DNA of 64,000 bases from Pseudomonadota bacterium (lineage in GTDB: Bacteria; Pseudomonadota; Gammaproteobacteria; Burkholderiales; Rhodocyclaceae): contig JAKOZI010000315.1 of the NCBI GenBank assembly GCA_029780075.1, forward strand, positions 1 to 64,000, read 5' to 3'. Below are positions 1 to 64,000 of this stretch, piece after piece. Within the stretch, counting starts at the first letter, position 1. Each line of letters begins with the position of its first letter. The translations under genes were made by a program, and so were the position numbers. The notes under the pieces are model-generated. The model saw only the letters and a program-made list of their open reading frames with translations. It did not search any database and was not told the DNA's origin.

Positions 1-134
1 TGCCCCACCTGGACCGGATGAACCCCGTGTTCCTGGCCAATCTCATTGATCGTCTTCACCCCTCGCAAGGCCTCCAGGCCTACCTTCGCCTTGAACTCCG
101 GGGTGTGTACCTTCCGCGTCTTCACTTCGCTCAT
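1..134 (-). CDS. IS3-family transposase OrfA, N-terminal part (continues outside window)
   Basis: Translated sequence MSEVKTRKVHTPEFKAKVGLEALRGVKTINEIGQEHGVHP, read directly from the reverse strand. Confidence 0.75.
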   Translation of the reverse strand, partial: MSEVKTRKVHTPEFKAKVGLEALRGVKTINEIGQEHGVHPVQVG

Positions 135-193
135 CGCTTCTCGTTCCCTATGACAGCGCCTAGCTTAAACCACTGTCTCAAATCCTGGGACCA
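1..193 (-). mobile_element. End of an IS3-family-like insertion sequence, truncated by the window edge
   Basis: Reverse strand 134->1 reads MSEVKTRKVHTPEFKAKVGLEALRGVKTINEIGQEHGVHPVQVG, typical of IS3-family OrfA N-termini. It is preceded by a terminal sequence starting TGGTCCCAGGATTTGAGACAGTGG at about 193. Confidence 0.8.
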
Positions 194-673
194 CTATAGT
201 CCAGTAGCGAAGACACGCCGGAGAATCTCTGGATTGCCGTGACGCGGCAGGGGTTCACCAAACTCCCGCAACGTATTCACCAGTTGCTGGCCACTCTCGT
301 TGGTGAGCACGAAATTCATACCCACTTGGGTCGTTGCGATGACCTCGCGTGCTCGTCGATGGAATCCCTCCAGATCATTCCGTGAAAGCGCCTTGGATGT
401 GGAGAGGACTTGGCCCGTGGTCCTGGCCCGGAACAATTGCGTGTCGACGGACTGAATCATCGCACGCGCCGTGGCAATCATGTCCCTTTCGAGTTGGGCA
501 CGGCCGTTCAGGTACTCACGCGCGAACAAGACCGCGACACCGAGTATTCCAGGCAGCAGACAGGCGAGAATCAGCAACAGGAGCACCGTGCCGATTCGCC
601 AGCGGGAAGTAAAACCGTAGGCCCGAACGCTTTTCCTGCGTTTCAAGAGCTTATCCCGATCATGGGCAACCAC
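194..673 (-). pseudogene. Membrane sensor protein (Cache/CHASE-like sensor N-terminus), truncated by the IS end
   Basis: One N-terminal TM helix (IGTVLLLLILACLLPGILGVAVLF) followed by an extracytoplasmic sensor-like region. The ORF stops (TAG, 194-196) exactly at the IS boundary. Confidence 0.65.
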
Positions 674-721
674 CCGAATCCCGGCTTCAATCGCCGCGGA
701 ATCCGCCGATTTGAAGCCAGG

Positions 722-795
722 TGGAGCGGGCGAAGGGAATCGAACCCTCGGCTCTAGCTTGGGAAGCTAGGGTATTGCCATTATACGACGCCCGC
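722..795 (-). tRNA. tRNA-Gly (anticodon CCC)
   Basis: Reverse strand GCGGGCGTCGTATAATGGCAATACCCTAGCTTCCCAAGCTAGAGCCGAGGGTTCGATTCCCTTCGCCCGCTCCA. Acceptor stem pairs, anticodon loop is TTCCCAA, T-loop is GGTTCGATTCC, CCA is encoded. Confidence 0.93.
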
Positions 796-917
796 ACAGT
801 CACTATTTTACGACGGTTACTGCGGTCTTCACAACGACACTGTGCAGCCCTTTGGCAAACCACAGGTTCTCGGCCCCGATACGGTCCGGCCTGCAAGCCG
901 AAGTTACTGGCCTGCTC

Positions 918-1589
918 TCAAGCCAGATCGACGACCATACGAAAAAGCCGATGGCCGGAAGCCAGGTACTTGCGCTCGAAGGGCGTCATCGCCGATTCCG
1001 GCGCATACGATTCGGCAACCACCGGGCGCTGCGTCATTCGCCGCACTGCGAAACCGAACTCCGCCAGGTAGATTGCCCAGTTGCTGCGGCACTCCAGCAC
1101 CCCGCCCAAGTCGAGCAGGGACGGAAAGACCGGGTGCCCGTGCCAGCGGCGACTTACCTGGCTGGCCTTCGGCCAGGGGTTCGGGTAAAGCAGATAATGT
1201 CGATCGAGCCGGATGCCCGCCGCGCGCAACAGACGCCAGTAGTCGACCACATCGGCGCGCACCAGGTCGAGATTAGGCGGCCACTGCGCAGTGCTACGCT
1301 TGCCGCGCGCCAGACGCGATGCCGACTGATCTACGCCGATCACGTAGTGGTCGGGAAAGTTCCTGGCCAAATACAGGCTGCTCTCCCCCACGCCACAGCC
1401 CGAATCAAGAATGACCGGTGATCCGGCAGCCGTGCGCTGCCAACGTTCGCGGCTGGCCGTAAACGCCGCACGATTGTAGTCAGCGTAGGGCTTGCGGAAA
1501 GGTGCGCCGGCATGCCGGTCGAGCAGGGTCGCCAGATGCGGGTGAATGTTGTCCTGCACGCTCTCGGGAACGCGCGAGTTGCCGTACAT
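918..1589 (-). CDS. tRNA (guanine-N7-)-methyltransferase-like SAM-dependent methyltransferase (TrmB family)
   Basis: ILDSGCGVGESSLYLARNFPDHYVIGVDQS (SAM motif I) and LLYPNPWPKASQVSRRWHGHPVF (TrmB-type PNPWPK...RRWH motif). Start taken at MYGNSRVPES. Confidence 0.8.
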   Translation of the reverse strand: MYGNSRVPESVQDNIHPHLATLLDRHAGAPFRKPYADYNRAAFTASRERWQRTAAGSPVILDSGCGVGESSLYLARNFPDHYVIGVDQSASRLARGKRSTAQWPPNLDLVRADVVDYWRLLRAAGIRLDRHYLLYPNPWPKASQVSRRWHGHPVFPSLLDLGGVLECRSNWAIYLAEFGFAVRRMTQRPVVAESYAPESAMTPFERKYLASGHRLFRMVVDLA

Positions 1590-1599
1590 CGAGCGCGGC

Positions 1600-2589
1600 T
1601 CAGCCTGCCGCCGGCATGACGGGAACGCCATGCCTCCGGAGCACGCGCGAGACTTCTTCGACCCCGCGCAGCGCCCGCACGGCGATGAACAGCGCTTCGG
1701 CTTCGATAAAATTGCGCCGCAGCGATCCCAGCCACAATTTGAGGCGACCCGGCGCCTGTCGCGGCGAAACCTTGCCACAGACCTGTTGCCAGTAAGACGC
1801 CAGCAAGGGCTGCAACAGCAGCCAATCCAGCGAGCGATCACTCGCGATCGCCTGACCCGCCGCCAGCGCGCGAATGCGCCGGGCAAGAAACGGATCGGCG
1901 ACCGCCCCGCGACCGAGCATCACATCCTGAGTGCCACTGACTGCGCAGCAACGGGCATGGTCCGCCGTCGTCCAGACTTCACCGTTGGCAGTCACCGGTT
2001 GCTGGACGACATCCTTGATGCGCGCCACCCATTCCCAGTGAGCCGGCGGCCGGTAGCCTTCGGCCCGGGTACGCGCATGCACGACCAGCGACACGACGCC
2101 CCCGGCGGCCAGAGCCCGCGCACAGTCGAGGGTCCTCGCCGTGTCGCGCACGCCGAGTCGCATCTTGGCGGTGAATGGGATTTCGGCGGGCACCACGCGC
2201 CGTACCGTAGCGACGATGCGAAACAATTGCTCCGGATCGGTGAGCAGCGTCGCACCACCGCCGTGGCGATTCACCGTCGGCGCTGGGCACCCGAAGTTCA
2301 GGTCGATCCCGGCCGGCGAGAGTTCGACCAACTGCGCCGCGTTGTCGGCCAGACAGGCCGGGTCACTGCCGAGAAGCTGGACGACCACCGGTGTGCCGGC
2401 GTCGGTACGGCTGCCGCGGCCGAGTTCGGGGCAGATTCGGCGAAAGCTTCGTACCGGCAGCACACTGCCCGAAACACGCAGAAACTCGCTCACCGCCAGA
2501 TCGTAGGCGCCCAGACGCGTCAACACGTCGCGCAAGACGTCATCGACCAACCCCTCCATCGGTGCCAACAGCAATCTGCCCATGTTCAA
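1600..2589 (-). CDS. dusC: tRNA-dihydrouridine synthase (DusC-like)
   Basis: LLLAPMEGLVD, GIDLNFGCPAPTVNRHGGGATLL, PFTAKMRLGV, VTANGEVWT, VMLGRGAVADPFL: Dus family motifs. Confidence 0.88.
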   Translation of the reverse strand: MNMGRLLLAPMEGLVDDVLRDVLTRLGAYDLAVSEFLRVSGSVLPVRSFRRICPELGRGSRTDAGTPVVVQLLGSDPACLADNAAQLVELSPAGIDLNFGCPAPTVNRHGGGATLLTDPEQLFRIVATVRRVVPAEIPFTAKMRLGVRDTARTLDCARALAAGGVVSLVVHARTRAEGYRPPAHWEWVARIKDVVQQPVTANGEVWTTADHARCCAVSGTQDVMLGRGAVADPFLARRIRALAAGQAIASDRSLDWLLLQPLLASYWQQVCGKVSPRQAPGRLKLWLGSLRRNFIEAEALFIAVRALRGVEEVSRVLRRHGVPVMPAAG

Positions 2590-2804
2590 CCCGAATCTAT
2601 TGCCCTATTCTACCGGAGCGCGCCGGCTCAAATCCCGCGGACTTGAGTCGTGCCGGACGCAGGGCCGTCGATTTACCACACGGCAAGCTCCCATGGCAGT
2701 ACACTGTTGTCGCCCTGACCACAACAATGGAGTCAGAGACGAGTCCGGAGCGGCCTTCTCCAAAGTGAGGATGAACGCTTTTCCTGCCCCTTGATGCTGC
2801 TTCA

Positions 2805-4328
2805 GTGACCGATACCAACAACCCTATCGACATTGCCCGCGAAGCGCTCAAACAATTGACGCTTCGCAAGCTGTCGCCCACTCCGGCAAACTACCAGGCC
2901 TGCTACAACGAGGCCGCCAGGCTACCCAATGTTGCGGGCTTCCCGGAAGCACAGTTGCGTCAGATCTTGACGGCGCTGCGGGTCAAGCACCCGGCGCTGA
3001 CGCAGCATCTGGAGCGCTTTGAAACCGCCATCGGCAACCGCAGTTGGCTGGCTGTCCAGGATGCACTGCTCGTTCTCACCAGCGCGGCCACCGGCACTTC
3101 TGCGGTGAAGCCTCAACCCGATGACAAGGCAGGCGAACTGACCATCGAGTTGCTGGCCAGGATCCGGCGCCTGATCGAGGATCTGCTGCCCGCGCTGGGC
3201 AGCGAAGACGAGTGGTTGTTCGGCCAGGCGCGCACGCTGCTGCAAACGCTGACAGGCCCGGCGGTGGACATCCAAACGCTGCTGGGCCTGCTGACCTGTT
3301 TCAGCCAACGAGCATCGCTGGCCGCAGAAGAGCAGGTGGAAATCAAGGAACTCCTGCTCAAGCTGCTGCATCTGATCATCGAAAACATCGGCGAGCTGAC
3401 CCTGGACCAGCAATGCATCCAGGGGCAGATCGACTCGCTGGTCCGGGCGGTGGCCCCGCCTCTCAGTTTGCGTCGCCTGGACGAGGCCGAGCGACGCCTG
3501 CAGGAGGTCATATCCAGACAACACGAAGCAAAGAGCCGGACACTGGAAGCCCAGGAAGCAATGTGCGAAATGCTTTCGGCATTTATCGATCAACTGACGG
3601 CGATGAATCAGTCCAGCACCGACTTCCAGAACAACCTCGAACAAAGCGCCAGCGAGATTTCCGAGGTGCGCACGCTCGAAGACCTGACACCACTGCTGCA
3701 ACGGGTGATCGATGCCACCCGCGCGATGGCTCAGGACACCGCGTCCGCCCGTGGTCAACTGGAAGAACTCCAGGACAAGGTCCTCACCACCGACGCCGAA
3801 CTCGCCAAGCTGCACGAGGAACTACACCACGCGAGCGCTTCTGCCCGCCACGACCCCTTGACCGACGCACTCAACCGCAGGGGGCTTGCCGAGGCGCTGG
3901 CGCGCGAGATCGCCAGCATGCAACGCAAGGATTCCCCCCTATGCGTGTCCTTGCTTGACGTCGACAATTTCAAGAAGATCAATGACCGGCTGGGCCACGC
4001 AACGGGCGACGAGGCGCTTGTCCATCTGGTCAATGTCGTGCGCCACTACATGCGTCCGATCGACACCCTGGCACGCTACGGCGGCGAGGAATTCGTCATA
4101 TTGATGCCGGATACCCGCCAGGAAGAGGGCATCGAGACGATGAAGCGCCTGCAGCGAGAACTCACCAAGAACTTCTTCCTGACCGGCAATGAAAGGATCC
4201 TGATTACCTTCAGCGCCGGGGTCACCCAGTTGACGTCGGGCGAGTCCGGCGAAGAGGCGATCAGACGGGCTGACCAGGCCATGTACCTGGCCAAACGAAC
4301 CGGAAAGAACCGCGTCCTGGGCGGCTAG
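2805..4328 (+). CDS. Diguanylate cyclase (GGDEF domain, GGEEF active site)
   Basis: DPLTDALNRRGLAEAL, DVDNFKKINDRLGHATGDEAL, YGGEEFVILMP, RADQAMYLAKRTGKNRV. GTG start. Confidence 0.92.
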   Translation: MTDTNNPIDIAREALKQLTLRKLSPTPANYQACYNEAARLPNVAGFPEAQLRQILTALRVKHPALTQHLERFETAIGNRSWLAVQDALLVLTSAATGTSAVKPQPDDKAGELTIELLARIRRLIEDLLPALGSEDEWLFGQARTLLQTLTGPAVDIQTLLGLLTCFSQRASLAAEEQVEIKELLLKLLHLIIENIGELTLDQQCIQGQIDSLVRAVAPPLSLRRLDEAERRLQEVISRQHEAKSRTLEAQEAMCEMLSAFIDQLTAMNQSSTDFQNNLEQSASEISEVRTLEDLTPLLQRVIDATRAMAQDTASARGQLEELQDKVLTTDAELAKLHEELHHASASARHDPLTDALNRRGLAEALAREIASMQRKDSPLCVSLLDVDNFKKINDRLGHATGDEALVHLVNVVRHYMRPIDTLARYGGEEFVILMPDTRQEEGIETMKRLQRELTKNFFLTGNERILITFSAGVTQLTSGESGEEAIRRADQAMYLAKRTGKNRVLGG

Positions 4329-4371
4329 GATTTGCCGATGCAGGTCTCACCGCCTGCGTCCCATACCCAGA

Positions 4372-5379
4372 TTAGCGATCGAGAACGATCTGGCGCGGGC
4401 CGCGGCCACCATCCCAGGCCCAAAGCTTGCCGTCGGCCGATAGCGCAATCGTCGAGCCATTACCCGCCGCTACGGCGACGACCTGTTCGGCGATCTTCGT
4501 CGGCTCGACGGCAAAACCGCTGCCCCAGGCCCATAAGGTGCCGTCCTCGCGAATCGCCACCGAATGCGCCGCGCCGGTGGCGACCCCCTTGGCGCCGGTG
4601 AAGATGCGGCCCCAGCTGGTCGCCTTGTCGCCCAGTCCATGCCTTGACAGCGGGCCATTGACGTTGCCGCCGGTTCCGAACACTTCCCCGCTGCTCGCCA
4701 GATACAGCGCGTGACCGGTATGCGCCCTGACGGCAACAACCTGCGACGCGGTTTTGGCGAACTCGCCGGCCGCCAGCAGACGACCATCGCCATACTGACC
4801 CCGATTGGCCAGGCCGCGAACATAGAGTTCGCCAGCCTGCGTAATGTAGTAGTCGGTTCCGTCACCGACCGCGGCGGCGATGACTCTTTCGGCAATCTTG
4901 CGCGGCGGCTCCCTGCCACTGCCCTGCCATAGGCTGCGGGTCCGGTTGATCGCCAGCCAACCCGAATTGCCGGCGGCGAAGCTGAGCACGTCGCGCATCA
5001 GCAAGGTAGCGCTGGCCGGCGATGCCGTCCAGGTCAGCAGGCTGCCGTCCCTGCGCAGGGCATAGTAGGCGTCCTTGCTCACGCCCACCTGAACCACATC
5101 GGAAATCATCGGCGTCGGCCGATCGCTGCCGATCCAGCCGTAGGCAATACCGCCCCAGATCGCCATGTGCCGGTCGTAGTAGGCCGCCAGTTGTTCGCCG
5201 GAACTGTCCGCCAGAACTGCCGTGCCTGGCAGGAAGGCCGCGAGGAGCACGACCAGAATCGCCCGCCAGGACCTGACCGTGCGTAGTACAACACCGCACC
5301 TCCTGGTCAAAGTGTGCTGCCGACCCTCACCGCCATCACGAGGCACCGCGTTCTCCTCCTCTCTTACAAGCTTGCGCAC
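4372..5379 (-). CDS. RCC1-repeat-like beta-propeller protein
   Basis: Repeated AAGxxxxxALxxDGxLWAWG-type units: ATGAAHSVAIREDGTLWAWGSG and VAAGNGSTIALSADGKLWAWDGG. N-terminal hydrophobic segment. Confidence 0.75.
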   Translation of the reverse strand: MRKLVREEENAVPRDGGEGRQHTLTRRCGVVLRTVRSWRAILVVLLAAFLPGTAVLADSSGEQLAAYYDRHMAIWGGIAYGWIGSDRPTPMISDVVQVGVSKDAYYALRRDGSLLTWTASPASATLLMRDVLSFAAGNSGWLAINRTRSLWQGSGREPPRKIAERVIAAAVGDGTDYYITQAGELYVRGLANRGQYGDGRLLAAGEFAKTASQVVAVRAHTGHALYLASSGEVFGTGGNVNGPLSRHGLGDKATSWGRIFTGAKGVATGAAHSVAIREDGTLWAWGSGFAVEPTKIAEQVVAVAAGNGSTIALSADGKLWAWDGGRGPRQIVLDR

Positions 5380-6437
5380 AATTCCCTGGCGTCCTTTTCA
5401 TGCCGCGGCAGGGGCAATCGCTCCATCAGGTAACACAGGCAATCCTGGCGCACCACGCGCGCATCGAGTGTCAGCATCGCCGGTGTTACCGCACGCCGCA
5501 GGCGGATGGTACCCCCACCACAGGCAAAAAACTCGTGCGCAACGTCACGCCCCCTTTCGTCGCGGACGTCGATCGGCAGTTCCAGTTGCGTCCGTCCGAA
5601 CACCGTGCCGGGATCGAGTTGCCGGAAATTCATGTGGTCGAGTTGCGGATCGAAATCAACGTCTGCGCGCGCATCGCCAAAGCCGAACGATACCGCGGTC
5701 GGTACGCGCACCGTCGCTACCGTATGGTAGAGATCGATGTCGTCCCCACGCACAGCGTGTACAGGGAAAGTTGCCAGATGCAGACAGGCCTCGATGAAAC
5801 GCGCCGCGTGTTCCTCGTTGGTCGATTTTCCGGGCTTGCCGCATTCCACGGTCAATGAGGGGCAAAACGGCGAAAACGCCGTCGTCTGCGTGCCCGCCAG
5901 GCCGCGAAACCAGACGACGGTGCGGGAAAACAGGAGCGCCAGGTGCAACACGGCCTGATCAAGACGATTCACCACGCAGTAATGCGGATTGATGCCGGTG
6001 TTGTTGTGCACGTCGATGCTGGCAAAAACTCCGCGCGCCTGCATCATGCGCTGCACCTCGCCCATCGCGGCACATTCCTGCGAACCAGCGTACGCCTCGC
6101 CACCCGGCCAGACCCGGTTGTAGTCGGGCTGATCATCAAGACGGCGCAGCCCCTCTGCCGCCGCCGCGACATTGCCGACCAGGATCGACAGGGCTCGCGG
6201 CAACAGGCGACCGACGTATGTCCGCAACACGCTCTGCAGGGCCACCACGCCGCAGTCTTCGTTGCCGTGCAGCAGCACCGAGACGAACAGCGGCGGCTGG
6301 CGACGTCCAGGCAGATGAATCAGCGTCGGACCGGGCAGCAGACGGTGGAGTTCGCGGGCAGGGGTATCGAGAAAGTGTGCCGGCAGGGTGTCGAGTACGG
6401 TCAGCATGAAGGGAAAACGCTCATAGGGGCCACTCAT
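5364..6437 (-). CDS. Succinylglutamate desuccinylase/aspartoacylase-like (M14 family) zinc carboxypeptidase-type protein
   Basis: LLHGNEDCGVVAL, SIDVHNNTGINPHYCVVNR, TVECGKPGKSTNEEHAARFIEA: metal ligands and catalytic Glu region typical of the family. Start overlaps the upstream gene stop. Confidence 0.78.
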   Translation of the reverse strand: MSGPYERFPFMLTVLDTLPAHFLDTPARELHRLLPGPTLIHLPGRRQPPLFVSVLLHGNEDCGVVALQSVLRTYVGRLLPRALSILVGNVAAAAEGLRRLDDQPDYNRVWPGGEAYAGSQECAAMGEVQRMMQARGVFASIDVHNNTGINPHYCVVNRLDQAVLHLALLFSRTVVWFRGLAGTQTTAFSPFCPSLTVECGKPGKSTNEEHAARFIEACLHLATFPVHAVRGDDIDLYHTVATVRVPTAVSFGFGDARADVDFDPQLDHMNFRQLDPGTVFGRTQLELPIDVRDERGRDVAHEFFACGGGTIRLRRAVTPAMLTLDARVVRQDCLCYLMERLPLPRHEKDARELCASL

Positions 6438-7842
6438 GCACGGGCACGAGACGGCGCTGTTGCTCAAGATAGTCGGCGGTGAGCCGGAAAAAGTCGCGGT
6501 GTTTCGCGTAGTGCGCCAGTTGCCAGGCCGCCCCGTTCTGACGGCTACGCAAACGTCCGGCGATCACCTGCAAGTACCGCGCGACGTCGGCGGCGTCGAG
6601 TTCGAGCCGCATCAAGCCTTCGCGCGCCAGCGGCAACAACTGGCGTTCGAGCAGTTCGACGGCGGTTGTCTCCCGACCGTCGAACCAGACCAGGCGCGCC
6701 CCAAGACCCGCGCGCGCGGCCCGGTAGAAGTTCTCGCGCGCGACCGCAAAGGGCAACTGCGACTCCGGCGCCACCTTCTGCCGGGCCAGCATGCTGACCG
6801 CGCCGTAATAGAACGCTGCATTGGCGATCATGTCGACGATGCTGGGTCCGGCGGGCATCACCCGCTGCTCGACCCGCAAGTGCGGCTGATCATTATCGTC
6901 GAAGCCGATCAGCATGCGATTCCAGCGCCAGATGGTTCCGTTGTGCAGGCGCAGATGGGCGTAGGACTGTATCGGGCCGGGTATTGCAAAGGGCAGCAAC
7001 ACCGTATAGGACGACAGGTTCTCGGCAAAACAGGCGGTCGGGTCGGCATCCAGGTAGCCCGACCCGAAAGTAACGCGCAGGTGCTCGGGATGCTCCGGAT
7101 CACAGCAATCGACGGCCTGTTCGAAGAGCGGGATGCGTGTCTCGTGCCAGAGCGCACGCTCAAACAGGAAAGGCGAATTGGCAGCCAGCGCGACCAGGGG
7201 GGCAGCCAGCAGAAGCGAGGCATTGTAGGTGCGCGCCGCCTCACCGGCGGGGGTCTGCAAATGGACCTGAAAGGACGTGGTCGCTGCCTCCAGCATCACG
7301 TCGGCATGCGTCGTGCACAAGCTGTCGATGCCGGAGATATCCAGAGCCAGAGGCCGGCCGCCACGGAGCACCAGAATCTGCTCATTGAGCATGGCGTAAC
7401 GCTTCGACGGCGACATGCTGGCCAAGGAGAGATCAGTTTCACGGACTGTCGGCAGCGTGCCGATGGCGATCAACGCCGACTCTTCGTCACGCGCTGCACG
7501 CAGGCACTGCTGCCAGGTCGCGGTCAGTTCGCTTTCGAGCCTAGACAGTGCCCTGCCCTGCAAGGGTTGCGGGGTGCCATTGAGTTCGACGTTGAAACGC
7601 GATAGTTCGGGCACCACCAGCGGACTGGCCAGGCGCTCCAGGAACGACACATTGCGTGGGACCGGCGTCAGCTTGTCGTCGATCAGCCAGGCCTCAAGCT
7701 CGAAACCGGCGACCAGTCCCGCGTCGGCGAAGTCCCCGCGCGCATAAGCGGCGTGCGCATGCTGTGTCTCAAGCGCCAGCCGCTGGTGGAAACGTGCGAA
7801 GTCGTCCGCCGTGAAGCCGCTGCTGCCAATCTCCCTTCCCAT
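6421..7842 (-). CDS. Glutamate-cysteine ligase family 2 (GCS2)-like protein
   Basis: AGFELEAWLIDDKLTPVPRNVSFLERL, LSRFNVELNGTPQPLQGRALSRLE, NLSSYTVLLPFA, HNGTIWRWNRMLIG: GCS2-family-like. Confidence 0.75.
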   Translation of the reverse strand: MGREIGSSGFTADDFARFHQRLALETQHAHAAYARGDFADAGLVAGFELEAWLIDDKLTPVPRNVSFLERLASPLVVPELSRFNVELNGTPQPLQGRALSRLESELTATWQQCLRAARDEESALIAIGTLPTVRETDLSLASMSPSKRYAMLNEQILVLRGGRPLALDISGIDSLCTTHADVMLEAATTSFQVHLQTPAGEAARTYNASLLLAAPLVALAANSPFLFERALWHETRIPLFEQAVDCCDPEHPEHLRVTFGSGYLDADPTACFAENLSSYTVLLPFAIPGPIQSYAHLRLHNGTIWRWNRMLIGFDDNDQPHLRVEQRVMPAGPSIVDMIANAAFYYGAVSMLARQKVAPESQLPFAVARENFYRAARAGLGARLVWFDGRETTAVELLERQLLPLAREGLMRLELDAADVARYLQVIAGRLRSRQNGAAWQLAHYAKHRDFFRLTADYLEQQRRLVPVHEWPL

Positions 7843-7911
7843 CGGCCATTTCCCTCCGTGTGCTGCATGGACACCGCCTCACCGGCACCGTGCCCTTGCG
7901 CGCGACCATTA

Positions 7912-8190
7912 TCGCCTATTGCCGCGGATCAGGCTCCAGCGCGACAGCTTAGCAAAAGATTCGCCGGCTGCCGGCAAATCGATCCCGATGCTGACCTGCG
8001 TTCCCGCCGGTGCATAGGTCAGCGCGTCGCCCCGGCCGCTCCTGCTGAGCACGATATTTGCAGGTACTGGTTGGCACGACGCGCCGGATTGGCGGTGATG
8101 TCCTCCTGCCCTCGCTGCAGACGCAGGCGCGTGTCGACCATCAGGCCGCCGGCAAAAGCACCGAGGGCATCGAAGAGCAGTTTCAAACCG
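7912..8190 (-). pseudogene. Possible frameshifted fragment of unknown protein
   Basis: Two reverse frames read continuously across a shift near 8055: LKLLFDALGAFAGGLMVDTRLRLQRGQEDITANPARRANQYLQ then IVLSRSGRGDALTYAPAGTQVSIGIDLPAAGESFAKLSRWSLIRGNRR-stop. Confidence 0.35.
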
Positions 8191-10341
8191 CAGCGCGCAG
8201 GTCGTGGTGCTTGAGTGGCAACGATCGGATACGCTTGCCGGTCGCAGCGAACAGCGCGTTGCATACGGCCGGGGCCAGAGGCAGGATGGCCGGTTCGCCA
8301 TGCCCTCCCCAAAACCCGCCGCTCGGCACCAGAACCGTTTCCACCCGCGGCATCTCGGAAAGACGCGGCAGCCGAAAGTCGTGGAAGTTTGATTCCACGA
8401 TGCGGCCAGCCTTGAGGTTGTTCTCCTGGTAAAGAATGCTGCCAAGGCCAAAGACGACGTTGCTCTCGGCCTGCGCGCGACAGGTATCCGGATTCACCAC
8501 ATGGCCAGAGTCGATGGCCACGACGATGCGCAGCACCCGGAGTTGCCCGCCCGGCCTTACCGAAACCTCGGCCACCATCGCCGTAAAGCTGCCGAAGCCG
8601 TCGGCGACCGCGACACCGCGATGAACGCCCACTGGCAGCGGGCTCCCCCAGGCCGCCGCCGTGGCCACTGCCTCGAGCACCAGGCGGTTCTTGTCGCCGG
8701 ACTTCAACATCGCCAGGCGATACTCCAACGGATCCCTGCCGACGGCGGTCGCCAACTCATCGATGAAGCTCTCACGGTAATAGGCATTCTGTTGTCCTGG
8801 CGCACGCCAGAAACCAACCGGCACATGCCCATTGCGCATGGCATAGTCGACCTGCTGGTTCGGCACCGCATAGGGCATGTCGGAGAAAGAACGTACGGCC
8901 GTGAAGTCGATGCCGTCCTTGCTCAGCACCCCCGGCATCAGAACCTTGAGGATCGACGGGCAAGCGATCGTGGTGTGCATGGCGACAAGATTACCCTGCG
9001 CGTCCAGCCCGGCCCGCAGGCGTACCATGCTGGCCGGGCGATAGAAACCATGCTGCATATCCTCGGCACGCGACCACATCATCTTCACCGGGATGCCAGG
9101 CATTGCCCTGGCAATCGCCACGCCTTGTCTGACGAAATCCTGGGGTCCACCACGACGGCCGAACCCGCCACCCAGCATCATCTTGTGGACTTCGACCTTT
9201 TCTAGCGGCAAACCGGCAGCCTCGGCAGCGGCCGCCATGGACGCCTCACCGTTCTGCGTGGACGTCCACACTTCCAGAAAGCCCTCGGGTTTGAGCCACG
9301 CCGTACAGGTCTGTGGCTCCAGCGTGGCATGGTTGAGGTAGGGTGAGCGGTACTCCGCCTCGACCACCTTCGCCGCAGTAGCCATTGCCGCCGGCGCGTC
9401 TCCCAGTTTACGGGCCTGCGGCAGCTGCCGGTCAGCGAGGCCCTCGCGCAGCATGTCCGCAATGGTCTCGTTGCTGGCCTGGCCGTTGCCGCCCAAGTCC
9501 CATTCGACGGCGACCCGCCGCAATGCCTCGTCGGCACGCCACCAACTGTCGGCAACGACGGCAACGAAGCTTTCCTCACGCACAATCTTCCTGACGCCAC
9601 GCATCTTCGCGGCGGCGGCGGCGGCGTCCACGCTCAGTACCTTGCCGCCAAAAACCGGACACTGCGCGATCGACGCATGCAGCATTCCGGGCAGCATCAC
9701 ATCGACGCCAAAAACGGGCTTGCCGAGCACCTTGTCCGGGATGTCGAGGCGCTGTACGGACCTTCCGGCAATTTTCCAGGCTGCGGGATCGCGCAACGTC
9801 ACTTCCTTCGGTGGCATCAGCCTCGCCGCGTCGGCGGCCAGCTGCCCGTACCGCAACATCCGACCGCTGGGCGGGTGCGCGACGACCCCGTCCGCTGCCG
9901 TGCATTCCGCTACGGACACCTGCCAGCGCGCCGCCGCAGCGGCGACCAGCATCTCGCGGGCACTGGCGCCTGCCCGGCGCACGTAGTCCTGTGACGAGCG
10001 CACCCCCATGCTGCCGCCGTGGACATCGAACCCCATACGCGATCTCTCCTGATGTGCTCGTTGGGTGAGGCAAACTCGGCGCTGACCCTGGCCCAGTCGC
10101 AGTCGAGTTCTTCGGCGACCAGTTGCGCGAGTGCCGTAAAGGTGCCCTGCCCCATTTCCGAGCGCGCGATGCGAATGACGATGCGATCATCAGGATGGAT
10201 CACAATCCAGGCGTTCACTTCGCTGGCGGCGGCGCCACCAGCCGCTGCCGAGGTAGCGGGCAGACAGAATTCAAGGACCATGCCACCCCCCAGCATGGCG
10301 GAAGCCTTGAGGAAGTCGCGACGGGATACCAGCACGCTCAT
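8183..10341 (-). pseudogene. Isoquinoline 1-oxidoreductase beta subunit-like molybdopterin-binding protein, split by a frameshift near 10012-10021
   Basis: N-terminal part MSVLVSRRDFLKASAMLGGG...SEMGQGTFTALAQLVAEELDCDW...HIRRDRVWGSMST joins, by restoring one base, to GGSMGVRSSQDYVRRAGASAREMLV in the 8183..10036 ORF. GGGFGRRGGPQDFVRQ and APGQQNAYYRESFIDELA motifs. Confidence 0.85.
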
Positions 10342-10352
10342 GGCGGTTCTCC

Positions 10353-10826
10353 TCAGGTCTTGCCGGTGTCGGGCGCGTTGGAACCCGCTGCCAGGGCATG
10401 CATGGCTTCCCTCACCCGCGCATAGGTGCCGCAGCGACACAGGTTGGTCATCGTCCGGTCGATGTCGTCGTCGGTCGGTTGCGCAATCTTGGCAAGCAGG
10501 GCTGTGGCCGCCATGATCATCCCGGTCTGGCAGTAGCCACACTGCGGAACCTGATGGTCGATCCAGACCTGCTGGACGCGATGGAGACCGGCCATCGACA
10601 GGCCCTCGATGGTCACGATCGGCTTGCCAAGCACTGCCGACACAGGCAAGGTGCAGGAACGCACCGCTTCCCCGTCGACATGCACGGTGCACGCGCCACA
10701 GATCGAAACTCCGCAGCCGTATTTTGTGCCAGGAAGTCCGAGATGGTCACGCAGGACCCAGAGCAGCGGCATCTCGGGCTCGACATCGACCGAATAGGTA
10801 CGCCCGTTAACCATCAGTTCCAGCAT
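10353..10826 (-). CDS. Isoquinoline 1-oxidoreductase alpha subunit-like (2Fe-2S)-binding protein
   Basis: KYGCGVSICGACTVHVDGEAVRSC and QCGYCQTGMIMAATALL...NLCRCGTYARVREA: two [2Fe-2S] motifs of xanthine dehydrogenase-family small subunits. Confidence 0.92.
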   Translation of the reverse strand: MLELMVNGRTYSVDVEPEMPLLWVLRDHLGLPGTKYGCGVSICGACTVHVDGEAVRSCTLPVSAVLGKPIVTIEGLSMAGLHRVQQVWIDHQVPQCGYCQTGMIMAATALLAKIAQPTDDDIDRTMTNLCRCGTYARVREAMHALAAGSNAPDTGKT

Positions 10827-11034
10827 TCCGGTTCTCCTCGGAAATGGCAGCATGCCTTGAATACGGGCGCTCTTCCGCCACATCGCGCCAGAGGAGCAAA
10901 GCCAGGTGCCACGATTCGGGCAGACCAGACAGGTCTTGGACGGTAGCGACTCGCACGCAGCACTCGCTCCTGAACAGCGTAGCAGCAGGACCGACCGCTT
11001 GCCACCCTTTTTCGACGCGCACGGCCAGTGCAAC

Positions 11035-12105
11035 TCAGCCGATCACGGCAACCGCCTTGATCTGTGCCCAGACCGACATGCCGGGGACCAGTCCGAGCCT
11101 GGCTGCCGAACGCCGGGTGATGCGCGCGACCAGCAGCGAACCGCCGATATCGAGGCGCACCAGGGCCAGGGCAGGATGTATCTCGTCGGCGAGCTGAGCA
11201 ACACTGGCTGGCAGGCAGTTGAGAACGCTCGTCCCGTCGACCCTGTCGAGGGCAATACTTACATCCCTGGCCAGGATGCGAACGCGCAGGGAATGGCCGG
11301 TGTGGTGCCCGCCATCCCTGACCCAAAGCGTACCACCCGCAAATTTGACGCGCGCCAGGTGCCATGCCTGGTCTCGTTCAACGACCACCGCATCGAGGAC
11401 GACACCGACATCCTCGCCCAGGCGTATCGGCAGATCGAGGCGGGCCAGGATTTCGCCCAATGCACCGCTGGCGACGACGTTGCCAGCATCCAGCACGACA
11501 AGATGGTCGGCGAGGCGAGCGACTTCATCGGATGCGTGACTGACGTAGATGACGGGAATCTCCAGCTCGTCATGCAGGCGTTCCAGGTAGGGTAGAAATT
11601 CGTTCTTGCGGGCCGCATCGAGAGCCGCCAGCGGCTCGTCCATCAGCAACAGTCGCGGACTGGTCAGTAGCGCCCGCGCAATGGCCACTCGCTGACGTTC
11701 TCCCCCCGACAGCCCGGCGGGCCTGCGTTCGAGCAGTTGCGCAATGTCGAGCAACTCGACGATATGATCGAACGCTGCCGGACGGCCGCCCTGCGGCACC
11801 CGCCTTCTGCCGTAGTCGAGGTTTTGCCGCACCGACAGGTGGGCAAACAGGTTGGCTTCCTGGAACACGTAGCCCAGAGGGCGCTGGTGCGTCGGCAGAA
11901 AATGGCCTTCATCCTGCCAGATTTGCTCGTTGACCCGCAAACGCCCGCGCACGGCACGGGTCAGGCCGGCCATGCACCGCAAGACCGTCGTCTTGCCGCA
12001 GCCGGAAGGCCCGAACAGGGCAGTGACGCCGCGCCCCGGCAGCTGGACATCCAGGCACAGCGAAAAGCCCGGATAGGCCAGTTCGAATCGAGCTTCGATG
12101 GTCAT
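11035..12105 (-). CDS. modC: Molybdate ABC transporter ATP-binding protein
   Basis: Walker [26 protein letters not shown] signature, [13 protein letters not shown]-terminal TOBE-like domain. Sits in the mod gene context. Confidence 0.93.
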
Positions 12106-12771
12106 TGCCGCCGGTTCCAGCCACGGGCATACAGGATCAGCAAGACCAGGAACGAGAAGCACAGCATGCCGCCAGCGAGCCAATGGGCGTTCGCATACTC
12201 CATCGCCTCGACATGGTTGTAGATCGCTATCGACAAGACCTGCGTCTTGCCGGGAATGTTGCCGCCAATCATCAGGACCACCCCAAACTCGCCTACCGTG
12301 TGGGCAAAACCGAGCACCGCCGCGGTGATGAAGCCCGGCCTCGCCAACGGCAGCGCCACGGAAAAGAAGGCGTCAGCCGGTGAGGCTCCAAGGGTCGCCG
12401 CAGCTTCCAGCGGTCGCTCGCCAATGCTGGCAAAGGCTTGCTCGATGGGTTGTACCACGAACGGCATCGAATAGATGATCGAGGCCACGACCAGTCCCGT
12501 AAAAGTGAAAGGCAACAACCCCAGTCCGACGGCCTCGGTCAGCCGCCCAACCGGACCTTCCGGCCCCATGAGGATCAGCAGATAGAAGCCGAGAACCGCG
12601 GGCGGCAAGACCAGGGGCAAGGTCACCACGGCACCGACAACGCTCTTCAGCGGTGAGCGGGTGTGTGCCAGCCACCAGGCGACAGGCGTCCCAATCATCA
12701 GCAACAGAAGCGTAGTCAGGCCGGCCAGCCTGATCGTCAGGGTGATGGCGGCGAGATCGGCGGATTCGAGC
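12102..12771 (-). CDS. modB: Molybdate ABC transporter permease
   Basis: Multiple TM helices, [64 protein letters not shown] overlap with modC. Confidence 0.95.
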
Positions 12772-12780
12772 ATCGTGGTG

Positions 12781-13343
12781 CTACTCCTCTGGCGCAAAAC
12801 ACGCCTTGTAGTCCAGGCATTCGCCGCACGAAGGTGTCGGACAGACGTAGATGCCCTCCCTGGCGCAGTACTGGCGGTAGATGAACTTTTTCCACTTCAT
12901 GTCGTGGGTATTCAGGGCCGCCAGAGGCGGAAACGCGATCTGCATCAGCGCCGATAGTTCGGTGCGATTGGCCAAACCCAGATCCTGCCAGAGATGGTCA
13001 CGGCCGGCACAGCCAAAAGCCACGATCCGGGCCAACCAGAGTTCGGATTCCTGTTGTCCGCCGCGGTACTCCAGGAGCAATTCGATCAGGTCGGCAAGTT
13101 CCGGGATGTCTTCTCCGCCCCCTCCCTGCAGACGCAGGGGAGCCCCTGGAAAATAGTCGTTCCAAAGTTTGCGAAAGACATCCGCAGGAAGCCCCAGGTT
13201 GGCGGGAAGCACGCCTTCATTGAGCGAACGGCCAGCCAGGAGGCTCGACAGTATGGGGCGCACAGGATCGGCCGCGGCCGCGGCTGTCGCTGGTCGGTTC
13301 AGCAGTTCGGCCATCAAGTTGGACCGACATTCAGCGGGAGGTC

Positions 13344-13347
<4 letters not shown>
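12781..13347 (-). CDS. nifQ: Nitrogenase molybdenum-cofactor maturation protein NifQ
   Basis: C-terminal [24 protein letters not shown] contains the C-x4-C-x2-C-x5-C motif diagnostic of NifQ. Confidence 0.88.
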
Positions 13348-15891
<2,544 letters not shown>

Positions 15892-16487
15892 ATCCGTAGC
15901 CTCCGCTGCCCGTCACCTTCGATGACAGGTCTGAAAAATGTCGGTCGCTGTGCTTGCCAAGATGCAGCGCTTTCCTTGATCATCCGGTTTTCACTCATGA
16001 GCTGAAGATCAATGCCGTTTCAGTGCCCGCAATCAGATCAAATCAGAGATTTCCTCATTCAGTTTGTCCGCTGATCGGGGCATCGACTCGCTCAGGAACT
16101 CGCTGTGAAATCCATGCGCCATGAAGCTTCCGCAAACGGCATTCCGCCGTTTCACTCCCAGGTAACTGCTGTCTTCATGAGTCAAAGCAAATAGCGCGCC
16201 ATAGATTATTAGAGCGATACACGGTGTTTGTGGCGCGAGGCGAGACCTCCCGACAAGACAACCAAGGGACGGGTGCGCCCTCAATCGACGGGCGGTGGAG
16301 AACTCGCGCAGCCCATGCCCAGACCTCGATCGCAGCATTTCAGATCCTGACTCAGTTGGTGCGAATGCAACAACGGTTGTAGCCATCATGACATAGCGCT
16401 CGTTCGGTCAACGGCAGCGGCATCCAGTCGGGCCTGCCCGGCGGTTCGCGGATCGGCTTCCGATGTGAGGAAGCACTGTGCCCTAGG

Positions 16488-17089
16488 TTGAAGGCGATCT
16501 TGACCCTGGAGTACGCTCCGGACATTGACGGCAATTCTGGTTTCGGTGCCAGCAGCAACGGCCTCGCCGCTCGTCAGCAGTTCGTCGGTCTCTCCTCTGC
16601 CACGTTTGGCGCCGTCGCCATGACTTACACGGCTTACACGGCGCAGAACAGGGGGGATCTACCAGCAAGGCGATCTACGCGTTCGGCAAACGCAGCGCCG
16701 CCGACGGCAGCGTCAACGACAAGCTGACCCGCATCTCGGACAACGGCCGCTACGGCCTCGGCTGCAGTTTCGCGACCGATCCGGTCAACGCCGATCTGCT
16801 CTACCAGGTTCGTCAGGATGTGCACGCGGCGACCATCGGCACCACCGGGAACAACAGCTTCCTGCCTGCTGCCGTTTACACGGACGCCAATTTCCCCGCC
16901 AACGAAAAGGTGGTTTTGCATGGCTGGACGACCCAGACATCGAAGCGCACCACGCTGTATGCGACCTATGTCTGGACAAATAACGACCGCAACAGCATCG
17001 CCGCTGGCCCCAATGGTGGTACATCACTTACCGGCGCCCGCGACGAGCAAAATCAGACATTCCTGGTGGGTGTCAACCACACCTTCTGA
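16488..17089 (+). pseudogene. Gram-negative porin remnant (internally deleted/frameshifted)
   Basis: Porin-like N-part ILTLEYAPDIDGNSGFGASSNGLAARQQFVGLSSATFGAV is followed in another frame by SKAIYAFGKRSAADGSVNDKLTRISDNGRYGLGCSF..., then a C-terminal strand ending FLVGVNHTF-stop. Confidence 0.7.
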
Positions 17090-17174
17090 GGGTGTTCGCT
17101 CGTCCAGGAATCCGACGGGCGTCATGGCGCCCGTCTACGTGCACCAGCGACCTGCACTTGAACAATGCAGGCGC

Positions 17175-17606
17175 TCAGTCGTCGATTTCTTCGACGCTGA
17201 CGTTCCCCTTGGAAGAGCGCTTGATCCGGTATTTGGTGCCGTCCTTGCCGGTCCAGCGCGTCGCCGTCGCTGGCACCTTCACGCCATCGATCTTCACATT
17301 GCCATTGACCACGCTGATGCCACTCGCGTCATCGTCGTCGTCCTTGCCGGTAGTTACCGTGGTTCCCGGTGAATGGGTGATCGAGGACGAACTCTTGCCG
17401 GGATCGACATACACCGCGTTGCCCTTGCCACTGGTTGCGGTCTTGCCGGACTTGGCGCCACCTCCGTTACCGGTGTCCACACTCACCCCGCCGGCACCAC
17501 CGGTATTCACGTTGACGCCGCCGGGACCTCCGACCGAAACCGAAACCTGAGCCGTCGCAGACGCGGCGGCAAAAACAAGCAAGCTGGCAATACGTGTCAG
17601 TTTCAT
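17175..17606 (-). CDS. Small secreted Gly/Val-rich protein of unknown function
   Basis: Signal peptide MKLTRIASLLVFAAASATAQ, then VSVSVGGPGGVNVNTGGAGGVSVDTGNGGG, Asp run (GKDDDDDAS), basic/acidic C-terminus. Confidence 0.65.
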   Translation of the reverse strand: MKLTRIASLLVFAAASATAQVSVSVGGPGGVNVNTGGAGGVSVDTGNGGGAKSGKTATSGKGNAVYVDPGKSSSSITHSPGTTVTTGKDDDDDASGISVVNGNVKIDGVKVPATATRWTGKDGTKYRIKRSSKGNVSVEEIDD

Positions 17607-17789
17607 TCGAAAGCCTTTCTGTTCAACCAACGGCTACGGGAAAAGGATTGCTAATTCAATGCTTCTACCGGCCTCTACACGAGTATCCCGGATCCCGGCG
17701 GCGGTCGTCAATCGAAAGTTTCGTGTCGATCCTCTCACCCGGTGTTCTTGCCACGGGTACGTTCCGAATGCGGAAAGGCAGCCGCTGAA

Positions 17790-19190
17790 TCAAAGGACCT
17801 GATTCAGCAGGCGATCAGCGCGGGTGCGTGCGAGGCGCTTGAGAATCCGCTGGACCGGGACTGGATAGGTGTCTGTGTCATCGAGGGCGGTGTGGTGATC
17901 GAGACGGCGCGTCCGCGCCAGGATTCGCGCCAGTTCGGCCTGATGCTGGCTGTGCAGGCCTCCCTGAGGATCATGGATCAACAACCCGTTTTCGAGGTCC
18001 AGCCGCCAGGCCCTGGGATTGAGGTTGCTGCCGGTGAGCAGGGCATAGTCGTCGTCGGACAACAAGCCCTTGAGATGAAAACTGTGATGCTCATGGCTCC
18101 ACAACTGTACGTCGAGCAGTCCTTCGTCGATATCGCCCTGGTGAGTCTTGCAGAAGCGGCGCAGATTGCTTTCGTAGAGATAAGGGAGGGCGCCAATGGT
18201 CTTGAAAGGATCTTCAGGGGAAATGTAAAAGTCATTGGCGGTCTTGTCACCGACGATGATTGTGACTCGACATCGCCTTCTCAACCTTCCCTCAAGAGCG
18301 CGACGGATGGGGCCGGGCAGGTTGAAATAAGGAGTGAACACGACCAGCCTGCGCTCGGTGCGCTTGATCAGTTGCAGAATCACGGCATTGAGTTGGTTGT
18401 CACGATGACCAAAGCCCAGCAACGGCGTGATTCCCACCTCGCCGTTGCCGACCGACCCGGCGGTGGTCGCGTAGCGACTCTTTGCCAGCACCCGACGCAA
18501 CCCGACGATTGCGCCACGTAGCGAACCGGATTTCGGCTGCGGCTCGACATCCAGGCGACGAACAGCCGTGTTCGTCTGCAGGATGCGGGTCATCAGACCG
18601 GCGATGCTGTCGGCCAATGCGCGATTCTCGATCAGGTGATAGCGATCGAGGCGGTAGCGATCGAAGCGTTGCAGGTAGACGTCATTGATACTGGCACCGC
18701 TATAGAGAAGGGCGTCGTCGATGACGAAGCCCTTCAGGTGCATCACCCCCATCCACTCCCGACTCTGCACCGGTACGCCATATATGGGGACGCCTGGACC
18801 AAGGCGGCGGGCCATTTCGACGTAGAGCGCGGCATTGCCAGGGCTCGCAGCCTTGCCGACGAGACCTCTCTGCGCGCGGTGCCAGTCGACGAAGACCCCG
18901 ATCTGCAGGTCTGGCCGGACAGCACTGGCGGCGTAGATGGCCGCCAGCACCTCTCTGCCGGCGGTATCATCCTGGAGATAAAGTGCGCTGATCAGGATCC
19001 GCTCTCTGGCGTTGGCGATGCGTTCGAGCAGCGTCGCGCGAAACTCGCCGGGGCCCTCCAGGTTCACGACAGACTCGACCGTTACCGGGATGCACGTCAA
19101 ACTTTCCAGGCGAGTCGCCATTTGCCGGTGCCCACGCAGGCGTTGCACCGCCGCAGCCAGAACGGATGCCATCGGCAGATGCGCCATCAC
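17790..19190 (-). CDS. pssA: CDP-diacylglycerol--serine O-phosphatidyltransferase (phospholipase D superfamily)
   Basis: VFVDWHRAQRG, MHLKGFVIDDALLYSGASINDVYL, TPYFNLPG, IIVGDKTANDFYI, FHLKGLLSDDDYALLTGSNLNPRAWRLDLENGLLIHDP: PssA-type HKD motifs. Confidence 0.92.
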   Translation of the reverse strand: MMAHLPMASVLAAAVQRLRGHRQMATRLESLTCIPVTVESVVNLEGPGEFRATLLERIANARERILISALYLQDDTAGREVLAAIYAASAVRPDLQIGVFVDWHRAQRGLVGKAASPGNAALYVEMARRLGPGVPIYGVPVQSREWMGVMHLKGFVIDDALLYSGASINDVYLQRFDRYRLDRYHLIENRALADSIAGLMTRILQTNTAVRRLDVEPQPKSGSLRGAIVGLRRVLAKSRYATTAGSVGNGEVGITPLLGFGHRDNQLNAVILQLIKRTERRLVVFTPYFNLPGPIRRALEGRLRRRCRVTIIVGDKTANDFYISPEDPFKTIGALPYLYESNLRRFCKTHQGDIDEGLLDVQLWSHEHHSFHLKGLLSDDDYALLTGSNLNPRAWRLDLENGLLIHDPQGGLHSQHQAELARILARTRRLDHHTALDDTDTYPVPVQRILKRLARTRADRLLNQVL

Positions 19191-19209
19191 GGCAGAACAT
19201 CAGCGGGCA

Positions 19210-19401
19210 TCAGTCGCGTGGCCTGCGGTCGGTTGTCCCTGGTGCCAGAAACATGCCGATACCGAGGAGGATCAGCAGCAGCGGCCACCAGGTCCGCAGC
19301 AACTGCGCAAAGTCGACTTCGATGAGCCCCAGATTGATGGCCAGCGCCAGAACGCCGACCACGATCAGCGCCAAGGCGCCAAGATTCCCGCGCATTTTCA
19401 T
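19210..19401 (-). CDS. Small two-TM membrane protein (DUF5668/LiaI-like)
   Basis: MKMRGNLGALALIVVGVLALAINLGLIEVDFAQLLRTWWPLLLILLGIGMFL: short hydrophobic helices with a WWPLLLILLG motif. Confidence 0.65.
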   Translation of the reverse strand: MKMRGNLGALALIVVGVLALAINLGLIEVDFAQLLRTWWPLLLILLGIGMFLAPGTTDRRPRD

Positions 19402-19464
19402 CTCCTCCTCTCCTGCCGGGTCGGCAAGGCCAGCACAGATCCGTGCGGCGCCGGCAATTCTGCA

Positions 19465-20907
19465 TCAAGGGACATATTGATCGATGTATTCGTTGACTGC
19501 CAGCGTTCCCAGATGCTGCACATCGCGCGACGACTGCTCGATGGCTGCCTGCTGTGCTTCGGAAAACCTGCGCGCGAGATTGGTCCTGAATTTCTCCACC
19601 AGCACAGGGATCCCCTCGGCACGGCGACGACAGTGCCCGAGAGGATATTCCGCGACCAGTTCTGCCGTCCGGCTGCCGTCGGTAAAGAATACCTGTACGG
19701 CGTTGGCGATCGAGCGTTTGGCCGGGTCCAGATAGTCGGCCGAGAAACGGGGTTCCTCGCTGACTTCCATCTGCGCCCGCAAGGCATCGATGCGCGGGTC
19801 TGCCGCGGCGCTGTCCTCGTAGTCCTCGCAGGTCAGCCGACCTTCGATCAGGCCGACGGCGACCATGTATTGCAGGCAGTGATCGCGGTCGGCAGGATTG
19901 TGCAACGGACCCTTCTTGTCGATGATCCGCAATGCCGATTCGTGGGTGCGAATGACGATTCGGGCGATCTCGTCGAGCCGTCCGACGACCTGCGGGTGCA
20001 GTTTCACCGCACACTCGACGGCCGTCTGGGCGTGGAACTCAGCCGGAAAACTGATCTTGAACAGCACATTCTCCATCACGTAGCTGCCATAGGGCCGCGA
20101 CAGGCGGAACGTCTGCCCCTTGAACAGCACATCGTAGAAGCCCCAGGTGCGTGCGCTCAACACCGTGGGATAGCCCATCTCACCCTTGAGTGAAAACAGC
20201 GCCAGCAGCACGCCCCGGGCGGTGGCGTCGCCAGCCGCCCAGGACTTCCGCGAACCGGTGTTCGGGGCGTGTCGATAGGTGCGCAAGGGTTGTCCATCGA
20301 CGAACGCCTGTGACACGGCGTTGATGATCTCCTGACGACCACCGCCCATCAGCCAGGTGCAAACGGCAGCGGTGGCGACCTTGACCAGCACGACATGGTC
20401 CAGCCCGACGCGATTGAAGCTGTTTTCGAGCGCCAGGATACCCTGGATCTCGTAGGCCTTGATCATCGCTTCGAGAACCCGGCGCATCGCCAGTGGTGCC
20501 TGACCGTGATCCATACGGGTGCGCGACAACCAATCGGCAGTGGCGAGAATGCCGCCAAGGTTGTCGGACGGATGACCCCATTCGGCCGCCAGCCAGGTAT
20601 CGTTGAAATCCAGCCAGCGAATCAGCGTGCCGATGTTGAAAGCGGCCTGCACCGGGTCGAGTTGAAAATCGGTCCCCGGCACTCTGGCGCCCTGAGGCAC
20701 CACCGTGCCGGGAACGATCGGCCCCAGCAGCTTGCTGCATGCCTGATAACCAAGCGCTTCGAGCCCGCAACCCAGGGCGTCGATCAGACAGTAGCGCGCG
20801 GTCTCGAAGGCCCCTCGCGACGTAACCCTGAAGTCGAGGACATAGTCGGCAATATCGACCAGAACCTGGTCGGGGTCGGGACGAGTGGCTGGAATTCGTG
20901 TGCTCAT
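19465..20907 (-). CDS. prpD: 2-methylcitrate dehydratase
   Basis: [96 protein letters not shown]: MmgE/PrpD family. Confidence 0.93.
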
Positions 20908-20990
20908 AGAGTCTCTCTTCGTGCTCCGCCGCGTTGAATGGGGAATCGAACCATCGTCTTCAACACGCGAGCCGGGGTATCGCTAGCCAT

Positions 20991-22148
20991 TCACGTTCGT
21001 TGCGCGAGGGCGACAAACGCCTGCGGATCCGGTCCGACATAATTTGCCGAGGGTCGGATGATCTTTCCATCGATGCGCTGCTCGATGACGTGCGCTGCCC
21101 AACCGCTGGTTCGCGCAATGACAAACAATGGGGTAAACATCGGTGTCGGCACGGCCAGCATGTGATAGGCGACGCCCGAGAACCAATCGACGTTGGGAAA
21201 CATGCGTTTCTGCTCCCACATCACTGCCTCGATGCGACTGGCGATCTCGAACAGCACCAGGTTATCGCCATCGGTGCACAGTTGTTGAGCCACAGCACGG
21301 ATGACCTTGTTACGCGGGTCGGAGAGGGTGTACAGCGGGTGCCCGAAACCGATGATGATTTCCCTGTTTTCGAGGCGGCGGCGAATGTCCAGTTCGGCGT
21401 GCTCGGCGTCGTTGTATCGGCTCTGGATCTCGAAAGCCACCTCGTTGGCTCCGCCGTGTCGGCGACCACTCAGCGCACCGATGGCGCCGCTGATCGCCGC
21501 ATAGAGATCAGCGCCCGTCCCAGTGATCGTGCGTGCGGCAAAAGTCGAGGCATTGAACTCATGCTCGGCATAGAGAACCAGCGACTTGTCGAGACAGCTG
21601 GCCTGCAGTGCCGAAGGTGCCTTGCCCCGCAGGAGATGCAGGAAATGTGCGGCGATCGAGTCGTCATCGGTCTCGGTTTCGATGCGCCGGCCGTTGTGCG
21701 ACCAGTGATACCAGTAGAGCAACATCGACCCGAAGCTGGCGATCAGCCGATCCGCAATCTCGCGCGCTGCACCAGGGTTATGGTCCTGCGCTTCGGGAAG
21801 AATCGTGCCGAGAGCCGAGCAGCCGCTGCGCAGGACGTCCATGGGATGTGCGGAAGCGGGCAGGTTCTCGAGCATCGGTCTGAGCATCACCGGTAAACCA
21901 CGCAAGGTCTTGAGTTTCTTCTTGTACTGATTGAGCTGCGTCGGACTGGGCAAGCGCCCGTAGAGCAGCAGGTACGCCACCTCCTCGAAGGTGGCATCTT
22001 CGGCCAGTGCCGCCACATCGTACCCACGGTAGTACAGATCGTTGCCCGCACGCCCGACCGAACAGATCGCCGTATCGCCGGCAACCACACCGGACAGCGC
22101 AACCCATTTCTTGGCCCTGGGTAGTTCTCCTTCCCGCAACTCGTCCAT
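20991..22148 (-). CDS. prpC: 2-methylcitrate synthase / citrate synthase family
   Basis: [92 protein letters not shown]. Adjacent to prpD. Confidence 0.93.
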
Positions 22149-22312
22149 CTTCGTCTCCCCCTTTCGTGCAGCCACTCAAAATGCGACACGCACAACATAC
22201 GCGCCGGCTCTCCCCGGCGGCGATGCTTGCCTGCCACTCGATTTCCCCGGTTGGCGCAGGCGACGCTTTGAACAGGCGCCATCGAACGTCAGCATTCTTG
22301 GCACCGGGAACT

Positions 22313-22804
22313 TCACTTCTTCACCTGGCTGGCCAACCCCGACCCCTCTGCAGCGTGCAGGTGTACCGGAGGCTGGAACGCCAGCGTGCATGCATGTTCG
22401 TGATAGATCAGCGATTTCGGCAGCGGGACGACTTCCACCTCGGTCACTCCCGCGTCGATCATTCCCAGGCGTGCGGCCGCCTCACGCGACAGGTCGATGA
22501 CCCGACTGCGATGCCCCATCCGGTCATTGATCATGACCACCACGCACCGTGCGGACAATACCCTGCGAACCGCGACCAGGGTGCCCAGAGGAAAGCGATT
22601 ACTGGCCCCCGAAATCATCTGATGATGAAAGTTGTCGCCAGAGGCTGTCCTTCGACCGGCAAACGCGGCACCGTAGAAGCTGGCTTTGCCGGAAATGATT
22701 GGTGGCGTGTCCGGCCATTCTCCCAAGACCCCGAGAGCAGGAGCGCGTTCGCCGAAGGCAAAACCCGAGAGTAATGAAGCCAGCACCAGAAAAACAAGTT
22801 TCAC
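22313..22804 (-). CDS. RlpA-like double-psi beta-barrel protein
   Basis: GKASFYGAAFAGRRTASGDNFHHQMISGASNRFPLGTLVAVRR...VVVMINDRMGHRSRVIDLSREAAARLGMIDAGVTEVEVVPL. Confidence 0.85.
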   Translation of the reverse strand: MKLVFLVLASLLSGFAFGERAPALGVLGEWPDTPPIISGKASFYGAAFAGRRTASGDNFHHQMISGASNRFPLGTLVAVRRVLSARCVVVMINDRMGHRSRVIDLSREAAARLGMIDAGVTEVEVVPLPKSLIYHEHACTLAFQPPVHLHAAEGSGLASQVKK

Positions 22805-23167
22805 AGGGTATGGCTCCTCAGGGCGGCCACAAGAGAGAGAGGTATTGCACGTTACGCTTGCCGGGAAGTTTCCGCATGCCCTCCCGGCAAATCGCTTCGA
22901 CCTGCTGGACAGACATCAGGAAGCGACCGCATTGTTCGGCACATCGCTACGCACCAGCGCCAGGAACTGCACACTGAGGAGGAGTACGCTTACAATCCGG
23001 GTAATTTGCGCGAACTGGCGCATGGCAGGAAAACTCCGCGGAGACGGGTGGCAAGGGTCAAGAGTCGACGCCGTAAGCATATCCTGCGCGCTGTCCGACA
23101 CACAAGCTGCGCGGCGATCAAGCTGCCACACCATTGAGCGCAGCCATCGCCACACGACAAACCAAAA

Positions 23168-23710
23168 GTGACCGCTCAAGTTGTCTCGACAATGAAAACT
23201 CATGTTCTTCCCGACTGCTTGCGACGCCTGCTGATACGCTGTGTCGCCCACCGCTATTACTCGCTCGTCGTGACGGCGATCGCCTTCTGGTCGACGATGA
23301 CCTTCACCTTCCCCTTCGTCGCCGTCCTGATCCCGGCGGTTCTGCTCTCTCCCAGGCGTTGGCGCTCGCTCGGTCTGCTGTGCGGCATAGCCAGTGGCTG
23401 CGGTGCCGCCGCACTGGTCGAAATCTTCCAGTACCTCGGCTCGGAGTTCGTTTTCTCGCGCTACCCCGATCTGCTGCAGACTCAGGCCTGGCAGACCGCC
23501 AGCGAATGGCTGCAACACTGGGGCCTGCTGGCCCTGCTGATCATCGCCGGCTCGCCGATACCGCAAACCCCGGCACTCCTTTTTTGCGCTTTCGCCGACG
23601 TGTCTACAGCGGGCATCCTGGTCGCGGTGGCCATCGGCAAGACCGTCAAGTATCTTTTTCTCGCCTGGGCCACGGCCCACTATCCGGGACGCTTCATCCG
23701 CTACAACTGA
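23168..23710 (+). CDS. SNARE-associated/YqaA-DedA-like membrane protein
   Basis: Several hydrophobic helices; GSPIPQTPALLFCAFADVSTAGILVAVAIGKTVKYLFLAWATAHYPGRF resembles YqaA-family C-termini. Confidence 0.6.
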   Translation: MTAQVVSTMKTHVLPDCLRRLLIRCVAHRYYSLVVTAIAFWSTMTFTFPFVAVLIPAVLLSPRRWRSLGLLCGIASGCGAAALVEIFQYLGSEFVFSRYPDLLQTQAWQTASEWLQHWGLLALLIIAGSPIPQTPALLFCAFADVSTAGILVAVAIGKTVKYLFLAWATAHYPGRFIRYN

Positions 23711-23732
23711 GGATGGTTGGCCAAACCACCGA

Positions 23733-24716
23733 TCAGGCAACGCCGGCACTATGCGCCTGCACATCCGCCCAGTAGCTCGAGCGCACCATCGGCCCACAGG
23801 CCGCGCCAGTGAAACCCATGGCCAGAGCCTGTTGCTCGTACATCCTGAAGATTTCGGGGTGAACGTAACGTGCCACCGGCAGATGATGGCCGGACGGTGC
23901 GAGGTACTGACCAATAGTGAGCATTTCGACCTCGTTTGCGCGCAGGTCACGCAACACTTCGAGGATCTCGTCATCGGTTTCGCCGAGACCGACCATCAGC
24001 CCAGACTTGGTGGGAACCTGCGGGTAGCGTGCCTTGAAGGCTTTCATGAAAGCCAGCGAATGAGCGTAGTCGGCGCCAGGACGTGCCTGCCGGTAAAGGC
24101 GTGGCACCGTCTCCAGGTTGTGATTGAGAATGTCCGGCAGCGACTGCCCCAGCAGTTCGAGGGCGATCGTCATGCGGCCCCGGAAGTCTGGAACCAGCGT
24201 CTCGATGATCGTCCCGGGCGAGCACCGGCGTACCGCGGCAATGACCTCGACAAAATGCTGTGCGCCGCCATCGCGCAGATCGTCGCGGTCGACACTGGTG
24301 ATCACCACGTAGCGGAGCTTGAGACGGGCAACACTGTCGGCAAGATGCGCCGGTTCGTGGACATCCGGTGGCAGCGGCTTGCCATGCCCAACGTCGCAAA
24401 ACGGACAGCGGCGCGTGCAGATGTCGCCGAGGATCATGAAGGTCGCGGTACCGCGACCGAAGCATTCGCCGATATTGGGACAGGCCGCTTCTTCGCAGAC
24501 GGTGTGCAGTTGCTGGTCACGCAACATTTTCTTGATCTCACCGAAGCGACCGGCATCGTTGCCGGCTTTCACGCGGATCCAGTCAGGCTTGCGCTGCGGG
24601 GTCTGCGGGACGATCTTGATCGGAATACGTGCGGTCTTCAATTCGCCCTTTTCCTTCACCCCGGCGATCTTGCCCGTCGCGATCGTCCGGGATGGATCAT
24701 CACTCTGACTGCTCAT
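23733..24716 (-). CDS. lipA: Lipoyl synthase
   Basis: [39 protein letters not shown]: both FeS cluster motifs of LipA. Confidence 0.97.
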
Positions 24717-25408
24717 GGCTTGCACTCCAGTTGTGCGCCGAGATGCGCGGCCAGAGCCGTCGCCGCTCGCGCGGGGGTCAGCGAAATGCCGAGGTCGCTG
24801 GTCTGCGTTACCGGCATGCCGGCATAGCCGCAGGGGTTGATGGCGGCAAAAGGCGCCAGATCCATGTCGACGTTCAAGCTGACACCATGGTAACAGCAGC
24901 CCTTGCGGACCCGCAGGCCAAGCGCCGCGACCTTGGCTGCGCCCACATAGACACCCGGTGCGCCGGCATGTCGCTCGGCGGCCAGCCCATGCTCGGCCAG
25001 CAGATCGATGACCGCCTGCTCGATGGCGACAACCAGTTCTCGCACTTTGAGTTTCCTCCGGGTCAGGTCCAGGAGCAGGTAGACCACCACCTGGCCTGGT
25101 CCATGGTAGGTGATCTGCCCACCCCGATCGCTCATCACCAGTGGTATGCCGAGGTCGCACAGCAGGTGCTCGGGCTTGCCGGCCTGACCGAGAGTAAACA
25201 CCGGCGCGTGCTCGCAACACCAGAACTCGTCGAGCGTGCCCTCGGTACGCGTAGCAGTGAAGTCGCGCATCGCGTGCCAGGTCTGGGAATAGTCGCGCCT
25301 GCCGAGGCGGCGAACGAACACCGGCACCTGACCCGGTGCGGAAAACAGAACACCCGCACTGTCCGGGCTGTCCCTGTCACCCGCAAGCCCTTGCTCGGCC
25401 CACTTCAC
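24713..25408 (-). CDS. lipB: Octanoyltransferase
   Basis: [80 protein letters not shown] start overlapping the upstream stop. Confidence 0.95.
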
Positions 25409-25674
25409 AATACGAACTTGACGAGTGGGTGGTTGCTGAGTTCCCGGTAGAGCGCGTCCAGTTGTGCTCTGCTGGTGGCATTGATGGTACACGTAAGACT
25501 CAGGTACTTGCCCGCCGACGAAGAACGGATGACCATCGTCGCCGCATTGAAGTCCGGCGCGTGCCGGAGCACCACATCGAGTACCGTCCTGGTCAAGGTG
25601 TCGGCAGCCAGTCCCATGACCTTGATCGGGAACGCACAAGGGAATTCAAACAGGCTATCGCTCTCTTCGGCCAT
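25405..25674 (-). CDS. YbeD/DUF493 family protein
   Basis: [27 protein letters not shown]...[39 protein letters not shown]; adjacent to lipB as is typical. Confidence 0.9.
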
Positions 25675-25727
25675 CGCCACCACCGTTGTTTGCCTCCCGA
25701 TAGTCAATGAGCCAAGCCTGCATCTGC

Positions 25728-26861
25728 CTAGTTGAACCACAAGCGGACAGTATCGACCATCCGGCCAACAATCCCTGCGGCAGGCACCGCTTCCAGTGCC
25801 AGCACCGGGTATTCGCCGTACGGCTTGTCATCGATACTCACTTTCAGTGTGGCAAGCACCTGCCCCAGCGCGACCGGAGCGATCAACGGCTGCTGCGAGA
25901 CGAGTTCCGTTCGTATCTTCGGACCAAAACCCTTGGGCACGGCAATCACGAGGGCGTTCGAAAACCCGATCTTGACCGCGCTTTCCTTGCCCTTCCAGAC
26001 TTTGAGACTGGACGCTGCCTCGTTCTTCGCATAGAGCTGCACCGCGTCGTAAAACTGAAAACCATAGTTGAGCAGTTTGAGCGATTCCTGGGCGCGTGCA
26101 TTGTCCGATGCCGCTCCGAGTACCACTGACAGCAGGCGGCGAGAACCACGCTTCGCCGACGACACCAGGCAATAACCTGCCGCCTCGGTGTGACCAGTCT
26201 TCAGACCATCGACGGTTGGATCGATGTACAACAAGCGGTTGCGATTCGGCTGGGTAATGTTGTTATACCGGAACTCCTTGATCGAGTAGTACTTGGCATA
26301 CTCCTCGGGAAAATCACGGATCAGGGCGCCAGCCAGTATTGCAAGATCTCTTGCCGTCGTGTAGTGCTGCGGGTCGGGCAAGCCGCTGGCATTGCGGAAG
26401 CTCGACCCCTGCATGCCCAACCGCTGCGCCTCCCGATTCATCATCTGCGCGAAATTTTCCTCGTCTCCGGCAATGGCTTCGGCCAGCGCAACGCAGGCAT
26501 CGTTGCCTGACTGGACAATCATGCCTTTCAGCAGATCCTCGACCTTGACCTGCGTACCGACCTGGATGAACATCCGGGAGCCGCCCGTCTTCCATGCTTT
26601 CTGGGAGACCGGCACGGCCTGATCCAGTTTGATCGTACCCTGTCGGATTGCCGCGAAACTCAGATAGGCGGTCATCAACTTGGTCAGGGAGGCCGGTTCA
26701 AGGCGTTGTTCGGGCGCCTGGGCAGCCAGATCCTGGCCCGAAGCGGCCTCGACCAGCAACCATGACTTGGCGGCCAGCGCGGGTGGGGTGGGCAGTTGTT
26801 GGGCGACGGACAGAACTGGCAGGCAGAGCAGAACAAGAAGCAGGGATCGAAGCTTGAGCAT
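25728..26861 (-). CDS. D-alanyl-D-alanine carboxypeptidase (PBP5/6 type)
   Basis: Signal peptide, EPASLTKLMTAYLSFAAI (SxxK), IVQSGNDACVALAEAIAG (SxN), VDGLKTGHTEAAGYCLVSSAKR (KTG). Confidence 0.94.
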   Translation of the reverse strand: MLKLRSLLLVLLCLPVLSVAQQLPTPPALAAKSWLLVEAASGQDLAAQAPEQRLEPASLTKLMTAYLSFAAIRQGTIKLDQAVPVSQKAWKTGGSRMFIQVGTQVKVEDLLKGMIVQSGNDACVALAEAIAGDEENFAQMMNREAQRLGMQGSSFRNASGLPDPQHYTTARDLAILAGALIRDFPEEYAKYYSIKEFRYNNITQPNRNRLLYIDPTVDGLKTGHTEAAGYCLVSSAKRGSRRLLSVVLGAASDNARAQESLKLLNYGFQFYDAVQLYAKNEAASSLKVWKGKESAVKIGFSNALVIAVPKGFGPKIRTELVSQQPLIAPVALGQVLATLKVSIDDKPYGEYPVLALEAVPAAGIVGRMVDTVRLWFN

Positions 26862-27053
26862 GGCAGAATTTCGCGCAAAGGGTGAATTATAGCAAGCCAC
26901 CTGTGCCCAGCCTGTGCGCGTTTTGTGACCACCCGGCGCCGAGAATCGACCACTTCGTGACTTACCACACAGCCCGGCGGAGAGTCGAACACGTACCATA
27001 GGGCAACTTTTTGGCACCCCGGCCCACCTGCCAGTGGGCAAAGCGTCCTTCCC

Positions 27054-27986
27054 ATGTTGCCACCGTTTCGACCCATATCGAGTTCGCTTGACCTGCAGAG
27101 CGCATTTGCGCAACTGTCAAGGCGCGGATTCGCCAGCAACCGCCTGGATGAGAGTTTGCGTCAGATCACCGCCACAACGAGTCAGATCCTCAACATTGAG
27201 CGCGTCAGTCTATGGGGGTTGTCCGCCGAGCGGGAGACTCTGGAGTGCATTGACCTCTACGAGTTGTCGCGCAACCGACATAGCTGCGGCGCGACGCTGC
27301 AAGCGGCACGCTATCCGGAGTACTTCCGGGCCCTCGAAACCGGCGAGCCGATTGTCGCCGACGATGCAATGAAACATCCATCCACGCAGGAATTCACCAA
27401 CGATCACCTGCTGATGAATGGTATCAGCGCGCTGATCAATTCACCGATTCATGCCGATGGCGAATTGCAGGGAGTGCTCTGCATCGAACGTGTCGGGCCC
27501 CACTCGCCCTGGACTTCCGTACAACGACTGTTTTCGCACGCGGTCGCCAATCTGGTCAGCGTCGCCCTGCTGCAGCACCAGTTGCTTTCGAAGGAAGCCG
27601 AACTGCGCGACGCGAACAGCCTGCGACGTGCCTTGTTCGACGGCGCGCGTGATGCCATCCTGATCTCCGACGCCGGTACGGGGCATATCCTCGATGCCAA
27701 CCCCCAGGCAGAAAGACTTTTCGGACGGCGCCTGGAAGAACTTCTCGGCATCCTGCAAAGCGAGTTGTATGCCAGCCGCAACGCTCTCGACATGCGTGAC
27801 CTCTTCAAATCGCTGGCCAGGACCGAGGGTAGCGAGGCCGTTTGTAAAGAGGTACTCGCTTGTGACGGCAAGCTGATCCCCGTCGAGATCACCGGCCAGG
27901 TAATCCATCTCGAAAAAGGCAAGAAGATTGTCCAGGGCGTGTTTCGTCCGGTTGACGACGAGGATTCGGAGTCGACTGACGCCTGA
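27054..27986 (+). CDS. GAF-PAS domain sensory protein
   Basis: N-terminal GAF-like region (INSPIHADGELQGVLCIERVG) then PAS-like region (LFDGARDAILISDAGTGHILDANPQAERLFGRRLEELLG); no output domain visible. Confidence 0.72.
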   Translation: MLPPFRPISSSLDLQSAFAQLSRRGFASNRLDESLRQITATTSQILNIERVSLWGLSAERETLECIDLYELSRNRHSCGATLQAARYPEYFRALETGEPIVADDAMKHPSTQEFTNDHLLMNGISALINSPIHADGELQGVLCIERVGPHSPWTSVQRLFSHAVANLVSVALLQHQLLSKEAELRDANSLRRALFDGARDAILISDAGTGHILDANPQAERLFGRRLEELLGILQSELYASRNALDMRDLFKSLARTEGSEAVCKEVLACDGKLIPVEITGQVIHLEKGKKIVQGVFRPVDDEDSESTDA

Positions 27987-29069
27987 TCAACGCGCCACAA
28001 AGGTTGGCTTGTAGCCCAAGGCCAGGCGAATCTTCTCGGCAACCCTTTCGGCATCGGCACGGCTGGCATAGGGCCCCAGGTGGACTCGGTGCATGCCGCC
28101 ATCGGCATTGATCTGGACGCCCTCGTTCAGCCAGTCGAGTTCCCGAAGCAGATGGGAACGCAAACTCTCGGCGTTTTCAGCGCTGGCAAAAGCACCAAGC
28201 TGCAGGAACACGCTGCGCATGCTCGCCAAGGAGGCGCTGGCGGCAGCCGGTGAAACTGCTGGCGGCGGCCCGCCCGTCGCCATCGGTGAAACGGGCGGCT
28301 TGTCGAGGCTCAGCTTTGCCGCCAGCAGTTCAATCTCGTCGCGCTCGGCCGGAGTGCCGACAGGTCGCCGCGGACTCGCCACAGGCATTACTTGCGCGTA
28401 GGTCATCGTCGTTGCACCCTCCGGCAGGATCGACTCGACGTTGACCAGGGTACTGCCGTTGTCCACATAGCCAAGCCGGTAAGCGGCCAGGTATGAAAGG
28501 TCGATAACACGATCAGCGTGGAAGGGACCGCGATCGGTGACGCGAACGACCACCGACTTGCCGTTGCTGACGTTGGTCACCCGGACGTACGAGGGAATCG
28601 CCAGGGTCGGGTGGGCGGCGGTCATCGCGAACATGTCGTAGGGCTCGCCGATCGACGTCTTCTGGCCATGAAACTTCTTGCCATACCAGCTCGCAATGCC
28701 GCGCTCCTGGTGCGGCCTGAGGCTGGCATGCGGCTCATAGGCCTTTCCCAGAACGACGTATGGCCGGTTGGCAAAGCGATGCAGTGGCTCGAGTCGTGGT
28801 TGCGCGTCGGGAATGTCGTCGAGATTGTCCGGGATCTCGTCGCCCGGGCCATCGTCCTTGTAGTATGCCCCGCCCCGTTTCTGCACCACATTCGACTTCC
28901 GTGGCGCTTTCGCGGCTGCTCTTGCCGGCTCCAGCGAAGATCCCGCCGCTTCGGGGGGCCGCGTCTGTTGCCCTCCGCAGGCCGTGAGAAATGATAGTGA
29001 CAGCACCAATGGCCACCATGCAATTGGGTTGGGCGACCGACGGGCCAGCCCAGGCTCCCGAGGCTTCAT
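27987..29069 (-). CDS. rlpA: Septal ring lytic transglycosylase RlpA with SPOR domain
   Basis: Lipoprotein-like N-terminus (LTACGG), ERGIASWYGKKFHGQKTSIGEPYDMFAMTAAHPTLAIPSYVRVTNVSNGKSVVVRVTDRGPFHADRVIDLSYLAAYRLGY, C-terminal SPOR-like FLQLGAFASAENAESLRSHL. Confidence 0.94.
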   Translation of the reverse strand: MKPREPGLARRSPNPIAWWPLVLSLSFLTACGGQQTRPPEAAGSSLEPARAAAKAPRKSNVVQKRGGAYYKDDGPGDEIPDNLDDIPDAQPRLEPLHRFANRPYVVLGKAYEPHASLRPHQERGIASWYGKKFHGQKTSIGEPYDMFAMTAAHPTLAIPSYVRVTNVSNGKSVVVRVTDRGPFHADRVIDLSYLAAYRLGYVDNGSTLVNVESILPEGATTMTYAQVMPVASPRRPVGTPAERDEIELLAAKLSLDKPPVSPMATGGPPPAVSPAAASASLASMRSVFLQLGAFASAENAESLRSHLLRELDWLNEGVQINADGGMHRVHLGPYASRADAERVAEKIRLALGYKPTFVAR

Positions 29070-30172
29070 TTCCTGACCAGCATGCGGTGGGTCTGGATGC
29101 TCATCAGGATACCGATCCCGATCGACAGCGTCACCAGCGCCGTCCCGCCGTAGCTCATGAACGGCAGCGGCACCCCGACTACCGGCAGAATCCCGCTGAC
29201 CATGCCCATGTTGACGAAGACGTAGGTAAATAGACTCAGGGTCACCGACCCGGCCATGATCCGCGCGAAGAGCGTGGACGCATTGGCGGCGATCATCAGC
29301 CCGCGTGCGATCAGCAACAGGTAGAGCAACACCAGGGTGGTGTTGCCCAGCAGACCTCGCTCTTCGGAAAACACGGCAAAGATGAAGTCGGTGTGGCGTT
29401 CCGGAATGAATTCGAGGTGCGTCTGTGTGCCCTCCAGCCAGCCCTTGCCAAAGCTGCCACCAGAACCGATGGCGATGGTCGACTGGATGATGTGGTAGCC
29501 CGCCCCAAGCGGATCGCTGCTGGGGTCGATCAAGGTCAGGATGCGCTTGCGCTGGTAATCATGCAACATGGTCCATACAAAAGGTGCCGCCGCCGCTGCG
29601 GCGGCGGCCAATCCAGCGATCACCTGCCATGGCAGGCCGGCAAAGAATATGACGTAAAAGCCGGCGGCACCGACGAGAATGGCTGTTCCGAGATCAGGTT
29701 GCTTGGCGATCAGCGCGAAAGGCACGAGCAACAGCAGACAGGCGACAGCATAGTGGCGGAATCTGAGCATCGCTTCGTGTTTGTGGAAGTACCAGGCCAG
29801 CATCAGCGGCACGGCAATTTTCAGCACCTCGGACGGCTGAATACGCGTAAACCCCAGTGACAACCACCGCCGTGCCCCGTTGACCTTGACCCCGAAGAGA
29901 AAGACAAGGACCAGCAGAATCACGCCGAGAATGTAGAGCGGAACACCGAAGCGCATCAACTTCTGCGGCGGGAACTGTGCCACCACCCACATCGCACAGA
30001 GCCCGACCGCCATGTTCAGGCTCTGCGCCAGCGCTCGGTTATTGGCGTCGTAGGTGGCACTGTAAACGGTGGACAGGCCGATGGCCATGATCAAACCAGT
30101 GATCAGCAGCAGAGGCCCATCGACATGTTCGACCAGACGCACCCACGCGCGCTGCAGGAACTGCTGCAACAT
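29066..30172 (-). CDS. rodA: Rod shape-determining protein RodA
   Basis: SEDS family: QPSEVLKIAVPLMLAWY, FIPERHTDFIFAVFSEERGLLG, GVPLPFMSYGGTALVTL. Confidence 0.96.
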   Translation of the reverse strand: MLQQFLQRAWVRLVEHVDGPLLLITGLIMAIGLSTVYSATYDANNRALAQSLNMAVGLCAMWVVAQFPPQKLMRFGVPLYILGVILLVLVFLFGVKVNGARRWLSLGFTRIQPSEVLKIAVPLMLAWYFHKHEAMLRFRHYAVACLLLLVPFALIAKQPDLGTAILVGAAGFYVIFFAGLPWQVIAGLAAAAAAAAPFVWTMLHDYQRKRILTLIDPSSDPLGAGYHIIQSTIAIGSGGSFGKGWLEGTQTHLEFIPERHTDFIFAVFSEERGLLGNTTLVLLYLLLIARGLMIAANASTLFARIMAGSVTLSLFTYVFVNMGMVSGILPVVGVPLPFMSYGGTALVTLSIGIGILMSIQTHRMLVRK

Positions 30173-30175
30173 CCG

Positions 30176-32128
30176 CTAATCACCCTCCACTTCATCTTCA
30201 CGAGCCGCCCCTTTGGGCAGCTTGCCGAGCAGATAATAGTCGAAAACCATGCGCGCGATTGGTGCCGCCGACTGGGCACCGAAACCACCGTTTTCGACCA
30301 GCACGGCGAGCGCGATCCTGGGCTGATCGGCCGGGGCAAAAGCGATGAACAACGCATGATCGCGGAGCTCCTTCTTCACGCTGGACGACCGGTAGTCCGC
30401 CCCTTTCAGGCTGAAGACCTGTGCCGTACCGGTCTTGCCGGCCGAGACGTAGCCGGCGCCCGCGAAAGCGCGCGCGCCCGTACCCTGAGTGTTGACGCCA
30501 ATCATCGCCCTCTTGATCGTCTCGATATTCTGCCGCTTCCACGGCAGAATGCGCAGCGGCTCGGGCTCGATCATGGTCTGCTCGCCGGTACGGCTGTCGG
30601 TGATATATTTTACGAGGTGCGGACGGAACATCACGCCGTCATTGGCCACGGCGGCCATCGCCTGCGCCAGCTGGATCGGCGTATAGGCATTGTAGCCCTG
30701 GCCGATACCAATCGAGATGGTTTCTCCGGCAAACCATTTTTGCTGCTCCGGCCGCCTGAACCGACGTTTCTTCCACTCCGGCGACGGCAACACCCCTTCC
30801 GACTCACCGTCGATATCCACACCGGTTCGCTGGCCGAAGCCCAATTGCCCCATGAAGCGGGCAATACTGTCGATGCCCATGTCGTTGGCCAGCATGTAGT
30901 AGTAGGTGTCGCAGGACTGCACGATCGACTTGTACATGTCGACGCTGCCGTGGCCACCTTTCTTGTCATCGCGGAACTGGTGACCGCCGAAATTGAAGAA
31001 ACCCGGATCCGAAATCGTCTGCCCGGCCGTGCGTTTGCCGGTTTCGAGTGCGGCCAGTGCCATGAACGGCTTGAACGTCGAACCCGGCGGATAAGCGCCG
31101 TTGAGCGCCCGGTTGAGCAACGGCTTGTCAGGCGAATTGTTGAGCAGATCCCAGTCGTCGGTGCGGATGCCGTCGATGAACAGGTTGGGGTCGAAAGTCG
31201 GGGTGGAGACCAGTGCCAGGATCCCGCCAGTCGCGGGTTCGATAGCCACAAGCGCACCACGGCGATCGCCGAAGGCTTTTTCGGCCATCTCCTGCAACCT
31301 GGTGTCGAGGGTCAGGGTCAGGTTATTGCCCTGTACCGGAGCAGTCCGCGAGAGGTTGCGGATCGCCCTGCCCCCAGCGTCGATCTCGACCTGCTCATAG
31401 CCCGTCTCACCATGCAAATGGAATTCGTACCGCTGCTCCAACCCGGTCTTGCCGATATGATCGGTCCCCTTGTAGTTGGCTGTTGCCTCGCTTTCCTCGA
31501 TCACCTCCAGGTCGCGTTTGTTGATGCGACTGATGTAGCCGATGGCATGCGCAGCGATCGGACCCAGCGGATACTGACGAAACAGGCGCGCCTTGACCTC
31601 GACACCGGGAAAACGGTAGCGGTTGGCAGCAAATCTGGCGACTTCTTCCTCGCTCAGTCGACTGCGAATCGGCAGGCTCTCGAAGGTCTTGCTCTCCTCC
31701 AGCAACTTGCGAAAACGCTTGCGGTCCTTGGGCAGGACCTCGATCACCGTACCCAGGCCCTCGATCGTTGCATCGAGATCGTCGACCTTCGACGGCGTGA
31801 TTTCCAGCGTGAATGCCGAATAGTTGCGGGCCAGGACTGTGCCGTGGCGATCGACGATGACGCCGCGGTTGGGGACGATCGGCACCAGCGAGATACGATT
31901 ATCCTCGGCGCGGGTCGTATAGTAGTCGTGCTGAACGACCTGCAAATGCACGAAGCGAGCAATCAGCAGAACAAAAGCCGCGGTCACCGCAAAACCGGCC
32001 AGGGCCACTCGAAAGCGAAAGCGATGCAGTTCGCGATCGGGGGCGTTCAGCGGCGACTGACGAGCAAGCACGGCAAACCTCTCAGGCGCGGCGGTTAGCC
32101 GACACCGGGTTGCGCGCAGATCGGACAA
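30176..32128 (-). CDS. mrdA: Penicillin-binding protein 2
   Basis: NRGVIVDRHGTVLARN, YPPGSTFKPFMALAAL (SxxK), SCDTYYYMLANDMG, SAGKTGTAQVFSLKG (KTG). Context rodA-mreDCB. Confidence 0.96.
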   Translation of the reverse strand: MSDLRATRCRLTAAPERFAVLARQSPLNAPDRELHRFRFRVALAGFAVTAAFVLLIARFVHLQVVQHDYYTTRAEDNRISLVPIVPNRGVIVDRHGTVLARNYSAFTLEITPSKVDDLDATIEGLGTVIEVLPKDRKRFRKLLEESKTFESLPIRSRLSEEEVARFAANRYRFPGVEVKARLFRQYPLGPIAAHAIGYISRINKRDLEVIEESEATANYKGTDHIGKTGLEQRYEFHLHGETGYEQVEIDAGGRAIRNLSRTAPVQGNNLTLTLDTRLQEMAEKAFGDRRGALVAIEPATGGILALVSTPTFDPNLFIDGIRTDDWDLLNNSPDKPLLNRALNGAYPPGSTFKPFMALAALETGKRTAGQTISDPGFFNFGGHQFRDDKKGGHGSVDMYKSIVQSCDTYYYMLANDMGIDSIARFMGQLGFGQRTGVDIDGESEGVLPSPEWKKRRFRRPEQQKWFAGETISIGIGQGYNAYTPIQLAQAMAAVANDGVMFRPHLVKYITDSRTGEQTMIEPEPLRILPWKRQNIETIKRAMIGVNTQGTGARAFAGAGYVSAGKTGTAQVFSLKGADYRSSSVKKELRDHALFIAFAPADQPRIALAVLVENGGFGAQSAAPIARMVFDYYLLGKLPKGAAREDEVEGD

Positions 32129-32166
32129 CGCGCCGATCGCTGCGCGTAATCGCCTTGCCGCAGCGT

Positions 32167-32688
32167 TCAGAGCGGCCGGTTGGCATCACGGTCGACCGGT
32201 TGATGTTGCGGCAACAGGAGGACAAAGGTCAGCAGGGGCCAAAGCAGCGTCCCGAAACAAGGCCCGATGAAATATCCCATGCCCGGCGAGTCGGCGCCAA
32301 CCAGCATGCGCACGCTGAACTGCACCACCTGCACCAGCAGCAGCAGCGGAAAGACCTGCAAGGCCTGTTGCCCCAGAGGAAACCAGAGGATACGGCGCGA
32401 CAGCGATGACCCGCCATAGGCCGCCAGGACGTACGCCAGCGCGTGTTGTCCGAGCAAACTCGCATCGGCAACGTCCATCGCCAGTCCGAAAAGAAAAGCC
32501 AGGCCCATGCCGACCCGGCGGGGTTCGCGAACGCTCCAGAAGACGACCAGCAAGGCCAGCCAGTCGGGCACCCCGGGCCAGACCGATGTCGGCAGCAGGT
32601 TGAGGAGCAGCGCCAGCAGCAAACTCAAGCCGATGAACCATGGACGAACCGGCAACAGAATGCGCGATGACGAGTAACTGGTCTGCAT
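32167..32688 (-). CDS. mreD: Rod shape-determining protein MreD
   Basis: Hydrophobic protein between mreC and mrdA: VWPGVPDWLALLVVFWSVREPRRVGMGLAFLFGLAMDVADASLLGQHALAYVL. Confidence 0.93.
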   Translation of the reverse strand: MQTSYSSSRILLPVRPWFIGLSLLLALLLNLLPTSVWPGVPDWLALLVVFWSVREPRRVGMGLAFLFGLAMDVADASLLGQHALAYVLAAYGGSSLSRRILWFPLGQQALQVFPLLLLVQVVQFSVRMLVGADSPGMGYFIGPCFGTLLWPLLTFVLLLPQHQPVDRDANRPL

Positions 32689-32691
32689 CGT

Positions 32692-33627
32692 TCAATCCCT
32701 CTTCAGGCGTTTCTTTTTGGCCAGCCCCGACCTCACCGCAGGCTTGGCCTCCCGACCCGCGGCCTCCTTCGCCAATTGCTCAGGCAAGGCAATCGCCGGA
32801 CGTGGGTCGAGAATCATCACCTCGCTGAAATTCTCGACGCCTGCCAGCGGCACGCAGAAGATTCTGGCAAAGGAGTAAGAGGTATCACGCTCGATGTGCA
32901 CCACCTTGGCCACCGGGAAGCCCGGCAGGAAGATCCCGTCGAGACCCGAGGTCACCAGCAGGTCACCATTCTGGACGTCGGCGTTGGCCGGCAGAAAACG
33001 CAGTTCGAGTTGTCCGTTGCCGAGACCGAAGACCACCGAGCGCAAGCCGGTCCTCACGATCTGCACCGGTACCGCCTGCTCCTTGTCGGTAATGAGCGTG
33101 ATTTCGGCAACGAACGGGAACACCCTGGTCACCTGACCGACGATCCCTGCGTCGTCAATGACCGGTTGTCCGGCAACCACCTTGTCCTGTTGCCCTTTGT
33201 CGACGACGATTCGGCGTGAATAGGGATCCCGCGCCGAATAGAGGATTTGCGCAAGCTGTCCGCTAGCCTGTTGCCGTTCCTTGACGCCGAGGAGCTTGCG
33301 CAGGCGCTCATTCTCGGCCTCGAGTTGCTGCGTACGCAGCAGCGTGGTCACGTTTTCCAGGCGGGCTCTTTTCAATTGCGCGTTTTCATCCTGCAGACGC
33401 GCCACGCTGACGAAATAATTGCCGGCGTTATCGAGGAACTGTGCCGGAAGGTGAGCAAGATGCTGCACCGGGTGGGTAAACATCGACAGCGCCTGACGCA
33501 GAACCTCCAGTGTCTGCAGACGCACATCCACGACCAGGAGCGCAACCGAAAGCGCCACGTAAAACGAAAGCAGCGCAACGGGCGCCGGCCCGCGTTTGAA
33601 AAACGGCGGCGGCTGGTGGTCCATCAA
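32692..33627 (-). CDS. mreC: Cell shape-determining protein MreC
   Basis: LLGVKERQ...ILYSARDPYSRRIVVDKGQQDKVVAGQPVIDDAGIVGQVTRVFPFVAEITLITDKEQAVPVQIVRTGLRSVVFGLG. Confidence 0.95.
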   Translation of the reverse strand: MMDHQPPPFFKRGPAPVALLSFYVALSVALLVVDVRLQTLEVLRQALSMFTHPVQHLAHLPAQFLDNAGNYFVSVARLQDENAQLKRARLENVTTLLRTQQLEAENERLRKLLGVKERQQASGQLAQILYSARDPYSRRIVVDKGQQDKVVAGQPVIDDAGIVGQVTRVFPFVAEITLITDKEQAVPVQIVRTGLRSVVFGLGNGQLELRFLPANADVQNGDLLVTSGLDGIFLPGFPVAKVVHIERDTSYSFARIFCVPLAGVENFSEVMILDPRPAIALPEQLAKEAAGREAKPAVRSGLAKKKRLKRD

Positions 33628-33672
33628 TCAAGCCTGACAGTGGGCGACACGCGGCACCTACGCCGCTGCGCC

Positions 33673-34767
<1,095 letters not shown>

Positions 34768-34818
34768 TTATGATACCTTATATGGCTCCCCGTTTAACAC
34801 CTTAGTGATTTCGTAACC

Positions 34819-35115
34819 ATGTCGCTTACCCTAGAACAGGTCCACCGCGTCGCTCACCTCGCCCGAATAGAAATCAGCGACGCCGAGGCGCGCAGCACGC
34901 TCGGCCACCTGAACGAGATTTTTACCCTGATCGAAGAGATGCAGGCGGTTGATACGCAAGGCGTCGAGCCTATGGCACACGCCCAGGATGTGGCACAACG
35001 CCTGCGTCCGGACCTCATCAGCGAAACCAATCCAGTCGAACAGCGCGCCGCTTTCCAGGCCATCGCTCCGGAAACCGAGGCGGGTCTCTACCTCGTGCCA
35101 AAGGTCATCGAATGA
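34819..35115 (+). CDS. gatC: Asp-tRNA(Asn)/Glu-tRNA(Gln) amidotransferase subunit C
   Basis: [65 protein letters not shown]. Confidence 0.97.
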
Positions 35116-36584
35116 TTGAGCACAGCCTCCAGGCAATCGCACGTGCCTTGGCCAACAGGGAGATTTCGAGCGTCGAACTGACACAACACTACCTCGACCG
35201 CATCACCCGCCACAACCCACAGCTCAACGCCTACCTGAGCGTGGACGCAGCCAGCAGCCTTGCACAGGCAAGCGCGGCCGACGCACAACTGGCAAAAGGT
35301 GAAGGTGGTCCGCTGACCGGCATCCCGATCGCCCACAAGGATATCTTCTGCGCCAAGGGCTGGCTCACCACCTGCGGTTCGAGAATGCTCAGCAATTTTG
35401 TCAGCCCCTACGATGCGGCAGTAATCACCCGCTTCAAGGCCGCTGGAGCGGTCATGCTGGGCAAGACCAACATGGACGAATTCGCCATGGGTTCGTCGAA
35501 CGAAACCTCGTTCTACGGGCCGGTAAACAACCCCTGGGATACCAGCCGTGTCCCCGGCGGCTCCTCCGGCGGCTCCGCTGCCGCGGTCGCCGCACGCCTG
35601 ACACCGGCCGCAACCGGCACCGACACCGGCGGATCAATTCGCCAGCCAGCGGCCCTGTGCAACCTGACCGGGTTGAAACCCACCTACGGCGTCGTCTCGC
35701 GCTACGGCATGATCGCCTTCGCGTCTTCACTTGACCAGGCCGGTCCGCTGGGGCGCTCGGCGGCTGACTGCGCAACCCTGCTCAATGTCATGGCCGGCTT
35801 TGACGAACGCGACTCGACCAGTCTCGACCGCACACCCGAAGACTACAGCCGCGAGCTCGCCGTCGCGACCAACGCAAAGCCTCTGGCCGGATTGCGAATC
35901 GGCCTGCCGGAACAGTTTTTTGGCGAAGGCTGTAGCCCCGAAGTCATGCAACTTGTTGAATCGGCAATCACCGAGTACCGGAAACTCGGCGCCGAGACAG
36001 TGACCATCAGCCTGCCCAGCATGACCCTTTCGGTAGCCGCGTATTACGTCATCGCTCCGGCAGAAGCCAGTTCGAACCTCGCCCGCTTCGATGGCGTACG
36101 CTACGGTTATCGCGCTCCGGAGTATCAGGACCTCAACGAGCTATATTGCCGGAGCCGCGCACAGGGCTTCGGTGCCGAGGTCAAGCGCCGCATCCTGATC
36201 GGCACCTATGTGCTATCCCACGGCTATTACGACGCTTACTATCTGCAGGCGCAACGTATCCGCCGCCTGATTGCCAACGACTTTAACAGAGCCTTCCAGC
36301 AATGCGACGTCATCGTCGGGCCGACCAGTCCGAGCACCGCCTTCAAGCTCGGCGAGAAAGCCTCCGATCCGGTGCAGATGTACCTGTCGGATATCTATAC
36401 GATTGCCGTCAACCTCGCTGGCCTGCCGGGAATTTCGATCCCCTGCGGCTTTGCCGGCGGGCTGCCGGCCGGCCTGCAATTGATCGGCGATTATTTCACC
36501 GAGGCCAGGTTGCTTAATGTCGCCCACCGCTACCAACAGGCCAACCCCTGGCATCTACAGTGCCCATCGGGCTTTGATGACTGA
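35112..36584 (+). CDS. gatA: Asp-tRNA(Asn)/Glu-tRNA(Gln) amidotransferase subunit A
   Basis: [70 protein letters not shown]: amidase signature. Confidence 0.98.
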
Positions 36585-36692
36585 TATGCGACGCCGTCGA
36601 GGAATGTTCATGCAGCCGGCCGGCATGGCTCCGGTGAGCACCGGCCAGTGGCTCGCCGACACCCGTTGTTCTTGAAGAGTGAGTACGCAGTG

Positions 36693-38144
36693 ATGAAAGA
36701 ATGGGAAGTTGTCATCGGCATCGAGACACACGCACAGTTGTCTACCCAGTCAAAGATTTTTTCGGGCAGCTCGACCGCATTTGGCGCCGCACCCAATCTC
36801 CAGGCAAACGCGGTCGACATCGCCCTGCCCGGGGTGCTCCCGGTACTGAACAAGGTTGCCGTGGATTGCGCGATCAGATTTGGCCTCGCGGTGGGCGCCG
36901 AGATCGCACCGCGATCGGTTTTTGCGCGCAAGAACTACTTTTACCCGGATCTCCCCAAGGGCTATCAGATCAGCCAGTACGAATTACCGGTGGTGCTTGG
37001 CGGCCAGTTGAAGATACACGTCGGAGATATCGAGAAAACTGTCCACCTCACCCGCGCCCACCTGGAGGAAGACGCAGGAAAATCCCTGCATGAGCAATCC
37101 GGCCATCATTTCCAGGGCCGCTCGGGAATCGACCTCAACCGCGCAGGAACGCCGCTGCTGGAAATTGTTACCGAACCGGATATGCGATCGGCAGCCGAGG
37201 CCGTTGCTTACGCCCGCGCGCTGCACGCTCTGCTGCGCTGGATCGGCATCTGCGATGGCAACATGCAGGAAGGCTCGTTCCGCTGTGATGCCAACGTCTC
37301 GGTACGCCGTGTCGGGCTGGCGCAACTGGGGACTCGCCGCGAAATCAAGAACCTGAACTCTTTCCGGTTTATGCAGCAGGCCATCGATTACGAGGTGCAG
37401 TGGCAGATCGCCACGCTTGAAGATGGCGGCGGCATCGAGCAGGCGACGGTACTGTTCGATCCTGGCAGTGGCGAAACACGGGCTATGCGTACCAAGGAAG
37501 ACGCGCACGATTACCGCTACTTTCCCGACCCGGACCTTCCCCCGCTGCTGATCGATCGTCAGTGGGTAGAGCAGATTCGTTCGCAGATGCCGGAATTGCC
37601 CAATGCCCGACGCGAGCGCCTGGTCGCCGACTATGGACTTTCCCCTTACGACGCGAAGGTGCTGACGGCTTCCCTCGAACTGGCGACTTACTACGAGGCG
37701 GCGGTGGCCACTGCCGGCCGGGCAAACGCCAAGACCTGTGCCAACTGGGTCACGGTTGAACTCGCCGCACGACTCAACAAGGAAGATCACGAAGTCGGCT
37801 GCTCACCAGTCTCGGCTCGCCAACTCGGTGAACTGGTCGCACGCATTGCTGACGGGACGATCTCGACCAATATTGCCAGAAAGGTGTTCGATGCCTTGTG
37901 GAACGGCGACGCTGACTCGGCGGACGAAATCATCGCCAAGCAGGGGTGGCATCAGATTACTGACCATGATGCCCTGGAAACGCTGATTGACGAGGTGCTC
38001 GCCGGCAACCCGGGCATGGTCACCGAATTCAGGGCCGGCAAGGAAAAGGCGTTCAATGCCCTGGTCGGTCAGGCGATGAAGGCGACACGGGGTCAGGCCA
38101 ACCCGCAACGGGTCAGCGATTTGCTGCGCAAGAAACTTGCCTGA
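36693..38144 (+). CDS. gatB: Asp-tRNA(Asn)/Glu-tRNA(Gln) amidotransferase subunit B
   Basis: [94 protein letters not shown]. Confidence 0.98.
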
Positions 38145-38288
38145 CGCTGGAAATCTGGCGGGAATCCGAATCCCCCCTCGCGCGGCGTCCGGGTGAACCT
38201 CAGGTCGAGCAGGCAACGGTGATGGCTCGCTTTCCATGTGCGGTGCAACGCCATGCCCGACGCGACTCACCACCGGCGAACAGGATGC

Positions 38289-38915
38289 TCATGGTCGCGC
38301 AGGCGCTCTCTGCGAGAGTTCCAGGAAGCGGCGCAGATCCTCGTCGTATTTCAGCCGAATCGCCTCCTGATCCTTTTTCTTGGACTCGATCACCGACTCC
38401 TGCGACCTGATCTCGTTGTCGGCGTCACGCAGGCCTTTTACCACCTCGGCCGGTAACGGTCGATTCCTGTAGAACTCGGCCTCGTCCTCGAACCTCTTGC
38501 GTTGCTTGAGGATTTCACCAATCTTTTCTTCCGACGCCCTGATCGCCACCGCCAGATCCCGCTCGGCACGGCTACGCATGACCTCGATATCCTTTGGGCT
38601 GCCATAGGTGTTGAGCAGCGCCTGATCCTTCCGTTTCTGCTCATTGAGTGCGCGTTCCTGCTCCTTGCGCCGCTGCTCATCAGCCGCGCGCTGGGCTCGC
38701 TGCTCGGCAGTCAACGGTGCCGCTACAGCGCGCGCTGTCCTTCCAGAATCACCAAGCTCGCGATAGGCGCGGGCATAACAGGCGGGCGGCAGGATGTCGC
38801 CACACACCTGCCTACCCGACTGATCATGGCAACAGAAGATGGTTTGGGCAGCGAAACTGGACGGGCCAGCCGCCACCACCAGCAGCAAGAGTCCGTAGTT
38901 AGCCGCTGTGCGCAA
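38289..38915 (-). CDS. Hypothetical exported coiled-coil protein (DUF4124-like)
   Basis: Hydrophobic leader [24 protein letters not shown], Cys-containing [30 protein letters not shown], then a charged heptad-rich helix. TTG start is a guess. Confidence 0.6.
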
Positions 38916-39549
38916 CGCCGTATTCCTGACGATAGCGGAGCACGGCCGCCTCGTTGTTCCTGAAATCCGGGCGCTGTTGAAGGAAGCGCATGAGATCGTC
39001 GAGACTGGCGACAGCCACCACCGGAATGCCATAGTCCCGCTCGACCTCCTGCACCGCAGACAACTTGCCACGACCACGCTCCATGCGATCGAGAGCGATC
39101 ACCACTCCACAGGGCGACGCGCCGGCGACACGAATCAGCTCTACCGACTCGCGAACCGAGGTGCCCGCGCTGATCACGTCGTCGACGATCAGCACCTGCC
39201 CTGCCAAGGGTGCGCCGACGATATTGCCACCTTCACCATGATCCTTGGCCTCCTTTCGATTGAACGCGAACGGCAGGTTGCGTCCTGCCCGCGCCAGTGC
39301 AACGGCGGTCACCGCCACCAGTGGGATTCCTTTGTAGGCCGGACCGAAGAGCACGTCAACGGCAATGCCACTGGCGGAGATCGCCTTGGCGTAGAATTCC
39401 GCCAGCCGGTCCAACGCCGCGCCATCATTGAACAGGCCGGCATTGAAAAAATACGGTGATAAGCGTCCGGCCTTGGTCTTGAACTCGCCAAAACGCAAGA
39501 CATCGCGCGCGAGGGCAAAATCAAGGAATTCCTGGCGAAAGTCGATCAT
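38899..39549 (-). CDS. pyrE: Orotate phosphoribosyltransferase
   Basis: [62 protein letters not shown] (PRPP-binding motif). Confidence 0.97.
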
Positions 39550-39588
39550 ACTTGTCTGTGATAAAGCCGTTTCCGGCATGGAACCTGT

Positions 39589-40377
39589 ATGTTACGCATC
39601 ATTACCCTGAACCTCAACGGCATTCGCTCGGCATGGCGCAAAGGCCTGCTGCCCTGGCTGACCGCCCAGAATGCGGACATCATTTGCGTGCAGGAAATAA
39701 AGGCGCATGATGTCGATCTTGGCGAAGAGATGAAAACACCGGCGGGTCTACATACCTACTACTGCTGCGCCGAGAAGAAGGGCTACAGTGGCGTCGGGCT
39801 GTGGTCGCGCAGACGACCAGACCGTGTCTTTGATCTTCTGGGAAGCACTGAATTTGACCGCGAAGGGCGCTATCTCTGTGCGGATTTTGGTCACCTGTCG
39901 GTCGTTTCCCTCTACCTGCCATCAGGCTCCAGTTCAGAGCAACGGCAGGAAGCGAAATTCCGATTCATGGACTTCATCTACCCGCGTCTCGTCGAACTCG
40001 CTTCGAGTGGGCGTGACGTCATCGTCTGCGGCGACTGGAATATCGCCCACCAGGAGATCGACCTCAGGAACTGGCGAGGCAACCGCAAGAATTCCGGGTT
40101 CCTGCCCGAAGAACGCGCCTGGATAAGCCGCCTGCTCAACGAAGCGGGTTGGTACGATGTTTACCGTAAGTTGCATCCAGACACCACCGGCGAAGCCTAC
40201 ACCTGGTGGTCAAATCGCGGCCAGGCATGGGCCAATAATGTCGGTTGGCGACTCGACTATCAACTGGCAACGGCGGCCATCGCCGACCTTGCAAGACGTG
40301 CCGCAGTGTACAAGGAACAACGATTCAGCGACCACGCACCGCTGACTATCGATTACGACTACAAAATGCAAGCCTAG
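39589..40377 (+). CDS. xthA: Exodeoxyribonuclease III
   Basis: [108 protein letters not shown]. Confidence 0.95.
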
Positions 40378-40437
40378 CCGCCGGTACGCCACCCGGACGC
40401 GGTGCTGACCTAGCAGCCACGTCCGCTTTCGGTGCGC

Positions 40438-40704
40438 TTAGCGGTGCCGCATGCCGCCACTTCCCCGGGCCATGGCCTCGTTCACCCGCAAGGGTTTACC
40501 GTGCAGGTCCTTGCCATCAAGCGCGGCGATTGCCGCCAGTGAATGTGCCTTGCCGGGCATCTCGACAAAGCCAAAGCCTTTTGATGCGCCGCTGAACAAT
40601 TCGCGCATCACCTGCACCGACTTGACCTGTCCGAAGGCCTTGAACAGATCGGTGAGTTCTGTTTCGTCCGTCTCAAGCGCAAGATTACCTACGAAGATGT
40701 TCAT
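40438..40704 (-). CDS. RNA-binding protein (RRM domain)
   Basis: MNIFVGNLALETDETELTDLFKAFGQVKSVQVMRELFSGASKGFGFVEMPGKAHSLAAIAALDGKDLHGKPLRVNEA: RNP1/RNP2 motifs. Confidence 0.95.
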   Translation of the reverse strand: MNIFVGNLALETDETELTDLFKAFGQVKSVQVMRELFSGASKGFGFVEMPGKAHSLAAIAALDGKDLHGKPLRVNEAMARGSGGMRHR

Positions 40705-40758
40705 TGCCGATTCCTCTGATCAGACGTTTCGATACGTGGGGTGAAGCGTGGCCTTTGC

Positions 40759-42165
40759 TCAACCGCCGCGCCGCGCCGGGCTACGGAACAGCGCCGGCGC
40801 CGGCAACGGCGCGCCGGTGTCCGGCCTGGAACGCTGCGGCGGCGGACTGCTGCGCGGCGGGGTAGACGCCGGCGTGCTTGGTCGCGCCAAAGTTGCCACG
40901 CTCGGGTTACGAACCAGACCATCCTTAGCGTGGCCAACACTGTGCCGGTTATGGTCACGACCGCCGCGGCCCGTGGGTTGTGTCGCCGCCGCGGCCAGCA
41001 CCTGCGGCGGCGGCGCCTGGCCAGGCTCGAATCCCTCGACCACTTGGCGTTCGATACGGCGGGTAAGCAGCTTCTCGATGTCGGCCAGCAAGGAGTTCTC
41101 CTCCACTGCAACGAGGGAAATCGCCTCGCCGGCACTCCCCGCCCGTCCCGTGCGTCCGATCCGATGCACATAGTCCTCGGGAACGTGCGGCAGTTCAAAG
41201 TTGACGACGTGCGGCAACTCTTCAATGTCCAGACCACGTGCGGCAATGTCCGTCGCCACCAGCACGCGTACCGTGCCCGCCTTGAAGCCCGCCAATGCGC
41301 GAGTGCGCGCCGGCTGGCTCTTGTTGCCATGAATCGCCGTCGCCTCAATGCCTGCCTTGCACAGTTGCTCCGCGAGACGATTGGCACCGCTCTTCATGCG
41401 TGTGAACACCAGCACCTGGCGCCAGTCCCCCGCCGACACCAGGTGCGTCAGCAGTTCGCGCTTGCGCCAGCCGTCAACCGGGTGTACCCGCTGCACGACG
41501 AGTTCGGACTCGGCGTTGCGACGTGCGACCTCCACGTGCGCGGGGGCATGCAGCAGGCCATCGGCAAGCTTGCGAATCTCATTGGAAAAAGTCGCCGAGA
41601 ACAGCAGGTTCTGGCGCCGCGCCGGCAGCAGCGCGAGAATACGTCGGATATCACGGATGAAACCCATGTCGAGCATGCGGTCAGCTTCGTCAAGCACCAG
41701 GATCTCGACATACGCGAGGTTTGCTGTCTTCTGCTGCAAGTGATCAAGGAGCCGGCCGGGAGTGGCCACCAGGATGTCCGCCCCGCGCCGGAGAGCGTCG
41801 ATCTGTGGGTTGATGTTGACCCCACCATAGACCAGGGTTGATTTGAGCGGCAGATACTTCCCATAGGTACGCACACTTTCTTCGATCTGGGCCGCCAGTT
41901 CGCGTGTTGGCGTAAGGATCAGCGCCCGCACGCGGCGGGGGGAATGCGCCGCGGCAGTTCCCGATCCAGCTAGGCGCTGCAGCAACGGTAGTGCAAAGCC
42001 GGCGGTCTTGCCGGTACCGGTCTGAGCCCCGGCGAGGACATCACGTCCTTCGAGGATGACCGGAATGGCCTGTGCCTGTACGGGGGTTGGTTCGCTGTAG
42101 CCCTGTTCGGCAACGACGCGAATGAGGTCGGCCGACAGGCCGAGCATGGCAAACGATTGGGACAA
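40759..42165 (-). CDS. rhlE: DEAD-box ATP-dependent RNA helicase (RhlE-like)
   Basis: [72 protein letters not shown]. Confidence 0.95.
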
Positions 42166-42603
42166 GAATACCTCCTGCGAACGAGCGGCTGTGGCACGAC
42201 GCCATCAGAGCCGGCTCGGGCGGATACGACGACTTTTGGGATTGGACGGTTCGGGGCGCAGTCAGGACACTGCCGGGGGTGAACAGTCGCGAAGGAAACA
42301 AACCGTTGGCCGGCCGACGCGCAAACTGCTTCCTGTTTGGACTATACACGGTTTCGGGATACAGGACAGGAATATCCTGCTACAGGTTCTGGTATGGCCT
42401 GGCGCCAGCCTGAGCCTGTCTGACCCCGCCGCGATCGCCAATTACCCGCAACGCGTCGATTCGTCGCAGCACCGGCCGGCCTGCGGCTGCTCACCACCAG
42501 GGATACTGGCCTGAATTAACTTCGATTTCTCTGGAATTCTGCAATTCTTCTTTCTATACTCCCAAGACAAGAAGAAATTTGATCTTTGCAAAGGAGACTT
42601 GCC

Positions 42604-43059
42604 ATGAAGATCCATTTTTCCGGCTTGCTGCCGGAAGCGCTGCTGGTCGATTTGCCGGAAATCGACCAGCAGCATGAGGAAATATTTAGACGCATCGAGG
42701 CGCTCAAGACGACTTGTTTCGCAGAATATTTCATCCCCATCGACGATTTGACCGATCTCCTCGATTATTTCGCTCTCCATTTCGCGACGGAAGAACGGAT
42801 CGCCGCTGCGGCGGAACTTGACTTCACCGATCACCTCAGTATCCACGAGGACACCCTTCGCCTGCTGCGCAAGGCATTGCGCGACGTCATCAGCGGCGAA
42901 CATGACGCGCATTCGTTCCTGCGCTATGCCGAATACTGGTTTGAGCGCCATATCAGCGAGGACGACCGCCTGTTTGTCGACACCCTGCAGGCCGGCATCC
43001 GCAGTCAGTCCGGCGCGCACCGGCAGCCTGCCAGTGCCTGCTTTGCGGCGCAAGCCTGA
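42604..43059 (+). CDS. Bacteriohemerythrin-like protein
   Basis: DQQHEEIFRRIEAL, LHFATEER, DHLSIHEDTLRLL, YWFERHISEDDR: hemerythrin-type His/Glu/Asp iron ligand pattern. Confidence 0.82.
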   Translation: MKIHFSGLLPEALLVDLPEIDQQHEEIFRRIEALKTTCFAEYFIPIDDLTDLLDYFALHFATEERIAAAAELDFTDHLSIHEDTLRLLRKALRDVISGEHDAHSFLRYAEYWFERHISEDDRLFVDTLQAGIRSQSGAHRQPASACFAAQA

Positions 43060-43182
43060 TTTGACGATACCTGGCAAGAATCGGCGGTACGGTCAGACGT
43101 CTGTTTAGCGGTACGGCATTCTGTGGCCTGACGATCAGCCTCCAGCAGGAGGTCGATCTGGTGGACCGTCCCCGCTCGTCGG

Positions 43183-43692
43183 CTACTTCGTTGACGGAAC
43201 AGCCAGTCTGTCGAGATAGGCCAGGTGACTTGCCAGACTCAACGCATTCGGCCGCAGAGCTTTGACGGTCGCTACGGCAGCCTCATTCGAGCAACCGCGT
43301 TCGACGAGAATTTGCGCGGCCATCAAGCCGGTACGGCCTGAGCCGCCCTTGCAGTGGATGGCAACCCTTTTCCCCGTATCGAGCAAGTGATGCACGGCGT
43401 GGCGCTGTGCCTGCCAGGTAGTGGCGAAATCGTCATCGGGAGCGCGCTCGTCTTCGATTGGCAGATGAAACCATTGCAAACCCCGCTGCGCACAAAGCTC
43501 AGCGAGGTCGCTGACAGCATTGCTCGCCAATTCAGCGTCGGGCATCAGGGTGATCAGCGCGTCCGCACCGCTTGCCTGAAGTTGTTCGAGCGCCACAGCC
43601 GCGTCAACGCCCTTGGTCCCTGGACAGGGGGTCAGGATCAGACCTGCTCCTTCCTGGTTCAATGCCAATAGGTCAGAGGGGTGACTATTCAT
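43183..43692 (-). CDS. CDKN3-like/dual-specificity protein phosphatase family protein
   Basis: MNSHPSDLLALNQEGAGLILTPCPGTKGVDAAVALEQL...RVAIHCKGGSGRTGLMAAQILVERG: HCx5R phosphatase signature. Confidence 0.82.
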   Translation of the reverse strand: MNSHPSDLLALNQEGAGLILTPCPGTKGVDAAVALEQLQASGADALITLMPDAELASNAVSDLAELCAQRGLQWFHLPIEDERAPDDDFATTWQAQRHAVHHLLDTGKRVAIHCKGGSGRTGLMAAQILVERGCSNEAAVATVKALRPNALSLASHLAYLDRLAVPSTK

Positions 43693-43732
43693 CGCATTGG
43701 CTGCCTTTAACGGGTGGTACAGCGTGTCCGCG

Positions 43733-43760
43733 AAACTCGCGTCCAGGCGGACGCGAGTTT
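43733..43760. terminator. Perfect 12-bp-stem hairpin between phaC(III) and the phosphatase gene
   Basis: AAACTCGCGTCC-AGGC-GGACGCGAGTTT; arms are exact reverse complements. Confidence 0.6.
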
Positions 43761-43769
43761 CTACAGCAG

Positions 43770-44876
43770 TCAGGCGCCGCGTTCGCGCATCCAGTTGCCA
43801 ACCGTCGGAGCCAGAACCTTTTGCGCCAGACCACCGGTGTAGATACCAATGTGCCCGGTGGCAATCGCAAACTCGGTGTAGTCCTTGCTGCCGACATGTT
43901 TGCCAAGGGCAACCGTGCATGGCGGCGGCACGATGTGGTCCTTTTCGGCAAAGATGTTGAGAATCGGAATGGTCAGTTCCTTCAGGTCGACCTTGCGGCC
44001 GCCAACTTCGAGGGTCCCCTTGACGAGTTTGTTCCCTTTCAGAAAGTCGCGAATGAACTCCTTGAACATCTGACCAACGGCATCGGGACCGCCAAACAAC
44101 CACTTCTCCATACGCAGGAAATTCTGCAGCGCCGCCCGATCGTCGAGAATATCGATTACATCGGCATACTTGCCGTAGTTCAGAATAAACGGCGAAGCCA
44201 TCATGAACGACTCGTTGAGTACGGTAGCCGGCACGTTGCCATGCACGGCGACCATCTTTTCGACATCGGCGTCGGCACCCATGGTGAACATCAAGCCTTC
44301 ATGCGGCTTGTGGTTCGCCTTGTAGGCGTCGAAATCGATCGGCGAAACGGTCAGGACAAGGTGGCTGATCTTGTCGGGATTGAGTGTTGCGTAGGTGGTC
44401 GACATGGCGCCACCCTGGCAGATACCAAACAGGGCGATCTTGTCGACACCCTGCTGTTTGCGGATGAAATCCACGGTATCGTCAAGGTAACCATTGAGGT
44501 AGTCGTCCATGTTCCGGTACTTGTCCACCTGGCGTGGATAGCCCCAGTCGTTGAGGAAGACGTCGATGCCCTGGTTCAACAGGTTACGGACCAGCGAACG
44601 GTCCGGTTGCAGGTCGGCCACCTCGTAACCATTGATCAACGGCGGTACGATGAGCAACGGCGTCTTCATGATTTTCGAAGGCTCGACCAATGCATGGTAG
44701 TGGTAGACCTTGATCCCGTCCTGTTCAAAAATCACATCTTTCGGCGTGCTGCCAATGTCGATATCGTCGTCGGTCAGGTTGGTGAGATTGTTGATGCCCT
44801 TGGCAAGCTTCGCGTTGAGCGCTGCGGTTTCAGCCGCGATGTCGGCGGGAAGAATCTGAATTGGAAAAGAAAACAT
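43770..44876 (-). CDS. phaC: Class III poly(R)-hydroxyalkanoate synthase subunit PhaC
   Basis: LLIVPPLINGYEVADLQPDRSLVRNLLNQGIDVFLNDWGYP, lipase-like box GICQGG, AEKDHIVPPP, TGHIGIYTGG; phaE upstream. Confidence 0.95.
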   Translation of the reverse strand: MFSFPIQILPADIAAETAALNAKLAKGINNLTNLTDDDIDIGSTPKDVIFEQDGIKVYHYHALVEPSKIMKTPLLIVPPLINGYEVADLQPDRSLVRNLLNQGIDVFLNDWGYPRQVDKYRNMDDYLNGYLDDTVDFIRKQQGVDKIALFGICQGGAMSTTYATLNPDKISHLVLTVSPIDFDAYKANHKPHEGLMFTMGADADVEKMVAVHGNVPATVLNESFMMASPFILNYGKYADVIDILDDRAALQNFLRMEKWLFGGPDAVGQMFKEFIRDFLKGNKLVKGTLEVGGRKVDLKELTIPILNIFAEKDHIVPPPCTVALGKHVGSKDYTEFAIATGHIGIYTGGLAQKVLAPTVGNWMRERGA

Positions 44877-44941
44877 GGGTAGCACCCTCCTAAAGGTCTA
44901 TTAGCTTATCAGCCGGATCAGCAAGGTTGAGGCTTCTCGGC

Positions 44942-46012
44942 TCATTCGCTCTTGGCACGCGCTGGCCCGGCCTTGCGAGGCACGCCTCCGCTTTTCGTAG
45001 ATGCGGTCGAATGCAGTTCCTGCCGGAGCGCCCGGACCTCTTTCTTTAGTTCGTGGATGACTTGATAGGTCTCGTCCAGTTCACTGCGCGTGGGCATATC
45101 CAGGCCACGGAAGATGTCCTCCACGACAGAGCGCTGGGCGAGCTTGAATTGCTGCTGAGCCTTGGTGAACGCGTTCTGCTTGTCGAGGAACTCTTGCGTA
45201 TTGAACGTGACCAACAGCGACTTGTCGGCCGTGCGATACCAGAGACCCATCAGTTGACGCACCGCGGTGATCTTTTCCCCCTTGGCCGCGACCTTCCCAA
45301 GCTCTTCGACGGTCGCCTCGACAGCCTTGGCCAGCGCCTCGGCAAAAGCCGTGTGAAACGACAGGCTGTTCTTGCGAAGATCGACGACTGCATCGACCAG
45401 GCGCAACAACTTCGCGTTCTTTTCACGCGACGCACCGAAGAGCGGAATTTCTCCGATGCCTGCGAGTGCACTGGCATCGCCTTCCATCGACAGCAGGCGA
45501 TTGAGCCCAGCGGTACCGCCCAGCATCGCTTCGCCGACGTGACCGGACGAAGCCGCCTGCATCAGGAACGACAGCCAGGGGCCCATGGCTTCGGGCAAGT
45601 CCTTGCTCAGCGTGCCGCTGAGACTGCCAAGGTGCGAACCCAAACCAAAACTGCGCTCGAGCATGGCCGTTGACTCCTTGGCCCACTGCTCCGCAAAACC
45701 CTTGAGGTCGGGACGCCAGTCCTTGTTTGCCTCCAGATTCGGCGCCACGATTTTCATCGATTTGAAGAAGAAATCCATGACGCGGTTCATCGCACCCTGA
45801 CTGCTGGTCATGCGGTCCATCAGCATGCGCGCAGCGTCGTTGGTTCCCTGGGTAGCGGCTTCAACGCCTTTTTTTGCTGCTTCAATGGGGCTTTCCTTGC
45901 CGCCTGGGAGATTCTGCAGCAACGCGGACCAATCGCCCCACATGCGCTTCTGCGAATCGGCCCAAGCGTTGACGATGCCGCCCAGTTGCTCATTCGGATT
46001 TTTGTTTTCCAC
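44942..46012 (-). CDS. phaE: Class III poly(R)-hydroxyalkanoate synthase subunit PhaE
   Basis: Helical protein directly upstream of class III phaC: MGLWYRTADKSLLVTFNTQEFLDKQNAFTKAQQQFKLAQRSVVEDIFRGLDMPTRSELDETYQVIHELKKEVRALRQEL. Confidence 0.92.
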   Translation of the reverse strand: MENKNPNEQLGGIVNAWADSQKRMWGDWSALLQNLPGGKESPIEAAKKGVEAATQGTNDAARMLMDRMTSSQGAMNRVMDFFFKSMKIVAPNLEANKDWRPDLKGFAEQWAKESTAMLERSFGLGSHLGSLSGTLSKDLPEAMGPWLSFLMQAASSGHVGEAMLGGTAGLNRLLSMEGDASALAGIGEIPLFGASREKNAKLLRLVDAVVDLRKNSLSFHTAFAEALAKAVEATVEELGKVAAKGEKITAVRQLMGLWYRTADKSLLVTFNTQEFLDKQNAFTKAQQQFKLAQRSVVEDIFRGLDMPTRSELDETYQVIHELKKEVRALRQELHSTASTKSGGVPRKAGPARAKSE

Positions 46013-46042
46013 TCCTGTGATCTCCTTTCAGTGTGTCGGACA

Positions 46043-46063
46043 CGCCTACCGCCACGGTAGGCG
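46043..46063. other. 9-bp perfect hairpin upstream of phaE
   Basis: CGCCTACCG-CCA-CGGTAGGCG. Confidence 0.5.
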
Positions 46064-46103
46064 GATGCCCTGCGGTAGACTGAGTGCACTCTTCAATCAA
46101 ACT

Positions 46104-46125
46104 GCGGCCGTCTGTCGACGGCCGC
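46104..46125. terminator. 9-bp perfect hairpin between maoC and phaE
   Basis: GCGGCCGTC-TGTC-GACGGCCGC downstream of the maoC stop on the minus strand; only a weak following T tract (AGTTTGATT). Confidence 0.45.
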
Positions 46126-46157
46126 GATCATGCAGCTTTTCTGGCTTCCGACGGGTG

Positions 46158-46580
46158 TCAGGCCAGGGCCACCACTGCATCTGCCTTGTGCTTTGCCTCG
46201 CCCTGCTCGTTAGCGCAGGTCAACTCGAGACGCACACATTTCTCCCCGCCTTGCTCCAGCTTTTCGACCACCTTGCCGGTACACACCAGACGCTCGCCAA
46301 CGTGCGTAATCGCCGTGAAGCGCACGCCAAAACTGCGGATCGCTTCCTGCGGCACCCACTGCGTCAGTACGCGCCCGAGGTAGGCCATACCCAGCATGCC
46401 GTGAGCAAAGACGTCGTCAATCCCTTTCGAGCGAACGTAGTCCTGGTCCAGGTGCAGGGGATGGTGGTCGCCGGAGCCCGTAGCATACAGGGCGAGAGTC
46501 AGACGCGATACCGGGTCCGTGGTCAACGACGGAATCTCGTCGCCCACGCTGAGCGCAGCAAAATTCGGTAGTGTCATCAT
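46158..46580 (-). CDS. MaoC-family (R)-specific enoyl-CoA hydratase-like protein
   Basis: ATGSGDHHPLHLDQDYVRSKGIDDVFAHGMLGMAYLGRVL: hydratase 2 (D/H) motif. Confidence 0.87.
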   Translation of the reverse strand: MMTLPNFAALSVGDEIPSLTTDPVSRLTLALYATGSGDHHPLHLDQDYVRSKGIDDVFAHGMLGMAYLGRVLTQWVPQEAIRSFGVRFTAITHVGERLVCTGKVVEKLEQGGEKCVRLELTCANEQGEAKHKADAVVALA

Positions 46581-46587
46581 CTTTCCC

Positions 46588-47028
46588 CTATGCCCGAATG
46601 ACCATCACGGAGTGCACATCGCACACCAGTTCGCCCTGCCGGCTGACTTTCACATCCTTGACGACAAACTGCAACGCACCGTTCTTCTTGTCGTAGATGT
46701 CGGTCACCTGTCCATCGAAGTCCAGCGTGTCTCCGGAATAGACGGGTTTGTGATAGGTAAAGGATTGCTCACCGTGCAGCATCTTCCCAAGATCGCAGCC
46801 CATAGTTTCGAGATAATCGAAGGGATGCTCCTTGTCCATGTCCATACAGAAGAAAAAGGTCGGCGGTGCCAGCACGCCGGGCAGCCCTGCCTTTTGCGCT
46901 GCCGCCTCGTCAAAGTAGATGGGATTGGTTTCTCCCGTCGCCTTGGCGAACCACTTCAATTGCCACGCCGTCAAATGTACGGAATGTGGCGGCACCTTCA
47001 TGCCAATGTGCTTCTTGTCAATCAACAT
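46588..47028 (-). CDS. MaoC N-terminal/FAS1-type hydratase-like hotdog protein
   Basis: FAKATGETNPIYFDEAAAQKAGLPGVLAPPTFFFCMDMD, GEQSFTYHKPVYSGDTLDFDGQVTDIYDKK. Confidence 0.87.
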   Translation of the reverse strand: MLIDKKHIGMKVPPHSVHLTAWQLKWFAKATGETNPIYFDEAAAQKAGLPGVLAPPTFFFCMDMDKEHPFDYLETMGCDLGKMLHGEQSFTYHKPVYSGDTLDFDGQVTDIYDKKNGALQFVVKDVKVSRQGELVCDVHSVMVIRA

Positions 47029-47086
47029 CCGATTCACTCCTCGTCCGCTCCGGAGACCGGGGCGGACATGCCCGTTAGCGACTTGA

Positions 47087-48267
47087 TCAGAGAACTTCGA
47101 TGGCAATCGCCGTCGCCTCGCCACCACCGGCACAGAGGCCGGCGATGCCGCGCTTGAGGCCACGCGCCTTGAGTGCGTAGAGCAGCGTCACCAGAATCCG
47201 CGACCCCGTCGCGCCGATCGGATGCCCGAGCGCGCAAGCACCGCCATTGACGTTGACCTTGTCGTGCGGCAGATCGAGGTCGCGCATCGAAGCCATCGTC
47301 ACCGCCGCAAAGGCCTCATTGATTTCCCAAAGGTCAACGTCCTTCGCTTCCCAACCGACCTTTTTCAACAGCTTCTGGAAGGCAAATACCGGCGCTGTCG
47401 TAAACCAGGCAGGATCATGGGCAAAAGTAGCATGCCCGACAATCCGCGCCAACGGCGCCAGACCAGCGGTCTTCGCGTCGGATTCGCGCATCAGAACAAA
47501 GGCTGCGGCGCCATCCGAAATCGACGAGGAATTCGCGGGCGTCACCGCACCATCCTTCTTGAAAGCCGGCTTGAGTTTGGCGATCTTCGACACGTCGCAC
47601 TTCATCGGCGTCTCGTCGAGTGAAATCACTTCCGCCCCCCTGCGGGTGGTCACCGTAACCGGCGCGATCTCGGCGCTGAAAACCCCGGCGGTGACTGCGC
47701 TTTGCGCACGCGTCACCGACTCGACGGCAAAGGCATCCATTTCCTCGCGCGAAAAGCTGTACTTGTCCACGCACAGTTCCGCGAAAGCACCCATCAGCTT
47801 GCCTTGCTCGTAGGCATCCTCAAGGCCATCCAGAAACATGTGATCGAATACCTGTCCGTTGCCAAGCCGATAGCCCGCACGTGCGTTGGTCAATACGTAC
47901 GGGGCATTGGTCATCGACTCCATACCCCCGGCAACAGCGATATTGATCGTACCGGCCAGCAATTCGTCATGCGCGATCATCACCGTTTTCTGCGCAGAAC
48001 TACACATCTTGGTCAAGGTGGTGCACGGCACCGACTTCGGCAAACCGGCCCCCAACACCGCCTGGCGCGCGGGCGCCTGGCGCACACCAGCCATGAGACA
48101 GCAACCCATCAACGCTTCATCGACATCGTCGCCATTGACGCCCGCCTGTTCGACCGCGGCCTTGATGGCGACGCTGGCCAGTTGCGGGGCCGTCAAGCCC
48201 GCAAACTGCCCCTGAAAGGCACCCACTGGCGTGCGCTTGGCGCCCACTATTACCACTGATTCACTCA
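47087..48267 (-). CDS. phaA: Acetyl-CoA acetyltransferase (thiolase)
   Basis: VIVGAKRTPVGAFQGQFAG, KMCSSAQKTVMIAHDEL, VAGGMESMTNAPYVL, NVNGGACALGHPIGATGSRILVTLLYAL, GLCAGGGEATAIAIE. Confidence 0.93.
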
Positions 48268-48326
48268 TAAGACACTCCTTGATTGCAACGGAAACTGCCA
48301 GATTGAAGTCTGCTGCGGTCCGCTGG

Positions 48327-49094
48327 TTACTTCGGCGCCATCCGGATCGAGCCGTCAAGACGAATCACTTCGCCGTTCAGATAGCCGTTCTCGCAGATGT
48401 GCCGGACCAGTGCTGCGTATTCGGCGGGCTTGCCCAGCCGCGACGGGAACGGCACCATCTTGCCCAGCGAATCCTGCGCGGCTTGCGGCAGGCCCTTGAG
48501 CATCGGCGTCTCGAAAATACCCGGAGCAATCGTCGCAACGCGAATTCCATGCGCAGCAAGTTCACGTGCGACAGGCAGCGTCAGACCAATGACCCCGGCC
48601 TTGGAGGAAGCATAGGCAGCCTGGCCAATCTGACCATCGTAGCCGGCAACCGAAGCCGTGTTGACAATCACGCCGCGCTCGCCGCCCTCGTTCGGCTCGT
48701 TCTTGCTCATGGCCTCGGCGGCCAGGCGAATCATGTTGAAGGTGCCCACCAGATTGATGCTGACCACGCGCGCGAAGGTCGCCAGATCATGCGGGCCATC
48801 GCGGCCAAGCACCTTCTTGGGTGGTGCGACACCGGCGCAGTTGACCAGTCCGTGCAGTGCGCCGAACTCGTTCACTGCCATTTCGATGGCGGCGCGTGCA
48901 CTCGCCTCATCGGTCACGTCGGTCTTCGCGAAGCGGGCATTGGGCCCCAGTTGCGCCGCCTGTGCCTCACCGGCACCAGCGTCGACATCCACAATGACCA
49001 CTTTCGCACCGGCGTTGACCAGGCTGCTCGCCGTTTCCGCTCCGAGTCCGGACCCTGCTCCGGTTACCACAAACACACTGCCATTGATTTGCAT
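48327..49094 (-). CDS. SDR-family 3-hydroxyacyl-CoA dehydrogenase
   Basis: [87 protein letters not shown]: type 2/HSD10-like. Confidence 0.9.
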
Positions 49095-49705
49095 TTTTAC
49101 CCCCAAAAAAATATCGCGACATCACACAATGCCGCGCTACTGGCCTGTACCGACGGCGCTCATTGAGAACACTGATCGTCACAGAAAAACCCGACTCTCT
49201 TGGCGATACGAGACTCCCTGGAAGCGCGCGTGTCGGTACCAAGGAATGCCACCCCGCAACAGACCTCATCGAGTAACCTCAGCCCGGCAAGCACCATCGC
49301 GCTTCGCGCTTGCAGACTTGCCTCGGACCGGCGGCGAGCAATCCCGCCATTGTCGAGCGCAGACGACTGCCGAGTCAAGCACCGAGCGCCGGCACGCCAC
49401 TTGCAGCAACGCCGGCACGATGCCAAGTGTCGTCACAGGAGCCTGGAGGAGCATTCAGCCAGCCAAGGGGGGGGCTACTTGCTGATCTGGCAGCCTGCCG
49501 GCACGCTGTTCCCGCCTGGCGGGTCTGCGGCGAAAATGACTCTGCTGGCCGGGCGGCGAATATTTTGGCTACAGGTATACCTTCGTTGTTACTCAATGTT
49601 GACCTGGATCAGGCCGTGCTCCGCGGTATCCTTTAGCATCCCAATTGCTTGGGTGCGTTGCCGCCCCGGGCTGAAGGTTGTTTCAGCAGTCAACGGAGAA
49701 TACTC

Positions 49706-51736
49706 ATGGTCGAAACGCTTAAAGAACCCCTTGATCCGGCCGCTACCCCCGCCGCGACCACATCCGATTCTGGTGCCGCCGCAAAGCGGCCCGCCCGGCC
49801 CAGAGCGACGCGCCGGAAGAAGACTGCGGAACTCCCGGCGGGCACGTCGGCCGAAATTGCCGCTGCCGTAGCGGCAGCGCCCTCAAGCCCTGTGGCGGCC
49901 ATGCCGCCGCTGACTGCCGCCGCGGCGGCGATTGCGGCTGCGCCCACCACGCCCTCCGAGTCGCCGCCGCGAGCAGACTACTCTCGACGTCTGGGTGATC
50001 GCCACCTGCTGGATTCCGATGCCCTGGAAAACATCGACCGGATGACCAACGTCGCGCTCGGTCAGTTGAGCGGTGGTATCTCGCCGGCTTCACTGGCTAT
50101 GGCCTATCTGGATTGGACCGTGCATCTGGCGGCCTCTCCCGGCAAACAGTTCCAACTCGCCGCCAAGGCCGCCCGCAAGGCGATGCGCCTCGGCGCGTAC
50201 GCGCTTTCCTCGGCGGTCACCGGCAATGCCGAAGCCTGCATCAAGCCTCTCCCCGGCGACCATCGCTTTGATCATCCGGGCTGGCAGCGCTTTCCGTACA
50301 ACGTGATTTACCAGGGCTTCCTGCTCAACCAGCAATGGTGGCACAACGCCACCACCGGCATTCGCGGCGTCTCGAAGCACGGCGAGGCGGCAGTCTGGTT
50401 CACCGCCAAGCAGATCCTGGACATGACGGCTCCCTGCAATGTGCCATTCATGAACCCCGAGATCGTGGAAGCCACCGGCAACGAACGCGGCGCCAATCTG
50501 GCGCGCGGCGCCAAGTACTATGGCGAGGACATCCGCCGCTCCCTGCGCGACGAGAAGCCGGTCGGAGTCGACGCCTTCAAGGTCGGGGAAAACCTCGCCG
50601 TCACACCCGGCAAGGTCGTCTATCGTAACCTGTTGATGGAACTGATCCAGTACTCGCCAAGCACGGACACTGTCCAGCGCGAACCGGTTCTGATGCAATC
50701 CGCATGGATGATGAAGTACTACATCCTGGACTTGTCACCGCACAATTCGCTGGTCAAGTACCTCGTCGATCGGGGCCACACGGTATTCATGGTCTCGTGG
50801 CTGAACCCGGGTGCGGAACACCGGAATCTGGGCATGGAGGATTACCGCAAGCTGGGAACACTGGCCGCGATCAACGCCATCTCGGACATCCTCCCGGGCC
50901 GCAAGATCCACACCGTCGGCTACTGCCTGGGCGGCATTCTGTTGACCATTGCCGCAGCCGCGATGGCCCGCGACGGCGACGACCGCCTGGCCAGCGTCAC
51001 CCTGTTCACCACCATGACCGACTTCACCGAGGTCGGTGAAATCAACGTCTTCATGGACGCCAGCGAGGTGACCCTGCTCGAGGACATGATGTGGCAGAAG
51101 GGTTACCTGGACCACAAACAGGTCTCTGGAGGATTCCAGTTGCTCAAGTCGGCCGACCTGATCTGGTCGAAGATGGTTCGCGAGTACTACCTTGGCCACC
51201 GCGAACCGATGTTCGACCTGATGGCCTGGAACGCCGACGGCACGCGCATGCCCTATCGCCAGCATTCGGAGGTCCTGCGCCGGCTGTATGTAGACAATCA
51301 ATTGTTCCAGGGCAAATACATGGTCGATGGACGCGCCATTTCGATCAGCAACATTCATGCGCCGATCTTTGCCGTCGCCGCCGGTGCCGACCACGTCGCG
51401 CCCTGGCGTTCCGTGTACAAGTTACACCTGCAGAGCGACGCCACCGAACTGACGTTCGTTCTGACCAGTGGTGGGCACAACGTTGGTATCGTCAATGAAC
51501 CGGGCCGTCCACGTCGATCCTACCAACTCAGCGTTTGCCACGAGGGAGAACGCTGCCTGGATGCCGATACCTGGAAAGAAAGGGCCCCGGTGTATCAAGG
51601 CTCGTGGTGGCCGGTGTGGCAGGAATGGCTCACACGGCATTCATCGGGCACTGAACCGGCACCGCCGATGGGCGCGCCCGAGAAAGGCTACGCGCCGCTC
51701 TGTGACGCCCCGGGAACCTACATTCTGCAACAGTAG
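49706..51736 (+). CDS. phaC: Class I poly(R)-hydroxyalkanoate synthase
   Basis: HPGWQRFPYNVIYQGFLLNQQWWHNATTGIRGVSKH, VSWLNPGAEHRNLGMEDY, HTVGYCLGGILL, VAAGADHVAPW, LTSGGHNVGIVNEPG; Ala/Pro-rich basic N-terminus. Confidence 0.96.
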   Translation: MVETLKEPLDPAATPAATTSDSGAAAKRPARPRATRRKKTAELPAGTSAEIAAAVAAAPSSPVAAMPPLTAAAAAIAAAPTTPSESPPRADYSRRLGDRHLLDSDALENIDRMTNVALGQLSGGISPASLAMAYLDWTVHLAASPGKQFQLAAKAARKAMRLGAYALSSAVTGNAEACIKPLPGDHRFDHPGWQRFPYNVIYQGFLLNQQWWHNATTGIRGVSKHGEAAVWFTAKQILDMTAPCNVPFMNPEIVEATGNERGANLARGAKYYGEDIRRSLRDEKPVGVDAFKVGENLAVTPGKVVYRNLLMELIQYSPSTDTVQREPVLMQSAWMMKYYILDLSPHNSLVKYLVDRGHTVFMVSWLNPGAEHRNLGMEDYRKLGTLAAINAISDILPGRKIHTVGYCLGGILLTIAAAAMARDGDDRLASVTLFTTMTDFTEVGEINVFMDASEVTLLEDMMWQKGYLDHKQVSGGFQLLKSADLIWSKMVREYYLGHREPMFDLMAWNADGTRMPYRQHSEVLRRLYVDNQLFQGKYMVDGRAISISNIHAPIFAVAAGADHVAPWRSVYKLHLQSDATELTFVLTSGGHNVGIVNEPGRPRRSYQLSVCHEGERCLDADTWKERAPVYQGSWWPVWQEWLTRHSSGTEPAPPMGAPEKGYAPLCDAPGTYILQQ

Positions 51737-51744
51737 GCAACTCT

Positions 51745-51776
51745 ATTCGGCCGCCAACAGGCGGCCGAATTTCTTT
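51745..51776 (+). terminator. Rho-independent terminator after class I phaC
   Basis: ATTCGGCCGCC-AACA-GGCGGCCGAAT followed by TTCTTT; perfect 11-bp stem just after the stop codon. Confidence 0.85.
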
Positions 51777-51800
51777 ACGCAGGCGCCTCGCCGCTGACGG

Positions 51801-53330
51801 TCAATCGACGGACGAAGGCCCCGACTGGTAGGCATCGCGCATGGTACGTTTGAGCGTCTTGCCAGCGGCGTTGCGCGGGAACTCGTCCATGATCTGCACC
51901 GCGTGCAGGCGCTGATAACGTGCGCCGACCCGCTCGTTGATCCAGTCACGCAACTCGGAGGCGCTGAGCACCGCATCGGACCGGAGAATCACCGCTGCCA
52001 CCGGCGTTTCCCCCCATTTTTCATGTACTACGCCAAATACGGCGACCTCCCTTACCGCTGGGTGACGAGCGGCAACCTCTTCGATGTCGCGCGGGTAAAC
52101 CTTGACACCACCGCTGTCGATCATGTCCTTCTTGCGGTCGACCAGGTAAAGGTAACCATCGCCGTCAGTGTAGCCAAGATCCCCGGTAAACAACCAGCCA
52201 CCACGGATCGCCTGGTCAGTGAGGTCGGGACGACCGTAGTAGCCAGACATCAGCGACGGCCCACGACCAACGATTTCACCGATTTCCCCTGGAGGGGCGT
52301 CACTGCCGTCCTCACGCACGATACGCATCGTGTAGAAGGACGGCGGCGCACCCACCGAACCGGCCTTGCGCAACGACTGCGTCTTGTCGAGAATGGTCCA
52401 GAACCCTTCCGTGAGGCCATAGAGCTCGTAGAAGCGGTCGGGAAGCAAGCGATTGAGCATGTCCTTGTGCTCCTGGTGAAGCGGTGCGCCCAGCGACAGG
52501 ATCATCTCCAGCGACGCCAGCTTGTCGACCGAGAAGCGCGGTGAATTGAGCAGGGCGATGATCTGTGCGGGCACCATCATGGTGTGTGTGACACGCTCCC
52601 GGGCGATGATTTCGATCGCCTCGTCAGGATCGAACTGGCGCTGCAGGACATAGCGCGCACCAAGATAGAAGCTGGGCATCAGCGTCACGAAGGCGCCGTT
52701 GAAGACGATCGCGCCAGTGTGCAACACCACCGATTCCGGACTCATTCGCCATGCCGATGCAAACAGCGTGCAATACATCGCGCGCACGAAATGGCTGTGC
52801 ATTATCCCCTTCGGCAGACCGGTCGTCCCACTGGTGTACATGACATTGAACAGATCGTCGCTGCCCACCGACGTCGGCTCGGGCCACTCCTCCGGAAGGG
52901 TCTTGAGCAAAGCCGCGTAGTCGGCATAATCGCCGATCGAACCATCGATCATCAACACACGCTCGACCGGCAGTTCGTCGCGAACCTGGCTGAGCACCGG
53001 CGCCATCGTACGCTGCGTGATCAGACAAACAGCACCCGAATCCCGCAACAGGCTGGCCAGACCGGAAGCCATCAACAGCGGACTCAGCGGCACCAGCACC
53101 GCGCCGATCGAAGGAACCGCCCAATAAATTTCGAGTAGCTCGCAACAGTTGCTCAACACTGTCGCTACCCGGTCGCCTTTACGCACCCCAAGCCATTGCA
53201 GCAGGCGCGCGCACCGGCCAACGCGCATGGCGAACTGACTCCAGGTCAGGCGCTCCTGCTCGAAGACAACAGCTACCTGATGCGGCCGATACTGCGAATG
53301 ATGCCTGACCAACGTTGCAAGTTGCAGCAT
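51801..53330 (-). CDS. AMP-dependent acyl-CoA synthetase/ligase
   Basis: VMYTSGTTGLPKGIMHSHFV, ELYGLTEGFWTILD, GWLFTGDLGYTDGDGYLYLVDRKKDMIDSGGVKVYPRDIEEV, PRNAAGKTLKRTMRD. Confidence 0.95.
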   Translation of the reverse strand: MLQLATLVRHHSQYRPHQVAVVFEQERLTWSQFAMRVGRCARLLQWLGVRKGDRVATVLSNCCELLEIYWAVPSIGAVLVPLSPLLMASGLASLLRDSGAVCLITQRTMAPVLSQVRDELPVERVLMIDGSIGDYADYAALLKTLPEEWPEPTSVGSDDLFNVMYTSGTTGLPKGIMHSHFVRAMYCTLFASAWRMSPESVVLHTGAIVFNGAFVTLMPSFYLGARYVLQRQFDPDEAIEIIARERVTHTMMVPAQIIALLNSPRFSVDKLASLEMILSLGAPLHQEHKDMLNRLLPDRFYELYGLTEGFWTILDKTQSLRKAGSVGAPPSFYTMRIVREDGSDAPPGEIGEIVGRGPSLMSGYYGRPDLTDQAIRGGWLFTGDLGYTDGDGYLYLVDRKKDMIDSGGVKVYPRDIEEVAARHPAVREVAVFGVVHEKWGETPVAAVILRSDAVLSASELRDWINERVGARYQRLHAVQIMDEFPRNAAGKTLKRTMRDAYQSGPSSVD

Positions 53331-53995
53331 TTTTTCCTCCCATCCAAGAATACCTGCAGGCGCACACCGACTCGGGGCGGCGGCATCGCAGCGCAACAAT
53401 GCACTACTATACAACCCAATTTCGCCGTGTAGCGCTGAGCATTGCCAAGAGCAGCGGCTGAGTCCGCGAAGCTCGCCGCCATGCCCTCCAGATCAGCATT
53501 TAATGGCCATTTCCCGTTGCTCGGTGGTGGTGCCAAATAAACCTTTCGAGATCCACACCGCGGACTAAACAATTCCGGCGCGGAGGAGTAGAATGCATTG
53601 TGCGGTGCGGAATCGTGCTCGATCGGGATTGTTGAGCGACCATTCCATGCCAGCCAGGACCGGCAGAGCAAAGGGCTCGCGCCGGCCTTCCCGGGTCCGG
53701 GATTTCTGCCGCGGTTTCTTCGTTACGCTTCCACCAGCATGACTCCAGGTACACAGCAGCCACTTCCAGCGGGGGTGCAAAACCACACGCATCGCCAGGC
53801 TTGTGGCGAGGTGCCGGGCGCCGGCTGCACGCTCTGGGACCGGCACAATTCAACCGGGAACGGGCCAAGGCAAGCCGAATCGTTGTCTCCGATGGAAACT
53901 CCCATATCCGTTCCCATGGCGGGGCCAAGGTAATCGTGGGCCGGCCTCTGCGGGCTGGCCCGTTCTAAGTGACGTAAATTGTTGGAGGTTGGAAG

Positions 53996-55462
53996 ATGTT
54001 TGCACTGCTAAGGGAAATGCCTGATTTCACCACGAGTTGGTGGAGGTACATGCTGGCGATGATGCGCGCCTCGAACCGCGAAGTCAGCGAATTCAACGAC
54101 AACCTCTTCATTGCCGCACACATTGCCATGACCGCGGCGCGCGACAACCCGCTGAGCATGCTGGAAGCTTTCGAGATCGTCGAGCACAACGTCGGCATGG
54201 CCCGCAAAGGGATGGCCGGCATGCAGGGCAAGATGGCCGACTACGCTTTCGATCAGGTCGAGGAAGGCACACGCGCGTTCCTGAACACCGTCCTGAAGGC
54301 GGATGGCGAGAAACTGGGTGGCTACATGCGTCGCGAAGCCGAAATCATGGAATCGGTTTCGAACTTCAACGAGCAGATCGAGGCCATCGCCGACGAGTTC
54401 GGTTTCCATTTCAACACCCCGAACTACAAGCTGGTCCATGAAACCGACGCCTTCGAGCTCTACCAGGTGCTGCCGCTGAAGGCCGGCGTCGAAGTTCGCA
54501 AGGATCTGAAGCCGGTCATCCTCGTTCCGCCCTACATGCTGGGCGTACACATCCTGGCGTTCCTGCCGTTCGAGGGCAAGAGCTACAGCCACGCGTTCGC
54601 CAACGAAGGCATTCCCACCTACGTCCGCGTCGTCAAGGACATCATGACCAACGAGAAGGTCCAGACGCTGACGCCGGAGCAGGACTGCGAACAGACCCGC
54701 CAACTGTGCGCCAAGGCCATGGAACTCAACGACGGCAAGAAAGTCACGCTGAACGGCACCTGCCAGGGCGGTTACATCTCGCTGATGAATATTCTGTCGG
54801 GCAAACTGAAGGACGTCTGCGACGCCCTGATTACCAATGTGACCCCGGTTGACGGCACCTACAGCGACGCCATCAGCGGCATGCCGACGATGCACCACGA
54901 TTTCATCACCACGACGCTGCCGAGCGGTAACAAGGTCGCCAACGGCTACCTGCTGAGCCTGGGAATGCGCTTCGTCGCCATTGACCGGGAAACCCCGCTG
55001 GTGAAAGTGCTCGATCAGGTTTCGCTGCATCGGGCCACCGACCTGAACCCCGGCAAGACGCCGGCAGCGCTGTTCCGCTGGTTGCTCAAGGAACGTGTGC
55101 ACCTGCCGCTGGCAATTGCCAACATGAGTTCGCACACCTTCCAGGATCCGATCGCCAACGACGGGACCCTGCCGGTGAAACTGTTCGATCAGCCGTTGAA
55201 CATCAAGAACCTGATCGAGTTGAACGTGCCGTGGTACCAGAACTACGCGATCAAGGACGACCTCGTCACGCCACCGTGCGCCACCGCCGGCAACAAGTTC
55301 CTCGAAGGTTGGGACCGTCTCGAGTCGGTCGCCTTCTTCGGCGGACACGTGGCCATCCTGACCAGTCCGCACGGCAAAAAGGCCCCGGTCACCGGCTCCT
55401 TCACCGACGCCAACGGCAAAGCGTCGCGCGGACCAGTCAAATTCCAGATCGACATTTCCTGA
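53996..55462 (+). CDS. Divergent PhaC-like alpha/beta hydrolase (third PHA synthase-like protein)
   Basis: [35 protein letters not shown] (GxCxG nucleophile box), [16 protein letters not shown] (Asp loop), [14 protein letters not shown] (His loop); lacks the full class I N-domain. Confidence 0.78.
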
Positions 55463-55530
55463 TTGGCACACAAGCCCTTCGGGAACTGAAGACGCGGCAC
55501 CGCTGATCTCTGCACCCTGCCTTGAGCAAA

Positions 55531-55573
55531 CGACGCGCCGGCCTGACAGCAACCTGTTCAGGCCGGCGCGTCG
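55531..55573. other. Perfect 16-bp GC-rich hairpin downstream of the PhaC-like gene
   Basis: CGACGCGCCGGCCTGA - 11-nt loop - TCAGGCCGGCGCGTCG; no T-run follows. Confidence 0.7.
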
Positions 55574-55706
55574 GCGTGTCACCCCTCCCCAGGCGCAACA
55601 CGCGCAGCCGCACGTCCAGCACCGATTCCGATCACCGCAGCAAGGAAATCCCGCGACAATTGGCGGGATCTCGACACCATCCACTCTGAACCTGGAGATT
55701 TCCCTT

Positions 55707-56483
55707 ATGAGCTATGTCAACATCAACGCCGAAGTGCGCGGAAAAGTCGGCCTGATCACTCTCAACCGCCCCAAGCAACTGAATGCCTTGAACGATGACC
55801 TGATGGACGAACTGGGCAGCGCTCTGGCCACCTTCGAGGCCGACGAAAACATCGGCGCGATCGTCATCACCGGCTCGGACAAGGCCTTTGCTGCCGGTGC
55901 CGACATTACCGTCATGCAGTCCCTGACTTACATGGAAGCCTACAAGGGCGACTTCATCACCCGCAACTGGGACAGCCTCAAGAGCTGCCGCAAACCGGTG
56001 ATTGCTGCGGTTGCCGGCTACGCACTCGGCGGCGGCTGCGAACTGGCGATGATGTGCGACATCATCCTGGCTGCCGACAACGCGCAATTTGGCCAGCCCG
56101 AAGTTCGTCTGGGAATTCTCCCCGGCGCCGGTGGCACGCAGCGCCTGCCGCGGGCGATTTCCAAGGCCAAGGCCATGGAGATGTGCCTGGCCTCGCGTAA
56201 CATCGACGCCACGGAAGCCGAGCGCGCCGGTCTGGTTTCACGGGTCGTCCCGGCCGACAAGCTCCTCGATGAGGCGATGGCCACCGCCACCCGCATCGCC
56301 AGCTTCTCGCTGCCGGTCGTGATGATGATCAAGGAGTGCATCAACCGCTCCTACGAGAGCTCGCTTTCCGAAGGTCTGCTTTTCGAACGCCGCACGTTCC
56401 ACTCGGCTTTTGCTCTGGAAGACCAGAAGGAAGGCATGGCGGCTTTCGTCGAAAAGCGCAAACCCTCGTTCTCCAACCGCTGA
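55707..56483 (+). CDS. Enoyl-CoA hydratase/isomerase (crotonase family)
   Basis: [98 protein letters not shown]. Confidence 0.95.
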
Positions 56484-56553
56484 CCTGATCGCCGTACATA
56501 ACCCACCGGAGCCCCGGAAACATCGCCAGGGGATCCGGTGGATCCATCAGAGC

Positions 56554-59109
56554 TCAGCAGTGAGCCAGATCGACGGCATTGTGGATCGTGATCTGGTCCA
56601 CCCACGCCTTGGCGTAAACCGTGCTATAGATGTTCGCGCAAGCCGCCACTTCGAGCGTCAGCGTGACGCTGCGATCGGCAAACTGCTTCAGGTCGATCGC
56701 CGCCTGGCGCAGCCATTCGGTCTCCTGGTGCACCATGCCGATCGCCGTGACTTCATCGACGACAATACCGTCGACCAGGACGCGGAAACTCGCGCTGGTG
56801 TAGTCATTGACGCCAGCGCTGAGATCGAGGCGTCGCACGTAGCTCAGTTCCGGCCGCGGACCGAGTTTGATCCGCCGTGAGATCGACTGGGCGCGTGCGC
56901 CGAGGGCACCGTGATCACCCGATGCGGCGTGACCATAGAGCATCGGCCCACCGCGAAATGCACGCGGGTCTTCGAGCAGCAGTTCCCATCCCGCACCTTC
57001 CCAGCCGGCGGTCTTGAGCGCAGCTTCGGGTTGCGCCGAAGCAGAACGCTGCGCAATACCTTTCAGCACGCCTGCCGCTTCCAGTGCCGTCGAAATGATC
57101 CCGGGAACGTCGATCCCCAGTGGCGCCGAACTGTCCGGGCGTCGGTTCGTGGTGCCCGCCTTGAGCAGGCCAGCCGCTTCCAGCGACGCGGAAATGATGC
57201 CATGGACATCGAGCCCGAAGGGTCGGCCGGCCGCGGCACGCTGCCCCGGTGCCGCTGAACCACGTGGCGGATTGGTGTCGCGCGCGGCATGTTCCTTGAA
57301 CCCCCTCTCGCCGCGGTCGAGTGCGCGGGCGTCATGGCCTCCTTGCCCAGCCGCCGCCGGTTCGGCCTGCGCGAGACCGGCTGTATTAGCCGGCCGGTCG
57401 GTGAGCAATCCCCAGAAATCGGCGATCCGGTGTGTCGATGAAATCCCTACCGCGTTGAAGAACGGCGCCGCCGTACCGCACTGGTGGGGCTCGGCGCCCG
57501 GATCGAGGGCAGCACCGTGGCCCATGCCGAGTACCGTGTAGGACTCGATCAGTTCTTCGCCGCTGGGCCCCTGCCAGGCCCGGCGCGAATGGCCGTCAAC
57601 CGTCATCTGGATCGTCGGCTGCGCATCGAGGCCGTGCACGTCGGCCCATTGCTTGATGATTTCTTCGGCATTGACCGGCTTGACGGCGGTATCGGCGTCA
57701 CCATGCCAGACCGAGACTTTCGGCCATGGCCCCTGGTGGGACGACGCCGCGCGCACCAGTTGCCCCCACTCCCCGGCCGATCGAGACCGCCCCTGGAAGA
57801 TGCTCTCGAGACCTTCCTGCAAACCCTTGGCGGTACGGTAAGGAACCCCGGCGAGCACGGCGCCGCCGGCGAACACCTCCGGATAGGTCGCCAGCATGAC
57901 CGTGGTCATGGCGCCGCCCGACGAAGTACCGGTAACGAAGACCTGCCGGCGATCGAGACCATGATCGTGCAACATCCGGTCGACCATCTGCCGGATCGAC
58001 AACGGCTCACCCTTGTCACGCTCGTTGTCTTCCGGCTTGAACCAGTTGAAGCAGCGCAGCGGGTTGTTGTTCCACTGCTGCTGCGGCAGCAGGAGCGCGA
58101 AACCGTAGCGATCGGCGAGCGTCGACCAGCCGCTGCCCTTGTTGTACGAGGCTGCGCTTTGCGTACAGCCGTGCAGCACGACGACCAGCGGCGCGTTGGC
58201 CGGCAGCCGTTCGGGGACGTAGCTATACATCCGCAGTTCGCCGGGATTGGTGCCGAAACCGATCACTTCCAGCAGGCGGCCCTTCTCCTGCGACTCCACC
58301 TGCTCCGACCACGCCTGGACCGCCGTCAGGGCGGAAAGGAGCTTTTCCCAGCGACTTCCGTGCGGCGTCTTGGCCGCGAGTTTTGCCATGTTGGCGATGG
58401 CGGCCACTTTATGGCCCAGTTTGTTGATCATTGGACGACTCCTGTCATCGGACAAGGTGGTGAGCAGACCGATCTCGATCAGCTTGCGGACCGGCAAGAA
58501 AACGGAGTGGAACAGGCCGGGATCGACCGTGCCACCGCGTTGGGGGTCAAGCCAGGCCGGCGGAGCGGCGTCCGGGGCCAGGCCATAGGTATGACTGACG
58601 AGCGCACGCCGGCCCTGCCAGCAGGCGCTGAACTGCAGCGAGGCAACCGGGCAGCCACGGTTGATCCACACGCCAAACACCTCGCTGGCGACTATCGCGC
58701 GCGTCTCTTCGGCACACGCCAGTTCCAGCAGGCCGGCCAGCGCCTCACCGAACGGCAGACCGTCCAGCCGTATCGACGATTCAGATAGTTTCTCTGCGTC
58801 CGCTGCCAACGCCGGGCCGAACAGTACTCGCGGGGTGTTGCCGCCGGCAGCCACCGCCGTCGGCAGCAAGTCGGCATAGCAACGAATGGCCTCCACGGTC
58901 TGCGCCTGTTGTGGCGCGGCCATCGCCCCGATCAGCAGATGCGCCGCGTAATGCGGCGTTGCCGGCGGCGAACCGCGTCCGCGCGGCCCCGGCGCCACCA
59001 GGCCGCCAGTGACCATCAGCGTGACGCGAAAGCGCAGGTCGCGACGCGATTCCCCGAGGATATCAGCAAGCCGCTCGCTGAATTCATAACGTGCAAGTCC
59101 ATTTACCAT
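56554..59109 (-). CDS. Multidomain PHB depolymerase-family esterase with unusual N-terminal (HTH-like) and C-terminal domains
   Basis: Depolymerase core LVVVLHGCTQSAASYNKGSGWSTLADRYGFALLLPQQQWNNNPLRCFNWF, VFVTGTSSGGAMTTVMLATYPEVFAGGAVLAGVPY, VSVWHGDADTAVKPVNAEEI, GMGHG. N-term RYEFSERLADILGESRRDLRFRVTLMVTGGLVAPGPRGRGSPPATPHYAAHLLIGAMAAP. Confidence 0.85.
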   Translation of the reverse strand: MVNGLARYEFSERLADILGESRRDLRFRVTLMVTGGLVAPGPRGRGSPPATPHYAAHLLIGAMAAPQQAQTVEAIRCYADLLPTAVAAGGNTPRVLFGPALAADAEKLSESSIRLDGLPFGEALAGLLELACAEETRAIVASEVFGVWINRGCPVASLQFSACWQGRRALVSHTYGLAPDAAPPAWLDPQRGGTVDPGLFHSVFLPVRKLIEIGLLTTLSDDRSRPMINKLGHKVAAIANMAKLAAKTPHGSRWEKLLSALTAVQAWSEQVESQEKGRLLEVIGFGTNPGELRMYSYVPERLPANAPLVVVLHGCTQSAASYNKGSGWSTLADRYGFALLLPQQQWNNNPLRCFNWFKPEDNERDKGEPLSIRQMVDRMLHDHGLDRRQVFVTGTSSGGAMTTVMLATYPEVFAGGAVLAGVPYRTAKGLQEGLESIFQGRSRSAGEWGQLVRAASSHQGPWPKVSVWHGDADTAVKPVNAEEIIKQWADVHGLDAQPTIQMTVDGHSRRAWQGPSGEELIESYTVLGMGHGAALDPGAEPHQCGTAAPFFNAVGISSTHRIADFWGLLTDRPANTAGLAQAEPAAAGQGGHDARALDRGERGFKEHAARDTNPPRGSAAPGQRAAAGRPFGLDVHGIISASLEAAGLLKAGTTNRRPDSSAPLGIDVPGIISTALEAAGVLKGIAQRSASAQPEAALKTAGWEGAGWELLLEDPRAFRGGPMLYGHAASGDHGALGARAQSISRRIKLGPRPELSYVRRLDLSAGVNDYTSASFRVLVDGIVVDEVTAIGMVHQETEWLRQAAIDLKQFADRSVTLTLEVAACANIYSTVYAKAWVDQITIHNAVDLAHC
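57061..57230 (-). repeat. Two imperfect in-frame repeats in the depolymerase-like protein
   Basis: PFGLDVHGIISASLEAAGLLKAG and PLGIDVPGIISTALEAAGVLKG; matching DNA at about 57161-57230 and 57061-57130. Confidence 0.8.
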
Positions 59110-59245
59110 GTGGCAACGATAGCGCGCCGCCTTCAGGATTGCAAGCTTTTATTTAGTAAGTGACAACTTTTAATTTTATTGTGCGGCGGGGACCGAGAAC
59201 ATCGCTGCCATTCGCCAAGGACCGCCAAGCCCTGCTCCTCTAGCG

Positions 59246-59989
59246 TTACGGGGATCTTTCGAAGAAATAGTCGCTACCGATATGATGCAGGTACGAGAAG
59301 CCGATCTTTTCCCGCACCCAGCTCACCGTCTCCTGCGGATTGCTCAGGATTTCCATCTGCAGGAAGCAGCGGTTCCGTTCAAGAAATGATCGCCCTCCGG
59401 CGATCACCGACTGCTCGTGTCCCTCGACATCGATCTTGAGGTAGACCACCTGTTCCCGAATGCCCTCCAGTTGGGCATCCAGTGTGTCGACTTCGATGAT
59501 CGTCTCTTCGAACAGTTCGGCTTTGGTTCCCACAGGTGCCGTTTCGGCAATTCGCGACATCCCCGTGCTGCTGCCCTTGTTGACCAGAAAGGACACCGAT
59601 CGTCTGGCGTGGCTCAGGCCCATGCGGCGTGCGTCTATGCGCACGTCGAGGCTGTTCAGATAGATGTTCGCGCACAAGTGATTGAAATTTCGGCGGTCCG
59701 GCTCAAAGGCGACAACGGTGCTCAAGGCCGGCAGGCTGGCCGCGAGGCTCACCGAATAGAGCCCGAAATTGGCGCCCGCATCGATGAAACAGGAAACACC
59801 TCGCTCCTTGATCAGCTGCGCGCAATACCTGAGCTGCGGATCCTCATAGCGCTCACCGAGAATCAGCTTGCGATCAATGTAGTTTCGATATCGCAGCAAC
59901 CACAGCGCGCCAAAACGTCGGTAAGTTCGCGGGTGATCGGTCACGTAGTCCCGCAGAGCAAGTTTCTTGACTTTCCTTATCAGAGACAT
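59246..59989 (-). CDS. FkbM-family methyltransferase
   Basis: CFIDAGANFGLYSVSLAASLPALSTVVAFEPDRRNFNHLCANIYLN, VYLKIDVEGHEQSVIAGGRSFL. Confidence 0.9.
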   Translation of the reverse strand: MSLIRKVKKLALRDYVTDHPRTYRRFGALWLLRYRNYIDRKLILGERYEDPQLRYCAQLIKERGVSCFIDAGANFGLYSVSLAASLPALSTVVAFEPDRRNFNHLCANIYLNSLDVRIDARRMGLSHARRSVSFLVNKGSSTGMSRIAETAPVGTKAELFEETIIEVDTLDAQLEGIREQVVYLKIDVEGHEQSVIAGGRSFLERNRCFLQMEILSNPQETVSWVREKIGFSYLHHIGSDYFFERSP

Positions 59990-60282
59990 GGCATACTCCC
60001 CCTTGGCCCGCCGTCAGGATCCCGCCCCTGGGCGGCCTGGTTCCTTCGCCTTCCACCTGGAAAGCGTCAGGCCACCATTCTCCGCTGATGCGGAATCGCG
60101 ATCCAGTACCGTTCCACACAGAGGTGATGGTGAACAGGTAAGTTCATGACGGCCCTTCCGGGCGGGCCTGTGCATTTCCTTCGTGTCCTGAGCACACGGC
60201 GCCGGGTGGTCTGTGCGCCAGCGCACCGAGTCGACCCGCTACACCGCTTGAGGAGTCGCCGGCGCGACGTTCACCTCAATGG

Positions 60283-60675
60283 CTGGACCTCTACCTGCAC
60301 GCGCATGCCGACCAGGAGGCGCTGGAGATCCTCTTACGCGACCACCCGAAGGCCAGGATCATCTGGGCACACACCGGCTTTTCGACCGATTCGGCCAAGG
60401 TCGAAGAGTACTTGCGCAGCTACCAGAACATCTGGTGCGAACTCTCCTACCGCTACTGCATCACCGACGACAATGAACCAGATCAGCGCCGACTGGAAGC
60501 GGCTGTTCGAAAAGTACCCAGAACGTTTTCTGATCGGCGGATACCTGGATCGACAAGCGCTGGGGCAGCTACGGCAGTATCATGGCCGACTATCGCGCCT
60601 GGTTGCGGCAACTGCCGGCCCAGGTGGCCGAACAGATCGCCTTTCGCAATGGCGAGCGACTGTTTTGCAGATCAT
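60283..60675 (+). pseudogene. Amidohydrolase-family remnant with at least two frameshifts
   Basis: LDLYLHAHADQEALEILLRDHPKARIIWAHTGFSTDSAKVEEYLRSYQNIWCELSYRY, then frame 2 NQISADWKRLFEKYPERFLIG, then frame 3 DTWIDKRWGSYGSIMADYRAWLRQLPAQVAEQIAFRNGERLF. Confidence 0.8.
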
Positions 60676-60748
60676 GGCGAGGCTCGCGGCCCTTTCCGCG
60701 TCCGCGATGGCCTTGGCCACAACCCTTTACCCCTCACCGGAGCCCCGC

Positions 60749-61339
60749 ATGGCCGATCCCCTTGCCGTCAAGACCGTCGCCAGGCTCCCCGTACTCGACT
60801 ATGAGCAGGTGCGCGACCAGCTTCGCACCGGTGATCTGGTTTTCTGCTCGGGCAGCTATTTCTTCTCGAAGACGATCCAGTGGTTCACCCGATCCGTCTG
60901 GAGCCACGTCGGCATCATCTATCGCGACGACAACCTGCAGCGTATCTTCGTTCTGGAGAGCGAGACCGTCATCGGCGTTCGCCTGGCGCCGCTTTCCAAG
61001 TATCTTCGCGACTACCACGGCCGCAACAAACCCTACAAAGGGCACATCATCATCGGCCGCATCGATCCCGCGCCGGACCACGAGATGCTCAAGAAGGCGA
61101 TCAGCTTCGGCATGGACGAACTGACCAGACCCTACGACAACTGGGAGATCTTCCGCATCGCGATGCGCATTCTCTTCAAACGCGGCCGCAAGAACCGCGA
61201 CCGCAAGTACATCTGCTCCGAACTGGTCTACGAGGCGTTCCGCAAGGCCGAGATCGCCTTCAGGTTCAATCGCAACTCGATCAGCCCAGACGACATCTGG
61301 CAGGATGGACGCGTCCTGATGAAGTTCCGGATCATGTGA
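60749..61339 (+). CDS. YiiX/YebB-like NlpC/P60-superfamily cysteine hydrolase
   Basis: LRTGDLVFCSGSYFFSKTIQWFTRSVWSHVGIIYRDD...VLESETVIGVRLAPLSKYL...RKYICSELVYEAFRKAEI: permuted papain-like His/Cys pattern. Confidence 0.78.
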   Translation: MADPLAVKTVARLPVLDYEQVRDQLRTGDLVFCSGSYFFSKTIQWFTRSVWSHVGIIYRDDNLQRIFVLESETVIGVRLAPLSKYLRDYHGRNKPYKGHIIIGRIDPAPDHEMLKKAISFGMDELTRPYDNWEIFRIAMRILFKRGRKNRDRKYICSELVYEAFRKAEIAFRFNRNSISPDDIWQDGRVLMKFRIM

Positions 61340-61542
61340 CGGCGAGCGCGCCCGATGGCGATGGGGCCGGGAGCTTCGGCAAGAATAACAGGGGGCAGGA
61401 TCGCTTCTATGCCCCTGCAGCAACCGCTTGATCGCCCAGCGATCCGATCGTCAGCCACCAGTCTTGAAGAGATCTTCCCGGCAGCAGGCTGATCGCCAAC
61501 GCCAGGCCGTTCGCCGACCGCAGCGGCCCCCCTTGCGGGCAG

Positions 61543-63909
61543 CTACTTGATGCAGACCGCCCGCACCTGCTTCAGGTCGGTAATTCCCGACAGGACTTTT
61601 TCGATGCCGTCCATCTTGAGGGTGTGCATGCCTTCATTGAGCGCTGTGGTGAGTAACTCGGCCACGCGCGCGTGCTCCTGAATCTGGCGCTTGAGGCGGT
61701 CGGTACCGATCAGCAGTTCGTGCAGGCCGACACGCCCTTTGTAGCCGCTGCCCGCACAGGCATCGCAACCACGGGCACGGTAGAGAGTGAAGTGGCCCTC
61801 GCTGGCGTAGCGCGCCAGCCATTCCTGGCGCACGCGCTCGATGGAAGCCTGCGCGTCGGCCTGCCATTGCGCCGTGTCCTTCATTTCGGCGCAGTACTCC
61901 GAGAGCAATAGCTGGATGTCTTCCGGCGTCGCCTGGTACGCGGTCTTGCATGATTTGCACAAGCGCTTGCCGAGACGCTGCGCAAGAATGCCCAGCAGCG
62001 CATCGGCGAAGTTGAAGGGGTCCATGCCCATGTCGAGCAGGCGGTTGATCGACTCCGGCGCGCTGTTGGTGTGCAGCGTGGCGAACACCAGGTGGCCGGT
62101 CAGTGACGCTTCGATGCCGATCGACACGGTTTCCTTATCGCGCATTTCACCGACCATGATCACATCGGGGTCGGCACGCAGGAAGGCACGCATCACGGTC
62201 GCGAAATCGAGCCCCGCCTTCTTATTGACCTGTACCTGCCGCAGGCCCTTCTGGGTGATCTCTACCGGGTCCTCGGCCGTCCAGATTTTCGTTTCCGGCT
62301 TGTTGATGTAACTCAGGACCGAATGCAGGGTGGTCGTCTTTCCCGATCCGGTCGGGCCGCAAACGAAGAACAGCCCATAGGGCTTGGCGATAACGTCTTT
62401 AAGCCGTTCGAGGTTGTGTGGCGTCACACCAAGATCATCGAGCGGAATCGGCTCGCCGGCGGCGAGAATGCGCAGCACGACATCCTCCATACCGCCGGCC
62501 GTCGGCAGCGTCGCCACGCGCAGCTCGATGTCCAAATGCCCCCACTTCTTGAACTTCATCTTGCCGTCCTGCGGCCTGCGCTTCTCGGAAATATCGAGAT
62601 CGGACATGATTTTCAGGCGCGCGATCAGGGCGCTGCGATAGGATGCCGGCACTTCGATGTAAGGCGCCAGGGAACCATCCCGACGGAAGCGAATCAGCGT
62701 CTTTTCCTTGCCGGGCCGAGGTTCGATGTGAATATCGGAGGCCCCTTTCTGGTAGGCATCGACGATGATCTTGTTAACCAGTCGCACGAGTTCGTTGTCC
62801 GCTGCGGCACTGAGGACCTCGGCATTACTGCCGGGCGTATCGCCCACGTCATCGTCGTCGAGACCGGACAGCAGATCTCCAACCGAATCGATGTTCGACA
62901 GAGCGCCGAAGAATTGGTCGACAAGTTGCGAGAAATCCCGCTGTGTGGTGACGCGGTAAACAATCCGCCGCTTCGGGAAAATGTTGTTGACCATCCGCGA
63001 ACCCTTGAGGCGCTCAGGGTCGATGGTGACCACCACCACGCCCTCGCTGGTCTCCTCGATCGGCAGCCAGTGATTGGCCTCGGCGTAGTCCCGCTTGAGA
63101 TTCTTCAGCAGATCGATCGGCCGGATGCGCTCGCTCTGGAAGGGCTCGTAAGGAACAGCGAAGAACTTGGCCAGAGACGCCCCGATCGCCGACAATTCAA
63201 CCTGGAATTCCGTGCGCAGGACTTCTTCGAGACTGCTGTTCTTGCGACGGGCCGAACGTTGCGCGAGGGCAAATTCAGCGGACGAGATAATCGCATCGCT
63301 CACCAGTGCGTCGTATTTCCCTTTCAGCACCGGGCGTTCCTTCTGGCGCTGCGCAAAAGCCACCGCCAGGGTCTGCGCCAGGGCCTGGATGCCTTCGTCG
63401 GCAACGCCCGGAAACGGGATGTCCGAGCGATTGTTGATCAGTTGAACGACCCCCAACAACTCACCGTTCTGGGCATTGACTATCGGCGCGACCAGCATCT
63501 GCTTGGATCGGTAGCCCGTACGCTGATCGACTTCTTTAAGGAAATACAGGCGCGGGCTATGGCCCGCCAACTCGCGGTCATCGTAGACGTCGCGAATGTT
63601 GACCGCCTTGCCGGTTGCTGCGACATAGCCGGCGACGCTCTGCTCGGAAATCGGCAACCTGATCTCCTGATGCGAAGCGAGCCCGGTTTTTACTTTGGAG
63701 ACGATGCTCTGGCGGTCGTCGCTGATCAGGTAGATCGTCAGGCGATCGCTGTGGAACAACTCGCAGATATCCTCCGACATCTCGAGAATGATTTCGTCGA
63801 TGTTGCTGGTGCCGTGAATCTTGGTCGTGACGCGCTGCAGGTTCTTGAAGAACCCGAGGCGGCGACTCATGTCACCCAGGTTGGTTTCTAGCGGCCAGTC
63901 GGCTGACAT
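61543..63909 (-). CDS. GspE/PilB-family ATPase with N-terminal GAF domain
   Basis: GAF region (MLVAPIVNAQNGELLGVVQLINNRSD); ATPase FVCGPTGSGKTTTLHSVLSYI (Walker A), AEDPVEITQKGLRQVQVNKKAGLDFATVMRAFLRADPDVIMVGEMRDKET, Zn-type CKSC...CDACAGSGYKGRVGLHELL. Confidence 0.94.
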   Translation of the reverse strand: MSADWPLETNLGDMSRRLGFFKNLQRVTTKIHGTSNIDEIILEMSEDICELFHSDRLTIYLISDDRQSIVSKVKTGLASHQEIRLPISEQSVAGYVAATGKAVNIRDVYDDRELAGHSPRLYFLKEVDQRTGYRSKQMLVAPIVNAQNGELLGVVQLINNRSDIPFPGVADEGIQALAQTLAVAFAQRQKERPVLKGKYDALVSDAIISSAEFALAQRSARRKNSSLEEVLRTEFQVELSAIGASLAKFFAVPYEPFQSERIRPIDLLKNLKRDYAEANHWLPIEETSEGVVVVTIDPERLKGSRMVNNIFPKRRIVYRVTTQRDFSQLVDQFFGALSNIDSVGDLLSGLDDDDVGDTPGSNAEVLSAAADNELVRLVNKIIVDAYQKGASDIHIEPRPGKEKTLIRFRRDGSLAPYIEVPASYRSALIARLKIMSDLDISEKRRPQDGKMKFKKWGHLDIELRVATLPTAGGMEDVVLRILAAGEPIPLDDLGVTPHNLERLKDVIAKPYGLFFVCGPTGSGKTTTLHSVLSYINKPETKIWTAEDPVEITQKGLRQVQVNKKAGLDFATVMRAFLRADPDVIMVGEMRDKETVSIGIEASLTGHLVFATLHTNSAPESINRLLDMGMDPFNFADALLGILAQRLGKRLCKSCKTAYQATPEDIQLLLSEYCAEMKDTAQWQADAQASIERVRQEWLARYASEGHFTLYRARGCDACAGSGYKGRVGLHELLIGTDRLKRQIQEHARVAELLTTALNEGMHTLKMDGIEKVLSGITDLKQVRAVCIK

Positions 63910-64000
63910 CTATGCTGATCCTCCTTGCGCGGCAGCATCCGGACTGCCGCCGGCATGTATTGCAAGTGTTGGTGCTGGAAATCACACAGGGAAAATCTAC

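Follow-up and report, generated by a model that had tools for sequence, protein, structure and literature searches.

A predicted PHA depolymerase joined to a winged-helix-type head and accompanied by a conserved promoter element in Accumulibacter and other bacteria

The fusion gene and the PHA locus

The window (the whole 64,000-nucleotide stretch of DNA that was analysed) contains an 851-aa open reading frame with an ATG start at positions 56554..59109. A sequence-only reading had described this frame, without giving its strand; its extent and the segments quoted from it were confirmed, and it lies on the minus strand. The encoded protein is composed of a predicted winged helix, an esterase core, tail-helix repeats and a jelly roll.

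In Accumulibacter the fusion gene is situated in a PHA locus. In the window this locus includes class III PhaC and PhaE (43770-46012), a thiolase (47087-48358), class I PhaC (49649-51736), a PhaC-like protein of 488 aa with a GTCQGG box (53996-55462, plus strand) and an enoyl-CoA hydratase (55707-56483), with an acyl-CoA synthetase gene located between class I PhaC and the PhaC-like gene. The gene order over the span between the fusion gene and the acyl-CoA synthetase gene is preserved in nearly all Accumulibacter with long enough contigs, the exceptions being L076 and L079, and in many Accumulibacter class I PhaC comes next.

The class III PhaC/PhaE pair and class I PhaC of this Accumulibacter genome lie within one 8-kb stretch (43770-51736). 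The PhaC-like gene is kept beside the fusion gene across Accumulibacter. Its product, an alpha/beta hydrolase, has no Pfam match and matches class III PhaC weakly (E 3e-9). It is possibly a divergent PHA synthase or depolymerase, and is itself a rival candidate for the Accumulibacter depolymerase.

An in-frame stop lies 13 codons 5' of the ATG, which leaves no space for an N-terminal extension bearing a signal peptide. No signal peptide was found in the frame itself, where the most hydrophobic 19-residue stretch of residues 1-70 averages only 0.64 on the Kyte-Doolittle scale. The extracellular signal implied by the name of the type-1 short-chain PHA depolymerase family is absent from the 851-aa protein, as had been suspected when no secretion signal was apparent.

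Distribution and conservation

Of 28 Accumulibacter genomes, 27 have an ortholog of the 851-aa frame. Three of these orthologs are split or are truncated at a contig end; the complete ones are 74-86% identical and have no internal stops. Beyond Accumulibacter, a scan of the genome collection found the fusion gene in Candidatus Contendobacter/Competibacteraceae, Chromatiaceae, Candidatus Thiosymbion, one gammaproteobacterial MAG, one alphaproteobacterial MAG and Rhodospirillales MAGs. All four parts are present in each homolog with a complete gene. The identity to the window protein across genera is 72-98% in the winged helix, 63-82% in the catalytic domain, 49-75% in the jelly roll and 9-20% in the linker. 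The dN/dS ratio lies within 0-0.15 for all domains; the exceptions are the variable linker (0.34-1.0) and residues 51-100 (up to 0.27).

The copies from Contendobacter/Competibacteraceae (L080-L082, L108-L110) are 71-74% identical over the full length and group within Accumulibacter. The gene on contig JANQQD010000330.1 (L089), titled as an Anaerolineae MAG, is nearly identical to that of the alphaproteobacterial MAG L090; L089 is probably mis-binned or mis-titled.

Only 3 of 40 Competibacteraceae genomes carry the fusion gene, and the others carry single-domain esterases. In the tree of the core, the Competibacteraceae fusion copies are nested among Accumulibacter sequences (set support 99), suggesting transfer between sludge bacteria. 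Horizontal transfer of the fusion gene together with its promoter element is thus likely.

The sequence-only reading had proposed a search for the architecture in other PHA accumulators, and it was indeed found in hosts that have PhaC_N (8 of 8 host genomes). PHA genes adjoining the fusion gene were not found outside Accumulibacter. PF06850 (PHB_depo_C, the classical intracellular PhaZ) was above the cut-off in none of the 8 host genomes and none of the 28 Accumulibacter genomes, which leaves room for other depolymerase types. Among 93 other relatives, counted regardless of PHA storage, 24 have it.

The catalytic core

Residues 286-570 (57400..58254, minus strand) form a type-1 short-chain PHA depolymerase / Esterase_PHB core. 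This region scores 321 bits with NCBIfam NF050058 against a cut-off of 150 (residues 285-566), and matches PF10503 with an E-value of 1.7e-26 and a score of 93 against a cut-off of 23, in agreement with the esterase core that had been recognized by its GTSSGG motif. The predicted catalytic residues are Ser396 in the lipase box TGTSSGG (codon 57922..57924), Asp473 (codon 57691..57693) and His531 (codon 57517..57519), all encoded on the minus strand. Preceded by H313 of the oxyanion motif HGCTQ, itself invariant, they occur in the expected order, H313, S396, D473, H531, and are invariant in 29 sequences. We infer that the 851-aa protein is a short-chain PHA depolymerase with PHA as its substrate.

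The nearer single-domain relatives are ~300-375 aa long and have a core identity of 45-54%. In the core tree, a branch (SH-aLRT 88) separates the fusion cores from nine single-domain ones. The esterases of Mesorhizobium (WP_195180318.1) and Sinorhizobium (WP_324765409.1) are ~50-54% identical in the core and have the same tail helix (KVIEDALRAAGLMK). However, the single-domain alphaproteobacterial PHB depolymerase esterases, which are 300-370 aa long, have one tail helix and lack the winged helix, the jelly roll and the promoter element.

The solved structures closest to the core are those of feruloyl and acetylxylan esterases. TyrRS matches in the PDB were insignificant and were dropped. The 851-aa protein has no match to PF06850 or to the PhaR or PhaM families; its Pfam and NCBIfam matches are all to alpha/beta-hydrolase families, except for one chance match with an E-value of 0.22.

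The tail helices and the C-terminal domain

Two tail-helix repeats were identified, GLDVHGIISASLEAAGLLKA (residues 632-651, 57157..57216, minus strand) and GIDVPGIISTALEAAGVLKG (residues 665-684, 57058..57117, minus strand). Two copies had been noted before, but they are near-copies only, with 14 of 20 residues identical. Each fusion protein has two or three such repeats, with up to three in other genera. The repeats are copies of a tail helix that ends several single-domain relatives (...GKVIEDALRAAGLMK in Mesorhizobium, ...AKVINDALRAAGLMR in Sinorhizobium), including the single-domain esterases of two alphaproteobacterial genomes (...QIITRALTAAGLMK and ...DVIEKALRSAGLMR). Two Competibacteraceae relatives that have an N-terminal signal-like hydrophobic stretch are without the tail helix. 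In our reading, the repeat may be a duplicated targeting helix.

The last ~150 residues (700-851, 56557..57012, minus strand) are predicted by AF2 to form a beta sandwich, with pLDDT values mostly of 74-94 by 10-residue block. A Foldseek search of the PDB with this model found CBM6/36/61/28 and MAM domains with E-values of 4e-6 to 1e-3, but with TM-scores below 0.5. The tail is beta-rich, as had been observed. In place of the novel domain that had been proposed, its predicted fold is of a known type, a CBM-like jelly roll. A search for the C-terminal domain in plasmids gave nothing useful.

The N-terminal module

Residues 8-50 (58960..59088, minus strand) have the pattern of a winged helix, LADILG-ES-RRDLRFRVTLMVTGGLV-APGPRGRG, in which GPRGRG corresponds to the wing. 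A second part of the N-terminal module, residues 118-285 (58255..58758, minus strand), has a low-confidence model with the order helix-strand-strand-strand-helix; its alignment with the stand-alone family extends as far as residue 147. The N-terminal profile aligned with that of six stand-alone alphaproteobacterial proteins over columns 9-147 with an hhalign probability of 97% and an E-value of 5e-11; a C-terminal alignment used as a control gave 0.6%. Stand-alone proteins such as those of Azospirillum (TSH58_p02), Bosea (WP_173050208.1) and Paracoccus (WGR62176.1) share the N-terminal module (hhalign Prob 97), but are only 190-240 aa long and are not fused to an esterase.

This alphaproteobacterial family of winged-helix-like hypothetical proteins (L051, L052, L058, L095, L096, L097; 190-240 aa) has no Pfam family. 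For one of the stand-alone relatives there is a match to a phage terminase small-subunit PHROG family (E-value 8.5e-4). The N-terminus itself gave only chance matches to Pfam and PHROGs, and no N-terminal relatives were found in phages and plasmids by tblastn at E-values up to 10. Of the likeness to phage or rhizobial modules that had been proposed, the relation to alphaproteobacterial modules is supported. Weak N-terminal matches in a sample of the phylum (L022-L031) were unrelated ORFs and were discarded as chance.

Comparison of the 8-50 profile with the PDB gave 13 weak matches, the best with an E-value of 0.014, of which eight are named regulators (ArsR, CooA, GntR, AsnC, YvoA and similar). 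The winged-helix regulators among these matches, together with the hhalign result, support the earlier description of the N-terminus as HTH-like. Because AF2 modelled the N-terminus poorly (pLDDT 49), we can only infer the winged-helix fold; a Foldseek search with this model found no fold match.

Residues 8-50 are the most conserved part of the protein, with a dN/dS of 0-0.03. Residues S21, R22, R23, D24, L25, R26, R28, V29, T30, R43 and G44 are invariant and correspond to a basic recognition helix and the wing. The recognition helix is invariant across three proteobacterial classes, which suggests a specific target, and the winged-helix head presumably binds DNA.

The promoter and its conserved element

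The order of features 5' of the gene is AATTAAAAGTTGTCACTTACTAAATAA, TTGCAA, 17 bp, TATCGT and the ATG, all on the minus strand. AATTAAAAGTTGTCACTTACTAAATAA is a conserved element of ~27 bp (59149..59175) and a candidate operator. TTGCAA (59139..59144) is a -35-like hexamer, separated by a 17-bp spacer from the -10-like hexamer TATCGT (59116..59121), which is at -12 from the ATG. In all genera but Contendobacter the sequence TAnnnT begins at -12 or -13 relative to the ATG, suggesting that the transcript is probably leaderless. The element adjoins the -35 hexamer in every genus, and its CAC starts 52-54 bp before the ATG in all but Contendobacter, where the distance is ~40 bp greater.

Averaged over eight genera, the majority fraction reaches 0.85 within the element, compared with 0.48 in its flanks. 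When one mismatch is allowed, 7 of the 8 genera have a 10-mer in common, compared with at most 3 in 60 shuffles. Of the 35 fusion loci for which upstream sequence is available, 32 contain the exact sequence CACTTACTNAA, once each; among the 130 loci fetched, none that is without the fusion gene has it. The most conserved part of the element, GTCACTTACT, is not composed of A/T only.

The element was also searched for in 2.4 Mb, or 46%, of one related complete Accumulibacter genome. With the full matrix the site scored 46.8 bits and the next best place 18.5. With a matrix made from the gamma- and alphaproteobacterial sites only, the Accumulibacter site again ranked first, scoring 38.2 versus 11.8 in the 64-kb window and 38.9 versus 21.6 in the 2.4 Mb. 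At the single-domain esterase and stand-alone winged-helix genes nothing scored above 13.6. As there is no comparable second site, the element belongs to the fusion gene and not to a regulon within the part scanned.

Strong divergence of the promoter element (AGCATATATTAAAAAA) is seen in one lineage only, L092/L093. The winged helix of this lineage is also the most diverged, with P42R in the wing and the SRRDLR helix unchanged.

Comparison with known systems

The sequence-only reading had considered an intracellular depolymerase to be new. However, PhaZd/PhaZ6 of R. eutropha, which has an e-dPHAscl catalytic domain of type 1, has already been reported to be intracellular (PMC3430594, Table 1, referring to Abe et al. 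2005). It resembles the fusion protein in having a type-1 catalytic domain without export. The description of PhaZd given there mentions no DNA-binding domain, and it is by this description, not by sequence, that the two are set apart.

PutA, a proline dehydrogenase and autorepressor, is a proven trigger enzyme (PMC8249747). Like the fusion protein it combines an enzyme and a DNA-binding domain in one chain, the latter being predicted from sequence for the fusion protein. A single target at its own promoter and a proposed relocation to the side of the substrate would be further points in common. The DNA-binding domain of PutA is a ribbon-helix-helix, and PutA uses proline and the membrane, whereas the fusion protein would use a winged helix, the polymer and the granule.

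PhaR is a PHB-binding autorepressor (PMC9049629). In the presence of the polymer it dissociates from DNA, and it regulates its own gene, as is proposed for the fusion protein, but it lacks an enzymatic domain, has no detected homology to the fusion protein and also controls phasin genes. PhaM links granules to the nucleoid (PMC3556143). None of PutA, PhaR, PhaM and PhaZ6/PhaZd combines enzyme, polymer-sensing and DNA-binding parts. Among openly accessible papers, none describing such a fusion was found, and we know of no description of an autoregulating storage-polymer depolymerase.

A possible enzyme-regulator

The DNA-binding type of the head and the conserved element upstream of the gene suggest that the enzyme may act as a switch for its own gene; the position of the element beside the -35 hexamer allows both activation and repression. 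We consider it somewhat better than an even chance (about 55%) that the fusion protein is a bifunctional cytoplasmic enzyme-regulator, a PHA depolymerase that binds and controls its own promoter, and most likely a trigger enzyme. The type-1 core would hydrolyse stored short-chain PHA or its oligomers in the cytoplasm, the tail helices and jelly roll would be polymer- or granule-binding parts, and the winged helix would recognize the ~27-bp element beside the -35 hexamer of its own leaderless promoter. While bound to the granule the protein would degrade the polymer; when the polymer is scarce, free protein would sit on its own promoter. This proposal builds on features read directly from the sequences, namely the architecture, its spread over three classes, the intact triad, the missing signal peptide, the winged-helix motif and the dedicated promoter element. 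The PHA substrate, DNA binding, the element as the site of the protein, a regulation of either sign and the granule switch are the steps proposed in addition. Against it are the weak PDB matches of the winged helix, the poor AF2 model, the presence of adjoining PHA genes in Accumulibacter only, and L092/L093, in which the element has diverged although the SRRDLR helix is unchanged.

The winged helix might instead be a general tether to the nucleoid or to a partner, with a separate host-conserved regulator binding the promoter element. PhaM provides a precedent, and an AT-rich element beside the -35 hexamer could serve any activator; a different regulator may bind the candidate element. Nevertheless, within the 64-kb window and the 2.4 Mb of genome the element is tied only to the fusion gene; it also accompanies the fusion in three classes and is absent at single-domain esterases, which is most simply explained if the fusion protein itself reads it. 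As the invariant recognition helix also suggests a specific target, such a division of labour is unlikely. As regards the tethering to DNA or granules that had been suggested earlier, the conserved element at the protein's own promoter, which had been missed, favours autoregulation over a simple tether.

It is distinctly improbable that the protein is a cytoplasmic carboxylesterase, for instance a relative of the feruloyl and acetylxylan esterases, with a jelly roll that binds a sugar polymer. The closest solved structures and the mostly carbohydrate-binding matches of the jelly roll are consistent with such an enzyme. However, the signal peptide is absent, the NCBIfam PHA depolymerase model is matched well above its cut-off, the gene has a PHA neighbourhood in Accumulibacter, and PhaC is present in all hosts tested.

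The AT-rich ends of the element and its position at -66 to -40 beside the -35 hexamer would also suit a mere UP element or core promoter feature without a dedicated regulator, but its most conserved part is not A/T-only and is found nowhere else in the 2.4 Mb, leaving this explanation a low probability. Export of the enzyme with SRRDLRF as a Tat-like n-region, suggested by a twin arginine with a mildly hydrophobic segment after it (residues 21-40), was rejected as highly implausible, since hydrophobicity is low, acidic residues precede SRRDLRF, an AxA cleavage site is absent, and the stand-alone proteins that align with this segment have no twin arginine. Finally, a fusion created by frameshift, misassembly or chimeric binning, a concern raised earlier and natural for a window from a MAG-like assembly of 346 contigs, is refuted by the genus-wide orthologs without internal stops, the dN/dS values and the identical architecture both in other classes and in Accumulibacter genomes that consist of a single contig.

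In wastewater plants, phosphorus removal is driven by Accumulibacter, which cycles PHA through feast and famine phases. In this organism, where no member of the classical PhaZ family was detected (0 of 28 genomes), the fusion protein is a concrete candidate for the depolymerase, and it carries a built-in putative regulator and a defined DNA element. More tentatively, and at somewhat less than an even chance, the protein would be a polymer-sensing trigger enzyme that degrades PHA, gauges free enzyme against polymer through the winged helix and the element, and thereby sets its own expression. It would then be the intracellular depolymerase of Accumulibacter and other feast-famine bacteria for which no classical PhaZ was detected, and would have been transferred, along with its operator, from one lineage to others unrelated to it.
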